A stretch of 64,000 nucleotides of DNA from Bizionia sp. (GTDB lineage: Bacteria; Bacteroidota; Bacteroidia; Flavobacteriales; Flavobacteriaceae), in NCBI GenBank assembly GCA_020631395.1, contig JAHDHI010000003.1, positions 1 to 64,000 of the forward strand, written 5' to 3'. A model generated the notes under the pieces. It was not told the DNA's origin. It saw only the letters and a list, made by a program, of their open reading frames with translations, and made no database searches. Positions 1-64,000 of this stretch are shown piece after piece; position 1 is the stretch's first letter, and every line of letters starts with the position of its first letter. The translations under genes and the position numbers were made by a program.

Positions 1-53
1 AAGCTAGCTTCCGATATTTGTCCTAAAATGTTGCACTTACTAATTGAACTTAG

Positions 54-272
54 GACTGCTGGGATAATGCTGTGGCAGAATCGTTTTTTAAAACTCTAAA
101 ATACGAATGTACTAATCGATATCATTTTAAAAGTGTTTTGGAAGCAAAAATCGTGATTAATGATTATATACATTGGTATAATTATAAAAGATTACACTCT
201 ACCATAGGTTATAAAACTCCTGCTGAAAAAGAATTGGAAATTAAAATTAATAACAACAGAAAAGTCGCTTAG
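54..272 (+). pseudogene. IS3-family transposase OrfB, 3' remnant
   Basis: This reading frame encodes the C-terminal end of an IS3-family (DDE integrase-type) transposase. It begins with DCWDNAVAESFFKTLK, the well-known motif around the last catalytic region, and continues with HWYNYKRLHSTIGYKTPAE, the usual OrfB ending. A TAG stop lies directly before the first recognisable codon (position 51), and nothing in the first 50 bases resembles the missing N-terminal integrase core. It is therefore a truncated relic and not an active element. A GTG at 72 is open but would give only 66 residues. The terminal inverted repeats could not be identified. Confidence 0.8.
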
Positions 273-1129
273 AAATTTATACCAAATTTACTAGGTAGTC
301 CATTCATCTTCAAAAAATCCGCAGGAGGTTTCCGTATAGCAAGTATTTGTGACTTCAAGCAATTCTTCAGCTTCAGAATAGACAAAGGTTCCATTGAAAT
401 CCAAAGAAGAGTCTATGGTTAGTGTAGGTACTATAGGATGATCAAAGTCGGATACCGTAGTAGTATTCATTTCGGTATCCATGGAATAGAGATGCCAAAT
501 TTGATGCTAATTAGTGCAAAAGATAAAAATAGAATGTGTTTTTTACGTGTAATGATTTAATCATATAAGGTTGTCTTTATTGGGTGATAATGATGTTGTT
601 TGAAAATTTATGCTGGAAGGAATTATATAGGTCATAAAAAAGAATAGAGACGCAATAAATCATAATACGTGACTTTTTGTGTCTTAGGAGAAAAATTTGG
701 TGCAAGTTGAAATTGGAAATAGGGTTGTGCATATGTCGGATATTATGTGCCTGTATGTTGTTGAACCATAAAAAGCCATGAAGTTTAGGTTGTCATACAA
801 ATGAGAAAATCTTAGAATGATTGGTATGAGGCAGTCTCCAAAATTTAGATTGGATAGTTTTCTAAAAACATAATTATCTTATTATACTATAGGATAAATA
901 GGGTGATGAATATTTTACATTGAAAAAGGTTTAAAAATGAGATAAATGTATTTTTTTATGATTAAAATTAAAAATATATTCGATTTTGATATTTTTTACT
1001 GATAAAAACTTACTATACAGTAAGATAGTACAACGTTTGGATAATATAAAACCATATGTAACAGGTGATTAGTGATAATTTTGTAGGTAACTAACAATTT
1101 ATTAACAATAAATTAAACTTAATTTAACT
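273..1129. other. gene-poor intergenic region with one candidate -7 box
   Basis: About 850 AT-rich bases separate the transposase relic from the M43 protease. Apart from a weak small reading frame at 291-482 on the minus strand, no convincing gene is visible. TAATTTTG at 1076-1083 matches the Bacteroidota -7 consensus TAnnTTTG and sits 46 bases before the protease start. No TTG lies at the expected upstream distance, so it is only a candidate promoter. Confidence 0.35.
291..482 (-). CDS. short hypothetical reading frame, possibly a gene fragment
   Basis: A 63-residue frame starting at ATG 482, acidic and rich in Thr, Ser and Glu, with two cysteines about ten residues apart near its end. I recognise no family. 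Upstream of the ATG in the same frame is a TAG stop. A different frame upstream begins with a Lys-containing, aromatic-rich stretch that could be a broken N-terminus. The frame ends almost exactly where the IS-relic side begins, so it may be the remains of a gene damaged by the insertion. It could equally be a chance frame. Confidence 0.2.
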   Translation of the reverse strand: MDTEMNTTTVSDFDHPIVPTLTIDSSLDFNGTFVYSEAEELLEVTNTCYTETSCGFFEDEWTT

Positions 1130-4100
1130 ATGAGACTAATAACTACATTGGTGTTTGTGCTTATGGCCTTTGCAATGGTCAATGCACAGGAAGAGACTGA
1201 AAGCTGTCCTTTCAATGATACCCAGAAAGCGTATTACGACACTCATCCCGAGGCAAAGGAAGAACTGAATGCCTTTGAGAAGAAGGTGCAAGAGCAGAAG
1301 GCTTTGCTTAAAAGTGGGAATTACAACAAGGTGGCAAAGAAATATACCATTCCAGTGGTGTTTCACATCTATGGCAATCAATGGCCGTTGACTGGAGGTG
1401 AAAATGTAGATGTTACAGAGGCTAAGGTGCTTCAAGCAATGAATGCGATCAATGCGGATTTTGCTGGGTTCAACGATGCTGTGGATCCCGCTTTTCAGAA
1501 TGTCGAAGGTGGAATGGACATCGAGTTCAAACTGGCCCAAATTGACCCAAATGGCAATACCACGAATGGCATCGTTTGGCATGAGACAAAGGAAGGCTTT
1601 GGTTTGAATGGTACCAACGATTCGGAAATAGCCAAGTACGCATGGGACAATTTCAAGTACATGAACGTACACATTCAGTTGGTTATAAATGCTGGTAGTA
1701 CGACATCATCAGGAATAGCTTGGTTTCCATCTACTGGCATGTCGGAAGAAGGAACGGCAAGGGTGGTGTACAATGGACGCTATATGATCTACAATCCTCC
1801 AGCATCGTCTTTGACGCACGAGTTTGGACATTGGTTGGGGTTGCATCATACTTTCAATGGTGGTTGCGTCTCAGGAGACGACAATGGGGACAAGGTGGCA
1901 GACACCCCTCCTACATTGGCAGGAACGGCTTCCCAATCTGGGGGTGAATCTTGTGCAACTGGAGTCACGAACTGTTTCAATCAATTGATAAATCATCAAA
2001 ATCATATGGATTACAATCCTTGCGAGTCCATGTTTACACAAGGGCAAGTGGTTCGCATGGAATCATTTTTGGATCATGATGCAAGGAAGACACTTTGGAC
2101 GGATGCCAATTTGATAGAAACGGGAGTGAAGCAAGATTTGGGAGCAAGGGTATTGTTTTCCTACCAAGACAAAGACGATAGCGAAATTGACAAGTCCTTG
2201 GGATTCTTGGAAGACTTCAACAACAATGGAGGAATACAAAACGCAAAGCGATTGAAAGCGATAGCAGGGGCGCAATTTTCCGTGACGGGAAATTTGCAAC
2301 TAGGGACACATTTTACTGCCTCGGGAGTTCCATCTGGTTTAACTCCGACAATAAACGTCTTGGATAGCAACAATGCCGTTCTTTCCTTTACGGGAAATGC
2401 ATACAATCATGAAGAAAGTGACTCTGCTACGATAACCATAACGTTGTTGAATCCTTCCATTGTGGGAGGTGTGGCTTCTCTACATTCGACGTCTGGGACT
2501 TTCAAGATGAATTTCCTGGATGGCTATGAGGTACACTATGAGACATATTCCCCATTCATGAGCATGGGGTATTCAGGATCCAATGTAGTGTCGGACATCA
2601 ATTCGAAATTCAACTCTTTGGTGATAGGTGGTAGCTTCAGAACGAGATTGAAGGTGTATGATGGAAATATCCTTGCCATCGACAATTTTGCACAAGGATT
2701 TGAGGTTTTATGCAACAACAATACCATCAATGCGAAGTATTTTTCCGAAGGCAGCAATTTAAATGCAAATTCTGCGGGAACTTGGGTTCAAAAGGCCACA
2801 CTTTCCATAGATTCACCTCCTGTATTGTCAAGTCCTGATTATACGGCTTGGCGCAATAAAACGGGGTATGTCGCCATTAGGGTGCCCACGCCAACCAATT
2901 CCTATGTGTATGGTTGGCTCAAAGCTAGAGTATCCTACAATGGGGAAGAAGGGGACATTATGAATTTGGCTTTGAATCCTGATCCGGGGCAAGGACTTTT
3001 GGCAAGCATAGAAAGGCCACATTTGACATATTCCACGGATCGGTTCTTGGAAAGGGCGAAGAACGACAATACCATAGAGAATCAAATCGTCGTCGATCTC
3101 GAAGGTGCTACGTTCTCAAAGACGGGAAGCTTGGAAAGAGGCGTACACTATGCTGTGGGAAACGTGCCGAAGGGATTGATAATGAAAGTCGATGCCATAA
3201 GTTCTACCCAAGTGAGACTGAGGTTGGATGGCGTGTTTCAGGCTCCGAACGTTTCAGGTCGTAGCGACTGGTTGGCAGTAAGAAACATCAAATTCGAATT
3301 TTTGGACGGGGCATTCAACGCAGGTGCCGGAGCAAATGTGGAATTGAAAGATTTTAATTTCAGTTTGGAAAAGGTGGGTCAATCCTATACCGGAACCAAC
3401 ATATCTCATCCAGTATACAATCTGGGTCAAACCTATTCTTCGCCTCCAGGACAATTCATGCTCATAACCCCAAGGAATCAGGTTGCGAATGCAGGTGCCA
3501 CATATCAATTTCAAAATTATCCAAGTTCAAACTCGGGCAACACGTTTCCCGGATTGAAATTGATCACTTGGAGAAGGGATGCCGTCGCCAATGCCAACTA
3601 TGAATTGACGCCTTTGTCACAAGGGGTGATCATTGGTCCCAACAGTTCATGGAAGAATGGTAGGGAGTTTCACAATGGTAGGGGACAACATATGATAGAT
3701 TCTGATTCCTATACGGCTTGGAGGGGTAGGACGGCCTACTACGGCGTTCGAATAAGACGATCAGGTAGAATGCATTACGGTTGGGCTAGAATGCGGGTGA
3801 GCAGCAATGGAACTCAATTCGAGATAGAAGAATACGGGATCAATGGAACCCCCGATGCAAGTATCAGGGCAGGGGAACTGTTTTCGGACGATGTACAAGA
3901 CTATTGTACCGCTGGAGCGACTTATGGACCTGACAACATAAAAAGGGTGACCTTTGCCAACATCGACCGATCGACCAATACAAGGCCAGATGGAGGGTAT
4001 GACAACCAAACGGATCACTATGTCAAGTTGGTGAGAGGAGAAAGTTACAACCTAAAGGTGCAAATCACCGGAAACAGTACCAACGAGGTTTATGCCTGGT

Positions 4101-6628
4101 TCGATTGGAATCAAGACAAAGACTTCAATGATGTCAATGAGCGAGTGCAAGTTGTCATTGCCAATGGAACGACCGTAGGGGAAGTTTCCATCAATGTACC
4201 GACAAATGCCACATTGGGAGGTTCGAGATTGCGACTTAGGATATCCAGAAGCAATAATAACAATCCTTGTGGTTCCAGTGGTACTGGAGAAGTGGAGGAC
4301 TATGGTATATTTGTGTCAAATGAAGCCATTCCGACTTGTGAAGATGGCATAAAGAATGGTGACGAAATTAAAATAGATTGTGGAGGTTCATGTGCGCCTT
4401 GTGAAGTGTTTACGGAAGTATGTGCAGCTTCGACCACAAGTGAGACATTGCAAATCAACAAGGTGGAATTCGGAAGCATAAACAATACAAGCACGCATAG
4501 CCCGTACAACGATTTTACCAATCAAAGTACCAATTTGGAAAAAGGACAAGCAACGCAGTTGACTGTAGCCCTCAACAATCAATGGAGTCCCAACCAAGTA
4601 ATGGTTTGGATAGACTGGTATGACGACAACGATTTTTTGAACACGGAAGATGTCGTGCTCAAAAAGTCAGGAGCCGTGGCCTATGTGGCTAGTGTGACAC
4701 CTCCAAACGATGCCGTTGTAAATACTGGTTTAAGGATGCGTGTGCGTGCAGGTTATACCTTCGAACCCGACCCTTGTGGTGTAGATACTGGCATTGGGGA
4801 AGTAGAGGACTATACGGTTACCGTGGGAGGATCGGTGCCAACAGATACGGAAGCACCATCAGCCCCAAACAATCTGGTGGCCTCAAACATAGGGGAAACG
4901 ACATTGACGTTAAATTGGGCGGCAGCTACCGATAATGTTGGAGTTACAGGATATGATGTATATAGGGCGACCACAAAGTTGGCTACGGTTACAGGTACGA
5001 CTTATGGGGTAACGGGGCTAACAAGCAATACGACTTATGCCTTTTCCGTAAGAGCAAAAGACGCGGCAGGCAACGTGTCGGCATCCAGCAATGTGGCAAA
5101 TGCAACCACGACTGGAAGCACACCACCTCCACCGACCTATTGTGCAGCTTCTGGAAACAATGGAGTAGAAGGCATAAGCAATGTCACTTTTGCCGGAATA
5201 AACAATTCCTCTGTAAGGAATGCTGATGGATATGAGGATTTTTCCAGTGAAATAGCCAGTGTGAGCACAGGGACGAGTCACAATTTGAAAGTGACCATAA
5301 TCGGATATAACGATGGTAGCGCAAACGAGATCTATGCTTGGTTCGATTGGAACAAGGATGGGGATTTTACAGATGTTGGAGAATACGTATTGTTGAACAA
5401 GACCAATGGAACTACTGGAGAATCTACGATCGGCATACCGCAAAATGCAGCATCGGGATTGACAAGAATGCGTGTAAGGGTGGCATATGGTGCAGCATCC
5501 AATGTACCATGTGGAGCAGTGTCCTATGGAGAAGTCGAGGACTACGGTGTAAACGTGGGAGGCATCACGATTCCAAACGAGGCTCCAACGGTAAGCATGA
5601 CGTCTCCCAATGATGGAGATACCTTTAGTTCAGGAGACAACATTGCGATAGGAGCTGTGGCAGCAGATAGCGATGGCACCATTTCAAAGGTTGAGTTCTT
5701 CAATGGCAATGCGAAGTTGGGAGAGGACTCTTCTGCTCCATACAACTACAATTGGAACAATGTGCCTTCGGGAAGTTATACATTAACGGCAAAGGCCACG
5801 GACAATGATGGAGAGACAACCACGTCTTCCAATGTAAAGATAACTGTGAATTCGACGCCTCCACCTACAAGTTATTGTGCAGCAACAGGAAATGGTGGGC
5901 CAGAAGGCGTTTCGAATGTCGCTTTTGCAGGAATCGACAATGCTTCGACGAGAAATGCCACGGGGTATGATGACTTTACTGCAATATCGACAAGTGTAAA
6001 CACAGGATCGAGCCATAACCTTAGAGTGAACATCATCGGTTATCAAGGCGGTTCGACAGATGAGATATATGCTTGGTTTGATTGGAACATCGACGGGGAC
6101 TTTGCGGATGCAGGAGAATCTTACACATTGACCAAGACTTCCAACCTTGTGGGAGATGTCTCGATAGCTGTTCCACAATCGGCAACCAATGGCTCGACAC
6201 GGATGCGAATATTGGTTTCGTATTACAATGTGGAAAACAATCCATGTGATACTGGAACGAATGATGTTAGCTATGGAGAATATGAAGACTATACCGTAAA
6301 TGTCAACAATGCAAGTGCAAAGATAGAGACGGAAACAAAAATAGTAGATGAAGAAGTCTCAACCTTGAACAATGTCATGGAAGTCTATCCTAACCCTGTA
6401 ACAGATGGAAGATTGAACATAGACTTCAAATCCTCGGAAAAGGGAGAAGTGCATATCGAACTTTATGATATTACAGGAACAAAAGTCTATGAGAAAAAAG
6501 AAGAAAAAGGCTCAGAGCAAGTAAAAATCATAGATTTCAATGGACAATTGTCTACAGGGTTCTATCTGTTGAAAGTAAGGTTGGGAGAAGAAGATTCAGG
6601 AAACATGATAAAAATAATGATAAAGTAA
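1130..6628 (+). CDS. secreted M43-type metalloprotease with GEVED, FN3 and Ig-like domains and a T9SS sorting domain
   Basis: A 1832-residue secreted protein. Residues 1-20 form a signal peptide ending in VNAQ. The catalytic domain carries the zinc motif HEFGHWLGLHH at residues 230-240 (ligands H230, H234, H240; catalytic E231) and a Met-turn in NHMDYNPC near 293, as in pappalysin/cytophagalysin-type M43 peptidases. Two copies of a module with TAWR...YGW follow near residues 569 and 862. Four GEVED domains (each ending GEVEDY or GEYEDY) lie near 924-1063, 1097-1233, 1337-1477 and 1581-1725. A fibronectin III domain lies near 1240-1327 and an Ig-like domain near 1482-1575. Residues 1750-1832 (VYPNPVTDGRLNI to the end) are a type A T9SS C-terminal sorting domain. 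I infer export by the T9SS and attachment to, or release from, the cell surface to digest extracellular protein. The substrate is unknown. Confidence 0.9.
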   Translation: MRLITTLVFVLMAFAMVNAQEETESCPFNDTQKAYYDTHPEAKEELNAFEKKVQEQKALLKSGNYNKVAKKYTIPVVFHIYGNQWPLTGGENVDVTEAKVLQAMNAINADFAGFNDAVDPAFQNVEGGMDIEFKLAQIDPNGNTTNGIVWHETKEGFGLNGTNDSEIAKYAWDNFKYMNVHIQLVINAGSTTSSGIAWFPSTGMSEEGTARVVYNGRYMIYNPPASSLTHEFGHWLGLHHTFNGGCVSGDDNGDKVADTPPTLAGTASQSGGESCATGVTNCFNQLINHQNHMDYNPCESMFTQGQVVRMESFLDHDARKTLWTDANLIETGVKQDLGARVLFSYQDKDDSEIDKSLGFLEDFNNNGGIQNAKRLKAIAGAQFSVTGNLQLGTHFTASGVPSGLTPTINVLDSNNAVLSFTGNAYNHEESDSATITITLLNPSIVGGVASLHSTSGTFKMNFLDGYEVHYETYSPFMSMGYSGSNVVSDINSKFNSLVIGGSFRTRLKVYDGNILAIDNFAQGFEVLCNNNTINAKYFSEGSNLNANSAGTWVQKATLSIDSPPVLSSPDYTAWRNKTGYVAIRVPTPTNSYVYGWLKARVSYNGEEGDIMNLALNPDPGQGLLASIERPHLTYSTDRFLERAKNDNTIENQIVVDLEGATFSKTGSLERGVHYAVGNVPKGLIMKVDAISSTQVRLRLDGVFQAPNVSGRSDWLAVRNIKFEFLDGAFNAGAGANVELKDFNFSLEKVGQSYTGTNISHPVYNLGQTYSSPPGQFMLITPRNQVANAGATYQFQNYPSSNSGNTFPGLKLITWRRDAVANANYELTPLSQGVIIGPNSSWKNGREFHNGRGQHMIDSDSYTAWRGRTAYYGVRIRRSGRMHYGWARMRVSSNGTQFEIEEYGINGTPDASIRAGELFSDDVQDYCTAGATYGPDNIKRVTFANIDRSTNTRPDGGYDNQTDHYVKLVRGESYNLKVQITGNSTNEVYAWFDWNQDKDFNDVNERVQVVIANGTTVGEVSINVPTNATLGGSRLRLRISRSNNNNPCGSSGTGEVEDYGIFVSNEAIPTCEDGIKNGDEIKIDCGGSCAPCEVFTEVCAASTTSETLQINKVEFGSINNTSTHSPYNDFTNQSTNLEKGQATQLTVALNNQWSPNQVMVWIDWYDDNDFLNTEDVVLKKSGAVAYVASVTPPNDAVVNTGLRMRVRAGYTFEPDPCGVDTGIGEVEDYTVTVGGSVPTDTEAPSAPNNLVASNIGETTLTLNWAAATDNVGVTGYDVYRATTKLATVTGTTYGVTGLTSNTTYAFSVRAKDAAGNVSASSNVANATTTGSTPPPPTYCAASGNNGVEGISNVTFAGINNSSVRNADGYEDFSSEIASVSTGTSHNLKVTIIGYNDGSANEIYAWFDWNKDGDFTDVGEYVLLNKTNGTTGESTIGIPQNAASGLTRMRVRVAYGAASNVPCGAVSYGEVEDYGVNVGGITIPNEAPTVSMTSPNDGDTFSSGDNIAIGAVAADSDGTISKVEFFNGNAKLGEDSSAPYNYNWNNVPSGSYTLTAKATDNDGETTTSSNVKITVNSTPPPTSYCAATGNGGPEGVSNVAFAGIDNASTRNATGYDDFTAISTSVNTGSSHNLRVNIIGYQGGSTDEIYAWFDWNIDGDFADAGESYTLTKTSNLVGDVSIAVPQSATNGSTRMRILVSYYNVENNPCDTGTNDVSYGEYEDYTVNVNNASAKIETETKIVDEEVSTLNNVMEVYPNPVTDGRLNIDFKSSEKGEVHIELYDITGTKVYEKKEEKGSEQVKIIDFNGQLSTGFYLLKVRLGEEDSGNMIKIMIK

Positions 6629-6722
6629 TTATGGTGTTTTTGATGAAAAATCGAATTTATTTCAATATTTATAACATAAATGTATGAAAATTGAAAATAT
6701 TTTATAATATTTGAATTATTAA

Positions 6723-6785
6723 ATGAAAAAACAATTAGTCAATATCATTTCCATCATCGTCATTGTGATTATTTCACAAGGATAA
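6723..6785 (+). CDS. ilv operon leader peptide 1
   Basis: A 20-residue frame, MKKQLVN followed by IISIIVIVIISQG. Seven residues are Ile, three Val and one Leu, so more than half are products of the downstream operon. The stop codon at 6783-6785 is followed at once by an antiterminator arm and a strong terminator. This is the arrangement of a ribosome-stalling attenuator: scarce Ile-tRNA or Val-tRNA would stall the ribosome in the Ile/Val run. It is too short and too biased to be explained as an ordinary protein, though it could be mistaken for a truncated signal peptide. Confidence 0.75.
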   Translation: MKKQLVNIISIIVIVIISQG

Positions 6786-6850
6786 GGAAGTGCTATAAAT
6801 TAAAATAAATAAGATTTTTAAAAAGCCTTCTGGAAACGGAAGGCTTTTTT
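6786..6850 (+). terminator. ilv attenuator terminator 1 with antiterminator arm
   Basis: GCCTTCTG and CGGAAGGC (6825-6844) form an 8-bp stem closed by a GAAA loop and followed by a run of six T: an intrinsic terminator. GGAAGTGCT at 6786-6794, directly after the leader 1 stop codon, can pair with AGCCTTCT (6824-6831) with one bulged T and one G-U pair. That would block the terminator. A ribosome resting on the leader stop would cover this arm; one stalled in the Ile codons would leave it free. Confidence 0.75.
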
Positions 6851-6864
6851 CATTCAATGCAATT

Positions 6865-6918
6865 ATGAATTTAACAAGTATTATTGTCATGGTAAACGTC
6901 ATTATTGATTCGTCTTGA
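6865..6918 (+). CDS. ilv operon leader peptide 2
   Basis: A second short frame, 17 residues (MNLTSIIVMVNVIIDSS), lying between the first terminator and a second one. Four residues are Ile, three Val and one Leu. Its TGA stop at 6916-6918 is followed three bases later by an arm complementary to the next terminator. The arrangement repeats that of leader 1, which makes chance unlikely. The bias is lower than in leader 1, so it may respond at a different level of charged tRNA. Confidence 0.68.
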   Translation: MNLTSIIVMVNVIIDSS

Positions 6919-6921
6919 GTC

Positions 6922-6978
6922 GATACAGATCTTTATGTATGAAAAAAAGCCTGTATCTCGATAGATGCAGGCTTTTTT
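6922..6978 (+). terminator. ilv attenuator terminator 2 with antiterminator arm
   Basis: GCCTGTATCT and AGATGCAGGC (6949-6972) form a 10-bp stem with one G-U pair and a 4-base loop, followed by a T-run: an intrinsic terminator. GATACAG at 6922-6928 is perfectly complementary over 7 bases to CTGTATC (6951-6957) in the 5' arm and can act as antiterminator. The operon's first gene starts 165 bases further on, so transcripts must pass both terminators to reach ilvE. Confidence 0.75.
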
Positions 6979-7142
6979 CGTACAACTAATTAATAAGATG
7001 GGCATAGTAAATATTTAGACTCAAATAGCTGTATGTCAATTGATTGAATGTAAAACGTTGAATCTGAATTAAATTAAAACAATATAAATGACGCAGATGT
7101 TATCATAGCGTCAATTAATTTTGAACATGTAAACAAAAAATT

Positions 7143-8036
7143 ATGTATTACAACCAAGACACAATAGTATATCTAGATGGAAATTGGATACCTGCAGTAG
7201 AAGCAACTACAGGTTTGTATGTGCAAACGTTGCACTATGGAAATGGCGTTTTCGAAGGCATTCGCTCTTATAAGACAGAAAGTGGAGCGCACGTCTTCAA
7301 AGCCAAGGAACATTACGAACGTTTGTTGTACTCGGCAAAGGTGATGCACATTCCGTGCAATTACACCGTGGAGGAATTAATTGCTTTGACCCATGAGTTG
7401 TTGCAAAAAAACAATATGGAAGATGCCTACATAAGACCCTTGCTATATCAAGGAGAACAAATGACTTTGATACCGGCAGAAGAATCCCATTTGCTATTGT
7501 GTGCTTGGTCTTGGGACAAATACCTAGGGGACGACAAGGTGAGATTGATGACTTCAAGCTACCAAAGACCCAACCCCAAATCAACTCACATACAAGCCAA
7601 GGTAGTAGGACATTATACCAATTCCATATTGGCGACCCGAGAAGCAAAGCAGGAGGGCTATGATGAAGCATTGTTGCTAGATGCTCAAGGTTTTGTGGCA
7701 GAAGGTCCAGGAGCTAATTTCTTCTATGAAAAAGATGGTGTGTTGTACACTTGTCCTTTGGGTAACATCCTGTCTGGCATAACAAGACAAACCGTTTTTG
7801 AAATAGCAGAGGAACTGGGCTACGTCATTGTCGAAAGACATTTTGTACCAAGTGACGTTTATGGTGCAGATGGAGCATTCTTTACAGGGACGGCAGCAGA
7901 AGTGGCACCGATAGAGTCATTGGATGGACATGGCTTTAAAAAAGCTTGGGAAGAAACCATAGGATACATTTTTTCAAAACATTACCAAAACTTGGTAAAA
8001 CAACATAAAGCTAATTTTTTTGAACCAGCAAACTAA
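7143..8036 (+). CDS. ilvE: branched-chain amino acid aminotransferase
   Basis: A 297-residue class IV PLP aminotransferase that interconverts Ile, Val and Leu with their 2-oxo acids in the cytoplasm. The PLP lysine is K153 in QAKVVGHY, and the cofactor-binding loops EGPGANFF and [10 protein letters not shown] are present. Its length fits the short bacterial branched-chain enzymes. The start ATG follows an A-rich leader (AACAAAAAATT). It is the first structural gene after the tandem attenuators, and its stop overlaps the ATG of ilvD by one base, which supports cotranscription. Confidence 0.93.
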
Positions 8037-9712
8037 TGGAATTAAATAAATACAGTAAAACAGTTACACAAGATCCAACACAACCTGCAGCGCAAGCAAT
8101 GTTACATGCCATCGGGTTGACGAATGAGGATTTTTACAAGCCAATAATCGGAATTGCAAGTACAGGGTATGAAGGTAATCCTTGCAACATGCACTTGAAC
8201 GATTTGGCTAAACTTGCCAAACAAGGAACAAAAAACGAAGACGTAATAGGGTTGATCTTTAATACCATAGGGGTGAGCGATGGTATCTCCATGGGGACAC
8301 CGGGAATGCGATATTCATTGCCATCTAGAGACATCATTGCAGATTCCATGGAAACGGTGGTGCAGGCAATGAGCTATGATGGATTGATCACGGTGGTAGG
8401 CTGCGACAAGAACATGCCAGGTGCATTGATGGCGATGATTCGTTTGGACAGACCCTCTGTCCTAGTTTATGGAGGCACCATAGATTCAGGTTGTCACAAT
8501 GGTAAGAAACTAGATGTCGTTTCGGCTTTTGAAGCTTGGGGTAGCAAGGTGGCAGGAACAATGACGGAAACAGAATATCAAAGCATTGTTGAAAAGGCCT
8601 GCCCAGGAGCAGGTGCTTGTGGAGGAATGTATACGGCCAACACCATGGCCTCTGCAATTGAGGCCTTGGGAATGAGTTTGCCCTTCAATTCTTCAAACCC
8701 TGCGTTGAGCGATGCCAAGAAGGAAGAATCTATCAAGGCAGGAGAGGCAATGCGAACACTTTTGGAAAAAGACATCAAGCCAAGTGATATCATTACACGT
8801 AAATCGCTGGAAAATGCCGTACGTTTGGTAACCATTCTGGGAGGATCCACAAATGCGGTATTGCACTTCTTGGCAATAGCAAGAGCGGCAGACATAGATT
8901 TTACATTGAAAGACTTTCAAGAGATAAGTGACACAACACCATTTTTGGCAGATTTGAAACCAAGTGGAAAGTACTTGATGGAAGATGTTCATGCCGTAGG
9001 AGGAATTCCGGCAGTTTTGAAATACCTTCTTAAAAAAGGACTGCTGCATGGAGACTGTTTGACGGTTACAGGAAAGACAATGGCGGAAAACTTGCTGGAT
9101 GTAGATGATTTGACAGAAGGGCAAGATGTCATCAAGCCTATTGAAGAACCCATCAAGATATCAGGACATTTGAGAATGTTATATGGTAATTTGGCAGAAG
9201 AGGGAAGCGTTGCAAAGATAACTGGGAAGGAAGGATTGCGTTTTCGTGGAAAAGCCAAGGTGTTTGAAGGCGAATATGATGCAAACGATGGAATTAGAGA
9301 CGGAAAGGTACAGAAGGGTGATGTGGTAGTAATCCGTTACGAAGGTCCAAAAGGAGGGCCAGGAATGCCAGAAATGTTAAAGCCGACAGCAGCAATAATG
9401 GGAGCTGGTCTAGGGAAAGATGTGGCATTGATTACCGATGGACGTTTCTCTGGAGGGACACACGGTTTCGTTGTAGGACACATTACGCCAGAAGCACAAG
9501 AAGGAGGCACGATAGCATTGGTCAAGGACGGAGATTACATTACAATCGATGCAGAAACGAATAGCATTGTCTTGGAAGTGTCAAAAGAAGAACTGGAAGA
9601 AAGAAAAGAACAATGGACATCACCAGAATTGAAATTTTCAAGAGGAGTACTCTACAAATATGCAAAGACGGTATCATCAGCCAGCAAAGGTTGTGTTACG
9701 GATGAATTTTAA
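8036..9712 (+). CDS. ilvD: dihydroxy-acid dehydratase
   Basis: A 558-residue IlvD/Edd-family dehydratase that turns 2,3-dihydroxy acids into 2-oxo acids, the third common step of Ile and Val synthesis. The three iron-sulfur cysteines are visible as C50 (GNPCNMH), C123 (GCDKNMPG) and C195 (GAGACGGMY). The C-terminal half holds the usual [15 protein letters not shown] segment. It starts within the ilvE stop codon, so the two are translationally coupled. Confidence 0.95.
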
Positions 9713-9728
9713 ATAAAAACATTATAGG

Positions 9729-9759
9729 CAATCCAAGATTTGGTCTTTGGATTGTAGAC
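9729..9759 (+). other. intercistronic hairpin between ilvD and ilvB
   Basis: CAATCCAAGA and TCTTTGGATTG can pair around a short loop with one bulged base. No T-run follows, so it is not an intrinsic terminator. It could protect or process the polycistronic message, or be incidental. Confidence 0.35.
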
Positions 9760-9779
9760 AAATTCTTAATAAAGAGAAT

Positions 9780-11513
9780 ATGAACACACAAACAATGACA
9801 ACTGAAGCAAAAGACGCCAAGAAAACGATTCGCATATCAGGAAGCGAAGCAGTCGTACGTTCTCTCATTGCTGAAGGAGTAGACATCCTTTATGGATATC
9901 CAGGAGGGGCGATCATGCCCGTTTATGATGAATTGTACAAGTTTCAAGATGAAATTCATCATGTCTTGTCACGTCATGAACAAGGCGCTACGCATTCAGC
10001 ACAAGGTTATGCTAGAATTTCAGGGAAGGTAGGGGTCGCAATTGCAACCTCTGGTCCAGGAGCAACAAACTTGATTACCGGTATCGCAGATGCTCAAATA
10101 GATTCGACACCAATGGTTTGCATTACTGGGCAAGTGCCATCACACCTATTGGGGAGCGATGCCTTCCAGGAAACGGACATCGTAGGCATTTCCACACCAG
10201 TGACCAAATGGAACCATCAAGTCACCAAAGCTTCAGAGATACCGACAGTTATGGCCAAGGCATTCTACATAGCCAAAAGTGGACGACCAGGACCTGTATT
10301 GATAGATATAACGAAAGATGCTCAATTCGAAGAATTCGATTTTTCCTATGAGAAATGTACAGGAGTGAGAAGCTATGTTCCAGTGCCAAAAACAGATCCA
10401 GATACTTTGACTGCTGCAGCAGAGCTTATAAACAAAGCAAAGAAACCATTGGTTGTTTGGGGACAAGGTGTCATTCTGAGCAAGGCAGAGGAAGCGTTCA
10501 AGGCCGTCATAGAAAAAGCAGGAATCCCTTCTGCTTGGACGATTATGGGAGCTTCAGCAATACCGACTTCCCACCCCTTGAATGTGGGAATGGTAGGAAT
10601 GCATGGGAACTATGCACCGAATGTACTCACTAACGAATGCGATGTGTTGATAGCCATTGGTATGCGTTTCGATGATCGTGTGACAGGGAAATTGGATGAA
10701 TACGCAAGACAAGCCAAGATCGTTCACTTTGAAATTGATCCAGCAGAAATAGATAAAAACGTGAAAACGGATGTTGCTGTCTTAGGAGATGCAAAAGCCA
10801 GTTTGGAAGCGTTATTGCCGTTATTGAATGAAAATACACATACAGAGTGGCATCAGAAATTTAAGGACCTATATGCTATCGAATTTGAAAAAGTAATTAA
10901 AAATGACTTGCATCCTACAAAAGAAGGATTGACGATGGGGGAGGTATTAAACGAAATAAATATCCAAACCAAGGGAGAAGCAGCCATAGTTACAGATGTA
11001 GGACAGCACCAAATGATAGCGTGTCGTTATGCCGATTTCAATGTTTCTAAAAGCAACATAACATCGGGAGGGCTAGGGACCATGGGTTTTGGTTTGCCAG
11101 CAGCAATTGGAGCGAAAATGGCAGCACCAGAAAGAGAAGTTATTTCAATCTCAGGTGATGGAGGCTACCAAATGACAATCCAAGAATTGGGAACCATCTT
11201 TCAGCAAAAGGCAGCTGTAAAGGTCGTTGTCCTAAACAATGAGTTCTTGGGAATGGTACGCCAATGGCAACAATTGTTTTTTGACAAACGCTATGCGTCC
11301 ACAGAGATGACGAATCCAGACTTCGTAGCCATAGCCAAAGGGTATTATTTAAATGCCAAGCGTGTTGTGAAGCGTGAGGAATTGGCAGATGCAGTTGCAG
11401 AAATGATAGCAAGCAAAGAAGCATATTTCTTGGAGGTATGCGTAGAAAAAGAAGATAACGTATTTCCTATGGTTCCTTCGGGAGCTTCGGTTTCAGAAAT
11501 AAGATTAGAATAA
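9780..11513 (+). CDS. ilvB: acetolactate synthase, large (catalytic) subunit
   Basis: A 577-residue ThDP enzyme that condenses pyruvate with pyruvate or 2-oxobutyrate, the committed step of Val and Ile synthesis. The catalytic glutamate lies in SRHEQGATH (E67). The ThDP/Mg motif runs from GDGGYQM near residue 459 to VVLNNEFLGM. An upstream in-frame start at 9747 adds eleven unrelated residues; ATG 9780 gives the normal N-terminus MNTQTMTTEAKDAKK. The small subunit gene follows two bases downstream. Confidence 0.95.
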   Translation: MNTQTMTTEAKDAKKTIRISGSEAVVRSLIAEGVDILYGYPGGAIMPVYDELYKFQDEIHHVLSRHEQGATHSAQGYARISGKVGVAIATSGPGATNLITGIADAQIDSTPMVCITGQVPSHLLGSDAFQETDIVGISTPVTKWNHQVTKASEIPTVMAKAFYIAKSGRPGPVLIDITKDAQFEEFDFSYEKCTGVRSYVPVPKTDPDTLTAAAELINKAKKPLVVWGQGVILSKAEEAFKAVIEKAGIPSAWTIMGASAIPTSHPLNVGMVGMHGNYAPNVLTNECDVLIAIGMRFDDRVTGKLDEYARQAKIVHFEIDPAEIDKNVKTDVAVLGDAKASLEALLPLLNENTHTEWHQKFKDLYAIEFEKVIKNDLHPTKEGLTMGEVLNEINIQTKGEAAIVTDVGQHQMIACRYADFNVSKSNITSGGLGTMGFGLPAAIGAKMAAPEREVISISGDGGYQMTIQELGTIFQQKAAVKVVVLNNEFLGMVRQWQQLFFDKRYASTEMTNPDFVAIAKGYYLNAKRVVKREELADAVAEMIASKEAYFLEVCVEKEDNVFPMVPSGASVSEIRLE

Positions 11514-11515
11514 TT

Positions 11516-12043
11516 ATGAGCACAGGAATAAAATCATATACGATTTCAGTATATACAGAAAACAACATAGGGTTGTTAAACCGTATTTCAGCAATCTTTC
11601 AACGTAGACACATAAACATAGAGAGTTTGAACATATCGGCTTCGGAAATAGAAGGTGTATCCAGATTTACCATCGTCGTTGACATGACCGAGGAAAAAGT
11701 AAGAAAGATAATTGGTCAGATAGAAAAGCAGATAGAGGTGATAAAAGCATATTGCCATACTGAAGAAGAGATCATTTATCAGCAAACGGCAATGTTTAAG
11801 ATCAAATCGGAACTATTGTTTGAAGAACGACAAATTCAAAACATAATAAAAGAAAGCAATTCTAGGATAGTAACTGTAAACAAAGAGTTTTTCGTCCTTG
11901 AGAAATCAGGAAGGCAAAACGAAATAGAATTGTTGCATAGAGAATTAAGTGCTTTTGGGATTTTGCAATTTACACGTTCAGGACGCATTGCAGTAACAAA
12001 GGAACGAATGGAAATATCACAAATGCTAGTTGCATTTAACTAA
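11516..12043 (+). CDS. ilvN: acetolactate synthase, small (regulatory) subunit
   Basis: A 175-residue regulatory partner of IlvB. Residues 1-80 form an ACT domain ([31 protein letters not shown]), the site of valine feedback in the family. The remaining part matches the usual C-terminal domain. It lies two bases after ilvB, consistent with a 1:1 complex and translational coupling. Confidence 0.93.
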
Positions 12044-12059
12044 TCAAAAAAAAACAAAA

Positions 12060-13562
12060 ATGGCAAATTATTTCAACACATTATCATTAAGAGACCAATT
12101 AGAGCAATTGGGACAATGTCGTTTCATGGGAGCTTCGGAATTCGAGAATGGAGTGGAAGCATTGAAAGGCAAGAAGATCGTAATCGTTGGTTGTGGTGCG
12201 CAAGGACTAAACCAAGGATTGAACATGAGAGATTCTGGATTGGACATCTCATACACTTTACGTCAAGCTGCTATAGACGAGCAACGTGCATCATACAAGA
12301 ATGCCACGTCTAATGGGTTTAATGTGGGAAACTACGAAGAGTTGATTCCTACTGCAGACTTGGTACTTAATTTAACTCCGGACAAGCAACATACGAGTGT
12401 TGTGAATGCTGTGATGCCTTTAATGAAAAAGGGAGCGACATTAAGCTACTCTCACGGATTCAACATCGTAGAAGAAGGAACACAAATACGTAAGGACCTT
12501 ACTGTGATAATGGTAGCTCCAAAATGCCCAGGAACAGAAGTTCGAGAAGAATACAAACGTGGTTTCGGAGTGCCTACGTTAATCGCTGTACATCCAGAAA
12601 ACGATCCAGAAAACAAGGGATGGGAACAAGCCAAGGCTTATGCGGCAGCAACTGGTGGACATAGAGCAGGCGTTTTAGGGTCTTCTTTCGTAGCTGAGGT
12701 GAAAAGTGATTTGATGGGAGAGCAAACCATTCTGTGTGGTTTGTTGCAAACGGGAGCAATACTTTCTTTCGACAAAATGGTGGCAGAAGGAATAGAAGCT
12801 GGTTATGCGGCTAAACTCATTCAGTTTGGATGGGAAACCATCACAGAGGCGTTGAAACATGGGGGTATTACGAATATGATGGATAGATTGTCCAATCCGG
12901 CAAAGATCAAGGCTTTTGAATTGTCTGAAGAACTAAAGGGAATCATGAGACCATTGTTCGAGAAGCATATGGATGACATCATCTCTGGACATTTCTCAAA
13001 GACAATGATGGAAGATTGGGCCAATGATGACGTAAACCTGTTGAAATGGAGAGCGGAAACAGGAGAAACGGCATTTGAAAAAACAGCATTGACATCAGAT
13101 CACATTTCTGAACAAGAGTATTTTGACAATGGAGTATTGTTGGTCGCATTTGTGAAATCTGGAGTAGAATTGGCTTTTGAAACTATGGTAAGTGCTGGTA
13201 TCATTGAAGATTCTGCATATTACGAATCGCTTCATGAGTTGCCGTTGATAGCCAATACGATTGCAAGAAAGAAATTGTTCGAAATGAACAGAGTGATTTC
13301 CGATACGGCAGAATACGGATGTTATTTGTTCGATCATGCATGTAAACCATTGTTGGTAGATTTCATGAAAACAGTAAATACGGACATTGTCGGTAAACCA
13401 TTTTCAACATCCAATGCAGTTGACAATGTAGAATTGATTGCGATAAACGATGCCATTAGAAACCATCCAATAGAAGCAGTTGGTAAACGTCTTCGTGCGG
13501 CAATGACGGCAATGAAAACAATAAAGACGGAAGTTGTGGCCAAGGATTCGGTACTGGCTTAA
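12060..13562 (+). CDS. ilvC: ketol-acid reductoisomerase, class II
   Basis: A 500-residue NADPH-dependent reductoisomerase, the second common step in Ile/Val synthesis. [17 protein letters not shown] is the dinucleotide-binding turn. The length and duplicated C-terminal knotted domain place it with the long class II enzymes such as that of E. coli (about 490 residues). An upstream in-frame start overlaps ilvN, but ATG 12060 with an A-rich leader gives the family N-terminus MANYFNTL. Confidence 0.94.
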
Positions 13563-13589
13563 CCCATAAAGAAATATTACCTTGAGATT

Positions 13590-13711
13590 GACTGTCTCGA
13601 AAACCATGAAATATGCGAATTGTCTTGCCTGGCTTGTCAAAATTATTGAGAAATTAATAGTTGAAGTTAAACAAGCTAGGTTTGCAATTACATATTGTTT
13701 TTTAGACAGTC
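13590..13711. repeat. MITE-like long imperfect palindrome between ilvC and ilvA
   Basis: The ends GACTGTCT (13590-13597) and AGACAGTC (13704-13711) are exact inverted repeats. Homology continues inward: CTGGCTTGT on the left matches the reverse complement of ACAAGCTAG on the right, and the flanking ATATGCGAATTG matches CAATTACATAT in inverted form. The whole 122 bases can fold into one long imperfect hairpin. No reading frame is inside. This is typical of a non-autonomous miniature element or an extragenic palindromic repeat. No second copy was recognised in the window. Confidence 0.55.
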
Positions 13712-13760
13712 TCTTTAAGTATGGATGAGTTCGGTTACAATGAAAAAAATAAATAGTTAG

Positions 13761-15023
13761 ATGCAAGTTCAAACAACATATTTTCCAACGCTGGAAGCAG
13801 TAGAAGCAGCGGCTTTAAACTTAAAAGGAGTCGCTTCGGTAACACCGTTGATGGAAAATCTACAATACTCGAAACAATTCGATTGCAATGTCTTGTTCAA
13901 ACGTGAAGATTTGCAACAAGTGCGCTCGTATAAAATTAGAGGAGCTTACAACAAAATGTCATCATTGTCTGCAACTGAAATTGAAAATGGGATAGTTTGT
14001 GCAAGTGCAGGAAACCACGCACAAGGTGTGGCGCTATCTTGCAAGCTGTTAAAAGTGAGGGGGACAATTTACATGCCTTCTCCAACTCCCAAACAAAAGG
14101 TGCAACAGGTGAAGATGTTTGGAGAGGACTATATAGACATTGTCTTGAAGGGAGATACGTTCGATGATGCTTACCATGCTGCAATGGAGGAGTGCGATCG
14201 TTTGAACAAGACGTTCATCCACCCATTTAACGATTCCAAAGTCATAGAAGGGCAAGCAACGGTCGGATTGGAAATCATAGATCAGGCAGAACACCCAATT
14301 CATTATGTGTTTGTACCAGTCGGTGGAGGTGGATTGTCAGCAGGATTGTCTACGGTTTTCAAGCAATTGTCTCCAAATACCAAGATAATTGGTGTGGAGC
14401 CGGAAGGGGCTCCATCCATGTCCACTTCTTTGAGAAACAATAAAAATACAGTACTAAAACACATTGAGAAGTTTGTAGACGGGGCAGCCGTACAACGGGT
14501 TGGCGATTTGAATTTTGAAATCTGCAAGCAAAACTTGGATGATATGGTTACAGTGCCGGAAGGCAAGGTGTGTCAGACGATTTTGGATTTGTACAACAAA
14601 GATGCCATAGTCGTTGAACCGGCTGGAGCATTGAGTATTTCTGCCTTGAGCCTTTATGCCGAACAAATAAGGGGTAAAAACGTTGTTTGTGTCGTAAGTG
14701 GAAGCAACAACGACATAACGCGTACTGCCGAAATAAAAGAGCGAGCACTTTTACATGCGAATTTGAAGCATTACTTCATAATAAAGTTTCCGCAGAGAGC
14801 TGGAGCATTGAAGGAATTCGTAGCCGACATTCTAGGACCGACAGATGACATCACTCATTTTGAATATACAAAGAAGACCAATCGTGAAAATGGAGCGGCA
14901 GTAGTCGGGTTGGAGTTGAAATCTCAAGCCGATTTGGAACCATTGATAACCAAAATGAAACTTCACAATTTCTATGGAGACTATTTAAACGACAAGCCAG
15001 ACTTGTTCCAGTTTTTGGTTTAG
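13761..15023 (+). CDS. ilvA: threonine dehydratase (threonine ammonia-lyase), biosynthetic
   Basis: A 420-residue PLP enzyme that deaminates threonine to 2-oxobutyrate, the entry to isoleucine. The PLP lysine is K58 (VRSYKIRGAYNKM), the substrate loop is SAGNHAQGVA, and a glycine-rich phosphate loop VGGGGLSAGL lies near residue 190. The last 90 residues form an ACT-like regulatory domain; one such domain, not two, matches the shorter type of the family. It ends the ilv operon, with a palindromic element between it and ilvC and a terminator after it. Confidence 0.93.
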   Translation: MQVQTTYFPTLEAVEAAALNLKGVASVTPLMENLQYSKQFDCNVLFKREDLQQVRSYKIRGAYNKMSSLSATEIENGIVCASAGNHAQGVALSCKLLKVRGTIYMPSPTPKQKVQQVKMFGEDYIDIVLKGDTFDDAYHAAMEECDRLNKTFIHPFNDSKVIEGQATVGLEIIDQAEHPIHYVFVPVGGGGLSAGLSTVFKQLSPNTKIIGVEPEGAPSMSTSLRNNKNTVLKHIEKFVDGAAVQRVGDLNFEICKQNLDDMVTVPEGKVCQTILDLYNKDAIVVEPAGALSISALSLYAEQIRGKNVVCVVSGSNNDITRTAEIKERALLHANLKHYFIIKFPQRAGALKEFVADILGPTDDITHFEYTKKTNRENGAAVVGLELKSQADLEPLITKMKLHNFYGDYLNDKPDLFQFLV

Positions 15024-15140
15024 ATCGTTTGCGATGAGCAGTTTCTTGAAATTGTTGTGTCATTGATACTTTTTTTTGAAAAATTAAAGCACGACAATTT
15101 TCAATAAGTTTCCTATTTTTACCGATTGATGGATAGAATG

Positions 15141-15172
15141 AATCCTTTGTTATTCAAGGGATTTGTTTTTTT
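15141..15172 (+). terminator. terminator after ilvA
   Basis: AATCCTTTG (15141-15149) pairs with CAAGGGATT (15155-15163), with one G-U pair and a 5-base loop. TGTTTTTTT follows. It lies in the 240-base gap between ilvA and proC, in which nothing else was recognised. Confidence 0.65.
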
Positions 15173-15263
15173 ATGAAATAGTCATAGTTAAGGATTGGAT
15201 ATATCGTAGAATGATTATGATGAATGTTACAGATGACCGATAAGAAACAATAAACAGGAACAG

Positions 15264-16061
15264 ATGAAAGTAGCTATTATAGGAGCTGGTAATTTAGGAT
15301 TGTCGATAGCAAAAGGATTGTTGTCGAGTAACGTTATAACGTCTTTGTACTTAACAAAAAGGCATATTAACGTCTTGGAAGGATTGGGTACAAACAAAGA
15401 AGTAAACATTACTTCGGACAATGCAGTGGCGATTCAAAATTCCGATGTCCTCATATTTGCGGTACAACCCAATCATTTGGCTGCCGTATTGCGAAAAAAT
15501 GCGCAATACATTACACCCAAGCACAATGTAATATCTACGATAACTGGTTTTTCCATTGAAAAGATAGAGTCTATCATAGGGGAGAAGCATTCAGTAATCA
15601 GGGCAATGCCAAATACGGCCATAGCCGTTGGGAAATCCATGACTTGTATTTGTAGCAATGAAAAGTCTCAGTTAAAATTGAATACGGCTCGTAAAATCTT
15701 CGATACTCTGGGAACTACACTGGTAATACCAGAAAAACAAATGCAAGCCGCAACTGTCGTTTGTGCAAGTGGGGTTGCCTTTTGGATGAGGCTGATTCGA
15801 GCCACCACGCAAGCAGCCATACAATTGGGCTTCGATGCAAAGGAAGCTCAAGAACTTGCAATGCATACCTGTGAAGGAGCAGCTAGCTTGTTGATAGATA
15901 CGAGGAACCATCCAGAGCAAGAAATAGACAAGGTAACGACTCCCAAAGGGTGCACCATCGAAGGATTGAACGAGATGGAACACAAAGGGCTGAGTTCATC
16001 ATTGATTCAAGGAATGGTGGCATCTTTCGAAAAGATAAATGGCATAAAAGAAAGAACATAG
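15264..16061 (+). CDS. proC: pyrroline-5-carboxylate reductase
   Basis: A 265-residue NAD(P)H-dependent reductase that performs the last step of proline synthesis. The N-terminal dinucleotide-binding turn is IIGAGNLGLSIAKGL. The C-terminal dimer domain contains TPKGCTIEGLNEMEHKGLSSSLIQGM, the characteristic P5CR signature region. It stands alone between two terminators, so it is probably its own transcription unit; no proA or proB is nearby. Confidence 0.92.
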   Translation: MKVAIIGAGNLGLSIAKGLLSSNVITSLYLTKRHINVLEGLGTNKEVNITSDNAVAIQNSDVLIFAVQPNHLAAVLRKNAQYITPKHNVISTITGFSIEKIESIIGEKHSVIRAMPNTAIAVGKSMTCICSNEKSQLKLNTARKIFDTLGTTLVIPEKQMQAATVVCASGVAFWMRLIRATTQAAIQLGFDAKEAQELAMHTCEGAASLLIDTRNHPEQEIDKVTTPKGCTIEGLNEMEHKGLSSSLIQGMVASFEKINGIKERT

Positions 16062-16097
16062 GTATTTCATCAAGCTACAAGCTTGTATGTGAAATTG

Positions 16098-16127
16098 TAA
16101 AAAACACCTTTAAAAGGTGTTTTTTTA
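16098..16127 (+). terminator. terminator after proC
   Basis: AAAAACACCTT and AAGGTGTTTTTTT form a stem around a 3-4 base loop followed by a run of T. It lies about 40 bases after the proC stop. Confidence 0.75.
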
Positions 16128-16235
16128 TGGGCTCAAGTGTCTGTAATCAGGTATTTATACGCTATTATTTTTCGTGGGTTATGGCCATATTTGTAAGTAC
16201 ATATCAAACATAACCTATTTTAACCAATCAAACCA

Positions 16236-17705
16236 ATGAAAAAAACAACCATCACAGTTAAAGCGGTGTTGCTAATCGCAATTTTATCTATTTGCCTCAC
16301 ATCTTGTAAAAAAGAAGAAAAGAAAGTAGATGAGGTGAAAACTGAAGCAGCAAAGGAAGAAGGACTAGCAACATACAAAAAAGGAGGAGTTGCTCCTTGT
16401 CTATCCAAAGCCAGTTGGTTTCCTCATACTCAAACACCAGCTCCAGCAGAGGGTAAGGGAAGTCCGTTCGATGTAAGTTCTACTACCAATTGCATCTTTC
16501 ATCAGTGGTCATGGCAAAAGTTCTTGTGGGTAACGAAACCAGAAGGAGACTTACCACTGTTTCTTCATCAAAAGGAAATAATTCAAGTAAACGATGCGAT
16601 GGAGCCAGTAACGCAAAGAGAAGGCGTTAGCGTCGTATTGACGGATACGATACAAGCAGGATCCAAACATGGTGTGTTGAAAGTGAACCCTGAATACAAT
16701 AGTGAAACAGGAAAGGCTTTTACGGTACATTATTCAATACATACCAGTTTGACGATGCAAGACGCGGCTGAAGATTTCAAGGAAGCTTTGGCATCTGGAA
16801 AATTGCCAGCGGACAACTTGGAGACTTTCCCTGTGGGATCATTGGAGTTAAAAGTGTCTTGGGTAGATGCAGCTGCAATACCAAATAACAAGCTAGGAAA
16901 CTATTATACGACCATGGCAGCGGTAATCGATAAAGATGGTAAAACATATACCAACACAAAAATGGCCTTGTTGGGTATGCACGTTGTTGGAGTCGTGGAA
17001 AACCATCCAGAATTCATATGGGCGACTTTCGAACATGACGACATGGCTCCCAACTACGATTGGAAAGCAAATACGGCAAGTTCAGCAACTCAAAAATTAT
17101 TGTTTGCAGAAGGAAGTACTTCTGGTTTGGATGGTATTACATTCATCAAAGATAAAGAACCGGTACTAGCCAACAAGGCTTACGATCTGTTTCAATACGG
17201 CGTGCCCGTAACTGTCTCTGGTTATATGGAAACCAGTCAGAGCGAACCAGAAAATTTTGATCATATCAAAGAGATAAATGCGAGTGTCGCAGCAAACCTA
17301 GAAGGGGTATGGAAAAATTACTTCTACAATGGTTCCATTTGGATAGATACAGATGGTATGACTCCAGAACAGCAAGCTCAAAAAATTGTGGAACTGGGAA
17401 ATAATATTGGTAGTGCGACGCCAGGATCCAGTGCAAGAGGCTCTTTGAATTGTGCCAATGTGACAATGGAAACCTTTACTCAAACATTTCAAAGCGACAT
17501 TTCGGACATCAATGTGAACAACTTGGCAAATTGCTTTTCTTGCCACAACCCTAGTAGTTTTTCAGGGAACACATCTCCAATATACTTAAGTCACATATTC
17601 GATAAGTTCATTCAGATAAATGACGGTAAAAGTGATAAGGAAGTTGAGTTGATGAAAGACGAACAGCACCAAAAAATGGCAGAGTTCCTAAGAACGATGA
17701 AATAA
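16236..17705 (+). CDS. haem c-binding lipoprotein, cytochrome family
   Basis: A 489-residue lipoprotein. Residues 1-24 are a signal peptide with lipobox LTSC (lipidated C24), followed by a Lys/Glu-rich linker. The middle holds HVVGVVENHPEFIWATFEHDDMAP, a segment I associate with a cytochrome-family protein of unknown role. CFSCH at residues 433-437 is a single c-type haem attachment motif. It probably sits in the periplasm or at the outer membrane and moves electrons; the partner is not visible. It lies between proC and the leu operon with no functional link to amino-acid synthesis. Confidence 0.7.
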   Translation: MKKTTITVKAVLLIAILSICLTSCKKEEKKVDEVKTEAAKEEGLATYKKGGVAPCLSKASWFPHTQTPAPAEGKGSPFDVSSTTNCIFHQWSWQKFLWVTKPEGDLPLFLHQKEIIQVNDAMEPVTQREGVSVVLTDTIQAGSKHGVLKVNPEYNSETGKAFTVHYSIHTSLTMQDAAEDFKEALASGKLPADNLETFPVGSLELKVSWVDAAAIPNNKLGNYYTTMAAVIDKDGKTYTNTKMALLGMHVVGVVENHPEFIWATFEHDDMAPNYDWKANTASSATQKLLFAEGSTSGLDGITFIKDKEPVLANKAYDLFQYGVPVTVSGYMETSQSEPENFDHIKEINASVAANLEGVWKNYFYNGSIWIDTDGMTPEQQAQKIVELGNNIGSATPGSSARGSLNCANVTMETFTQTFQSDISDINVNNLANCFSCHNPSSFSGNTSPIYLSHIFDKFIQINDGKSDKEVELMKDEQHQKMAEFLRTMK

Positions 17706-17738
17706 AATAACCCCAAGACTCTCATCAAAAAAACGACA

Positions 17739-17768
17739 AAAGCATCTCTGATCCAGAGATGCTTTTTC
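17739..17768. terminator. bidirectional terminator between the cytochrome gene and leuB
   Basis: AAAAGCATCTCTG (17739-17751) pairs with CAGAGATGCTTTT around a 3-base loop and is flanked by T-rich sequence on the right and A-rich sequence on the left. It can serve both the plus-strand cytochrome gene and the convergent leu operon. Confidence 0.75.
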
Positions 17769-17804
17769 ATAAAACTGTCTTTCAAATGAAAGCAGCAAGA
17801 GTAT

Positions 17805-18923
17805 TTATATGATCGTTGATTGCCCTAAATGGATATTGTTGAAATTAATGTTGGTATCTGTAGGGTTGCTTATGAAATCGGCAATAAAATCCCCAACTTT
17901 ACCAGTTGTAATATTGTCGTAAGTGGCATTTAAATCCGGAGTGGTAATCTCTAGCTTTAGAGATTTTTCAACGGCTTCTTTGATTAGTTCGGCTTCTTCA
18001 AACAATTCAAAATGCTCCAAGAGCATCGCCGCCGATAAAATAGAGGCGATTGGGTTGGCAATGCCTTTCCCAGTGGCTTGAGGATATGATCCGTGAATAG
18101 GTTCAAACATAGAGTATTTGTCTCCAACCGAAGCTGAAGCCAACAATCCAATGGAACCACCTATAACACTGGCTTCGTCGCTAATGACGTCACCAAATAG
18201 GTTCTCGGTCAATATTACATCAAACTGTTTGGGATTTAAAATCATTTGCATGGCAGCATTGTCCACAAACAAGAAGTCCAATTCCACATCTGGATATTCT
18301 ACAGCTAGTTCTGTAACGACTTTTCTCCATAGACGAGACGTTTCCAAAACATTGGCCTTGTCCACCAGTGTAACCTTCTTGCTACGAGATTGTGCAGCTT
18401 TGAATGCAAGATGAGCTATCCGTTCTATTTCGAAACGAGAATATTCACATAGGTCGGAAGCCGTATTTCCGTCTTTGCTAATTTGCTTTTCACCAAAGTA
18501 GATGCCACCGGTCAACTCGCGATAAATGCTGATGTCCGTACCTTTGATGATGTTTTGTTTCAAAGGTGATTTTTCCAATAGGGTATCGTATGCCTTTACA
18601 GGTCTAATGTTAGTGTACAAGCCAAGTTCTTTTCTTAACTTTAAAAGTCCTTGTTCTGGTCTTACTTTCGCACTGGGGTCGTTGTCATATTTCGGATGAC
18701 CGATTGCACCAAATAAAATGGCATCACTGGATTTGCACAGTGCCAAAGTGTCATCGGGCAAAGGATTGTTTTGCTCGTCGATGGCTATGGCTCCAACTGG
18801 CGCGCTTTTAAATAGGAAAGAATGGTCAAACTCCAAGGCAATAGCCTTCAAGACCTTTATGGATTGTTCTGTAACTTCTGGGCCGATACCGTCTCCTGCT
18901 AAAACAGCTATGTTTAGTTTCAT
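17805..18923 (-). CDS. leuB: 3-isopropylmalate dehydrogenase
   Basis: A 372-residue NAD-dependent decarboxylating dehydrogenase, the third step of leucine synthesis. It carries GDGIGPEV at the N-terminus, a divalent-metal and substrate region ILTENLFGDVISDEASV, and the NAD-binding EPIHGSYPQATGKGIANP. It is the last gene of the minus-strand leuA-leuC-leuD-leuB operon, 12 bases after leuD. Confidence 0.95.
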   Translation of the reverse strand: MKLNIAVLAGDGIGPEVTEQSIKVLKAIALEFDHSFLFKSAPVGAIAIDEQNNPLPDDTLALCKSSDAILFGAIGHPKYDNDPSAKVRPEQGLLKLRKELGLYTNIRPVKAYDTLLEKSPLKQNIIKGTDISIYRELTGGIYFGEKQISKDGNTASDLCEYSRFEIERIAHLAFKAAQSRSKKVTLVDKANVLETSRLWRKVVTELAVEYPDVELDFLFVDNAAMQMILNPKQFDVILTENLFGDVISDEASVIGGSIGLLASASVGDKYSMFEPIHGSYPQATGKGIANPIASILSAAMLLEHFELFEEAELIKEAVEKSLKLEITTPDLNATYDNITTGKVGDFIADFISNPTDTNINFNNIHLGQSTII

Positions 18924-18935
18924 AGAAAAGTTTAT

Positions 18936-19571
18936 TTATTCATTCCCGAAAAATAGGGAATCTTGGTTAAGTTTAGTTATTGTTTTTTTTGAGGCATTTT
19001 CAAATCGTTCTATGTCATTCTTCTTGCTCAATAGATAGTCTATGTCGTCATAACCATTTATCAAACATGTCTTTTTATATACATCGATGTCAAAAGAAGA
19101 GTTGAAAGAAGTTCCTTCAACGGAAATCGTTTGATTTTCCAAATCTACTTCCAACTTGGTTTCGGGGTGCTTGGTGATTTCATCCAATATGACACTTAGG
19201 AAATCTGGAGAAACCTGAATTGGCAACAAGCCATTGTTTAAGGCATTGCCTTTGAAAATATCTGCAAAAAAGCTAGATACGATTACTTTGAAACCATAGT
19301 CGCTCAATGCCCATGCAGCATGTTCTCGGCTGGAGCCACAACCAAAGTTGTCTCCTGCGACCAAAATGGAACCAGAATATTTCGGATTGTTTAAAACAAA
19401 ATCCTCATTTTTAGAATTGTCTTTGTTAAAACGCCAATCTCTGAACACGTTGTCTCCAAAACCATTTCTATCCGTGGCTTTCAAGAAGCGAGCAGGAATA
19501 ATTTGATCCGTGTCTACATTCTCTATGGTCAACGGAATGGCTGTTGATCGTAATTTTTTAAATTTTTCCAT
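18936..19571 (-). CDS. leuD: 3-isopropylmalate dehydratase, small subunit
   Basis: A 211-residue swivel-domain subunit that pairs with LeuC to isomerise isopropylmalate. DQIIPARFL and [16 protein letters not shown] are the expected motifs. A longer in-frame start at 19646 would add 25 residues unlike the family ([10 protein letters not shown]...); ATG 19571 gives [15 protein letters not shown], the usual N-terminus, so I chose it. Confidence 0.93.
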
Positions 19572-19681
19572 CTTATGCCCACAAAAGCGGGTAACTTTTA
19601 ATTGTTTGTTCTTATTTTGATTGAGAAAGGTCGAAACCTTATTCATTTATGATGCCTTTGCTTCGATGTAAAGCATTCACA

Positions 19682-21067
19682 TTAATTCAATTGTTTCGTT
19701 ACATCTACGATTTTACCTTCTACGGCAGTTGCTGCTGCCACCAAGGGACTAGCTAAAATAGTTCGTGCACCTTGTCCTTGACGACCTTCAAAATTCCTGT
19801 TGGAAGTTGATACGCAATATTCTCCCTGTGGAATCTTGTCGTCATTCATTGCTAAGCAAGCCGAACAACCTGGTTGTCTCAACTCGAAGCCAGCATCGTC
19901 AAAAATGGTTTTTAACCCTTCTTCTATTATTTGAGTTTCCACCTGCTTGCTGCCTGGTACTAACCAAGCAGTTACATTATCGGCTTTTTGCTTTCCTTTT
20001 ATGTAATTGGCCGCAACTCTAAAATCTTCAATTCTCGAGTTGGTGCAACTTCCTATGAATACGTAGTTGATAGGCTTGTCTATGAGTGATTCTCCTTTTT
20101 CAAAATTCATGTACTTCAAGGATTTTTCAAAGGAATCGTCTTCCAGGCTCGGAATGTTTTCCGTTACCTTTATTCCCATTCCAGGATTTGTCCCATAGGT
20201 AACCATTGGTTCTATGTCCTCCGCATCAAAGAAATATTCTTTGTCAAATGATGCTCCTTCATCGGTTGATAGCGTTTTCCAATAGGCAACCTTTTGTTCG
20301 AAGGCATCGTCCTTTGGGGCAAACTCCCTGTTCTTTACATATTCAAAAGTCGTTTCGTCTGGAGCTATCATTCCTCCTCTAGCTCCCATTTCGATGCTCA
20401 TGTTGCAAACGGTCATTCTACCTTCCATGGACATGTTTTCGAACACATCCCCAGCATATTCGCAGAAATAACCTGTGCCGGCATTTGTGCCTAGCTTGGA
20501 AATGATGTAGAGGATCACATCCTTTGGCAATACGCCATTTTTTAGTTTTCCGTTAACGGAAACGCGTAAACTCTTGGGTTTTGTCAACAATAGACATTGG
20601 CTTGCAAATACTTGAGCAACTTGACTAGTTCCTATTCCGAATGCAATGGTTCCAAATGCACCATGGGTAGATGTGTGACTGTCTCCACAAACAATGGTCA
20701 TACCCGGTTGTGTAATACCCAATTCTGGGGCCATTACATGGACAATGCCATTGTATTTATGCCCCAATTCGTATAGTGTTATGTTGTTTTTTTTACAATT
20801 GATGGAAAGCTGTTCCAGTTGTTTTCTGGAATTCTCGTCTTTAATTGGTAAATGTTGATTTTTAGTTGGTGTATTGTGATCTGCCGTAGCTACGATTTGA
20901 TCAGGGCGAAATATGGGAATGTTGCGTCGTTCCAATTCATTGAATGCTTGTGGACTCGTCACTTCGTGAATTAGATGTTTGTCTATGTATAGCACTTGTG
21001 GTCCATTGTCAATGGTGTCTACTACGTGTGCATCCCAAACTTTATCGAATAATGTCTTTTTACTCAT
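19682..21067 (-). CDS. leuC: 3-isopropylmalate dehydratase, large subunit
   Basis: A 461-residue aconitase-type subunit. The [4Fe-4S] cysteines are visible in FIGSCTNSR (near residue 340) and [12 protein letters not shown] (near 399 and 402). The substrate loop [12 protein letters not shown] is also present. It lies between leuA and leuD in the expected operon order. Confidence 0.95.
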
Positions 21068-21151
21068 AGTTGTTTTTCCGTCTTTCCAATTCGCTGCATA
21101 TAAATTCCAGCGAATGGCTTTTCATTATAATGTTAATGTCTAAATTATTAT

Positions 21152-22327
21152 TTAAGCAGATACTATTTCTCTATATACCTTGCTAGTTTCAATAATTTGA
21201 TGAATGTCATTGTCATTGATTTCTTTCTTCTTGTCTGCAAAAGTCAAGAAATTGGAATAGACATCGTCCAATTGCAATTTTGTCAATTCATATCCCACGT
21301 TCTTTGCTCTGTAGGCCAATGCCGCTCTTCCGCTTCTTGCCGTCAAAACTATTGCAGATTCAGTAACGCCTACGTCCTTGGGGTCAATTATTTCATATGT
21401 TTCTCTATGCTTTATCACGCCATCTTGGTGAATTCCAGAACTGTGTGCAAATGCATTGGCTCCAACGATGGCCTTGTTGGGTTGTGTATAAATTCCCATG
21501 CTGTCACTAACTAGTTGACTTAAACCGAAAAGCCTTTTGGTGTCTATGTTGGTGTCCAAGTTTAGGTCTTTATGTTGTTTCAATACCATGACGACTTCTT
21601 CCAATGCCGTATTCCCTGCACGTTCGCCAATGCCGTTGATGGTACATTCTATTTGGCGAGCACCATTGATGACACCTTCAATGGAATTTGCAGTTGCCAA
21701 ACCTAGGTCGTTATGGCAATGACAAGACAATATGGCCTTTTCGATGCCTTTTACGTTTTCCATGAGGTATTTCATTTTTGCACCATACTCACTAGGCAAG
21801 CAGTAACCCGTGGTATCAGGTATGTTCAATACCGTTGCACCAGCTTTTATGGCTGCTTCGCACACGCGAGCCAAATATTCATTGTCTGTCCTACCTGCAT
21901 CTTCTGCAAAGAATTCAACGTCTTCAACAAAAGATTTGGCATAGCTTACGGCATCGAATGCACGTTTGATGATGTCATCCCTGTTGGATTTGAATTTGAA
22001 TTTTATATGAGAGTCTGAAGTACCAATCCCAGTATGAATTCTTGGTTTTTTCGCAAATTTGAGAGCATCGGCTGCTACTTTAATGTCATTTTTTACGGAT
22101 CTAGTCAATCCGCAAACCGTGGCGTTCTTTACTGTTTTGGCAATAGCTTCAACCGATTTGAAATCACCTGGACTAGAGACGGGAAAACCTGCTTCTATTA
22201 CATCCACGCCTAATTGGTCCAACTGCTTTGCGATGATGATCTTTTGTTCGGTGTTCAATTTACAGCCTGGAACTTGTTCTCCATCTCTAAGCGTTGTGTC
22301 GAAAATTTGAATGTGTTGTTTTGACAT
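21152..22327 (-). CDS. leuA: 2-isopropylmalate synthase, short form
   Basis: A 391-residue HMGL-type TIM-barrel enzyme that joins acetyl-CoA and 2-oxoisovalerate, the committed step of leucine synthesis. [15 protein letters not shown] at the N-terminus and the metal-binding [10 protein letters not shown] near residue 200 are present, as is the subdomain with [15 protein letters not shown]. It stops where the classic enzyme (about 520 residues) continues into the leucine-binding LeuA dimer domain, so leucine feedback through that domain is absent. It is the first gene of the operon and is divergent from the gene at 22476. Homocitrate or citramalate synthase are alternatives, but the leuCDB context makes LeuA the best call. 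Confidence 0.9.
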
Positions 22328-22475
22328 TTTTAAGAATATATTTTTCTATTGTAGTACTAATTTATATTTTGGTTTTGCGTTAGCTCCCCATCGTTTTTAG
22401 ATTCTTACGATGTTCAAAAGAAGAATCGTATTTTAAAACCCTGTTAACCAGATGGTTGACATTATTTTTTAATTG
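22328..22475. promoter_or_regulatory. divergent leuA upstream region with a 7-bp inverted repeat
   Basis: The 148-base gap between leuA and the plus-strand hypothetical gene must hold both promoters. GATTCTT (22400-22406) is repeated in inverted form as AAGAATC (22421-22427), with an overlapping ACGA/TCGT alternative pairing. No T-run follows on the minus strand, and no leucine-rich leader peptide starting with ATG is present, so the leu operon does not show the attenuator design of the ilv and aromatic operons. Confidence 0.35.
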
Positions 22476-24026
22476 ATGACTAAAGATCAAAAAGACAGCT
22501 TATTTTTATTGGTTAAATCTTTGACAAAATCAGAAAAACGACAATTTAAATTATATGTTGGGCGGTTGGGAGTTAATTCCGGCTCCAAGTTTTTAAGCGT
22601 TTTTACCATTTTGGACAAAATGACGATTTATGATGAAAACGTTATTTTAAAATCTACAGAAGTCAAAAAACAACAGTTGGCCAATGTGAAGGCACACTTG
22701 TACAAGCAAATACTCATTAGCTTGAAGCTTAATCCATCACATCAAAACATTCGTTCTCAAATCAGGGAACAGCTAGATTTTGCTTCTATCCTTTATCATA
22801 AGGGGCTATATAAGCAAAGTTTGAAGATTTTGGACAAGGCCAAGGATGTGGCAATTGCCAACGAAGAAAAAAACTTGGCATACGAAATCGTCGAACTCGA
22901 AAAAGTGATAGAGTCGCAATACATAACACGTAGTATAAGTGGTCGGGCAGATGAGTTGATATCTCAAGCCAAGGAGTTGAGTGCAGCCAATGTTATAGCG
23001 AGCAAACTCTCCAACTTGTCTCTACAATTGTATGGGGTTTTCTTAAAGACGGGATATGTTAAAAACGAATCCGAAAGTAAATGGATACAGGATTACTTCA
23101 ATAAAAGGCTGCCCAAGTATGACATTAAAAAACTTGGTTTTAGAGAGAAACTATGGTTGTACAATGCACATTTGTGGTATAGTTTTTTAATGCAAGATTT
23201 TCTCAATTGTTATAAATACGCATCCAAGTGGGTGGATTTGTTCTATCAAAACCCCAATATGATCAATTTGAACCCCGTTTTTTTTCTAAAGGGAAACAAC
23301 TACTTGTTGGAGTCATTGTTTTTCTTGAAGAATAGAAGCAAATTCGATGAGATTCTGAATAAGTTGGAAAGTATCGTTGTAGAGAAAAAGCTTCCCAAGG
23401 ATGAAAATGTGGAGGCACTGTCGTTTTTGTACATCAATTTGAATAAGATCAACATACACTTCATTGACGGTACCTTTAAAGAAGGATTGATACTCATACC
23501 AAAAATGGAAACGGATTTGGCTCAGTTTAAAAATAGGATAGACGAACATCACAAAATGATTTTTTATTACAAGTTCGCCAGTCTTCACTTTGGTTCAGGA
23601 AACAACAAGGAAGCTATCGAGTATCTGGCTAAAATAATTTCCAACAAGACATTGACTATGCGGGAAGACTTGCTTTGTTTCTCGCGAGTATTGAATTTGG
23701 TGGCACACTATGAAGCTGGTTTGGACTATCATTTGGAAACATTGTTGCGTAGTACCTACAAGTTTTTGATAAAAATGAATGACCTGCATAAAGTGCAAAA
23801 GGAGATGATAAAATTTATTCGAGGATTGCAGGACATCTATCCTCATGACATAAAAAAAGCATTCAAGGCATTGCACGAAAAGCTGAAAGTATACGAAGAT
23901 CACCCTTTCGAAGGACGTGCATTTCTATATTTGGACATTATTTCTTGGTTGGAAAGCAAAATGGAGAACAAGCCCGTAGATCAGGTGATTAGAGCTAAGT
24001 ATTTGAGTGAATTCACAGGGAAATAA
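22476..24026 (+). CDS. conserved hypothetical protein, helical (TPR-like)
   Basis: A 516-residue cytoplasmic protein with no signal peptide or membrane segment. It begins TKDQKDSLFLLVKSLTKSEKRQFKLYV and is mostly helical, with repeated patterns such as ILYHKGLYKQSLKILDKAK that resemble TPR helices. I know of similar proteins in Bacteroidota but of no function. A TTG three bases upstream is in frame; ATG 22476 is the better start. It is divergent from leuA and followed directly by the methionine riboswitch, with no sign that it belongs to either operon. Confidence 0.6.
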   Translation: MTKDQKDSLFLLVKSLTKSEKRQFKLYVGRLGVNSGSKFLSVFTILDKMTIYDENVILKSTEVKKQQLANVKAHLYKQILISLKLNPSHQNIRSQIREQLDFASILYHKGLYKQSLKILDKAKDVAIANEEKNLAYEIVELEKVIESQYITRSISGRADELISQAKELSAANVIASKLSNLSLQLYGVFLKTGYVKNESESKWIQDYFNKRLPKYDIKKLGFREKLWLYNAHLWYSFLMQDFLNCYKYASKWVDLFYQNPNMINLNPVFFLKGNNYLLESLFFLKNRSKFDEILNKLESIVVEKKLPKDENVEALSFLYINLNKINIHFIDGTFKEGLILIPKMETDLAQFKNRIDEHHKMIFYYKFASLHFGSGNNKEAIEYLAKIISNKTLTMREDLLCFSRVLNLVAHYEAGLDYHLETLLRSTYKFLIKMNDLHKVQKEMIKFIRGLQDIYPHDIKKAFKALHEKLKVYEDHPFEGRAFLYLDIISWLESKMENKPVDQVIRAKYLSEFTGK

Positions 24027-24118
24027 AAAATAATTTTAAAATAATCTAAAAATAATTTGGATAATAACTTTTTCTAACTGAATATTTGTGCTCACAAAGT
24101 TCAAGACTTTATTGAAAT

Positions 24119-24239
24119 GTTATCAAGAAAGGTGGAGGGAATAGACCCGTTGAAGCCTTAGCAACCCTCAAGCAATTGAGTAGGTGCTAAATTCTACTTG
24201 AAGAAGCGATCCATTTATCGCCAATTCAGGATAGATAAC
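24119..24239 (+). ncRNA. SAM-I (S-box) riboswitch
   Basis: GTTATC (24119-24124) and GATAAC (24234-24239) close the P1 helix. Between them lie the conserved core elements TATCAAGAAAGGTGGAGGGA, GACCCGTTGAAGCC and TTAGCAACCCTC in the order expected for the SAM-I aptamer. It senses S-adenosylmethionine and sits 125 bases before metY at the head of the methionine gene group. The preceding sequence has TTTG and AATATTTG boxes that may be its promoter, the latter one base off consensus. Confidence 0.92.
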
Positions 24240-24241
24240 CA

Positions 24242-24276
24242 AACGTAACAACACATCTGTGCTTACGTTGTTTTTC
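24242..24276 (+). terminator. riboswitch expression platform terminator
   Basis: AACGTAA (24242-24248) pairs with TTACGTT (24263-24269), and CACA with TGTG inside. The hairpin is followed by GTTTTTC. Its 5' arm starts two bases after the riboswitch P1 helix, so binding of SAM would favour termination. Confidence 0.8.
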
Positions 24277-24363
24277 TTATAACATTTTTCTATTGAGTAT
24301 GCCTATGACTAGGCTTATTTGGCTTTTGTTTTAATTTATCTATTAACTCAAAAACTTAGAAAA

Positions 24364-25656
24364 ATGAGTACACAAAAATTTGCAACGAAAGCGTTGCACG
24401 CAGGACATGACGTTAGTCAAAACGGAGGAACCAGAGCAGTTCCTATTTATCAATCTTCAGCGTATGTCTTCAATGATTCCGATCACGCGGCAAACTTGTT
24501 TGCATTGGCTGAGCCAGGAAACATTTACACACGAATCAACAACCCGACAAATGATGTGTTAGAGCAGCGCTTGGCTGCTTTGGAAGGAGGAATTGGCGCT
24601 GTAGCCACTGCTTCTGGAACATCGGCGATTGCAACGACATTGTTGACATTGCTAAAGGCAGGGGATCATGTCGTTGCATCCAACAGCTTGTATGGAGGAA
24701 CTTATAACCTATTGAGTGTTACCTTGCCTAGACATGGGATTACGACAACGTTCGTCGATCCATCCAATCCGGAGAACTTCAATGAAGCGGCACAAGAAAA
24801 CACAAGGGTGTTTTTTGTCGAATCGCTTGGGAATCCAAAACTGGATGTATTGGACATCGAAGCTATTTCCAAAGAGGCAAAAGCATACAAAGTGCCATTG
24901 ATTGTAGACAACACGGTAGCGACTCCTTATTTGTTGAACCCCATAGAGTATGGAGCAAATATAGTTATTCACTCTTTGACGAAATACATCAATGGAAACG
25001 GAACTGCCCTAGGTGGTATCATTGTAGATGCGGGGACTTTTGATTGGTCCAACGGAAAATTCCCTGAGTTTACGGAACCTTCTGCAGGTTACCATGGATT
25101 GGTGTATGACGAAGCCATTGGAGCCGCAGCCTTCATCGCAAAAGTGAGGATTGAAGGATTGCGCGATTATGGAGGAGCGTTGAGCCCATTCAATGCCTTT
25201 CAAATCATTCAAGGGTTGGAAACGTTGGAGTTGAGAATAAAAAAACATAGTGCAAATGCCTTGTCATTGGCAAAATGGTTGCAAGAACAACCGGAGGTCA
25301 CTTGGGTGAACTATCCGGGGTTGGAGACTAGCAAATATAGAAATTTGACAAGAAAGTACTTGCCAAATGGACAGAGTGGAATTGTCACCTTTGGGTTGGA
25401 TGGGGGGTACGAATCCGCCAAGAAAGTTGTAGATACGACCAAGTTGTTCTCGTTATTGGCAAATATTGGAGATACGAAGTCATTGATTATCCATCCAGCT
25501 AGTACGACGCACCAACAATTGAATGATGAAGCACAAGAAGCCACAGGCGTGACGAAAGACTTGATTCGTCTATCTGTGGGGATAGAGAATATTGAAGATT
25601 TAAAAGCAGATCTAAAAGAAGCTTTTTCAAGGGTTAAGCAACCAGTTATTGCTTAA
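24364..25656 (+). CDS. metY: O-acetylhomoserine sulfhydrylase (MetY type)
   Basis: A 430-residue Cys/Met-metabolism PLP enzyme that makes homocysteine from O-acetylhomoserine and sulfide. The PLP lysine lies in HSLTKYINGNG. The long insert after it (FPEFTEPSAGYHG) is typical of the MetY group and not of cystathionine synthases. ATG 24364 gives MSTQKFATKALHAGHD; an upstream in-frame ATG adds an unrelated hydrophobic stretch that overlaps the leader. It is the first gene after the SAM riboswitch. Confidence 0.9.
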   Translation: MSTQKFATKALHAGHDVSQNGGTRAVPIYQSSAYVFNDSDHAANLFALAEPGNIYTRINNPTNDVLEQRLAALEGGIGAVATASGTSAIATTLLTLLKAGDHVVASNSLYGGTYNLLSVTLPRHGITTTFVDPSNPENFNEAAQENTRVFFVESLGNPKLDVLDIEAISKEAKAYKVPLIVDNTVATPYLLNPIEYGANIVIHSLTKYINGNGTALGGIIVDAGTFDWSNGKFPEFTEPSAGYHGLVYDEAIGAAAFIAKVRIEGLRDYGGALSPFNAFQIIQGLETLELRIKKHSANALSLAKWLQEQPEVTWVNYPGLETSKYRNLTRKYLPNGQSGIVTFGLDGGYESAKKVVDTTKLFSLLANIGDTKSLIIHPASTTHQQLNDEAQEATGVTKDLIRLSVGIENIEDLKADLKEAFSRVKQPVIA

Positions 25657-25758
25657 AACAATTATTTAGTAAGTTGGTTGATTTGAGCTATGCGTCTAGT
25701 AGTCGAGACGTGTAGCTCTATCTTAACAAATTATGATTTCCGATTTTCAATATTAAAA

Positions 25759-28700
25759 ATGAAGGGTTTAAAACACATAACCATATCAAACTATAGAACG
25801 CTATCCGGGGATGAGATAGATGTTCTTAATTTATCGTATCAATGTTTTGGGATGCCATTGTTTGCAGCTCCCATAGTATTGATTAATCATGCATTGACGG
25901 GCAATAGCAATGTGTCTGGAATAGATGGGTGGTGGTCCGATTTGGTAGGCGACGACAAAGTCATCGATACGAAAAAGTATACGGTATTGTCCTTTAACAT
26001 TCCAGGCAATGGATACGATGGATTCGTCATTGAAAACTACAAGTCGTTCGTGGCAAGAGACATTGCCAAGTTGTTTTTGATAGGTCTTGAAAAATTAAGC
26101 ATAGAAAAGGTGTTTGCCGTTGTCGGTGGATCTTTGGGAGGAGGCATCGCATGGGAAATGGCTGTGTTGAAACCAAATCTTTCCGAGCATTTGATCCCAG
26201 TGGCAACCGATTGGAAATCTACCGATTGGTTGATGGCAAATTGTCAAATTCAAGAACAGTTCTTGGTAAATTCCAAAAACCCGGTACACGATGCCCGAAT
26301 GCATGCAATGCTGTGCTATAGAACACCTGAGTCATTCAAGTCACGTTTCAAACGCTCCAAGAATGAGGAGTTGGAACTGTTCAATGTGGAAAGTTGGTTG
26401 TTGCACCACGGTAAGAAATTGCAAGAACGCTTTCAATTGTCTGCATATAAGTTGATGAATCAATTGTTACGCACCATAGATGTGACAAAAGGAAGGGAAA
26501 ACACAGAAAGCATCTTGGATGTCATTCAATCGAAAATAACGATAGTGGCAGTGGATTCCGATCTGTTCTTTACTGCAGAAGAAAATCGAGAAACACAGAA
26601 GCAGTTGGCATTGACGCATCCAAATGTTACATATAGTGAAATAAACTCTATCCATGGCCATGATGCCTTTTTGATAGAATTCGAGCAACTCGAAAAAATC
26701 ATAGAAGGCATTTTCAAGCCTGAAACAAAAGAAAAAAGAATGAAAATATTAAAATTTGGAGGTAAGTCCCTAGCTAATGGAGAAGGCTTGAACCGAGTAA
26801 TCTCCATCATAGAAGATAAAGTAAAAGCTGAAGAAAACATAGCCGTAGTGGTATCTGCAAGAGGAAAAGCTACAGATGAATTGGAAGCCATTTTGGAAAA
26901 AGCCGTAGAAAGCGAATCCTATCAAGAACAATTGGAAGCTTTTAAAAGCTACCAAAACATGTTGGCAAATACGGATTTGTCCAATGAATTTTCAAGGTTG
27001 GATAGTCTTTTCGAAGGCGTACAGCTCTTAGGAGACTATAGCCAAAGAATCAAGGATGAGGTTTTGGCTCAGGGTGAATTGATTTCAGCAAAGTTGATTT
27101 CAGCATTGTTGAGAGAAAAAAACATAGATGCAAAGGCGACAGATGCCAGAACGCTCATAAAAACGGATGATACCTATGGCAATGCCAAACCTATTGATGC
27201 CTTGTCAAAAAAAAATGTCATCAATTATTTCAAACAAAACAATGGCAGGACGGTAAACATAGTCACTGGCTTCATAGCATCCAACAAAGACAACAAGACA
27301 ACGACTTTGGGTAGAAACGGAAGTAACTATACAGCATCATTGTTGGCTAACTATTTGGATGCGGAAGAGTTGCAAAACTATACGCATGTCAATGGTATTT
27401 ATACGGCAAATCCAGACTTGGTCCCAGATGCCAAAAAAATTGAAAGACTTTCATTTGCAGAAGCTAATGAATTGGCAAACTTCGGAACCACGATTCTACA
27501 TGCAAAGACGATTATTCCGTTGATAGAGAAGAACATACCATTGCGTATATTGAATACGTTCAATCCAGATGACAAGGGGACTATCATTACATCACAAAAC
27601 GATTCGAAGGGCATTCGCTCACTTTCGGTTTTGGACAATGTGGCATTGGTAAACATAGAAGGACGAGGATTGTTGGGAAAGGTAGGTGTAGATGCAAGAA
27701 TATTCAAGGCGTTGAGCTCGCAAAACATCAGTGTAAGCATTATATCTCAAGGATCGTCAGAAAGAGGAATTGGTCTGGTCATCGATGCAGAGCAAGCTTC
27801 GAATGCAGTAATAGCTTTAGAGCAAGAATTTGAAAATGACTTCTATTCGCAAGACATCAATAAGATAAGTGTGATAGACGATGTCTCGGTGATATCTATA
27901 GTAGGTCAAGAGTTGAGCACGTTTCATAAACCATTCAATGGTCTGATTAAAAATCAAATCACACCATTGTTGTTCAATAATACCATTACAGGGGAAAATG
28001 TCAGTATCGTGGTGAAGAAAACACAGTTGCACAAGGCATTGAATGTAATTCATGGAGAGATATTTGGGATTTCAAGGAAGATAAACCTGGCGGTCTTTGG
28101 ACATGGCCTGGTTGGAAGTGCCTTGATCGATCAAATTATCACTTCAGCTGAAGGTATTGAAAAAAGAAAAGGGATCAAACTCAACGTTTTTGCGATTGCC
28201 AATTCCAAAAAAGCACTTCTCAGTAAAAATGGGATTGATGGAAATTGGAAGAAAACATTAGAAACTCAAGGGGAAGATTACACGATCGATGATGTTTTTG
28301 AATTTGCAAAAGCAAATCATTTGGAAAATTTGATAGCCATAGACAATACATCGAGTTTGGACTTTGTATCCAATTACATAAGGTTGGTAGAAGAAGGTTT
28401 CGATCTGGTCTCATCAAACAAGATAGCGAATACTATCGATTTCAAGTTCTATGAGGAATTAAGGGAGACATTGGCAAAACATCAAAAGTCATACTTGTAT
28501 GAAACCAATGTTGGAGCAGGGTTGCCATTGATAGATACCATTAAGTTATTGCATCTTTCGGGAGAAAACATCGTACGTATAAGAGGCGTGTTCTCAGGAT
28601 CCTTGAGCTATTTGTTCAATACATTCTCTGCCGATGACGTGTCATTTTCAAACGTATTGCAGCAAGCCTTGGACAAAGGATATACAGAACCAAACCCAAG

Positions 28701-29157
28701 AGAGGATTTAAGCGGAAACGATGTAGCAAGAAAACTATTGATCCTTGCCAGAGAGTTGGATTTGCATAATGAGATTGGTGACGTAAACATCGAAAATTTA
28801 ATTCCAGTAGACTTAAGGGACATCAAGACTTCGGAATTCTTGAAGAAGTTCGATGAGATGAATCCAGTCTTTCAAAAGAAAAAAGAAGCACAAAAGGAAA
28901 ATCACGTGTTAAGATACATAGGAGATCTGCATGGTGATCTTGCAGATGAAAACGGAGCGAAGTTGGATGTCAAGTTGGTGTCCGTTCCAGAGCAATCGCC
29001 ACTTGGGGCTTTGAAAGGAGCCGATTCCATCTTCGAGATCTATACGGAAAGCTATGGTGAGAACCCTATAGTGATTCAAGGAGCAGGAGCAGGAGCATCA
29101 GTGACTGCAAGAGGAGTCTTTGGAGACATCTTGCGTTTGACAGAAAAAAACAATTAA
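25759..29157 (+). CDS. fusion of homoserine O-acetyltransferase-like hydrolase with aspartokinase-homoserine dehydrogenase
   Basis: A 1132-residue three-part fusion. Residues 1-325 form an alpha/beta-hydrolase like MetX: nucleophile S125 in VVGGSLGGG, acid in VDSDLFF (D266/D268) and histidine H301 in GHDAFL. Residue 328 begins a complete ThrA-type enzyme (MKILKFGGKSLANG): aspartokinase, ACT domains, then homoserine dehydrogenase from about 770 (VFGHGLVGSAL). The usual KFGGTS is KFGGKS here. One chain would thus phosphorylate aspartate, make homoserine and activate it for methionine synthesis. ATG 25759 is preferred over 25690, which adds 23 unlikely residues. It sits between metY and metZ downstream of the SAM riboswitch. 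The acyl donor cannot be told from sequence. Confidence 0.85.
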   Translation: MKGLKHITISNYRTLSGDEIDVLNLSYQCFGMPLFAAPIVLINHALTGNSNVSGIDGWWSDLVGDDKVIDTKKYTVLSFNIPGNGYDGFVIENYKSFVARDIAKLFLIGLEKLSIEKVFAVVGGSLGGGIAWEMAVLKPNLSEHLIPVATDWKSTDWLMANCQIQEQFLVNSKNPVHDARMHAMLCYRTPESFKSRFKRSKNEELELFNVESWLLHHGKKLQERFQLSAYKLMNQLLRTIDVTKGRENTESILDVIQSKITIVAVDSDLFFTAEENRETQKQLALTHPNVTYSEINSIHGHDAFLIEFEQLEKIIEGIFKPETKEKRMKILKFGGKSLANGEGLNRVISIIEDKVKAEENIAVVVSARGKATDELEAILEKAVESESYQEQLEAFKSYQNMLANTDLSNEFSRLDSLFEGVQLLGDYSQRIKDEVLAQGELISAKLISALLREKNIDAKATDARTLIKTDDTYGNAKPIDALSKKNVINYFKQNNGRTVNIVTGFIASNKDNKTTTLGRNGSNYTASLLANYLDAEELQNYTHVNGIYTANPDLVPDAKKIERLSFAEANELANFGTTILHAKTIIPLIEKNIPLRILNTFNPDDKGTIITSQNDSKGIRSLSVLDNVALVNIEGRGLLGKVGVDARIFKALSSQNISVSIISQGSSERGIGLVIDAEQASNAVIALEQEFENDFYSQDINKISVIDDVSVISIVGQELSTFHKPFNGLIKNQITPLLFNNTITGENVSIVVKKTQLHKALNVIHGEIFGISRKINLAVFGHGLVGSALIDQIITSAEGIEKRKGIKLNVFAIANSKKALLSKNGIDGNWKKTLETQGEDYTIDDVFEFAKANHLENLIAIDNTSSLDFVSNYIRLVEEGFDLVSSNKIANTIDFKFYEELRETLAKHQKSYLYETNVGAGLPLIDTIKLLHLSGENIVRIRGVFSGSLSYLFNTFSADDVSFSNVLQQALDKGYTEPNPREDLSGNDVARKLLILARELDLHNEIGDVNIENLIPVDLRDIKTSEFLKKFDEMNPVFQKKKEAQKENHVLRYIGDLHGDLADENGAKLDVKLVSVPEQSPLGALKGADSIFEIYTESYGENPIVIQGAGAGASVTARGVFGDILRLTEKNN

Positions 29158-29183
29158 TATATAAAATATATAAAACATATAAA

Positions 29184-30353
29184 ATGAGTTTGAATCATTT
29201 TGAAACAGAGGCAATTAGAATACAAACAGAACGCACACAATTTCTTGAGCACTCTACTCCATTGTATTTGACATCGAGTTATGTATTTGAAGATGCCGAA
29301 GACATGCGTGCGTCATTTGCAGAGGAAAAGGAACGTAATGTATATAGTCGATATTCGAATCCAAACACATCTGAGTTCATAGAGAAGATTTGTAAAATGG
29401 AAGGAGCAGAAAGTGGATTTGCATTTGCTTCGGGAATGTCGGCGGTATTTTCAACATTTGCAGCATTGTTGAACTCCGGAGATCACATTGTGTCGGCTAG
29501 GAGCGTTTTTGGTTCTACACATACTTTATTTACCAAGTTTTTGCCAAAATGGAATGTTTCGACAAGTTATTTTAAAATTCAAGATGTCGAAGACATAGAA
29601 ACTTTGATTCAACCAAACACAAAGATAATCTATGCTGAAAGTCCAACAAATCCAGCCGTGGATGTTTTGGACTTGGAGTATTTGGGGGAAATAGCAAAAA
29701 AACACAACTTGCTTTTGATCATTGACAATTGTTTTGCAACGCCATATTTGCAAAACCCGATCAAATTTGGAGCAGACTTGGTGATACATTCTGCAACAAA
29801 GTTGATAGATGGACAAGGACGTGTACTTGGAGGAGTTACCGTTGGTAGAGAGGATTTGATAAATGAAATATACTTGTTTTCAAGAATCACTGGCCCAGCA
29901 ATGTCTCCTTTTAGCGCTTGGGTGTTGTCAAAGAGTTTGGAAACGCTGGCAGTTCGAGTGGATAAGCATTGTGATAATGCATTGAAAGTTGCTCAGTTCC
30001 TAGAACAACACAATAAGGTAAATTTGGTGAAATATCCATTTTTAAAATCTCATCCGCAGTACGAAATTGCAAAAAAGCAAATGAAACTCGGTGGGAACAT
30101 CGTGGCTTTCGAAGTAAAGGGAGGAGTAGAAGCAGGAAGACGGTTTTTAAACAACATCAAATTAGCCTCGTTATCGGCCAATTTGGGAGATACGAGAACA
30201 ATAGTAACACACCCAGCATCTACTACGCATAGCAAACTATCTGAAGATGATAGGTTGGAAACGGGAATATTCGATGGATTGGTAAGGGTCTCCGTAGGTT
30301 TGGAAAATGTAGAGGACATTATTGGTGATTTAAACCAAGCTTTGGATAATTGA
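29184..30353 (+). CDS. metZ: Cys/Met-metabolism PLP enzyme, O-succinylhomoserine sulfhydrylase-like
   Basis: A 389-residue PLP enzyme with the lysine in HSATKLIDGQGRVLGG. The DGQGR sequence after the lysine and the overall length resemble MetZ-type O-succinylhomoserine sulfhydrylases. A cystathionine gamma-synthase or gamma-lyase role cannot be excluded. It follows the metX-thrA fusion by 26 bases and is the second homocysteine-forming candidate in the same operon. Confidence 0.8.
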   Translation: MSLNHFETEAIRIQTERTQFLEHSTPLYLTSSYVFEDAEDMRASFAEEKERNVYSRYSNPNTSEFIEKICKMEGAESGFAFASGMSAVFSTFAALLNSGDHIVSARSVFGSTHTLFTKFLPKWNVSTSYFKIQDVEDIETLIQPNTKIIYAESPTNPAVDVLDLEYLGEIAKKHNLLLIIDNCFATPYLQNPIKFGADLVIHSATKLIDGQGRVLGGVTVGREDLINEIYLFSRITGPAMSPFSAWVLSKSLETLAVRVDKHCDNALKVAQFLEQHNKVNLVKYPFLKSHPQYEIAKKQMKLGGNIVAFEVKGGVEAGRRFLNNIKLASLSANLGDTRTIVTHPASTTHSKLSEDDRLETGIFDGLVRVSVGLENVEDIIGDLNQALDN

Positions 30354-30425
30354 GCAAGCAGGTGGTTTTAATACAATGGGAAATCATTGGAATGAACAAG
30401 GTATCATAGAGAAAGACATATAGAT

Positions 30426-31430
30426 ATGGGCAACATAAGAGAAGAAATAAAAAAACGAATATTGATTCTGGATGGGGCAATGGGAACAATGTTACAACAG
30501 TACGACTTTTCCGAAGAGGATTTTCGGGGAGAACGTTTTAAAGATTACCCAACGTCACTTCAGGGAAACAATGACTTGTTGACATTGACCCAGCCTGAGG
30601 CAATAGCTGAGATACATAAGAAGTATTTTCAAGCTGGAGCAGACATCATCGAAACGAATACGTTTTCTGGTACGACAATAGCTATGGCAGATTATGATAT
30701 GGAAGATTTGGTGTACGAATTAAATTATGAGTCGGCAAAAATAGCAAAACGAGTTGCAGAAGAATTTACGAAAGAGAACCCTGAGAAACCGCGTTTCGTG
30801 GCAGGAAGCATTGGGCCAACGAATAGAACGGCAAGCATGTCGCCAGATGTCAACGATCCTGGGTTTAGAGCGGTTTCTTTCGATGAGTTGCGCATAGCCT
30901 ATAAATTGCAAGTGGAAGCCTTGTTGGATGGTGGAGTAGATGTCCTTTTGGTAGAAACTGTTTTCGATACGCTTAATGCCAAAGCAGCTTTGTTTGCCAT
31001 AGAAGAAGTAAAAGAAGAACGGAAATTAGATGTGCCAATTATGCTGAGTGGTACGATTACAGATGCGAGTGGGAGAACATTGTCGGGGCAAACGGCAGAA
31101 GCCTTCTTGATATCTGTATCTCATATCCCTCTGTTGTCTGTTGGATTCAATTGTGCATTGGGAGCCAACCTATTGCAGCCACATTTGGAAGCCATTGCAT
31201 CCAAGACGGACTTTGCAATTTCTGCGCATCCAAATGCCGGTTTACCCAATGCATTTGGGGAGTATGATGAAAGTGCAGAAGAAATGGCGGATCAGATAGA
31301 AGAATATCTGAAAAAGGATTTAATAAACATAATAGGAGGCTGTTGTGGTACGACGCCAGAACACATTTCAGCTATCGTAGAATTGTCAGCGAAATATTCC
31401 CCTAGAAAAATAAATGCAGACGTATTGTGA
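30426..31430 (+). CDS. metH: methionine synthase, homocysteine-binding part (split MetH)
   Basis: A 334-residue protein that corresponds only to the N-terminal homocysteine S-methyltransferase domain of MetH. Zinc ligands are C243 (GFNCALG) and C306/C307 ([11 protein letters not shown]). It starts with [23 protein letters not shown], as in full-length MetH. It lacks the pterin, cobalamin and activation domains, which are encoded by the gene at 31708. Its stop overlaps the next gene's start by four bases. Confidence 0.92.
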
Positions 31431-31708
31431 TATTGGAAGTAGCAATCCTTAATATAAAGAAAGGCTTTTCTGAAGAGTTTGAAAAGGCTTTTGGAGAAGC
31501 GCAAGCGATTATTTCATCAATGAAAGGGTATCTTTCTCACAGCTTGAAGAAATGCATGGAAGACGATGACAAGTACATATTGTTGGTGAATTGGGAAACT
31601 CTCGAAGACCATGAAGTCGGTTTTAGAAAATCGGATGAATACAAGGAATGGAAAACACTATTGCATCATTTTTATGAACCTTTTCCAATAGTACAACATT
31701 ATAGGTAA
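31427..31708 (+). CDS. ABM-domain (antibiotic biosynthesis monooxygenase-like) small protein
   Basis: A 93-residue protein with the ferredoxin-like ABM fold pattern: [22 protein letters not shown], then [33 protein letters not shown]. It begins at GTG 31427, overlapping metH part 1, and its last base is the A of the ATG of metH part 2. The tight packing between the two halves of methionine synthase suggests a linked role, for example in handling cobalamin or oxidised intermediates, but this is inference. ABM proteins include monooxygenases and haem-degrading enzymes; no haem ligand is evident here. Confidence 0.75.
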
Positions 31709-34386
31709 TGAATAGAGAAGAAGTTAGACATTTGAAGCTGTCAGGTTTGGAACCGTTGATTATTACGCCAGACAGTAATTTCACCAACGTAGGTGAACGT
31801 ACCAATGTAGCCGGGTCACGCAAGTTTTTAAGATTGGTCAAAGAAGAGAAGTTCGATGAGGCCTTGGCGATAGCTAGAGATCAAGTGGAAGGAGGTGCAC
31901 AGATTATAGACATCAACATGGATGATGGATTGATAGACGGCAAGGAGGCAATGGTTCGTTTTTTAAACCTCATTGCTGCCGAACCGGATATTTGTCGAGT
32001 GCCCATAATGATAGATAGCTCAAAATGGGAAATCATAGAAGCAGGTTTGCAAGTGGTACAAGGGAAGTGCGTCGTAAATTCAATAAGTTTAAAAGAAGGA
32101 GAAGAGAAGTTCATTTGGGAAGCTACTCAAGTAAAACGATATGGGGCAGCTGTAATTGTAATGGCTTTTGATGAAGTCGGGCAAGCCGACAACTATCAAC
32201 GAAGAATAGAAATAGCAGAGCGTTCCTATAGAGTTTTGGTTGACAAGGTAGGCTTCAAAGCAGAAGACATCATCTTCGATTTAAACATCTTTCCTGTGGC
32301 AACAGGAATGGAGGAACACAGAAGAAACGCGATAGATTTCATAGAAGCTACACGTTGGGTTCGTAAAAACTTGCCACACGTAAGTGTCAGTGGAGGTGTC
32401 AGCAATGTCTCCTTTTCATTTAGAGGAAACAATACGGTAAGAGAAGCCATGCATTCCGTATTCCTATACTATGCGATTCAAGCTGGAATGAACATAGGAA
32501 TCGTGAACCCCACGATGTTGGAAGTGTATGATGACATTCCAAAGGACTTGTTGGAACACATAGAAGATGTGATCCTCGATAGAAGAGATGATGCCACCGA
32601 GCGATTATTGGATTTTTCAGAGACTGTAAAAGGGAAGGTTAAAGACCCTGAGAAAGTTTTGGAATGGAGAACGTTGTCATTGCAAGAAAGAATAACACAT
32701 TCACTTGTCAAGGGAATCGATGCCTTTATAGTTGAAGATGTCGAGGAGGCTCGTAAAAGCGTAGAAAAGCCACTACATGTCATAGAAGGGCATTTAATGA
32801 CTGGAATGAACGTGGTTGGAGACTTGTTCGGAAGCGGAAAGATGTTTTTGCCACAAGTGGTGAAATCCGCTAGGGTGATGAAAAAGGCCGTGGCGTATCT
32901 GAACCCGTACATTGAAGCTGAAAAAGGAGAAAAACAACAAGCCTTGGGGAAAGTTTTGATGGCGACGGTAAAAGGAGACGTGCATGACATAGGGAAAAAC
33001 ATAGTGAGCGTCGTCTTGGGATGCAACAATTACGAAATTGTGGATATGGGAGTCATGGTGCCACCAGAGAAAATAATAGAAACAGCAATCAAGGAGAATG
33101 TGGACATCATTGGATTGAGTGGGTTGATAACGCCTTCATTGGACGAAATGGTGTATTTGGCCAAAGAGATGGAACGAGAAAATTTTTCCGTACCATTGTT
33201 GATAGGAGGGGCGACAACGTCGAAGGCACATACAGCCGTAAAGATAGATACACAATATAAAAATGCCGTAGTACACGTAAACGATGCTTCAAGAGCAGTT
33301 ACGGTAGTTGGAGATTTGCTGAATAAGAAAACAACCAATCTCTATGTAGCCAAATTAAAAAAGGATTATGATGAATTTCGTGAAAAATTTCTAAAACGAG
33401 GAAAAACCAAGTCCTATGTCTCAATAGACCAGGCTAGAAAGAGAAAGTTCAAAATAGATTGGAACACTTCAGAAATAGTCAAACCCAAGCAATTGGGAAT
33501 CCAAACCATTCAAGAGTTTGATATTCGTAAGCTTGAAGAATACATAGATTGGTCTCCATTTTTTAGAAGTTGGGATTTGCATGGGAAATACCCGAGTATT
33601 TTAACAGATGAGGTAGTAGGAGAGCAAGCCACAGAGTTGTTTGCAGATGCGCAAACATTATTGCAGCGTGTATTTGATGAAAAACTATTAAGGGCAAAAG
33701 CTATTTTTGGATTGTTTCCAGCAAATTCAATAAATGATGATGACATAGAAATCTACAATGAAGATGGAGCGTTAAAAGATACATTCATAACACTTCGCCA
33801 GCAATTGAAGAAAAGAGAAGGTGTGCCTAGTTTTGCTCTGGCAGATTTCGTGGCACCCAAAGATTCTAATAAGCAAGATTACATGGGGTGCTTCTGTGTG
33901 AGTACTGGATTTGGGACAAAAGAATTGGCAGAAGCCTTTGAAGCAGACAACGACGATTACAATTCCATTATGATAAAGGCCTTGGCAGATCGTTTGGCAG
34001 AAGCCTTTGCGGAGTATTTGCACAAGGAAGTAAGAACAAGACATTGGGGTTATGCCAAAGAAGAGAGTCTTACCAATCTAGAATTAATCAAGGAAGAGTA
34101 TAAAGGTATTCGTCCAGCCCCAGGTTATCCCGCTTGCCCAGATCATTTGGAGAAGGAAACCATTTGGAAGTTATTGGAAGTTGAAGAAACAATAGGAGTA
34201 CAATTGACAGATAGTTTGGCAATGTGGCCAGCAGCAAGCGTTAGTGGCTATTATTTAGGCAATAAAGAAGCAAAGTATTTTGGTCTTGGAAAGATAAAGG
34301 AAGATCAATTGAAAGATTATGCTAAGCGTAGAAATATTGATGAAGCAGAAGCTAGAAAATGGTTAAATCCAAATTTGGCAGAATAA
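31708..34386 (+). CDS. metH: methionine synthase, pterin-, cobalamin- and SAM-binding part (split MetH)
   Basis: An 892-residue protein matching the rest of cobalamin-dependent MetH. The pterin-binding domain starts with [13 protein letters not shown] near residue 28. The helical cap is followed by the B12 domain with the axial ligand H426 in [19 protein letters not shown] and [10 protein letters not shown]. The C-terminal activation domain carries [12 protein letters not shown] starting at R802. Together with the gene at 30426 it would form a complete enzyme that transfers a methyl group from methyl-tetrahydrofolate to homocysteine. It begins on the last base of the ABM gene. Confidence 0.94.
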
Positions 34387-34433
34387 ACCGAGAACATGAT
34401 GAAACATTCATAACTAAAAAGATAGATACACAG

Positions 34434-34685
34434 ATGAAAGACGGATTTATTAAGTTAAAGTTAGGTAGCCATGTCATAGTACATGGGTTCGATGAGAACA
34501 ACAAAGAAATAATAGAGAATGTAATTACAGATGAATATTCAGAAAAACTAGTTGCAATAAATAGAATAAAATCCATTGGAGAGAAATTCGTGTTAACGGA
34601 TTATGTAGACGGAAGATGGATTTATTGGGAATATGAAGGTAGTTTTCAATCATTGGAGGAGAATTTGAAAAGATGTGTTGAATGA
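34434..34685 (+). CDS. small hypothetical protein in the met operon
   Basis: An 83-residue soluble protein beginning MKDGFIKLKLGSHVIVHGFDENN and ending near a Trp/Tyr-rich stretch (GRWIYWEYEG). An open frame extends upstream to 34359 but would overlap the end of metH; ATG 34434 gives a sensible N-terminus 47 bases after metH. I recognise no family. It looks beta-rich and lies between metH and metF. Confidence 0.5.
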   Translation: MKDGFIKLKLGSHVIVHGFDENNKEIIENVITDEYSEKLVAINRIKSIGEKFVLTDYVDGRWIYWEYEGSFQSLEENLKRCVE

Positions 34686-34800
34686 TACAATTTCAAGAAT
34701 TCTTTTCCTGATTCAGAATCTTCGGGAAAAGCCTAAGGTTTACAAGGTATAAAATTAAGGACAAACAAAAAAGCATACGACTGCGAAGGTAACAAGCATT

Positions 34801-35754
34801 ATGAAAGTAACTGAACATATAAAAAAGGCAAATGGCAAGACATTGTTTTCTTTTGAAATCATTCCGCCCAAAAAAGGACGAAACATTCAAGAACTATACA
34901 ATAACATAGATCCTTTAATGGAATTCAAGCCTCCTTTTATAGATGTTACTACATCTCGTGAGGAATATGTGTACATTGACAAAGAAGGGCTTTTAGATAG
35001 AAAGATAACAAGAATGCGTCCTGGCACGGTAGGGATTTGTGCGGCAATAAAGCATAAATATGAAGTAGATACGGTACCGCATGTTCTATGTGGTGGCTTT
35101 ACAAAAGAGGAGACCGAATATTTGTTGGTGGATTGCCATTACCTAGGAATAAACAATGTAATGGCTCTACGAGGAGATGCCATGAAACATCAAAAGTATT
35201 TTGAAGCGGCCAAAGGAGGACATCTATATGCACAGGAATTGGTGTCGCAAATCCAAAACCTCAATACAGGTAAGTATTTGCACGATGTGGTAGAAGCCGA
35301 TTACAAATCTGATTTTTGCATAGGAGTTGCAGGTTACCCTGAAAAGCATCTGGAAGCACCTTCATTGCAAACGGACTTGAAAAGACTTAAGGAAAAGGTA
35401 GACGCGGGAGCGGACTATGTTGTAACCCAAATGTTTTTTGACAACAAAAAGTATTTTGATTTCGTAGAAGCGGCCAAAAATGTTGGAATAAACGTACCAA
35501 TTATTCCTGGAATAAAACCCATAGCCGTAAAGAGACATTTGCAATTGTTGCCACAAGTATTCAAAATAGATTTACCAGAAGATCTCATCGATGAGGTGGA
35601 TAATTGTAACAACAACAAAGCGGTGAGGCAAGTTGGCATAGAGTGGGCAATTAAGCAATCCAAGGAACTCCAAGAAGCAGGTGTTCCAGTCCTTCATTAT
35701 TACTCAATGGGCAAAAGTGACAACATAAAAGCCATAGCGTCAGAAGTTTTTTAG
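34801..35754 (+). CDS. metF: 5,10-methylenetetrahydrofolate reductase
   Basis: A 317-residue FAD enzyme that makes 5-methyl-tetrahydrofolate, the methyl donor for MetH. It shows the family start SFEIIPPKKGRNI, the ALRGDAM loop and DAGADYVVTQMFFDN. It lies 115 bases after the small hypothetical gene, downstream of the split metH, and completes the methionine group. Confidence 0.94.
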   Translation: MKVTEHIKKANGKTLFSFEIIPPKKGRNIQELYNNIDPLMEFKPPFIDVTTSREEYVYIDKEGLLDRKITRMRPGTVGICAAIKHKYEVDTVPHVLCGGFTKEETEYLLVDCHYLGINNVMALRGDAMKHQKYFEAAKGGHLYAQELVSQIQNLNTGKYLHDVVEADYKSDFCIGVAGYPEKHLEAPSLQTDLKRLKEKVDAGADYVVTQMFFDNKKYFDFVEAAKNVGINVPIIPGIKPIAVKRHLQLLPQVFKIDLPEDLIDEVDNCNNNKAVRQVGIEWAIKQSKELQEAGVPVLHYYSMGKSDNIKAIASEVF

Positions 35755-35773
35755 TCTGTTTTAAAAAAAACAT

Positions 35774-35781
35774 TAAATTTG
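35774..35781 (+). promoter_or_regulatory. candidate -7 box before the Rrf2 gene
   Basis: TAAATTTG matches the Bacteroidota consensus TAnnTTTG exactly. It ends only four bases before the ATG at 35786, so a transcript from it would be nearly leaderless. No TTG is seen at the normal upstream distance, so it may not be used. Confidence 0.3.
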
Positions 35782-35785
35782 TCTT

Positions 35786-36196
35786 ATGCTTTCAAAGAAA
35801 ACAAAATACGGAATTAAGGCCATTGTATATTTGGCAAGACAAAAGGACAGGACGCCTGTACAAATTGCGACCATCTCTAATGAGGAAAGTATTTCTCTTA
35901 AATTTTTGGAGAGTATATTATTGACACTCCGAAAAAATGGGGTTTTGGGATCCAAAAAAGGCAAAGGAGGTGGATACTATTTGCTTAAAGACCCAAAAGA
36001 CATAAATATGGCCAATGTCATGAGGGTTCTTGAAGGACCAATAGCGATGGTACCGTGTGTAAGTTTGAATTTTTATGAAAAATGTGATGATTGTCCTGAT
36101 GAAAATGCATGTGCCGTTCATGGTTTGATGGCTCAAGTACGAGACAGTTCATTGGAGATTTTTAGAAATACTACTTTGGCAGATTTATCTCAATAA
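35786..36196 (+). CDS. Rrf2-family iron-sulfur transcription regulator
   Basis: A 136-residue regulator starting MLSKKTKYGIKAIVYLA, the standard Rrf2 N-terminus. A winged helix (KKGKGGGYYL is the wing) is followed by a cysteine group C91, C100, C103, C109 and H112, fitting an IscR-like iron-sulfur sensor. It is placed directly before the sulfate assimilation cluster. Like CymR or IscR relatives it probably controls cysteine or sulfur genes, but whether it responds to iron-sulfur status or to a CysK-type partner cannot be read from the sequence. Confidence 0.88.
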   Translation: MLSKKTKYGIKAIVYLARQKDRTPVQIATISNEESISLKFLESILLTLRKNGVLGSKKGKGGGYYLLKDPKDINMANVMRVLEGPIAMVPCVSLNFYEKCDDCPDENACAVHGLMAQVRDSSLEIFRNTTLADLSQ

Positions 36197-36228
36197 CAAA
36201 AAAATAATACACATTTTCAATTAACTTC

Positions 36229-36296
36229 TTTGGTATTTAAACTTTAATTTATATGTTTGCATCATTATCCTAGTAAATAGATAGGGTTTATAGGAT
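36229..36296 (+). promoter_or_regulatory. promoter of the sulfate assimilation operon with an inverted repeat
   Basis: TTTG at 36229-36232 and TATGTTTG at 36252-36259 are separated by 19 bases, a full match to the Bacteroidota -33/-7 promoter. Just after the expected start of transcription lies an inverted repeat: ATCCTA at 36267-36272 and TAGGAT at 36291-36296. The position suits an operator, and the Rrf2 regulator next door is the obvious candidate to bind it. The first gene starts at 36315. Confidence 0.65.
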
Positions 36297-36314
36297 TTAA
36301 AATGATATAAGATT

Positions 36315-36566
36315 ATGAACACTGCGTTAGAAGTGGAAAGAGATATAGAAGTCAAAGAAAATGTTTCAGAAGAAAAACTGAAAAGAAGTTTGGTGAAAAC
36401 AATTAGTTGGAGAGTTGTGGGAACAATAGATACCATTGTGATCTCCTATTTGATAACAGGAACGTTGACATTGGCATTCTCGATAGGGTTTGTGGAGTTG
36501 GTTTCCAAATTAATATTGTATTTCTTTCATGAACGCGCTTGGAACAAAATAAAATGGGGAAAATAA
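36315..36566 (+). CDS. DUF2061 small membrane protein
   Basis: An 83-residue protein with an acidic/basic N-terminal third, then two hydrophobic segments (VVGTIDTIVISYLITGTLTL and FSIGFVELVSKLILYFFHE) ending in a conserved-looking HERAWNKIKWG. This matches DUF2061, a family of unknown function that I associate with sulfate-assimilation genes. It is first in the cys operon, and its TAA stop overlaps the cysH start codon. A role in sulfate uptake or in anchoring the reductases is possible but unproven. Confidence 0.78.
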   Translation: MNTALEVERDIEVKENVSEEKLKRSLVKTISWRVVGTIDTIVISYLITGTLTLAFSIGFVELVSKLILYFFHERAWNKIKWGK

Positions 36567-37180
36567 TGACACTTAACTTAAAAGAGATAAACAAGGAATT
36601 GGAAGGGAAAACCCCTTTGGAAATTGTGGAATGGGCTATAGGTTTTTCCAAAGAACCAGTTGTGACCACAAATTTTAGACCCTATGAGGCCGCAATCTTG
36701 AAATTGACGAATTTGGTTAAAAAAGACATAAAGGTGATTTGGTGTGATACCGGTTACAATACCCCGAATACGTACAGGCATGCTGAAGAGCTCATAAGGA
36801 CATTGAATCTCAATGTGAAACTATACGTGCCAAAACAAACAACTTCGCATAGGGATGTTGTTTTGGGAATACCGGACATAAACGACTCCAAGCACAAGGA
36901 TTTCACGGAACAAGTGAAATTGGAACCTTTTAGAAGAGCCATGAAGGAGCACAAACCAGACGTTTGGTTTACGAATTTGAGAAAAGGACAAACTTCATTT
37001 CGAGATACTATAGATGTCGTTTCCCAAGATGCAAATGGAGTTGTGAAAGTAAGTCCCTTTTACAATTGGACAGATGAGCAATTGGATGTCTTCATGGAAG
37101 AAAACAATTTGCCAAACGAGTTCAAATACTTTGATCCAACAAAACAATTAGAAAATAGAGAGTGTGGGTTACACGCCTAA
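36566..37180 (+). CDS. cysH: adenylylsulfate/phosphoadenylylsulfate reductase
   Basis: A 204-residue reductase of the PAPS-reductase family that releases sulfite from activated sulfate. The catalytic cysteine is C200 in RECGLH at the C-terminus, and IKVIWCDTGYNTPNTYR is the family's core. The paired cysteines (CC and CxxC) that bind the [4Fe-4S] cluster of bacterial APS reductases are absent, so by motif it is of the PAPS or cluster-free type. I chose ATG 36566, which overlaps the DUF2061 stop; TTG 36539 and ATG 36554 are less likely. Confidence 0.88.
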   Translation: MTLNLKEINKELEGKTPLEIVEWAIGFSKEPVVTTNFRPYEAAILKLTNLVKKDIKVIWCDTGYNTPNTYRHAEELIRTLNLNVKLYVPKQTTSHRDVVLGIPDINDSKHKDFTEQVKLEPFRRAMKEHKPDVWFTNLRKGQTSFRDTIDVVSQDANGVVKVSPFYNWTDEQLDVFMEENNLPNEFKYFDPTKQLENRECGLHA

Positions 37181-37190
37181 GACATAGAAT

Positions 37191-38093
37191 ATGAAAGATA
37201 CATCAAACATAAACCCGTTAGAAAACGAAGCTATATACATCATAAGGGAAGTGGCAGCACAATTCGAAAAACCAGTGCTCTTGTTTTCAGGAGGGAAGGA
37301 TTCCATAACCTTGGTTAGACTGGCGCAAAAGGCATTTTATCCAGCGAAGATACCGTTTCCATTAATGCACATAGATACGGGACACAATTTTCCGGAAACC
37401 ATAGAGTTCAGAGATCGTTTGGTAAAGGAATTGGGCTTGGAGTTGATTGTAAGAAATGTTCAAGACTCCATCGATGAAGGGAAAGTAAGGGAAGAATCCG
37501 GTCGTTATGCAAGTAGAAATGTCTTGCAAACGACGACACTTCTCGATGCCATTGAGGAGTTTAAGTTTGATGCTTGCATTGGAGGAGCAAGGAGAGATGA
37601 AGAAAAGGCGAGAGCCAAGGAACGCATCTTCTCCGTTCGTGACGATTTTGGACAATGGGATGAAAAGAATCAACGTCCAGAGTTGTTCGATATGTTGAAT
37701 GGTAACATAGAATTAGGTCAAAATGTTCGCGTGTTTCCAATTTCCAATTGGACGGAATTGGATGTCTGGTCCTATATTCAAAAAGAGCAAATAGAGATTC
37801 CTTCCATTTATTTTGCGCATACGAGGGCTACCTTCTTAAGAGATGGTTTAATATGGTCTGCAGATGATGACGTGGTGTATAGAGATGAAAACGAGGAAGT
37901 AGAAGAAAGAGAGGTTCGTTTTAGAACCGTCGGAGACATGAGTTGTACTGCAGCTGTCCTATCCTCTGCGTCGGACATAGTGAGCGTCGTTCAAGAAATT
38001 AGAGATTCCACAATTTCCGAAAGAGGAGCTAGAATAGACGACAAGCGCTCGGAAGCTGCAATGGAAAAGCGTAAGCAACAAGGGTACTTTTAA
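37191..38093 (+). CDS. cysD: sulfate adenylyltransferase, subunit 2
   Basis: A 300-residue ATP pyrophosphatase-fold subunit that adenylates sulfate together with CysN. The PP motif is FSGGKDSITLVRLA. HIDTGHNFPETIEFRD, CIGGARRDEEKARAKERIFS and the C-terminal end EAAMEKRKQQGYF are all typical. It starts ten bases after cysH. Confidence 0.95.
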   Translation: MKDTSNINPLENEAIYIIREVAAQFEKPVLLFSGGKDSITLVRLAQKAFYPAKIPFPLMHIDTGHNFPETIEFRDRLVKELGLELIVRNVQDSIDEGKVREESGRYASRNVLQTTTLLDAIEEFKFDACIGGARRDEEKARAKERIFSVRDDFGQWDEKNQRPELFDMLNGNIELGQNVRVFPISNWTELDVWSYIQKEQIEIPSIYFAHTRATFLRDGLIWSADDDVVYRDENEEVEEREVRFRTVGDMSCTAAVLSSASDIVSVVQEIRDSTISERGARIDDKRSEAAMEKRKQQGYF

Positions 38094-38119
38094 CATTTTT
38101 CCTTTAAAGGATTTAGCTC

Positions 38120-38149
38120 TTGGCCATTGGAAAATCAACCATTGGTCAA
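38120..38149. other. imperfect inverted repeat between cysD and cysN
   Basis: TTGGCCATTGG and CCATTGGTCAA lie ten bases apart and are inverted copies with two mismatches. CCATTGG also appears twice as a direct repeat. No T-run follows. It may be a processing or stabilising hairpin, or a protein site, in the 118-base gap. Confidence 0.25.
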
Positions 38150-38211
38150 CATTAAAAAAATAAGAATCAAGCCAACAAATAGTTTAGACTAAAGGCGAAC
38201 AGCAGAAAAAA

Positions 38212-39459
38212 ATGGACGTATTAAAAATAGCAACAGCAGGAAGTGTAGATGATGGAAAAAGTACATTGATAGGACGATTACTTTACGATACAAAATCATT
38301 GACGACAGACAAACTCGAAGCCATAGAGAAAAAGAGCCAACAATTGGGGTATGACTACTTGGATTTTTCATTGGCGACAGATGGGTTGGTGGCAGAAAGA
38401 GAACAAGGTATCACCATAGACGTGGCGCATATCTATTTTTCCACAGCCAATAAAAGTTACATCATTGCAGATACACCAGGCCATGTGGAATACACAAGAA
38501 ACATGGTTACAGGAGCCTCTACTTCTCAAGCAGCCATTGTATTGATAGATGCCAGAAAAGGAGTGATCGAACAAACGAATCGTCATTTTTTCATCAATAA
38601 CCTATTGAGGATTAAAACAGTGATCGTGGCCATCAATAAAATGGATTTAGTCGATTTTTCAGAAGAGAGATACAATGAGATCAAATCGGATTTTGAAGCA
38701 TTGATGAACAAGAGAGACTATCAAGATCAGAATATAACCTTCATTCCAGTTAGTGCGTTGAAAGGAGACAATGTTGTAAACAGATCGGGCAATACGCCAT
38801 GGTATGAAGGAGAGACGTTATTGGAACATTTAGAAGGGATAGACAAGCAGGACATATACAATACAGGGACTCCCAGATTCCCCGTGCAATATGTCATTAG
38901 ACCAAAAACCGAAGATTTTCATGATTTCAGGGGATATGCAGGTAAAGTCTATGGAGGAGAATTAAGTGTTGGAGACGATGTAGTTGTATTGCCTTCTCAA
39001 ACAAAATCCAAAATCAAGGACATTTTTTTCTATGATCAAAAAGTTGAAACAGCATCCAGACGTTCCTCTGTTCTTATTACCTTGGAAGACGATGTCAACA
39101 TTAGCAGAGGCGATATGATCGTTAAAGAAAACGATTTGCCAGTAATAGACAAGCAATTTACCGCAACCATTTCTTGGATGGATTCACAAAACCTTGTGCT
39201 TGGAAACAAATATGTCGTTCAACACGGTGTCAACAAGGTATTGGCAAAAGTCGATAGCATTCATCATAAGATAAATCCCGATTATTCAGGGCTGGAAGAA
39301 AATGTCAAAGCGCTGACCATGAACGATATTGCTACAGTGTCCTTTAAATTGAACAAGCCGATCTTTTACGATGCGTTCAAAGAACATAGAACCAATGGGT
39401 CTTTCATTCTAATAGATACCCAGTCCAACAACACAGTTGGAGCAGGTTTCATTCAATAA
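38212..39459 (+). CDS. cysN: sulfate adenylyltransferase, subunit 1 (GTPase)
   Basis: A 415-residue EF-Tu-like GTPase that drives sulfate activation by CysD. GSVDDGKSTLIGRLL is the P-loop, ADTPGHVEYTRNM the G3 region and NKMD the G4 motif. It ends after the beta-barrel domains, so no C-terminal APS kinase (CysC) domain is fused. It is shorter than the roughly 475-residue E. coli protein. Confidence 0.94.
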   Translation: MDVLKIATAGSVDDGKSTLIGRLLYDTKSLTTDKLEAIEKKSQQLGYDYLDFSLATDGLVAEREQGITIDVAHIYFSTANKSYIIADTPGHVEYTRNMVTGASTSQAAIVLIDARKGVIEQTNRHFFINNLLRIKTVIVAINKMDLVDFSEERYNEIKSDFEALMNKRDYQDQNITFIPVSALKGDNVVNRSGNTPWYEGETLLEHLEGIDKQDIYNTGTPRFPVQYVIRPKTEDFHDFRGYAGKVYGGELSVGDDVVVLPSQTKSKIKDIFFYDQKVETASRRSSVLITLEDDVNISRGDMIVKENDLPVIDKQFTATISWMDSQNLVLGNKYVVQHGVNKVLAKVDSIHHKINPDYSGLEENVKALTMNDIATVSFKLNKPIFYDAFKEHRTNGSFILIDTQSNNTVGAGFIQ

Positions 39460-39512
39460 AAATAATTCAATAAATAAAACCACCTGCTCTTTTTGAGGAG
39501 GTTACGAGAAGA

Positions 39513-41609
39513 ATGCAAAGTTTTAGAACAGAAATCGAAAATCCCGTAGTAGAAAAAGATATTATAGAATTGGCTAATAAGATAGAGCTTTTTCATAACG
39601 GAAGAATAGACGAAGAAAAATTCAGGAGCCTGCGATTGGCAAGAGGAGTATACGGACAGCGTCAAGAAGGAGTGCAAATGATTCGAATAAAGCTACCTTA
39701 TGGCAAGGTGCTGAGTCACCAATTGCGACGCATTGCAGAGGTGTCGGACGAGTACTCGAGAAGTCGACTACATATTACGACACGTCAAGACATTCAAATT
39801 CACTATGTCGATCTAAATCGCACTCCAGAGCTGTGGGCAGAGTTGGAGAGAGACAACGTTACCCTGAGGGAAGCTTGTGGAAATACCGTGAGAAATGTCA
39901 CAGCTAGCGAAACAGCAGGTATAGATGTAAACGAGCCATTTGATGTCTCTCCTTATGCAGATGCCATATTTCGTTTCTTTTTGCGTCATCCGGTTTGTCA
40001 AGAATTGGGACGGAAATTCAAAGTGTCCTTTTCAGCCACGGATGAAGATACCGGATTGTCCTACATGCATGATTTGGGCTTTATCGCCAAAATGGAAAAT
40101 GGGGTAAAGGGATTTAAAGTAATGCTGGGAGGCGGATTGGGATCTCAACCAAGACATGCAGACGAACTCTATGGTTTTTTGGCTTCAGACAAGATAATAC
40201 CTCTAATGGAAGGTGCTTTGAGAGTATTCGATCGCTATGGAGAACGCAAGAGTAGAGCCAAGGCAAGATTGAAATTCTTGATAAAGGACATTGGTCTGGA
40301 AGGTTTTAAAAAACTGGTTGAAGAAGAACAGAAAGCAATAGAATTCAAAACGGTGGAAATCGACGAAGTCAATTACAAGGCGTCCGTTCCCGTTTCCGTT
40401 AAAGCACCTGAAGCACAAGTTGGGGATCAAAAGGCTTTCGATCTATGGAAGTCAACAAATGTCGTAAAACAAAAACAAGAAGGATTTGTAGCAATTGGAA
40501 TTAAAGTGCTGTTGGGTGATTTCTATACCGACAAAGCAAGAATTTTGGCCGATTTGGTAGAGAATTACGCAGCAGGAGAAATTCGATTGACTTTAAGACA
40601 AAACATATTAATTCCATTCGTAAGGGAAGATTTGCTCCCTTTCTTCTACGCTGAGCTTGAAAAACTAGGTTTTGTAGAAGTTGGATACAACAAAGCTGTG
40701 GACATTACGGCATGTCCAGGTACGGATACTTGCAACTTGGGCATAGCAAGTAGTACGGGAATAGCCGAAGAATTGGAACGTGTCATCAAAACCGAATACC
40801 CTCAGTATTTGAAAAATGAGGATTTGGTAATAAAGATTAGCGGTTGCATGAATGCCTGTGGACAACACAATATGGCCAACATCGGCTTTCAAGGCATGTC
40901 CATTCGTACAAAGGAAAAATTGATAGTCCCTGCGTTGCAAGTTCTTTTGGGAGGAGGAAACTTGGGAGATGGCAGAGCTCATTTTGCAGACAAGGTAGTG
41001 AAAATTCCAAGTAGAAGAGGCCCAGAGGCCCTACGACGAATTTTTAATGATTTTGAAGCCAATGCAGGGATTAAATCATTTGTGGAGTACTATCAAGAAA
41101 AAGGAGAGAAATACTTCTACAACCTATTGACGGATCTATCCAACATAGAAAATTTGACTCAAGAGGATTTCATAGATTGGGGAACCGAGGATGTATATGT
41201 AAAAGCCATTGGAGTGGGTGAGTGTGCAGGAGTCGTTATCGATCTGATCGAGACCCTGTTTTTGGAAAGTGAAGAGAAAATAGAAGAAGCCAAAACCGCA
41301 TTCGGCAATAAAGTGTATTCCAGTGGCATATATGAGGCTTACAGATCCATGGTGAATTCGGCAAAGGCAATATTGTTGTCGGAGAATGTAAAGACAAATA
41401 CGCAAGCAGGAATAATAAGTCAGTTTGATGAATTGTTCGTTGAAACAAAAAGAGTTGAGTTGGGAACGAGTTTTTCAGATTTGATCTATCAAATCAAAAT
41501 GTACCCGCCAACGGAGGACTTTGCAGTAAATTACATAAACAGCGCAGAGGAATTTTTAACAATAGTTAGGGCGTTTAGAACAGCCGACGTGGCCGAAGCC
41601 ATACGCTAA
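39513..41609 (+). CDS. sulfite reductase hemoprotein, ferredoxin type, with HEPN-like C-terminal domain
   Basis: A 698-residue siroheme enzyme that reduces sulfite to sulfide. Duplicated ferritin-like halves (SRSRLHITTRQDIQIHYVD and GEIRLTLRQNILIPF) are followed by the siroheme-[4Fe-4S] ligands C401-x5-C407 (ACPGTDTCNLG) and C445-x3-C449 (GCMNACGQH). From about residue 565 it continues into a roughly 130-residue helical domain (EEKIEEAKTAFGNKVYSSG...AYRSMVNSAKAILL) that looks like a HEPN fold and is not part of normal sulfite reductases. Nitrite reduction is possible in this family, but the cys cluster argues for sulfite. Confidence 0.85.
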   Translation: MQSFRTEIENPVVEKDIIELANKIELFHNGRIDEEKFRSLRLARGVYGQRQEGVQMIRIKLPYGKVLSHQLRRIAEVSDEYSRSRLHITTRQDIQIHYVDLNRTPELWAELERDNVTLREACGNTVRNVTASETAGIDVNEPFDVSPYADAIFRFFLRHPVCQELGRKFKVSFSATDEDTGLSYMHDLGFIAKMENGVKGFKVMLGGGLGSQPRHADELYGFLASDKIIPLMEGALRVFDRYGERKSRAKARLKFLIKDIGLEGFKKLVEEEQKAIEFKTVEIDEVNYKASVPVSVKAPEAQVGDQKAFDLWKSTNVVKQKQEGFVAIGIKVLLGDFYTDKARILADLVENYAAGEIRLTLRQNILIPFVREDLLPFFYAELEKLGFVEVGYNKAVDITACPGTDTCNLGIASSTGIAEELERVIKTEYPQYLKNEDLVIKISGCMNACGQHNMANIGFQGMSIRTKEKLIVPALQVLLGGGNLGDGRAHFADKVVKIPSRRGPEALRRIFNDFEANAGIKSFVEYYQEKGEKYFYNLLTDLSNIENLTQEDFIDWGTEDVYVKAIGVGECAGVVIDLIETLFLESEEKIEEAKTAFGNKVYSSGIYEAYRSMVNSAKAILLSENVKTNTQAGIISQFDELFVETKRVELGTSFSDLIYQIKMYPPTEDFAVNYINSAEEFLTIVRAFRTADVAEAIR

Positions 41610-41626
41610 CTCAAAACTTGGAAGCA

Positions 41627-42394
41627 ATGATCATACCTAGACTAACAATAGTAGGTGCTGGACCAGGAGATCCAGAATTGATAACGATAAAAGCAATAAA
41701 AGCAATAAAATCGGCAAATGTCATTTTATACGATGCTTTGGTAAATGACGAGTTGTTGGAGTATGCATCTTCACAAGCGGAGTTGATATTCGTAGGAAAG
41801 CGAAAAGGTTGTTATGCCTACCAACAAGACCAAATAAACGAACTCATCGTGAATAGGGCATTGAGTTCTGGTCACGTGGTGCGTTTAAAAGGAGGAGACC
41901 CTTTTATTTTTGGAAGAGGCGCAGAGGAGATAGACTACGTGCAACCGTTTGGAATATTGGTAGATGTGGTACCAGGAATCTCATCTTCGGCAGCTGTTCC
42001 TGCATACCAAGGAATACCGCTAACAAAAAGAGGAGCGTCGGAGAGCTTTTGGGTCATTACAGGTACAACTAAGTCACATGAGATTTCTGGAGATGTAGCC
42101 TTGGCCGCCAAATCTACAGCAACGGTCGTAATCCTCATGGGAATGGGGAAGTTATCCGAGATAGTAGAGATATTCTCGCAGGAAGGAAAGCAAGATACTG
42201 CGATTGCAATCATTCAAAATGGAACGACGAAGGACGAGAAGTTTGGAGTTGGGACAATACGAAACATAAAAGGGATTGTCGCAAAAAAACAATTGTCGTC
42301 ACCAGCAATCATAATAATAGGTGAAGTTGTCAAGGAAAGAGTGAAATTAAATGCCTCGTACGACGAAGCATTGACAAAAACCGCTTTGGCGTAA
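41627..42394 (+). CDS. cobA: uroporphyrinogen-III C-methyltransferase
   Basis: A 255-residue SAM-dependent methyltransferase that makes precorrin-2, the first step to siroheme. VGAGPGDPELITIKA, the RLKGGDPFIFGRGAEE core and VPGISSSAAVPAYQGIPLTKRG are typical. A TTG nine bases upstream is in frame; ATG 41627 is preferred. Its location right after sulfite reductase points to siroheme supply. Confidence 0.93.
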   Translation: MIIPRLTIVGAGPGDPELITIKAIKAIKSANVILYDALVNDELLEYASSQAELIFVGKRKGCYAYQQDQINELIVNRALSSGHVVRLKGGDPFIFGRGAEEIDYVQPFGILVDVVPGISSSAAVPAYQGIPLTKRGASESFWVITGTTKSHEISGDVALAAKSTATVVILMGMGKLSEIVEIFSQEGKQDTAIAIIQNGTTKDEKFGVGTIRNIKGIVAKKQLSSPAIIIIGEVVKERVKLNASYDEALTKTALA

Positions 42395-42401
42395 CAAGGA
42401 A

Positions 42402-42980
42402 ATGGAAAGAAACAATCTATACCCGATATTTTTAAAACTTAAGAACTTAGAGGTTTTAATAGTGGGGGGTGGTTATGTCGCAGAAGAAAAATTGACGTTT
42501 TTGCTTAAATCCAGCCCAGATGCAAAAGTGACGATGATAGCTCCAAGATATAGAAAGGGAACAATTGATGTTGCAGAAAAAGGAGATGTCACAATGATCG
42601 AGGGAAACTACGAAGAGGCATATTTGAAAGGCAAGCACATTGTAATAGCTACGACAAATGTTCCTGAAGTAAATCTTCAGGTCTATGAGGACTGTAGTGT
42701 ACAAAGCAAGTTGGTAAATGTGGCAGACAATCCACCATATTGTGATTTCTACATGGGAGGTATCGTTACGAAGGGGAATGTGAAAATAGGTATTTCGACA
42801 AATGGGAAGTCTCCAACGACTGCAAAACGTTTGCGACAGTTTTTCGAAGAGGTCATTCCGGAAAACATAGATGACTTGGTTAAAAACCTAAATAAGTATA
42901 GAAAAACAATAAAAGGAAATTTCGAACAAAGAGTCGAAACATTAAATGAATTTACTAAAGGTTTAGTAGAAAAAGTATAA
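42402..42980 (+). CDS. precorrin-2 dehydrogenase / siroheme synthase N-terminal type
   Basis: A 192-residue protein with the NAD-binding start FLKLKNLEVLIVGGGYVAEEKL and the SirC/CysG-N body (DNPPYCDFYMGGIVTKGNVKIGISTNGKSPTTAKRLRQ). It oxidises precorrin-2 to sirohydrochlorin; family members often also insert iron. With cobA just upstream it would complete siroheme from uroporphyrinogen III if it has ferrochelatase activity. Confidence 0.9.
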   Translation: MERNNLYPIFLKLKNLEVLIVGGGYVAEEKLTFLLKSSPDAKVTMIAPRYRKGTIDVAEKGDVTMIEGNYEEAYLKGKHIVIATTNVPEVNLQVYEDCSVQSKLVNVADNPPYCDFYMGGIVTKGNVKIGISTNGKSPTTAKRLRQFFEEVIPENIDDLVKNLNKYRKTIKGNFEQRVETLNEFTKGLVEKV

Positions 42981-42984
42981 TACA

Positions 42985-44034
42985 ATGATTAAAACAGATA
43001 TATTAATAATCGGAGCAGGGCCAACAGGTTTATTTACTGTTTTTGAAGCAGGGTTGCTAAAACTGAAGTGCCATTTGATAGACGCCTTGCCTCAACCTGG
43101 GGGACAATGTTCCGAATTGTATCCTAAAAAACCAATTTATGACATTCCTGGGTTTCCAGAAGTGTTGGCAGGGGATTTAACCAAAAACCTATTGGAACAA
43201 GGCAAGCAATTCGAACCAGGATTCACTTTGGGGGAAAGAGCAGAAACCATAGAAAAGCAAGAGGATGGAAGCTTTGTAATAACAACCAACAAAGGAACTA
43301 AACACCAAGCTCCAATTGTTGCCATAGCAGGAGGTTTGGGAAGTTTTGAACCAAGAAAACCCAAATTGGAGAACATTGAAAGATATGAAGACAAAGGGGT
43401 TAATTACTTTATCAAGGATCCAGAAGTCTATAGAGATAAGAAAGTAGTCATTGCTGGAGGCGGAGATTCTGCCTTGGATTGGAGCATCTTTTTGGCAGAT
43501 GTAGCTTCTGAAGTGACCTTGATTCACAGAAGGAATGAATTTAGAGGCGCTTTGGATTCTGTTGAAAAAGTACAGGAATTGAAATTGTTGAATAAAATAA
43601 ACTTGATAACACCAGCAGAAGTATCTGCATTGCATGGTGAAAATCACATAGAAGGAATAACCGTAATCAAAGGAGAAGAAGAACAATTAATAGAAACGGA
43701 TTACTTTATACCATTGTTTGGATTGTCTCCAAAATTGGGGCCTATTGGAAATTGGGGGTTGGAGATCGAAAAGAACGCTATAAAGGTTGACACGTTGGAT
43801 TATCAAACGAACATTCCTGGAATTTTCGCCATTGGAGACGTCAATACCTATGAAGGAAAATTGAAACTCATCCTTTGTGGTTTCCATGAAGCAACGTTAA
43901 TGTGTCAATCGGCATACAAGATATTGAACCCAGGCAAGAAATTTGTCTTGAAGTATACGACGGTAAGTGGTATAGATGGGTTTGATGGAACACGTAAGGA
44001 AGCTCCAAAGGCAATCGTAAAAGCCATAGTATAG
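42985..44034 (+). CDS. ferredoxin-NADP reductase, thioredoxin reductase-like type
   Basis: A 349-residue FAD/NADPH flavoprotein. The FAD turn is IIGAGPTGLFTVFEAG, the second nucleotide turn is IAGGGDSALDW, and FAIGDVNTYEGKLKL is the C-terminal FAD motif. It has no CxxC redox pair, which separates it from thioredoxin reductase and fits the TrxR-like ferredoxin-NADP reductases. It lies four bases after the siroheme gene and directly before the ferredoxin gene, so it probably powers the sulfite reductase. Confidence 0.87.
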   Translation: MIKTDILIIGAGPTGLFTVFEAGLLKLKCHLIDALPQPGGQCSELYPKKPIYDIPGFPEVLAGDLTKNLLEQGKQFEPGFTLGERAETIEKQEDGSFVITTNKGTKHQAPIVAIAGGLGSFEPRKPKLENIERYEDKGVNYFIKDPEVYRDKKVVIAGGGDSALDWSIFLADVASEVTLIHRRNEFRGALDSVEKVQELKLLNKINLITPAEVSALHGENHIEGITVIKGEEEQLIETDYFIPLFGLSPKLGPIGNWGLEIEKNAIKVDTLDYQTNIPGIFAIGDVNTYEGKLKLILCGFHEATLMCQSAYKILNPGKKFVLKYTTVSGIDGFDGTRKEAPKAIVKAIV

Positions 44035-44364
44035 ATGGAGGACATTACCGTATACATAACAGATAGGGATGGTGTTAGGCACGAAGTGTTGGCACCAACC
44101 GACATGGCAATGAATCTCATGGAAGTTGTGAGGTCCTATGAGTTGGCTCCAGAAGGTACGATTGGAGTTTGTGGAGGAATGGCGATGTGCGCATCCTGCC
44201 AATGTTATGTGGAATCCAATCACGATCTTTTGGAAAAAGGAGATGAAGAGGATGCAATGTTGTCTGAAGCATTCAATGTCAAGGACAACAGCAGGTTGGG
44301 ATGTCAAATACCAATTACTGAGCAATTGAATGAATTGGAAGTGGTATTGGCCCCAGAATCATAA
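44035..44364 (+). CDS. 2Fe-2S ferredoxin
   Basis: A 109-residue adrenodoxin-type ferredoxin. Cluster ligands C46, C52 and C55 lie in VCGGMAMCASC and C90 in LGCQIPI; an extra cysteine is at 57. It starts on the base after the reductase stop codon. I infer that it carries electrons from the upstream reductase to sulfite reductase. Confidence 0.9.
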   Translation: MEDITVYITDRDGVRHEVLAPTDMAMNLMEVVRSYELAPEGTIGVCGGMAMCASCQCYVESNHDLLEKGDEEDAMLSEAFNVKDNSRLGCQIPITEQLNELEVVLAPES

Positions 44365-44379
44365 CTTAAAAAGAAGAAT

Positions 44380-45141
44380 ATGCTTTCAAAAGAGGAAGTA
44401 GTAGGCATTAAAAGCTACAAGCTATCTTTAAAGGACGACGTAAAGACATTTACGAAAAAGCTTTTTTATGCTTTGTTTGACAAGGAATACAGTAGGAAGC
44501 ACAATGAGTCCATCAAGACTTTGTTTTTCGAAATAACCGAATCCTTGGAAATTGAAAATGTCAAGCTATTGTGGGAGATGTTCAAAAGTCAATTTCCAGA
44601 AATCAGGGACAAATTGAATCTGGATGCCTTGGCAATAGAACAGAATGATCCTGCAACCAAGAGCCTGGAAGAGGTTTATCTTGCATATCCAGGATTTCAT
44701 GCCATAGCCATATACAGATTGAGCAATGCCTTGTATAGGCTCAATGCATTCGTAATAGCTCGAATGATGAGTGAGCATGTACACGGAATGACTGGAATTG
44801 ACATTCATCCGGGAGCAACCATTGGGAATTCTTTCTTCATAGATCATGGTACGGGGATAGTAATAGGGGAAACAGCAATAATCAAGGAAAACGTAAAAAT
44901 ATATCAGGGTGTTACTCTGGGAGGCATACAAGTAAAGAAAAGCTTGTCTGAAACCAAACGACACCCTACGATTGAAAACAATGTCACCATCTACGCAAAT
45001 GCAACCATTCTAGGCGGAGACATCGTCATTGGAGCGAACAGTACCATCGGAGCGAATGTCTGGATAACGCAATCGGTACCGGAAAATGCATTGGTCACCT
45101 ATCAATCGGAAATAAAGATAAGCTCAAAGAAACAATGTTGA
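44380..45141 (+). CDS. cysE: serine O-acetyltransferase
   Basis: A 253-residue left-handed beta-helix acyltransferase that makes O-acetylserine. The C-terminal half contains HVHGMTGIDIHPGATIGNSFFIDHGTGIVIGETA, the CysE/EpsC hexapeptide signature. The N-terminal half is helical as in SAT. It overlaps cysM by seven bases. The length and N-terminus fit the EpsC-like branch of the family. Confidence 0.9.
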   Translation: MLSKEEVVGIKSYKLSLKDDVKTFTKKLFYALFDKEYSRKHNESIKTLFFEITESLEIENVKLLWEMFKSQFPEIRDKLNLDALAIEQNDPATKSLEEVYLAYPGFHAIAIYRLSNALYRLNAFVIARMMSEHVHGMTGIDIHPGATIGNSFFIDHGTGIVIGETAIIKENVKIYQGVTLGGIQVKKSLSETKRHPTIENNVTIYANATILGGDIVIGANSTIGANVWITQSVPENALVTYQSEIKISSKKQC

Positions 45142-46034
45142 AGGAAAAAGGAATATTAGGTCAAATTGGGAACACACCATTGATAGAAACGGAAAGCTTG
45201 GTTTCAAACAAGAAGAATGTAAAACTTCTATTGAAACTGGAAGGAAACAATCCAGGGGGTAGTGTAAAGGATAGACCCGTCTACAACATGGTGGCAGAGG
45301 CCATAAGAAGGGGAGACATAAGAAAAGGAGGGCGTTTGGTTGAAGCCACAAGTGGCAATACGGGCATTGCATTGGCTTATGTCTCTAAATTGTTCGGACT
45401 TGACATTTCATTGGTCATGCCAGAAAATTCGACAGAAGAACGCGTGAAAACTATGCAAGCCTATGGAGCAAAAGTCATACTTACACCATCAGAGATAGGA
45501 ATTGAAGGATCGAGGGACGTCGCATTCAAGATGAGAGATGAAGAAGGTTATGTGTTGTTGAATCAATTTGAAAATGAAGACAATTGGAAGGCTCATTATA
45601 AAACTACGGGTCCAGAGATATGGAAAGATACGGAAGGCAAGGTAACGCACTTTGTCTCTGCAATGGGGACAACGGGCACAATAATGGGAACATCGACCTA
45701 CTTGAAGGAGAAGAACAAAGACATCACCATAGTCGGGGCACAACCAAAAGATGGATCCAGAATACCGGGCATTAGAAAATGGTCTCCAGATTATGTGCCT
45801 ACCATCTTCGACCGTTCCAAAGTCGATCGGGTCATTGAAGTGAGTGAGGAAGAAGCAAGGGCGATGACTCGGAAACTAGCAAGGCAAGAAGGTGTTTTTG
45901 CAGGGATGAGTAGTGGCGGAGCAGTAGCTACGGCCTTGAAGCTTATCGAAACCATAGACGAAGGTGTCGTAGTTGCAATTGTCTGCGATAGAGGAGACAG
46001 GTATTTGTCTTCACCGTTGTTTGATGAGGTTTAG
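45135..46034 (+). CDS. cysM: cysteine synthase B type (O-acetylserine sulfhydrylase)
   Basis: A 299-residue PLP enzyme that joins O-acetylserine and sulfide to cysteine. The PLP lysine is K45 in NNPGGSVKDRPVYNM, the TSGNTG loop is ATSGNTGIALA, and AMGTTGTIMGTSTYLKE and CDRGDRYLSSPLF are typical of the CysM branch. It is the last gene of the sulfur cluster and converges with the gene at 46045, ten bases away. Confidence 0.92.
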   Translation: MLKEKGILGQIGNTPLIETESLVSNKKNVKLLLKLEGNNPGGSVKDRPVYNMVAEAIRRGDIRKGGRLVEATSGNTGIALAYVSKLFGLDISLVMPENSTEERVKTMQAYGAKVILTPSEIGIEGSRDVAFKMRDEEGYVLLNQFENEDNWKAHYKTTGPEIWKDTEGKVTHFVSAMGTTGTIMGTSTYLKEKNKDITIVGAQPKDGSRIPGIRKWSPDYVPTIFDRSKVDRVIEVSEEEARAMTRKLARQEGVFAGMSSGGAVATALKLIETIDEGVVVAIVCDRGDRYLSSPLFDEV

Positions 46035-46044
46035 CTTTGAAGAA

Positions 46045-47313
46045 TTAAAAACGATATCTCAATCCAATTGAACCACTTATTTGGTTTCCCGTCCTGTTGT
46101 TCTGCAAATCCTCATTCAAATAGCCAACGCTACCCGTCAAAGTATATTCGTAACCTAAGGTCTTTGATAGCCCTACAGTACAGTAATAGGACTTTAAACT
46201 GGGATTTTCGGTTATTTGTGTAAAACGTGTCGATTCATCAGGTGAGATTCCTGTTCCAATTCTAAAATAGCCATAATCAAGCGTGTTGTTGAAATAATAG
46301 CGAATGTTCAATTGGTAATTTTGTACGAGGGCGTTTTCTACTTTAGGGCCAATATAGGCACGAGCATTTAAATAAAACTTGTTTTGGTATGAAGTCAAAC
46401 CAAAGACATATGATGTGAAATCTGCATGGCGAAAATTGAGATATCTGAAACCACCCTCTATCTCAATCCATTTTGTTATAGTATGAAATACCGAAGCCCT
46501 TACGCCGAAACTTTGAAAGAAATCAGTTTTTTTAGAAGTACTCAAACTAAGGAATCCATAGCTTTTTTTAGAAAAGACAGAATATGATTCTAACTCATAG
46601 AGTACCGCATCATCCGTGAATCTACTGCTATGGCTAACTCTTCCCGTTAATGTGTGCAAGCCGATGTATCTCATATATTCCAGTCGGGTGGTATTCCAAG
46701 TTTTTTGTCGAGGGTATTCGTTTAAAAAACTTAAAAGTTCATGATAGATGCCAATTTGATTTTTGTTGAGTTGCTTTGTTATTAGTCTATATCTGTACTT
46801 TTGACTTTTGTCCAAAGAGGCATTTTCAATGCTCTTTACCAATGATTTTGCAGTTCTACGATCATCGATTCTCAAATAGGCTTCAGCTTGAAACAATTTA
46901 TAATCAATGTCATTCGCATAAAAAGCGGAAGTTTTAGAAATAAATGGCGTTAGTTCCTTAGCCGTTTTTGCCATGGCTATTTGTTTAAATGTTAGGTTTC
47001 TATATGTCTTGGATGTATTGTTGTCAATGAGAACGTATAAATCCTCTGATGCTTGATCAAACTTATTTAGTTGCTGGCAAATTCTAATTCTCAATACTCG
47101 AATGTCAATATATTCAGGAGCGACCAGTAAGCCTTCGTTTACTTTTATTAGAGCAGTTTCATACTTTTTTTTTAAGTGTAATTCCTTGGCTTGGTGATAA
47201 ATGGAGTCTGTATTTGTTTTTGTGTTCTGAGCATTTGAAAAACCAAGATTAACAATTGTTATAATTGTTATAATTAATTCTCTTATGCGGTTTTGTGGCT
47301 TTTTCGATAACAT
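46045..47313 (-). CDS. YaiO-type outer-membrane beta-barrel protein with TPR-like N-terminus
   Basis: A 422-residue exported protein. Residues 1-29 are a signal peptide (MLSKKPQNRIREL... to SNAQ). The N-terminal half has TPR-like helices (YHQAKELHLKKKYETALIKVNEGLLVAPE). The C-terminal half is an amphipathic beta-barrel with alternating aromatic residues that ends SIGLRYRF, an outer-membrane C-terminus. I match it to the YaiO family. ATG 47313 avoids the long overlap with the glycosyltransferase that an earlier start would need. Likely role: exit pore or outer-membrane part for the polymer made by the upstream gene. Confidence 0.78.
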   Translation of the reverse strand: MLSKKPQNRIRELIITIITIVNLGFSNAQNTKTNTDSIYHQAKELHLKKKYETALIKVNEGLLVAPEYIDIRVLRIRICQQLNKFDQASEDLYVLIDNNTSKTYRNLTFKQIAMAKTAKELTPFISKTSAFYANDIDYKLFQAEAYLRIDDRRTAKSLVKSIENASLDKSQKYRYRLITKQLNKNQIGIYHELLSFLNEYPRQKTWNTTRLEYMRYIGLHTLTGRVSHSSRFTDDAVLYELESYSVFSKKSYGFLSLSTSKKTDFFQSFGVRASVFHTITKWIEIEGGFRYLNFRHADFTSYVFGLTSYQNKFYLNARAYIGPKVENALVQNYQLNIRYYFNNTLDYGYFRIGTGISPDESTRFTQITENPSLKSYYCTVGLSKTLGYEYTLTGSVGYLNEDLQNNRTGNQISGSIGLRYRF

Positions 47314-47324
47314 ATGTACTACAT

Positions 47325-48776
47325 CTATTTCGTTTGAGAATCCGTTTTGCAATTGTCTTCCTCTTCATTGAAACCTGTTCTGGTCATTGTTCCCCAACCG
47401 GTATCTATATCGAATATTTTTTTAAAGAATCCTTTCAACTGCGCGTATAACATCACTGGATGACTGTAAAAGGGCTCGACGTAGGCAGCTGTCAATAGTT
47501 TTAAAATCATCTTTGGTTTTGAATAATGGTTGTAATTAGTACAATACATCAATACGGCTATTGTTGAAAAAACACAACCTGCCAGATAAACAGCAATAGC
47601 TAAAGCAATGGCTATGGGCCAATTTATTCCAATGATGAAGATGAGGCATAGAATGTATATGATACCTAAAAACTCAACTAAAGGGGCACCTAATTCGAAA
47701 AAAATCCAATACGGAAAGAAGAATTTTCCCATTTTCCCGTATTTTCTATTTAAAAACAACCCTTTATGTTTAATCATAGTATCCCATAGACCTCTTGCCC
47801 AACGATCTCGTTGACTTTTATAAACTTTAAATGTTTGTGGTGCTTCCGTCCAACATAAAGTTTCAGGGATGTATACAACTTTATATTTAAGTTTTAAGTC
47901 TTCCATGTGTCTACGCAATCGAATGCAGAGTTCAAGGTCTTCTCCAATGGATTCAATGTCGAACCCTCCAACTTCAAGGAGTCTACTTTTTGGGTACAAG
48001 CCAAAAGCACCAGAGACGAGCATCAAACCACCTATCTGATTCCAAGCCATTCTACCTAATAAAAAGGAACGAATGTATTCTACTACTTGTATTCTTGGGA
48101 GCATTTTTTTTGGTATTTTAACTTCTTTTAAAGTCCCATTTCTAATGATGGAGTCGTTTGCAATGCCTATGGCGCCTCCACAAGCTATTACTTCTTCGTC
48201 TAAAGCTTCCAAATAGGGTCTAACCATTTTAAGTAAGGCATCTTGCTCGATTATGCAATCTGCATCGGTACATAGAATTAGATCTGATTTGGCATACGCA
48301 ATGCCAGTATTTATAGCATCTGCACGTCCGCCATTTTCTTTGTCAATTACTGTTAGGTTTGCATATTTGGAATTTGTACTCTTATAAATGGTTTTAACCA
48401 ACGAGGTCTTTATTTCTTTTGAGCCCTTATAGAAGGAGACAGGCTCTAGATCAAATGTTTTAATTAATTGTTCTAAGGAATTGTCCTTGCTACCATCATT
48501 GGAAACAATTAGTTCATAGAAAGGATATTGTATGGACAATAGGGATTGTACATTTGTGATAATTGTCATACCTTCATTGTATGCAGGAGCAATTAAGGCT
48601 ATTGTCGGTAGGTTGTTAGCTTTTTTAATAAAGTTCACATTTAAAAAAAATGTCTCTTTTTTATTTTTGATAATTGCTTTTCTTGCAAACACAACCAGAG
48701 AGAAGTATATTGCAAATATGGCAATGCCATAGCATAGAAAGAAGAACTCTATAGTGGAATTAAAGAAATGGTACAT
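47325..48776 (-). CDS. membrane glycosyltransferase family 2, BcsA/chitin-synthase-like
   Basis: A 483-residue processive-type glycosyltransferase. An N-terminal membrane segment (FFFLCYGIAIFAIYFSLVVF) is followed by the GT-A domain: IAPAYNEG, nucleotide-binding DAD at 171-173, GED at 278-280 and QRDRW at 322-326, the set typical of cellulose, chitin and hyaluronan synthases. At least three membrane segments follow. There is no PilZ domain. I infer synthesis and inner-membrane export of an extracellular polysaccharide; the sugar is unknown. It lies five bases after the helical-repeat gene. Confidence 0.85.
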   Translation of the reverse strand: MYHFFNSTIEFFFLCYGIAIFAIYFSLVVFARKAIIKNKKETFFLNVNFIKKANNLPTIALIAPAYNEGMTIITNVQSLLSIQYPFYELIVSNDGSKDNSLEQLIKTFDLEPVSFYKGSKEIKTSLVKTIYKSTNSKYANLTVIDKENGGRADAINTGIAYAKSDLILCTDADCIIEQDALLKMVRPYLEALDEEVIACGGAIGIANDSIIRNGTLKEVKIPKKMLPRIQVVEYIRSFLLGRMAWNQIGGLMLVSGAFGLYPKSRLLEVGGFDIESIGEDLELCIRLRRHMEDLKLKYKVVYIPETLCWTEAPQTFKVYKSQRDRWARGLWDTMIKHKGLFLNRKYGKMGKFFFPYWIFFELGAPLVEFLGIIYILCLIFIIGINWPIAIALAIAVYLAGCVFSTIAVLMYCTNYNHYSKPKMILKLLTAAYVEPFYSHPVMLYAQLKGFFKKIFDIDTGWGTMTRTGFNEEEDNCKTDSQTK

Positions 48777-48781
48777 GAGTT

Positions 48782-49651
48782 TTAACTTACGTGTAAATAA
48801 TTTCTAACTAATTCTCGTTGAATGTTAGGTAACCTTTTTTCAATTTGTTTTAATTCAATGCTTTCAGGCGTCAATTCATTTAACGCTTCAACTGCTACTT
48901 TGATTAAATTGCTGTTTTTTGAATAAAGTTGTTTTACGACATAGTACTTGTATTCATGAAGTTTGAAGCTTTTTATTATTCGGACAAGTAATTCTTTAAC
49001 GATGATGTTTTCTGACTTCAATGCTTTTTCAAAATGGTAGATGTCCAGTTTTTCTTCCGTTTCATGTAGTTTTTCGATAATGCGTATTTGTTGCCATAAA
49101 GACATTGTCTTAGTAAAATAAGGCAAAAGAATTAAACTTTTCCAACCTAAAAATGTTACCAAGGCAATCTGGGACTCTCTTCTAATTAATGTGATGTCGT
49201 CATTTCTATAAGGGATAATTAGTTTGGTGTTGTCACTAATGCCAAATTCGTAAGTCATCCATATGGCTTTTGCTTTTACATACCAATCATTGGTTGTTAT
49301 TTTTTCTTTGAGTACCTTTTCTAGCCCCAAGGAGTTGAAAATGAATTTTAAATTTTCATTGTTGGAAAATTTGATGAAGCGATTAACTTTCATAAAGACA
49401 TTGACGGAGTCCCAAAAGCTAATGTCATTGTCTTTAATATATGCTTTAAGTTTTTTTATGTTTTCTGTTTTGTCAATGGAATCGTCAATGAAACTATATG
49501 CTAGACTTTCAATAATCCCTTGTTCCAGTCGTAGGTATTGCTTTTCTCGTTTTTTATCTTTTATAATATACCCGATTGTGGTAAGCCATAGGACTACCAA
49601 GGAAAACAACAGCGAAAAAATCACAATGTATATTACAATCAATAGATTCAT
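48782..49651 (-). CDS. membrane-anchored helical-repeat (HEAT-like) protein
   Basis: A 289-residue protein with one N-terminal membrane helix (VIYIVIFSLLFSLVVLWLTTIGYI) and a cytoplasmic part built of helical pairs, for example SQIALVTFLGWKSLILLPYF and NLIKVAVEALNELTPESIEL, that resemble HEAT repeats. No catalytic motif is seen. It overlaps the receiver gene by four bases and precedes the glycosyltransferase. It is probably an adaptor between the receiver and the synthase. Confidence 0.7.
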   Translation of the reverse strand: MNLLIVIYIVIFSLLFSLVVLWLTTIGYIIKDKKREKQYLRLEQGIIESLAYSFIDDSIDKTENIKKLKAYIKDNDISFWDSVNVFMKVNRFIKFSNNENLKFIFNSLGLEKVLKEKITTNDWYVKAKAIWMTYEFGISDNTKLIIPYRNDDITLIRRESQIALVTFLGWKSLILLPYFTKTMSLWQQIRIIEKLHETEEKLDIYHFEKALKSENIIVKELLVRIIKSFKLHEYKYYVVKQLYSKNSNLIKVAVEALNELTPESIELKQIEKRLPNIQRELVRNYLHVS

Positions 49652-50004
49652 AGATAACTAGAGATACGTTCTTTAATCTTGATTGGATTAAAAGGGAGTG
49701 AAATAAAATCATCCATGCCCATTATCTTTAGGTTGTTCTTAATGGATTGTTGGTTCATTTCGGACATGACGACTAAACGGGTGTCTGGAAATTTAGATCT
49801 TAATTCTTCTATGTATTCAAACATAAAGGTACCATCAATTAAGGCATCCGTAAGGATAAGGTCAAAACATTGCTTTTCTACGATATCATTTACATCCTCA
49901 TAGGAGTTTTTGGTTATGATCTTGACTTCGGGTAGTTTCAGTACTTTTGTTAGTAAATATGAAACACCCACATCATTGTTTATAATGAGAACTTGTTTTT
50001 TCAT
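49648..50004 (-). CDS. single-domain response regulator (receiver), partly degenerate
   Basis: A 118-residue CheY-like receiver with no output domain. The phospho-acceptor is D53 (ILTDALIDG) and S81 (VVMSEMN) is in the Thr/Ser place. The acidic pair is N10-D11 where D-D or D-E is usual, and the conserved lysine of the KPF motif is L103 (SLPFN). It may be slow or phosphorylation-independent. It is the first gene of the four-gene minus-strand module. Confidence 0.85.
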   Translation of the reverse strand: MKKQVLIINNDVGVSYLLTKVLKLPEVKIITKNSYEDVNDIVEKQCFDLILTDALIDGTFMFEYIEELRSKFPDTRLVVMSEMNQQSIKNNLKIMGMDDFISLPFNPIKIKERISSYL

Positions 50005-50064
50005 AGATTGTAAACTTTTTCTGCTTTTAGATAAAGACTAAGTTAATTGAGTGCGTGTAAATGT

Positions 50065-50125
50065 TATTTCGAACTAATTGCTATTTCGAAATACTCGACA
50101 AAGTAATATGGATTGTCGGCAAAGT
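50065..50125. promoter_or_regulatory. two pairs of short direct repeats upstream of the receiver gene
   Basis: TATTTCGAA occurs at 50065-50073 and 50082-50090, 17 bases apart. TCGACAAAGT (50095-50104) recurs as TCGGCAAAGT (50116-50125), 21 bases or two helical turns apart. They sit in the 368-base divergent gap in front of the polysaccharide module and could be binding sites for its regulator. Nothing else was recognised in this gap apart from the -7 box at 50345. Confidence 0.35.
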
Positions 50126-50344
50126 GTCTTTTTTTTGTGTTATTGTAATTATTTGATTGTTAAGAACGTATTGTTCATTTAAACCGATAAATAGGTGTGA
50201 ATTACCGACAAGATGCTTTTTGTTTTAAATGTTGAAGGTTGATCTTGATGTAGATGTTGTTTGAAAAGATATCAGGTACGATAACCTTAAGAGCAGCAAT
50301 ACAACGAAAGGTGAAGAAGTTTAACGACTCTATTTTATTTACTT

Positions 50345-50352
50345 TACTTTTG
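50345..50352 (+). promoter_or_regulatory. candidate -7 box for the PagL-like gene
   Basis: TACTTTTG matches TAnnTTTG exactly and lies 20 bases before the ATG at 50373. The expected -33 position has only AGTTTA, a partial match. Confidence 0.45.
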
Positions 50353-50372
50353 CAGCCAAATTGAATTAATTG

Positions 50373-51467
50373 ATGAAGTATTTTTTAAGTTGTATTTTCT
50401 TGTTCTGTTTTATATGTTCAAACGGACAAGAAGAGAAAAATCCGTTTGGCTTGGACGTGAATTTCTTCTATGGAAATGTCGCGGAGCACAATTCGGACAT
50501 CTCACATTTGATAACAGGTCATCCAACAGGAGTTATCTTAAGTTACAATCAAAAGACATTTGGGAAGAAAGCATGGGAAAGTAGGTATAACTACCCTGAC
50601 TATGGAGCATCATTCATCTACCAAAACTTCGACAATGAATTCTTGGATCAAAATTTTGGAATTTATGCACATTACAATTTTTACTTTTTCAAGAGAAATC
50701 TAATGTTTCGAATAGGACAAGGTTTGGCATACAATACAACACCTTACGACAAGAAGGACAATTTTAGAAACAATGCCTTTGGAACGCATTTGCTGAGTTC
50801 CACCTATGCAATGTTGAATTTTAAGAAGGAAGACATCTTTAATGGTTTGGGCATACAAGCAGGAATTTCTTTAATCCATTATTCCAATGCCAATGTCAAG
50901 GCTCCAAACAGCTCCATAAACAGCATTGCATTTAATGTAGGCGTGAATTATGTGTTTGATGCGGAAAATTCACCAGAATACATCGCATCGACTGAAGACA
51001 AGAAGTTCACTGAAAAAATAAAGTATAACGTGGCTTTCAGAGCAGGAATAAATGAAAGTGATGTCATTAATTCAGGACAATATGCATTTTACATCGTTTC
51101 GGCATATGCAGATAAGCGATTGAATAGAAAATCCGCAATACAATTGGGAACGGATGTTTTCTTTTCAAATTTCTTAAAACAACACATTCGTTACAATTCG
51201 GTGGCATTTCCCTTGGATGAGGTAAGTGGGGATGAAGATTACAAAAGAGTAGGGGTGTTTGTGGGACATGAGCTGTTTATAAGCAAAACTTCTTTGATAA
51301 CCCAATTGGGATATTATGTGTACTACCCTTTCGATTTCGAAGGGCAAATGTACAATAGAATAGGTTTGAAGCGCTATGTTGGAGACAAGTTCTACGGTGC
51401 TTTGACGCTGAAGTCGCATGGAGCAAAAGCCGAAGCTGTCGAATTTGGAATTGGAGTTAGATTATAG
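50373..51467 (+). CDS. acyloxyacyl hydrolase / PagL-like lipid A deacylase
   Basis: A 364-residue outer-membrane barrel. Residues 1-19 form a signal peptide (MKYFLSCIFLFCFICSNGQ). The middle contains ISLIHYSNANVKAPN, which fits the PagL active site with its His-Ser pair near residue 169 followed by an Asn. The C-terminal part adds further beta-strands and is longer than classic PagL (about 170 residues). I infer removal of an acyl chain from lipid A. A TTG three bases upstream is in frame; ATG 50373 is better. Confidence 0.72.
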   Translation: MKYFLSCIFLFCFICSNGQEEKNPFGLDVNFFYGNVAEHNSDISHLITGHPTGVILSYNQKTFGKKAWESRYNYPDYGASFIYQNFDNEFLDQNFGIYAHYNFYFFKRNLMFRIGQGLAYNTTPYDKKDNFRNNAFGTHLLSSTYAMLNFKKEDIFNGLGIQAGISLIHYSNANVKAPNSSINSIAFNVGVNYVFDAENSPEYIASTEDKKFTEKIKYNVAFRAGINESDVINSGQYAFYIVSAYADKRLNRKSAIQLGTDVFFSNFLKQHIRYNSVAFPLDEVSGDEDYKRVGVFVGHELFISKTSLITQLGYYVYYPFDFEGQMYNRIGLKRYVGDKFYGALTLKSHGAKAEAVEFGIGVRL

Positions 51468-51482
51468 GAACCCGTACCTTTG
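51451..51482 (+). promoter_or_regulatory. promoter of the GIN-domain lipoprotein gene
   Basis: TTG at 51451-51453 and TACCTTTG at 51475-51482 are separated by 21 bases and match the Bacteroidota promoter pattern. The TTG lies inside the 3' end of the preceding gene. Confidence 0.5.
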
Positions 51483-51557
51483 TAAGGCAACGAATCTTGA
51501 AACTTCCATAGATGAACAAGTAAATTAATTAAGAGACCACTTTGGTGGATATTGGAG

Positions 51558-52301
51558 ATGAAAAAAATAATATACATACTATCCATTCTGACGTTGATAG
51601 GTTGCAATAGTGAGAATGCACCAGATTGCTTTCAAAACGCAGGGGACATCATTCAAAAAGAATTTGCTGTCGATGATTTTACGAAAATCACAGTCTTTAA
51701 AAATATGGAACTTATCGTTACCGATGACCCAATTCATGGCGTTTTGGTAGAAACAGGAGAATTTTTAATGGATGATATCGAAGTGAAGGTCATTGAGGGA
51801 CGATTGAGCCTAACAGACAACAACGGTTGTAACCTTACTCGCGATTATGGGGTGACAAAAGTATATGTGAGTGCACCCAATCTAACTGAGATAAGAAATA
51901 GTAGTCAGTTGACGGTAAGAAGCAATGGCGTTCTCAACTATGATGATTTGGACTTGTTGTCCGAAGATCATTCGGGGGATTTCTACAATGTGGGCGTCTT
52001 TGATGTTGAGGTCAATTCCAAAAACCTCAAAGTAGTCATAAACAATTTGACGACGACATACATCCGTGGTACGTCAACAAACATAAGAATAAGTCATGCC
52101 TCTGGAGATGGACGTTTCGAAGGGAGGAATCTAATCGTCGACAATGCATCCATATATCACCGAGGAACCAACGACATCATTGTAAATCCACAGGTTTCTC
52201 TCACTGCAGAATTGGTAAGCACGGGCAATGTCATTGTTACGAATACCCCGCCATCGGTAACCGTTTCGGAATTGTTTAACGGGCGTGTTATTTTTGAATA
52301 G
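51558..52301 (+). CDS. GIN-domain (DUF2807) lipoprotein
   Basis: A 247-residue lipoprotein with lipobox LIGC (lipidated C16). The remainder is a repetitive beta-helix-like domain with FTKITVFKNMELIVTDDP, VYVSAPNLTEIRNSSQ and LVSTGNVIVTNTPPSV, the pattern of the putative auto-transporter head GIN domain. It is probably exposed at the cell surface; its role is unknown. The last bases overlap the convergent small gene by 14 bases. Confidence 0.8.
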   Translation: MKKIIYILSILTLIGCNSENAPDCFQNAGDIIQKEFAVDDFTKITVFKNMELIVTDDPIHGVLVETGEFLMDDIEVKVIEGRLSLTDNNGCNLTRDYGVTKVYVSAPNLTEIRNSSQLTVRSNGVLNYDDLDLLSEDHSGDFYNVGVFDVEVNSKNLKVVINNLTTTYIRGTSTNIRISHASGDGRFEGRNLIVDNASIYHRGTNDIIVNPQVSLTAELVSTGNVIVTNTPPSVTVSELFNGRVIFE

Positions 52302-52488
52302 CATTTTTTGAGAAGAAGGCTATCTTATTTCTAAATGCATTCAAAAGAATAAGTATTGTGACGATGCTTGGGAACAATACCACAAATAGCCAGAAATTGA
52401 ATTCTACGTATGTAATGCCAAGTAAATTTGCAGTGTTTACACAAAAATCTGTAAAATACCAATGTAAGTTGTTTACGAGCTCTTTCAT
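52288..52488 (-). CDS. small membrane protein, paralogue of its upstream neighbour
   Basis: A 66-residue protein, MKELVNNLHWYFTDFCVNTANLLG then ITYVEFNFWLFVVLFPSIV, with one clear membrane helix and a basic end. The YVEFN...LFP stretch resembles SYVEMNLLLYVILFP in the gene upstream, so the two are diverged copies of one module. It overlaps that gene by four bases. I know of similar small proteins in Flavobacteria but of no function. Confidence 0.6.
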   Translation of the reverse strand: MKELVNNLHWYFTDFCVNTANLLGITYVEFNFWLFVVLFPSIVTILILLNAFRNKIAFFSKNAIQK

Positions 52489-52847
52489 ATTTCTTTTTCG
52501 AGAGTTGGAGAACTTCTTTTGATCAACCTCCATAGAAGCAAGATCGAAACTGTTGGAAATAGGATGACGTACAACAATAGGTTCATTTCCACGTAACTTA
52601 GGTTAAAAGGGTTGTTTTTTAACCAATTGATGTTCTTTTTGTAGCTATCGAAATGTCTTGTGACAAAAGAGGAATTGTCTTTGTCAAGGCGTTTTTTGTT
52701 AAAATGTAGGCAGCCTTGGTTGTGACAAGCTCTTGTGCAATATTCTTTGTTTGCAAAGGAGGAAGGAAGCATACTTGTTTCATTGACAACAATGACCACG
52801 ACGAAAGGGAGTAGGACAATTGAAAGTAAAAGAAACAATTTTTTCAT
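52485..52847 (-). CDS. small membrane protein with a cysteine-rich exported segment
   Basis: A 120-residue protein. An N-terminal hydrophobic segment (KLFLLLSIVLLPFVVVIVV) is followed by a probable periplasmic part with CTRACHNQGC (three cysteines and a histidine) and a second membrane helix (NLLLYVILFPTVSILLLW). ATG 52847 is chosen; a longer frame to 52886 adds 13 unlikely residues. CTRACH resembles a haem c motif (CxxCH is not met exactly: CTRACH has three residues between cysteines), so haem binding is doubtful. Confidence 0.6.
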   Translation of the reverse strand: MKKLFLLLSIVLLPFVVVIVVNETSMLPSSFANKEYCTRACHNQGCLHFNKKRLDKDNSSFVTRHFDSYKKNINWLKNNPFNLSYVEMNLLLYVILFPTVSILLLWRLIKRSSPTLEKEI

Positions 52848-52905
52848 TGAAATATTGAATTTTGCAATGAACAGCGTCGAACCCAATTAGCAAAAGAACT
52901 TCATT

Positions 52906-53799
52906 TTAAGACGTCAAATCTCTGAATAGACTTTCCAAACTGGCGTTTTTTTGATTGAGCTGTAGGATCTTCAATTCATTGTCGTGAGCAAAATCAAAAA
53001 CGTGGGAACGCATGTCTTTGGTGGATGAGAATGTGATTTCGTATATGAAATCGAATGTGTTCTTTACATTTTTCACATTTGGAAGTCTAAGCAAAAAGGC
53101 ATCTTCAACACGATAGTCAAATTCGACAACGACAATTTGATCTTGACCTTCCCGCAATTCTTTTAGTTTTTTGTTGGCAACTATTTCACCTTTGTTTATG
53201 ATGATCACACGATCGCACATGGCTTCCACTTCTTGCATGATGTGTGTAGATAAAAATATTGTTTTTTCTTTTCCGATGGTTTTGATCAGGTTTCTAATGT
53301 CTATCAATTGGTTTGGATCCAAACCTGTGGTTGGCTCATCTAGAATCAATACTTCGGGGTCATGCAACAAAGCATTTGCCAATCCAACGCGTTGTCTGTA
53401 TCCTTTGGAGAGTTGTCCTATTTTTTTATGAGCCTCGGGAGTGAGTCCCGTTAGTTCAATAACCTCTTCCACCCTGTTTTTTTCAATGCTGTAAACAGCA
53501 GCATTGAAACTTAAATATTCACGGACATATTGCTCTAGGTACAATGGGTTGTGTTCAGGCAAGTAGCCAACACTTCGTTGTACCTGTTTGGCTTCTGTGG
53601 AGATGTCACGACCGTTCACTTGCGCATCTCCTTCCGATGGACTTATAAAAGTGGTCAGAATTTTCATCATAGTAGACTTTCCTGCACCATTGGGACCTAA
53701 AAAACCAACGATTTCAGGTTTTTCAACTTCAAAGGAAATATTGTTTAAAGCTTTTTGCGAGCCGTAAATCTTTGTTATGTTTTCTACTTTTATGGACAT
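52906..53799 (-). CDS. gldA: gliding motility ABC transporter ATP-binding protein GldA
   Basis: A 297-residue ABC ATPase. Walker A is GPNGAGKST, the signature is LSKGYRQRVGLA, and Walker B is EVLILDEPTTGLDP. The sequence YLPEHNPLYLEQYVREYLSFNA and the length fit GldA, the ATPase needed with GldF and GldG for gliding in Flavobacteria. Genes gldF and gldG are not in this window. ATG 53799 (MSIKVENITKIYG) gives the family start; 53817 adds six residues. Confidence 0.88.
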   Translation of the reverse strand: MSIKVENITKIYGSQKALNNISFEVEKPEIVGFLGPNGAGKSTMMKILTTFISPSEGDAQVNGRDISTEAKQVQRSVGYLPEHNPLYLEQYVREYLSFNAAVYSIEKNRVEEVIELTGLTPEAHKKIGQLSKGYRQRVGLANALLHDPEVLILDEPTTGLDPNQLIDIRNLIKTIGKEKTIFLSTHIMQEVEAMCDRVIIINKGEIVANKKLKELREGQDQIVVVEFDYRVEDAFLLRLPNVKNVKNTFDFIYEITFSSTKDMRSHVFDFAHDNELKILQLNQKNASLESLFRDLTS

Positions 53800-53814
53800 C
53801 TTAAATTCTTTCTT

Positions 53815-53843
53815 CAAAAATAAACATTCTGTAATTTAAACAA
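53815..53843 (-). promoter_or_regulatory. gldA promoter
   Basis: On the minus strand TTG (53843-53841) and TATTTTTG (53822-53815) are 18 bases apart, an exact fit to the Bacteroidota promoter. The gldA ATG follows 15 bases later. Confidence 0.65.
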
Positions 53844-53902
53844 GGGATTACTTGTAAATCTTTAAATTTTCAAATAAAACATTAAAAATTAAGCTTTAGT
53901 AT

Positions 53903-53932
53903 TTTGATTTGTTGATTTATTATTTACTTTAG
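53903..53932 (+). promoter_or_regulatory. candidate promoter of the aromatic operon
   Basis: TTTG (53903-53906) and TACTTTAG (53925-53932) are 18 bases apart; the second is one base off TAnnTTTG. It lies 39 bases before the leader peptide ATG, where a promoter for the attenuated transcript is expected. Confidence 0.45.
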
Positions 53933-53971
53933 CATCATAAATGAACATTTGCTTAGGCAAAAAACAAATTA

Positions 53972-54049
53972 ATGAACACAAACGTAAATACATATTTTAG
54001 CTGGTTTTATTTCTTTTTTAACGAAAAGAACGAGACGCTGTGTATGTAA
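53972..54049 (+). CDS. aromatic operon leader peptide
   Basis: A 25-residue frame whose residues 8-16 read YFSWFYFFF: two Tyr, five Phe and one Trp in nine positions. It ends at TAA 54047-54049, just before a perfect terminator and 83 bases upstream of prephenate dehydratase. This is the design of a pheL-type ribosome-stalling leader that senses charged aromatic tRNAs. Confidence 0.85.
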   Translation: MNTNVNTYFSWFYFFFNEKNETLCM

Positions 54050-54108
54050 TTTGAAAACAACATTATAAACAAAGAAAGTCTCGATATATATCGAGACTTT
54101 TTTTTTAT
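54031..54108 (+). terminator. aromatic operon attenuator: terminator and antiterminator arm
   Basis: AAAGTCTCGATA and TATCGAGACTTT (54075-54100) form a perfect 12-bp palindrome followed by a run of T. CGAGAC at 54031-54036, inside the leader codons just after the aromatic run, is complementary to GTCTCG (54078-54083) in the terminator's 5' arm. A ribosome stalled on the aromatic codons leaves this arm free for antitermination; one that reaches the stop covers it. Confidence 0.85.
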
Positions 54109-54131
54109 AAGATTTTTAACAAAAAGAAAAT

Positions 54132-54959
54132 ATGATAAATTCAGTTTCAATACAAGGTGTAAAAGGGTCTTTTCATCATATAGTTTCCAAGGACTATTTT
54201 GGAGCCGATGTATTGGTAAATGAGTGCTTGTCCTTCGATTTGACTGTCGCAAAGTTGCTAAACAAGGAAACGGAGGCGGCAATTATGGCAATCGAGAATT
54301 CGATAGCAGGATCCATCATTCCTAATTATGCTTTAATTGACAATAACAATCTGCATATCGTAGGTGAGCATTATTTGGATATTCAACATCATTTGATGGC
54401 GCTGCCAAATCAAAGTATCGCCGACATAAAGGAGGTGCATTCTCACCCTATGGCATTGTTGCAATGCAAAGAATTCTTCAAGAGGCATCCTCACATTAAA
54501 TTGGTAGAAGACATAGATACGGCAGATGTTGCCAGACGCATAAAGGAAGATAGCATTGGAAATGTAGCTGCAATAGCAAGTCGTTTGGCTTCTGAAATTT
54601 TTGAACTGGACATTTTAGCAGAGAGCATACAGACCATAAAGCACAATGAAACCAGGTTTGTAATTGTAAAAAGCAATAAGCCAGAAATATTGCAGAAGGA
54701 GATTGACAAAGCCTCGATAAAATTCGAATTGGATCACAAGCGAGGAAGCTTGGCAACAATATTGAATGTGATGAGTGACTGCAAAATGAATTTAACCAAG
54801 ATACAGTCCCTGCCAATAATAGAAACGCCTTGGAAGTATTCCTTCTTTGTAGATGTCACTTTCGATGACTATAAAGACTATGAAAAAGCAAAAAGCATAA
54901 TGAACATAATGGCAACTGAATTCAAGGTGCTAGGAGAATATAAAAACACGAAAAAATGA
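54132..54959 (+). CDS. pheA: prephenate dehydratase
   Basis: A 275-residue enzyme that converts prephenate to phenylpyruvate. The periplasmic-binding-like catalytic domain ends with the active-site TRF motif (NETRFVIV), followed by an ACT domain from about residue 195 (KRGSLATILNVMSDCKMNLTKIQSLPI). No chorismate mutase domain is fused here. It is the first gene after the attenuator and overlaps the aminotransferase by four bases. Confidence 0.92.
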   Translation: MINSVSIQGVKGSFHHIVSKDYFGADVLVNECLSFDLTVAKLLNKETEAAIMAIENSIAGSIIPNYALIDNNNLHIVGEHYLDIQHHLMALPNQSIADIKEVHSHPMALLQCKEFFKRHPHIKLVEDIDTADVARRIKEDSIGNVAAIASRLASEIFELDILAESIQTIKHNETRFVIVKSNKPEILQKEIDKASIKFELDHKRGSLATILNVMSDCKMNLTKIQSLPIIETPWKYSFFVDVTFDDYKDYEKAKSIMNIMATEFKVLGEYKNTKK

Positions 54960-56098
54960 TGGAAGTAGCTAACAGACTGCAAAGTGTCGAAGAGTATTAC
55001 TTTTCAAAGAAGTTAAAAGAAGTAAATGCTTTAAAAGCAAAGGGGAATCCAATTGTCAATTTGGGAATTGGTAGTCCAGACTTGCAACCACCGGAAAAGG
55101 TAATTGCTGCAATAACAAGCAGTTTTAAAGATGCCAATGCACATAAGTACCAAAGTTACCAAGGATTGCCGGAACTAAGGGAGGCTATGGCTGGATTTTA
55201 TGACGAGCACTTTAAAGTGACTATGGATTCTGCAACGGAAGTGTTGCCATTAATGGGGAGCAAAGAAGGCATTATGCATATTTCCATGGCGTTTTTAAAT
55301 GAAGGAGACCAAGTGTTAATACCCAATCCTGGATATCCAACATATACTTCGGTAACGAAATTGTTACAAGCCGAACCCGTATTTTACGATTTGGAAGAAG
55401 CCAATGATTGGTGTCCAAATATTGAAGTGTTGGAACAACAAGATCTAAGCAAGGTCAAATTGATGTGGTTGAGTTATCCTCACATGCCAACAGGAGCCAA
55501 AGCAAGCAAAACGGTATTTGAGGATTTAATTGCATTTGCCAAAAAGCACGAAATCCTATTGATAAATGACAATCCGTATAGCTTTATTTTAAATGACGAT
55601 CCTTTTAGCATTTTAAGCATGGATGGGGCAAAAGAAGTTTGTTTGGAATTGAATTCTTTAAGCAAAACCTTCAATATGGCTGGTTGGAGAGTCGGAATGC
55701 TCATAGGGAACCAAGCTTTGCTAAATGCTGTGTTGAAAGTAAAAAGCAATATGGATTCGGGGATGTTCTATGGCATCCAAAAAGGAGCGATCGAAGCTTT
55801 GAAGTGCTCAAATCTATGGTTTGAAAACCTAAATGAGATCTATGAGAAAAGAAGAAGACTCATATGGGAATTGGCTACGAAGTTGAATTGTACATTCGAT
55901 AAAGACACCAATGGACTGTTTGTTTGGGCAAAATTACCATCATCAATCAAATCGGAAGAGTTCATAGATAAGTTGTTAAACGAGAATCACATATTCATAA
56001 CACCGGGAACGGTCTTTGGAACACAAGGAGAAGGCTATGTGAGGTTTTCCCTATGTGCCTCGAGTAAATCTATAAAAGAAGCAATTGCAAGAGTATGA
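54956..56098 (+). CDS. class I/II PLP aminotransferase, probably aromatic
   Basis: A 380-residue fold-type I aminotransferase. NLGIGSPDLQPPEKV lies near the N-terminus. SYPHMPTGAKAS takes the place of the common NPHNPTG, with Met for Asn at one position. The PLP lysine is in NSLSKTFNMAGWRVGM. Because it sits between prephenate dehydratase and prephenate dehydrogenase, it probably aminates phenylpyruvate and hydroxyphenylpyruvate. Two ATGs (54956 and 54959) are possible. Confidence 0.87.
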   Translation: MMEVANRLQSVEEYYFSKKLKEVNALKAKGNPIVNLGIGSPDLQPPEKVIAAITSSFKDANAHKYQSYQGLPELREAMAGFYDEHFKVTMDSATEVLPLMGSKEGIMHISMAFLNEGDQVLIPNPGYPTYTSVTKLLQAEPVFYDLEEANDWCPNIEVLEQQDLSKVKLMWLSYPHMPTGAKASKTVFEDLIAFAKKHEILLINDNPYSFILNDDPFSILSMDGAKEVCLELNSLSKTFNMAGWRVGMLIGNQALLNAVLKVKSNMDSGMFYGIQKGAIEALKCSNLWFENLNEIYEKRRRLIWELATKLNCTFDKDTNGLFVWAKLPSSIKSEEFIDKLLNENHIFITPGTVFGTQGEGYVRFSLCASSKSIKEAIARV

Positions 56099-56949
56099 TG
56101 CAGAACATATACATAATCGGCATAGGATTAATTGGAGGAAGCTTGGCTTTGGACATCAAACGAAAAAGACCAGAGGCCATCATCCATGGGATAGACAATA
56201 GTGAAGACCACCTTAATCAGGCTTTGGAATTGAATATCATAGACGAAAAGGCAGCTTTGGATGATTTGGAAAAGGCCGATTTGGTAATACTATCGATTCC
56301 TGTGGATGCATCGGTAGAGTTGTTGCCTAGAGTTTTGGATCGCATTTCGGATTTCGGTCTGGTAGTAGACGTGGGATCTACCAAATTGGACATTTGTGAA
56401 ATAGTCAAAGAGCATCCAAAAAGAAGAAATTTCTTGGCCATGCACCCAATAGCGGGAACTGAGTTTTCTGGGCCAAAGGCAGCAATTCCAGATTTGTTTC
56501 AGCACAAGACCAACATTGTTTGCGAAGTAGAGAAAACAGCTTTCAAACTACAAGAAAAAGCGTTGAATCTATTTTCTGAAATAGGAATGAGAATGCGCTA
56601 TATGAATCCGGAATCTCATGACAAGCACATTGCGTACATGTCACATTTGTCACACATAAGTTCATTCATGTTGGGAAAGACGGTGATTGAAAAAGAAAAG
56701 AACGAGCGAGACATCTTTGACATGGCTGGGAGTGGATTTGAATCTACGGTACGTTTGGCAAAAAGTTCACCGGCAATGTGGACACCCATTTTCAAGCAAA
56801 ACAAAGAAAATGTCATAGAAACCTTGGAGGATTACATCGCAAACCTTACGCAGTTTAAGGAAATGATGGAAAAGGATGATTTCGATGGAGTCTATAATGA
56901 AATGAAAGACACCAATTACATAAAACAAATATTAAACGGAATAAGTTAA
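56095..56949 (+). CDS. tyrA: prephenate dehydrogenase
   Basis: A 284-residue NAD(P)-dependent enzyme that makes 4-hydroxyphenylpyruvate. The dinucleotide turn is IIGIGLIGGSLALDI; VVDVGSTKLDI and AMHPIAGTEFSGPKAA are the conserved TyrA segments. No ACT or chorismate mutase domain is fused. It overlaps the aminotransferase by four bases. Confidence 0.92.
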   Translation: MMQNIYIIGIGLIGGSLALDIKRKRPEAIIHGIDNSEDHLNQALELNIIDEKAALDDLEKADLVILSIPVDASVELLPRVLDRISDFGLVVDVGSTKLDICEIVKEHPKRRNFLAMHPIAGTEFSGPKAAIPDLFQHKTNIVCEVEKTAFKLQEKALNLFSEIGMRMRYMNPESHDKHIAYMSHLSHISSFMLGKTVIEKEKNERDIFDMAGSGFESTVRLAKSSPAMWTPIFKQNKENVIETLEDYIANLTQFKEMMEKDDFDGVYNEMKDTNYIKQILNGIS

Positions 56950-56974
56950 ACTCGAAAGAGTAAAATCGATTAAG

Positions 56975-58057
56975 ATGGAAAATAAAAAAGAAATGAGAAC
57001 GTGGTTAGACGATTTGAAATTGGACCACCCCTTAGTTATCGCTGGCCCTTGCAGCGCAGAAACAGAAGAACAAGTGCTAAAAATTGCCCACGAACTCAAA
57101 GATACGGACGTGAGTTATTTCAGAGCAGGAATCTGGAAACCAAGAACGCGACCAGGAATGTTTGAAGGCGTAGGTGCCTTAGGTTTGAAATGGCTTCAAA
57201 AGGTCAAGGAGGAAACAGGAATGAAAATCTGTACCGAGGTGGCAAATGCTGCACACGTGAAGTTGGCAATAGAACACGATGTCGATTTGTTGTGGATAGG
57301 AGCACGTTCTACGGTTAGTCCATTCATAATGCAAGAATTGGCAGATGCATTGGCCGGTACGGATAAAACGGTATTGGTAAAGAATCCCGTAAACCCTGAC
57401 TTGGCATTGTGGCTAGGAGGGATTGAAAGATTGTATACTGCTGGGATTAAAAATTTGGGAGCCATACATAGGGGGTTTTCTACATACGAAAAAACAAAAT
57501 ACAGAAACATTCCAGAATGGCAATTGGCAATCGAATTCCAAAACAGATTTCCGGACTTACCGTTAATTAACGATCCATCGCATATTACTGGCAAACGCGA
57601 TATGGTTTTCGACGTATCCCAGACTGCCTTGGATTTGAATTTCGACGGATTGATGATAGAGACACACACGGATCCAGACAATGCCTGGAGTGATGCAGCA
57701 CAGCAAGTAACACCAACAACATTGGTGCAAATGATGAAGGACTTGCGTATTAGGAAGGAAAGTGATCCAGAAGCAGAGTACAATAGCGAGTTGGACAATC
57801 TTAGAGCGCAAATTGATGTTGTCGACAATCAGATCATTGATTTGATAGGGAAGCGTATGAAGGTTGCCGATGGCATTGGAGCGCTTAAGAAGCAAAGAAA
57901 CGTTGCTGTTCTACAAAGTAAGCGTTGGAATGAAATATTGGGGAAAATGGTGTTGGAAGGAGAACAAAAAGGATTGAGCGAAGAATTTATACTTAAAATG
58001 TTCAAGGCCATTCACCAAGAGTCCATCAATCATCAAGAGAAAATAATAAAAGGATAA
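56975..58057 (+). CDS. bifunctional DAHP synthase / chorismate mutase
   Basis: A 360-residue fusion. Residues 15-265 form a type I beta DAHP synthase (LVIAGPCSAETEEQ, GIWKPRTRPGMFEG, NDPSHITGKRD). Residues 270-360 are an AroQ-type chorismate mutase (LDNLRAQIDVVDNQIIDLIGKRMKVADGIG). It starts the shikimate pathway and commits chorismate to prephenate, so with the three upstream genes it covers the whole Phe/Tyr branch. In relatives the mutase domain gives feedback inhibition by prephenate; whether it does here is unknown. Confidence 0.93.
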   Translation: MENKKEMRTWLDDLKLDHPLVIAGPCSAETEEQVLKIAHELKDTDVSYFRAGIWKPRTRPGMFEGVGALGLKWLQKVKEETGMKICTEVANAAHVKLAIEHDVDLLWIGARSTVSPFIMQELADALAGTDKTVLVKNPVNPDLALWLGGIERLYTAGIKNLGAIHRGFSTYEKTKYRNIPEWQLAIEFQNRFPDLPLINDPSHITGKRDMVFDVSQTALDLNFDGLMIETHTDPDNAWSDAAQQVTPTTLVQMMKDLRIRKESDPEAEYNSELDNLRAQIDVVDNQIIDLIGKRMKVADGIGALKKQRNVAVLQSKRWNEILGKMVLEGEQKGLSEEFILKMFKAIHQESINHQEKIIKG

Positions 58058-58092
58058 ATTTTTTTAATATTAAGAAAAGCATTACTTTTGGT

Positions 58093-58122
58093 GAGAAAAT
58101 CGACTATAATAGTCGATTTTCT
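58093..58122 (+). terminator. terminator after the aromatic operon
   Basis: GAGAAAATCGACTA and TAGTCGATTTTCTC form a perfect 14-bp inverted repeat with a 2-base loop 35 bases after the last aro gene. The T-run lies inside the 3' arm. Confidence 0.65.
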
Positions 58123-58136
58123 CATTTTGCTCACCA

Positions 58137-59474
58137 ATGAATAGAATCACAATACTTTTTGTTTTTTTTATATTTAATATAATTTCTGCTCAGAATAAGA
58201 ATGAATACATTCCTGAAGAAATAGATTCTATTAATACTTATTTCAAACTAATAAATACAAATAGACTAAAAAGTATAAAAGGTCCCTTTTCATCAAAAGT
58301 AAAAGAGATTTACAAAGGCAATGATGAAAAAAACATTAAAAAAGTAAAGGATAGCGTCTTTCTTTTCAACGCTACAATTAAAAATCATTTGAGTTTTATT
58401 TTAGATAATATCTATACATCTAATCCAGAAATTAATTCTAAGAACTTTGGTTTTTTTATAAAAAACGACCCGATAGCCAATGCATCTTGTTATGGAGACG
58501 GAATGTTCGAGATAAATTTAGGTTTGTTCAATGCCCTGGAGTCTGATGATGAGTTGGCTTTTGTTATATGTCACGAAATGGCGCACCATATATTACACCA
58601 TTCTTTGAAAACGATAACAAAGTCCGTAAGGGCTTTGAACTCCAAGGAAGCGAAGAAAAAAATAAGAGGAATAAAAAGAAAGAGAATAGGGAAGACCAGA
58701 GCAGCTCTTCAAGTTATAGATGAACTGAATATTGATGTGTTTAATTACTCTAAAGAGGTAGAGGCGGAAGCAGATTCTTTAGGTTATCTATTATATCGCA
58801 AAACGATCTATAATAAGTCCAAAGCAACTACTGCACTTGAAAAATTGAAAAAAGTGGATGATATGGTGCTGCATCATAATATAAAATTAGATAGTATTTT
58901 TAGTTTTGAAAATTATCCGTTTAAAGATTTTTGGATGAAAGAAAGTGCCTCTATCTTTGATGCGGATTTGGAAATCAATGAGTTCAGTTTGGTGTCTGAT
59001 ACCCTGGAAACACATCCAGAGATTGGTTTTAGAATAAAGAAATTGAAAAAGGATTTTAGTATAGATTCGAAAAGCGACAAAACTTTTGATATCAATTTGA
59101 ACATTATAAAGAGAGTCTCTCATATAAAGAGTATCAATTATACGATAGATAAGAAGGCCTTGGATTTAGCTATATACCTGTTGGTTGAAAAAATTGAAAA
59201 TAATTTAATCAAGGAAGAAGAATATTATTCTTCAATGGCCAAAGTGATACAACTAATTTACATTGCAAAAAAGAATCATAGATTAGGTTTGTACGTGCAA
59301 CCTAAAAACAGTTTTTCAAAAGAAAAGCAATTAAACAAAATAAGACTGTTCATAAATAACCTAGAGCTAAGGGAAGTAAGAAAAATAGGTTTGGCCTTTT
59401 GCGAAGCACACATAAATAAGTCCAATGGTAATAAAGAGTTTAACAATGTCTTCAAATTTTTTAAAAACAAATAG
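58137..59474 (+). CDS. M48-family zinc metalloprotease, exported
   Basis: A 445-residue protein with a signal peptide ending near residue 19 (IISAQ). The zinc motif HEMAH is at residues 146-150 and the third ligand is in EVEAEADSLGY near 210, as in M48 peptidases. The C-terminal 200 residues are Lys-rich and have no known domain. Codon use is visibly richer in A and T than in the operon before it. It is probably periplasmic; the substrate is unknown. Confidence 0.8.
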   Translation: MNRITILFVFFIFNIISAQNKNEYIPEEIDSINTYFKLINTNRLKSIKGPFSSKVKEIYKGNDEKNIKKVKDSVFLFNATIKNHLSFILDNIYTSNPEINSKNFGFFIKNDPIANASCYGDGMFEINLGLFNALESDDELAFVICHEMAHHILHHSLKTITKSVRALNSKEAKKKIRGIKRKRIGKTRAALQVIDELNIDVFNYSKEVEAEADSLGYLLYRKTIYNKSKATTALEKLKKVDDMVLHHNIKLDSIFSFENYPFKDFWMKESASIFDADLEINEFSLVSDTLETHPEIGFRIKKLKKDFSIDSKSDKTFDINLNIIKRVSHIKSINYTIDKKALDLAIYLLVEKIENNLIKEEEYYSSMAKVIQLIYIAKKNHRLGLYVQPKNSFSKEKQLNKIRLFINNLELREVRKIGLAFCEAHINKSNGNKEFNNVFKFFKNK

Positions 59475-59484
59475 ATTAAACAAA

Positions 59485-60987
59485 ATGAAAAATAATTATA
59501 TCTTGATTCTTCTGAGCTTTTTTTCTGTAACATTGCTCGCTCAAGAAAAAGCATTAAATGAAATAACATCATTTAAAATTAAAAATTCAGGATTCTTTAT
59601 TGATAAGAATAACGATGTAGACGGCTACTATTTTTATTATGAGGTAGATAAGTTGAAAAAGGGAAAGCGTGAGTATGCTATAAATATGTTGGATAACAAT
59701 CTAAATGAAATAGCTTCTAAATCGTACATAGGTGATAAAAAAGACATGCTAATAGAAAGTAAGTTTAATAATCAATCCCTTATGTTTGCCATACTTAACT
59801 TAGATAAGAAATATTATAAGTTAGTTACTTTTAATAAGCAAGGGGAGCAGGGAAAAGATATTATAATCCCAATATCCAAAATGGATGCGAGACTTTTAGA
59901 ATTTACATTGAAATCAGATCTTTTCAAACCTTTGTTTTCAGTGGATAACAAAGGTTTTATATTTCAGCAAACTGTATTGAAAAATAGAACTACTGCTTCT
60001 AAATTAAAGTATATACCCACTGATGGAGGTAAATCATGGGTGTACAATCAAGTTTTAGAAAAAAACATAGCCAAAGGCATTAAAATTATTGAAGCTAACG
60101 AAAAAGTCATAGTGCTCTATGAAGTAGTTAGCCAAATGAGCAAAAAAGAAGCTGATTTTTCAGCTAAGGTTATAGTATTGGATGTTAATACAGGTGAAAC
60201 TTTATTTGAAAAAGAATACGATGCTAATAATTATAGGTTAGTGTCGAATGCATTTTTGACAGAAGATAAGACTCTTGTTTTATTAGGTGAGTATTATGAA
60301 GATAATGGTACCTTCTTTAAAAATAGTAGCTTAGGGTTGTTTTCTGAAGTTCTTGATTTTAATGGAGAGGTTATTTCAGATAAAAAAATAGGATGGGATT
60401 CTGGGATCAATGAAATGTTAGGTGTCAAAAAAAAGGGGAATGATGAATATATTTATTTTCATGACATCATTCGTACTCAAAAAGGAACATATTATGCCAT
60501 GGCTGAGAAATATCATAAAACGAGAAATAACAAAGGGGAAGTGGTTAATAGCATAACGTCAACAGATGCGATGGTTTTTGCGTTTGACGGCGTATTCGAG
60601 CTTAAAGACATCAAAGTATTTGAAAAAGGTGAATCTACATCAACTGAAATGTCAATTTTGGACAAACCACAAATGTATGCGCGTTTGTTTAAAGCATTGG
60701 GGGGCTTTGACTATGAATTTACACAAATAGATGAAAATCGAGATCGATTTTATGCAACATATATTAACTACAATACATTAAAAAAAGAAGACAAGAAAAT
60801 ATTACTCAAAACGATTATCTATAATGAGGGAGAACTGTCTGAAGATGAGATAAGGATAAATAATACAGAAGAAAAAGGTGTCTCCTCTAGAGTATTACCT
60901 GGTAAATTAGGTTATGTAATGCTATTGGAATATAATAAAGATGAAAAAGCATTGAATATGCACTTGGAAAAGTTGAACATAGAATAA
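59485..60987 (+). CDS. exported hypothetical protein, possibly DUF6770
   Basis: A 500-residue protein with a signal peptide (MKNNYILILLSFFSVTLLAQ). The body is beta-rich with repeated short motifs such as ANEKVIVLYEVVSQMSKKEADF and DKTLVLLGEYYEDNGTFF, which suggests a beta-propeller-like fold. I have a weak impression that it belongs to DUF6770. ATG 59485 gives the signal peptide; a longer frame from 59425 overlaps the previous gene. AT-rich like its neighbour. Confidence 0.6.
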   Translation: MKNNYILILLSFFSVTLLAQEKALNEITSFKIKNSGFFIDKNNDVDGYYFYYEVDKLKKGKREYAINMLDNNLNEIASKSYIGDKKDMLIESKFNNQSLMFAILNLDKKYYKLVTFNKQGEQGKDIIIPISKMDARLLEFTLKSDLFKPLFSVDNKGFIFQQTVLKNRTTASKLKYIPTDGGKSWVYNQVLEKNIAKGIKIIEANEKVIVLYEVVSQMSKKEADFSAKVIVLDVNTGETLFEKEYDANNYRLVSNAFLTEDKTLVLLGEYYEDNGTFFKNSSLGLFSEVLDFNGEVISDKKIGWDSGINEMLGVKKKGNDEYIYFHDIIRTQKGTYYAMAEKYHKTRNNKGEVVNSITSTDAMVFAFDGVFELKDIKVFEKGESTSTEMSILDKPQMYARLFKALGGFDYEFTQIDENRDRFYATYINYNTLKKEDKKILLKTIIYNEGELSEDEIRINNTEEKGVSSRVLPGKLGYVMLLEYNKDEKALNMHLEKLNIE

Positions 60988-61006
60988 ATTCATACAATAT
61001 CATTAG

Positions 61007-61369
61007 TGTCCGACTAAAATACAATTTTGCAATAAATGGAATTGCTATACTAGACTGGACAGCGAGTTAAGCTATGATTGTGGGGAAGAAGAGAAGAGGA
61101 TAAAAGAGGAAACATATGATACAAATGCATTGAAATTATATCCAAACCCATCCCCAAAAGGTGCTTTCACATTGAATTTGCTTCAGGAATATGGAGAAGT
61201 GGAGGTGCGGGTGACCAATGTTTCTGGTCAAAGCATTCTAATCAAGAGCTTTCGAAACCCAAATAGAAGATTGAAAATAGATTTGTCGCGATATCCTACT
61301 GGAATGTATATTGTTAATACAATGGCAGATGGAAAAACATTACCTGTTAAAAAAGCAATTGTAGGTTGA
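61007..61369 (+). pseudogene. orphan T9SS C-terminal sorting domain, remnant of a lost cargo gene
   Basis: The frame opens after a TAG at 61004 and has no ATG. From TTG 61130 it reads KLYPNPSPKGAFTLNLLQE, SGQSILIKSF and TGMYIVNTMADGKTLPVKKAIVG, a complete type A T9SS sorting domain. About 40 codons before it are open but unlike any domain I know. It is the C-terminal end of a secreted protein whose front is missing. The sequence GTGTCCGACTAAAAT at the open frame's start looks like an insertion-sequence end and may mark the break. Confidence 0.7.
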
Positions 61370-61414
61370 GATAATTCAATATAAAAATTGTTATTTTGCA
61401 TTATAAACAAATGA

Positions 61415-62365
61415 ATGACAGGATTAGTATATAAATCTACAGGGAGTTGGTATACCGTTAAAACTGAATTGGGGGCAATTTACGAGTGCCGCATAAAGGG
61501 CAAATTTAGATTGCAAGGGATTAAAAGCACCAATCCGATAGCCGTAGGCGATTTTGTGGATTTTGATTTAGATACCAAAAGTGATCAAGAAACGGGAGTA
61601 ATCAACAATATTCACGATCGAGAGAATTACATCGTTCGTAAATCTGTGAATCTATCCAAACAGACACACATAATTGCATCCAACATAGACCAAGTCTTCT
61701 TGTTGATTACCATAGACAATCCTCCGACATTCACAAGTTTCATAGACCGGTTTTTGGTAACTGCCGAAGCCTATTCCATAAAAACGATATTGCTTTTCAA
61801 TAAGGTGGATACTTACGATGAGGAGACGATGATGGAAGTAAAATACCTAGCACACATCTATCGTAAGATAGGGTATGAATGCATAGGGATTTCTGCAAAG
61901 ACGGGGAAAAACATAGATAGAGTGAAAACCTTGATGGAAGGTCAGGTAAACATGTTTACAGGACATTCAGGAGTAGGTAAATCCACTTTGGTAAATAGCA
62001 TAGAACCCAATTTGGACTTAAAGACCAAAGCCATTTCCTCACAGCATATGCAAGGACAACATACAACGACCTTTGCAGAAATGTTCGATTTGAGTTTCAA
62101 TGCGAAGATAATTGACACGCCAGGAATCAAAGGTTTCGGGGTGGTGGATATGGAAAAGGAGGAAATAGGAGATTATTTTCCCGAATTCTTTGCGTTGAAG
62201 CAAGATTGCAAGTTCAATAATTGCTTACATATAGAAGAACCTAAATGTGCGGTAAAAAGGGCATTGGACAAGGATGAGATAGCAGCATCACGCTACAACA
62301 GCTATACACAGATAATAGAAGGAGACGAGCAACATTACAGAACCGACATCTGGGAGAAAGAATAA
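61415..62365 (+). CDS. rsgA: ribosome small-subunit biogenesis GTPase RsgA
   Basis: A 316-residue circularly permuted GTPase that helps mature the 30S subunit. An N-terminal OB fold is followed by the G4 motif FNKVDTY, the P-loop GHSGVGKSTLVNS near residue 183, and DTPGIKGFG (G3) after it. The C-terminal zinc knuckle is in DCKFNNCLHIEEPKC. Confidence 0.94.
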   Translation: MTGLVYKSTGSWYTVKTELGAIYECRIKGKFRLQGIKSTNPIAVGDFVDFDLDTKSDQETGVINNIHDRENYIVRKSVNLSKQTHIIASNIDQVFLLITIDNPPTFTSFIDRFLVTAEAYSIKTILLFNKVDTYDEETMMEVKYLAHIYRKIGYECIGISAKTGKNIDRVKTLMEGQVNMFTGHSGVGKSTLVNSIEPNLDLKTKAISSQHMQGQHTTTFAEMFDLSFNAKIIDTPGIKGFGVVDMEKEEIGDYFPEFFALKQDCKFNNCLHIEEPKCAVKRALDKDEIAASRYNSYTQIIEGDEQHYRTDIWEKE

Positions 62366-62378
62366 CATAGTTTAAGAG

Positions 62379-62831
62379 ATGAAGGTAGTTATCCAACGAG
62401 TGGCAAAAGCCAGTGTAACCATTAATGATAGAGAAGTAGCTTCAATAGGAAACGGACTTTTGATTTTATTGGGAATTGTCTTAGAAGATGCACAAGAAGA
62501 CATTGATTGGTTGTCCAAAAAAATAAGGAACCTTCGTGTTTTTGGAGATGAAAATGGAGTAATGAACAAATCGATCATGGAAACCAATGGAGATGCCATT
62601 GTCGTAAGTCAATTTACGTTGCACGCCAGTACCAAAAAAGGAAATAGACCAAGCTATATAAAAGCCGCAAAACCAGAAATAGCGATTCCGTTGTATGAAT
62701 CCTTTGTGAAACAGATGGAGTTGGATTTGGGGAAACCCATTCAAACAGGGGAGTTTGGAGCAGATATGAAAGTCGCCTTGTTAAACGATGGGCCAGTGAC
62801 CATAATCATCGATTCTAAAGACAAAGAATGA
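62379..62831 (+). CDS. dtd: D-aminoacyl-tRNA deacylase
   Basis: A 150-residue proofreading enzyme that removes D-amino acids and glycine from tRNA. MKVVIQRVAKASVTI at the N-terminus, the SQFTLHASTKKGNRPSY segment with its active-site Ser, and NDGPVTIIIDSK at the end are characteristic. It follows rsgA by 13 bases and is probably cotranscribed. Confidence 0.94.
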   Translation: MKVVIQRVAKASVTINDREVASIGNGLLILLGIVLEDAQEDIDWLSKKIRNLRVFGDENGVMNKSIMETNGDAIVVSQFTLHASTKKGNRPSYIKAAKPEIAIPLYESFVKQMELDLGKPIQTGEFGADMKVALLNDGPVTIIIDSKDKE

Positions 62832-62905
62832 ATATAACAAGAAAATCTGTAACAATTCTCCAATTGAATGCACATATATCTACCACTTAAACCTAAACTA
62901 CTTAA

Positions 62906-64000
62906 ATGCAAATAAAGACTTCCCTAAGCATAGCTTTCATACTCATTTTCCTTACCACATATTCTCAAGAAAAATTACTGGCATTGACCATAGATGAAGG
63001 GTTGAAGGAAAACGCCAACGCAGTGGTGAGATTAGATGACAACCTCATAGAGGTAAAGGCTCACAACAGATTCACCTATACCAATAAAAGAATAATCACG
63101 ATTCTCAACAAGGCAGGAAATTCGGATATAGGTGCGGCGGTACATTATGACGACAACATAAACATAAGGAAATTGGAAGCTGTCATATACAATGCCTTTG
63201 GAAAGGAGATAAAGAAAATAAAGAAGAAGGATTTCGAAGATGTCAGTGCTGTACCCGGTGGGACGTTATATTCAGATAGTAGGATGAAATACCTGAGCTA
63301 TACCCCAATCAATTATCCGTATACGGTAGTCATGGAAAAAGAGATAGAGTACAAGTCGACAGCATTCATTCCTGGCTGGAGGCCAGTTGTGGGGTTTTAT
63401 GTAAGTACGGAAAATGCAAGCTACAAGATAGTAAATACCTCGGGAGTGGATTTAAAGGTCAAGACTACGAATTTCGAAAATTATGACATAGAAAAAATAG
63501 GCGAGCACGATTATTTGGCTAAAAACATGAAAGCAATGAAGGGAGAGGCCTATGCCCCGGCATTCAAGAGCTATGCTCCCTTTTTAAGAGTGGCCTTGGC
63601 CAAATTTACCATGGAAGGAGTAGATGGAGTAAACACGAATTGGAGCGACTTCGGGAAATGGATGAATGATGAATTGGTGGCGGATACGCAAGAGCTTCCA
63701 GAAGCAGTTAAAGACGAGGTGAAATCTTTGACAGCAAATGAAACAACTGACATTGAGAAAGCGAAATTGATCTATAAGTACGTGCAAGACAAAACCAGAT
63801 ACATCAGTGTTCAAGTAGGGATTGGAGGATGGAAACCCATGTTGGCAAGCGATGTGGATAGATTGGGATATGGTGACTGCAAAGCATTGACAAATTATAC
63901 AAAAGCATTGCTGGATGAGGTGAATGTGGAATCTTACTATACGGTCGTATACGGAGGTAACAATTTAAGAAGCATTGACAAGGAGTTTTCGGCAATAGAA
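62906..64000 (+). CDS. DUF3857 / transglutaminase-core exported protein, cut by the window end
   Basis: The first 365 codons of an open frame that continues beyond the window. Residues 1-21 are a signal peptide (MQIKTSLSIAFILIFLTTYSQ). The following part matches DUF3857 (LSYTPINYPYTVVMEKEIEY). GYGDCKALTNYTKALL near residue 325 is the transglutaminase-like catalytic cysteine region (C325). It is probably a periplasmic protein; the enzymatic role of such proteins is not settled. Confidence 0.85.
   Translation, partial: MQIKTSLSIAFILIFLTTYSQEKLLALTIDEGLKENANAVVRLDDNLIEVKAHNRFTYTNKRIITILNKAGNSDIGAAVHYDDNINIRKLEAVIYNAFGKEIKKIKKKDFEDVSAVPGGTLYSDSRMKYLSYTPINYPYTVVMEKEIEYKSTAFIPGWRPVVGFYVSTENASYKIVNTSGVDLKVKTTNFENYDIEKIGEHDYLAKNMKAMKGEAYAPAFKSYAPFLRVALAKFTMEGVDGVNTNWSDFGKWMNDELVADTQELPEAVKDEVKSLTANETTDIEKAKLIYKYVQDKTRYISVQVGIGGWKPMLASDVDRLGYGDCKALTNYTKALLDEVNVESYYTVVYGGNNLRSIDKEFSAIE

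Follow-up and report, generated by a model that had tools for sequence, protein, structure and literature searches.

Two Probable Isoleucine-Sensing Leader-Peptide Attenuators in Series Upstream of the ilvEDBNCA Operon of Bizionia and Related Flavobacteriaceae

Introduction

Textbooks present the leader-peptide attenuator with a single gate for each operon. The ilv locus of a Bizionia sp. (assembly GCA_020631395.1, contig JAHDHI010000003.1) raises the question of whether two such gates can stand one behind the other on a single leader RNA. A sequence-only reading of positions 1 to 64,000 of this contig, hereafter the window, had proposed that positions 6723–6978 encode two short peptides rich in isoleucine and valine, each followed by an antiterminator arm and a strong intrinsic terminator. 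We addressed this question by folding and shuffling the leader and by orienting and comparing upstream DNA at about 100 ilvD/ilvE loci in Flavobacteriaceae. We refer to the two units as gates 1 and 2; segment 1 is RNA of the peptide's Ile codons, segment 2 the antiterminator arm and segments 3 and 4 the two arms of the terminator.

The Locus

The double-gate leader lies immediately 5' of ilvE-ilvD-ilvB-ilvN-ilvC-ilvA, all named by NCBIfam models (table 1), and the gates lie in the intergenic stretch between a secreted-protein gene ending at 6628 and the start of ilvE. Judged by its sequence only, the product of this upstream gene (1130–6628, same strand) is a secreted protein of 1832 aa: a metalloprotease-like HEFGHWLGLHH motif lies near its N-terminus and a sorting-type domain at its C-terminus, and fibronectin-like repeats are also present. 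The nearest named relative found was an uncultured Bizionia contig (L004) of the same genus, with IlvE 88% and IlvD 99% identical, and both gates are visible by eye in three Bizionia genomes and in other Flavobacteriaceae.

Table 1. Features of the double-gate leader and operon in window coordinates, with the triple-gate loci of two relatives in their own coordinates
Feature	Position	Strand	Sequence or remark
Candidate promoter P1, -7 element	6706–6713	+	AATATTTG; predicted start near 6718
Leader peptide 1	6723–6785	+	MKKQLVNIISIIVIVIISQG, then stop; 7 Ile and 3 Val codons, no AUA
Gate 1 segment 1	6742–6752	+	ATATCATTTCC; Ile-Ile-Ser codons; partner, segment 2
Small hairpin within leader 1	6763–6779	+	TTGTGA-ttatt-TCACAA; 97% paired
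Gate 1 segment 2	6786–6796	+	GGAAGTGCTAT; antiterminator arm directly 3' of leader-1 stop
Terminator 1	6820–6850	+	AAAAAGCCTTCTG-GAAA-CGGAAGGCTTTTT; 5' arm, segment 3; 3' arm, segment 4
Leader peptide 2	6865–6918	+	MNLTSIIVMVNVIIDSS, then stop; 4 Ile and 3 Val codons, no AUA
Gate 2 helix 1:2	6903–6925	+	TATTGATTC with GAGTCGATA; covers last Ile codons and stop codon
Gate 2 segment 2	6922–6928	+	GATACAG; antiterminator arm, partner 6951–6957 (CTGTATC)
Terminator 2	6943–6978	+	AAAAAAGCCTGTATCT-CGAT-AGATGCAGGCTTTTTT; about -18 kcal/mol; 97.5% paired
Candidate bypass promoter P2, -7 box	7116–7123	+	TAATTTTG, exact TAnnTTTG; 27 nt before ilvE ATG
ilvE	7143–8036	+	First gene of regulated operon; TIGR01122
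ilvD	from 8036		TIGR00110
ilvB	from about 9777		TIGR00118
ilvN	from 11516		TIGR00119
ilvC	from about 12060		TIGR00465
ilvA	13761–15023		TIGR02079
Triple-gate locus L010	1072–1469
Triple-gate locus L189	about 1250–1620	reverse

Structure of the Two Gates

Both Ile-rich frames and both strong terminators proposed for this stretch were confirmed, with terminator energies of about -18 kcal/mol each (-18.2 kcal/mol for terminator 1, a stem at 6820–6849 with a T-run to 6850). The combination of an Ile/Val-rich ATG frame with a strong terminator, present twice in the native sequence, did not arise once in 1,000 dinucleotide shuffles of 6629–7142, which led us to reject chance frames beside ordinary terminators, and neither strand of the 64 kb carries a further example. 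The leader (263 nt) folds at -73.1 kcal/mol, compared with -43.9 kcal/mol for shuffled sequences (z = -7.3), and its unconstrained minimum-free-energy fold contains the 1:2 and 3:4 helices found by comparison. Both terminators were recovered by a purpose-written scan and by RNA folding. A generic terminator scan reported neither of them in the leader stretch, probably because its rule for the start of the T-run misfits stems extended by A/T pairs.

The antiterminator pairings put forward earlier, 6786–6794 with 6824–6831 and 6922–6928 with 6951–6957, are present, the first with a one-base bulge. To these 2:3 helices and to the previously noted 3:4 terminators we add helix 1:2, formed between the RNA of the Ile codons and the antiterminator arm. 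Each unit is a complete three-helix attenuator (1:2, 2:3, and 3:4). Segment 2 starts 0–4 nt past the stop codon in the window, where a ribosome halted at the stop would cover the arm, and leader 2 begins 14 nt past the T-run of terminator 1.

Relatives support the helices in two ways, by compensatory changes for 1:2 and 3:4 and by the comparison of own with swapped duplexes for 2:3. Helix 1:2 of gate 1 joins ATATCATTTC (Ile-Ile-Ser codons) to GGAATGGTAT just past the stop and encloses the small hairpin GTGA-TTATT-TCAC; over 34 loci, 91.9% of its cells are paired and three pairs have changed on both sides, the structures of both gates having been drawn from one relative's row, which biases the paired percentages toward them and leaves the double changes unbiased. 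Terminator 1 is 95% paired among relatives, with five pairs changed on both sides. Scored together, helix 1:2, the hairpin, and helix 3:4 of gate 1 are 94.2% paired, against 42–57% when slid out of place, and contain ten pairs with double changes, a covariation reached by none of 500 shuffles.

Gate 2 presents the same picture over 27 loci. Its helix 1:2 is 90.5% paired, six of nine pairs having changed on both sides, and joins TATTAACTC (last Ile codons) to GAGTTGATA across the stop, the forms at other loci being TATTGATTC/GAGTCGATA or TATTGTCCC/GGGATGATA. Helices 1:2 and 3:4 are together 94.5% paired, compared with 33–50% when slid, and eight pairs with double changes give a covariation exceeding that of all 500 shuffles.

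For helix 2:3, the duplex of each arm with its own terminator stands at -8.2 kcal/mol in gate 1 and -10.1 kcal/mol in gate 2, against -7.5 and -9.3 kcal/mol with swapped terminators, and none of 2,000 swaps was as low in either gate. Per-locus duplex energies also show that the antiterminator arms of both gates far outpair letter-shuffled arms. The 7-bp core of the gate 2 helix is 98.4% paired. Counting the aligned 2:3 pairs of gate 1 in a single register revealed no covariation, because the arm has two alternative registers (a bulge or a 1x1 mismatch).

The small hairpin within leader 1 (6763–6779) is itself covarying and sits in Ile/Val codons; its compensatory forms among relatives are GTGA/TCAC, GTAA/TTAC, GCGA/TCGC, GCAA/TTGC, and GTCA/TGAC. 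It is possible that this element is a pause hairpin or a sensor of ribosome movement.

No Rfam leader family or riboswitch reached its gathering score in the leader, and the permissive Rfam list for it contained no T-box or metabolite riboswitch model. The Thr_leader family (RF00506) scored 39 bits at gate 2 and 18.2 bits at gate 1, below its gathering score of 55, and the analysis defines two RNA elements that have no Rfam match at threshold. Elsewhere in the window, a SAM riboswitch (RF00162) was identified at 24117–24241 on the + strand with 75.4 bits. In the genome to which the window belongs, the gate 1 model scored 113 bits at its own site and 39.7 bits at the next match, and no second convincing copy of either gate was found. 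We also considered whether the two gates are recognisable copies of one another and rejected this, the cross-scores of their models being mostly no better than those of unrelated terminators; an ancient duplication, no longer recognisable, would be compatible with these scores.

Leader Peptides and Codon Content

The peptides themselves are conserved as coding sequences. Alignment gaps well within the leader frames of both gates are nearly all multiples of 3, whereas gaps past the stop are not. For leader 1, pN/pS is 0.51 in frame, against 0.98 and 1.43 in the two alternative frames; the values for leader 2 are 0.38 in frame versus 1.09 and 0.52, a comparison based on eight close pairs in which the frames are not cleanly separated. 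Among relatives, the gate 1 consensus is M-K-K-Q-x-x-N-I-I-S-I-I-V-I-V-I-I-S-Q, followed by the terminator AAGCCTTCC...GGAAGGCTT, and that of gate 2 ends in I-I-V-I-I-N-S-S, followed by AAGCCTGTATC...GATACAGGCTT. In both gates, the most frequent place for the last Ile codon is four codons ahead of the stop.

Conservation of Ile and Val codons in relatives had been suggested as a check on the proposal, and both peptides proved to be Ile-dominated with their frames kept. Isoleucine makes up about 36% of gate 1 leader residues, compared with 7% in the ilv proteins, and valine about 10% of leader residues, also compared with 7%. In the ilv genes of the window, AUA is used more than any other Ile codon (75 of 181), and it accounts for none of the 11 leader Ile codons in the window, 12 of 239 in gate 1 and 26 of 157 in gate 2 of the relatives, which are non-independent, so that p-values for the difference serve as an indication only. 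This avoidance of AUA suggests that the AUU/AUC-reading tRNA-Ile isoacceptor is the one monitored, and pairing constraints may contribute to it.

Distribution among Relatives

One covariance model per gate was run over 100 sources with a cut-off of 45 bits. Across 99 loci from 73 genera, 24 had both gates, 26 gate 1 only, 11 gate 2 only, and 38 neither, tallies that represent classification and not independent discovery because many of the loci scored had also served to train the models. The 38 loci with neither gate indicate that the device is dispensable in Flavobacteriaceae. A closely spaced pair occurs in 23 loci from 16 genera, the gates lying on the same strand and 6–177 nt apart (mostly 10–33), and gate 1 precedes gate 2 in every one of these tandem loci. 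In the remaining both-gate locus, L151, the distance between the gates is 685 nt. The serial arrangement proposed for the window is thus upheld beyond it, with peptides and pairing conserved across genera and covariation in both units.

Two genomes carry three gates in series before ilvE-ilvD (L010 of G095 and L189 of G563; table 1). Gate 2 is duplicated in these loci, with 112 of 118 positions identical in L010 and 108 of 120 in L189, and these are the only plain duplications.

Scans at the level of the order used strict filters and scored only a small number of candidates in each genome, so prevalence cannot be read from their tallies; of the 14 new gate 1 places examined in other genomes, 12 lie 5' of ilvD, ilvA, or a gene resembling ilvN, these names being assigned by similarity to proteins of the window. 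The two exceptions, L205 and L208 of G161, scored 53–55 bits with no ilv gene downstream, and are possibly other leader elements or chance matches. One of these weak G161 matches precedes a gene resembling SAM synthetase. New gate 2 places lie before ilvD or ilvE, one of them (L187) in another family of the order. In genus g128, single gates were found at ilvD and at ilvA, and in some genomes two in series at an ilvN-like gene. The serial gates of L198, L199, and L200 in this genus are Ile-rich and precede an ilvN-like gene with an ACT domain.

Proposed Mechanism and Alternatives

We conclude that the leader very probably carries two ribosome-mediated transcription attenuators in series on one RNA, multiplying the repression of ilvEDBNCA. 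For stalling, for termination, and for the product rule, the steps proposed here draw on established attenuation biology. The leader RNA would start slightly upstream of leader 1 and bear both gates. When charged Ile-tRNA of the AUU/AUC isoacceptor is ample, the ribosome would reach the stop codon and cover segment 2, leaving terminator 3:4 to form; when no ribosome is present, helix 1:2 would keep segment 2 and the terminator would again form. A ribosome stalled at the Ile codons would instead open helix 1:2 and free segment 2, and helix 2:3 would then block the terminator. Polymerase that had passed gate 1 would meet an equivalent test about 130 nt further on. If the gates act independently, read-through into ilvEDBNCA would approximate the product of two probabilities, and serial gating would lower the leak and make ilv expression respond more steeply when isoleucine runs short. 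More broadly, the ilv leaders of Flavobacteriaceae may form a modular array in which one to three gates, all reading the same Ile-tRNA, are gained and lost and set leak and steepness, making gate number an evolvable dial of ultrasensitivity; we consider the case for this evenly balanced.

The flavobacterial sigma-A -7 consensus is TAnnTTTG at -12 to -5 (PMC9723704). A P1-type TTTG ends 5–11 nt (mostly 8–9) before the leader 1 ATG in 36 of 50 gate 1 loci, with TT(A/T)G(G) upstream of the -7 box at constant spacing; in the window itself the -33 match is weak. From the position of the P1 box and the sigma-A placement, leader 1 is expected to have a 5' UTR of only some 5 nt and so to be translated from a near-leaderless mRNA. 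A separate promoter for leader 2 was rejected, since none of the 23 inter-gate stretches (mostly 6–33 nt) contains an exact TAnnTTTG and they are usually too short for a promoter.

Candidate promoter P2 is the main weakness of the reading that all ilv transcripts pass both gates. This exact match to a -7 box already known from flavobacteria (PMC9723704) would leave a 5' UTR of about 15 nt, and the same motif is enriched 3' of the last gate, occurring in 22 of 58 loci where 6.3 were expected (maximum 13 in 200 shuffles). P2 could account for some of the ilv transcription or even the whole of it, bypassing both gates, and this is a live possibility. We tentatively entertain, at somewhat less than an even chance, an operon with two promoters, in which P1 gives the gated transcript and P2 (TAATTTTG) an ungated basal one, the gates then ruling the inducible share only. 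However, no consistent -33 element (TTG) was seen at the right spacing from P2 in the window's group, and the strong selection on both gates implies that the gated transcript matters. The two-promoter operon is in any case compatible with serial attenuators.

Of the two functions offered by the sequence-only reading for serial gates, the sharper, multiplied response fits best, and the assignment of one gate to isoleucine and the other to valine was not supported. Ile:Val per peptide is nearly equal in the two gates, at 7.0:2.0 in gate 1 and 5.8:1.9 in gate 2 (34 and 27 relatives), tallies that led us to reject such a pair, and some gate 2 peptides, such as MQQNIIIISIIIISSS, contain no Val. A wider division of labour, in which the gates sense either Ile versus Val or different degrees of starvation, is unlikely, given also that the duplicated gates of L010 and L189 read the same codons. 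In its favor, the gates are unlike, gate 1 having a longer 1:2 loop and, within its coding region, an additional conserved hairpin, so their thresholds may differ, and each gate occurs alone in some genera. The loci with a single gate of either type (26 and 11) mean that either suffices somewhere, as would be expected if only one gate worked and the other were a decaying duplicate, but both gates in tandem loci have retained frame, Ile codons, helices, and compensatory changes, and we regard such decay as highly improbable. That these are plain terminators of the upstream gene, which lies on the same strand and requires one, beside chance short frames is scarcely credible in view of the shuffles, the covariation, the conservation across genera, and the linkage to ilv. 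Serial attenuation accordingly remains our preferred reading of the leader.

Comparison with Known Systems

The enteric ilvGMEDA, ivbL-ilvBN, and thr attenuators each place one gate before the biosynthetic operon, with a leader peptide in which the regulated amino acid is abundant, mutually exclusive 1:2, 2:3, and 3:4 helices, and an intrinsic terminator. The serial Flavobacteriaceae leaders have the same type of peptide, helices, and terminator but two or three gates where the enteric ones have one. A FEMS survey of attenuators by Vitreschak and colleagues in 2004 reportedly mentions candidates in Bacteroidetes/Chlorobi. Among the open-licence papers searched, we found no account of serial leader-peptide gates for one signal or of ilv attenuators in Flavobacteriaceae.

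The caution about novelty that accompanied the original proposal was partly warranted. For Flavobacterium psychrophilum, leader-peptide attenuation has been proposed ahead of amino-acid operons, with conserved elements upstream of pheA and hisG (PMC9723704). That bacterium belongs to the same family and uses the same kind of control, and the main text of the study describes neither ilv nor serial gates. Attenuation of Flavobacterium amino-acid operons by leader peptides had already been reported; no description of serial gates for the same amino acid was found in the papers searched. These elements belong to a major environmental family in which translation initiation is unlike the Shine-Dalgarno type, and the related genera that naturally carry one, two, or three gates offer a comparative system for the effect of a second, identical sensor on leak, range, and steepness.

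The Salmonella mgtCBR leader also holds two short frames whose translation is coupled to transcription, an arrangement called 'singular' in 2012; its frames sense ATP and proline, and it was contrasted with a leader bearing two intrinsic terminators (PMC3641672). In contrast to mgtCBR, where the frames read different signals, each frame of the ilv leader has a terminator of its own and both read the same amino acid. The Bacillus clausii metE leader, as cited in PMC3641672, has tandem riboswitches and two terminators. Such tandem riboswitches and tandem T-boxes share with the ilv leader the principle of serial gates on one RNA, but they bind ligand or tRNA directly, whereas in the ilv gates the sensor would be the translating ribosome.
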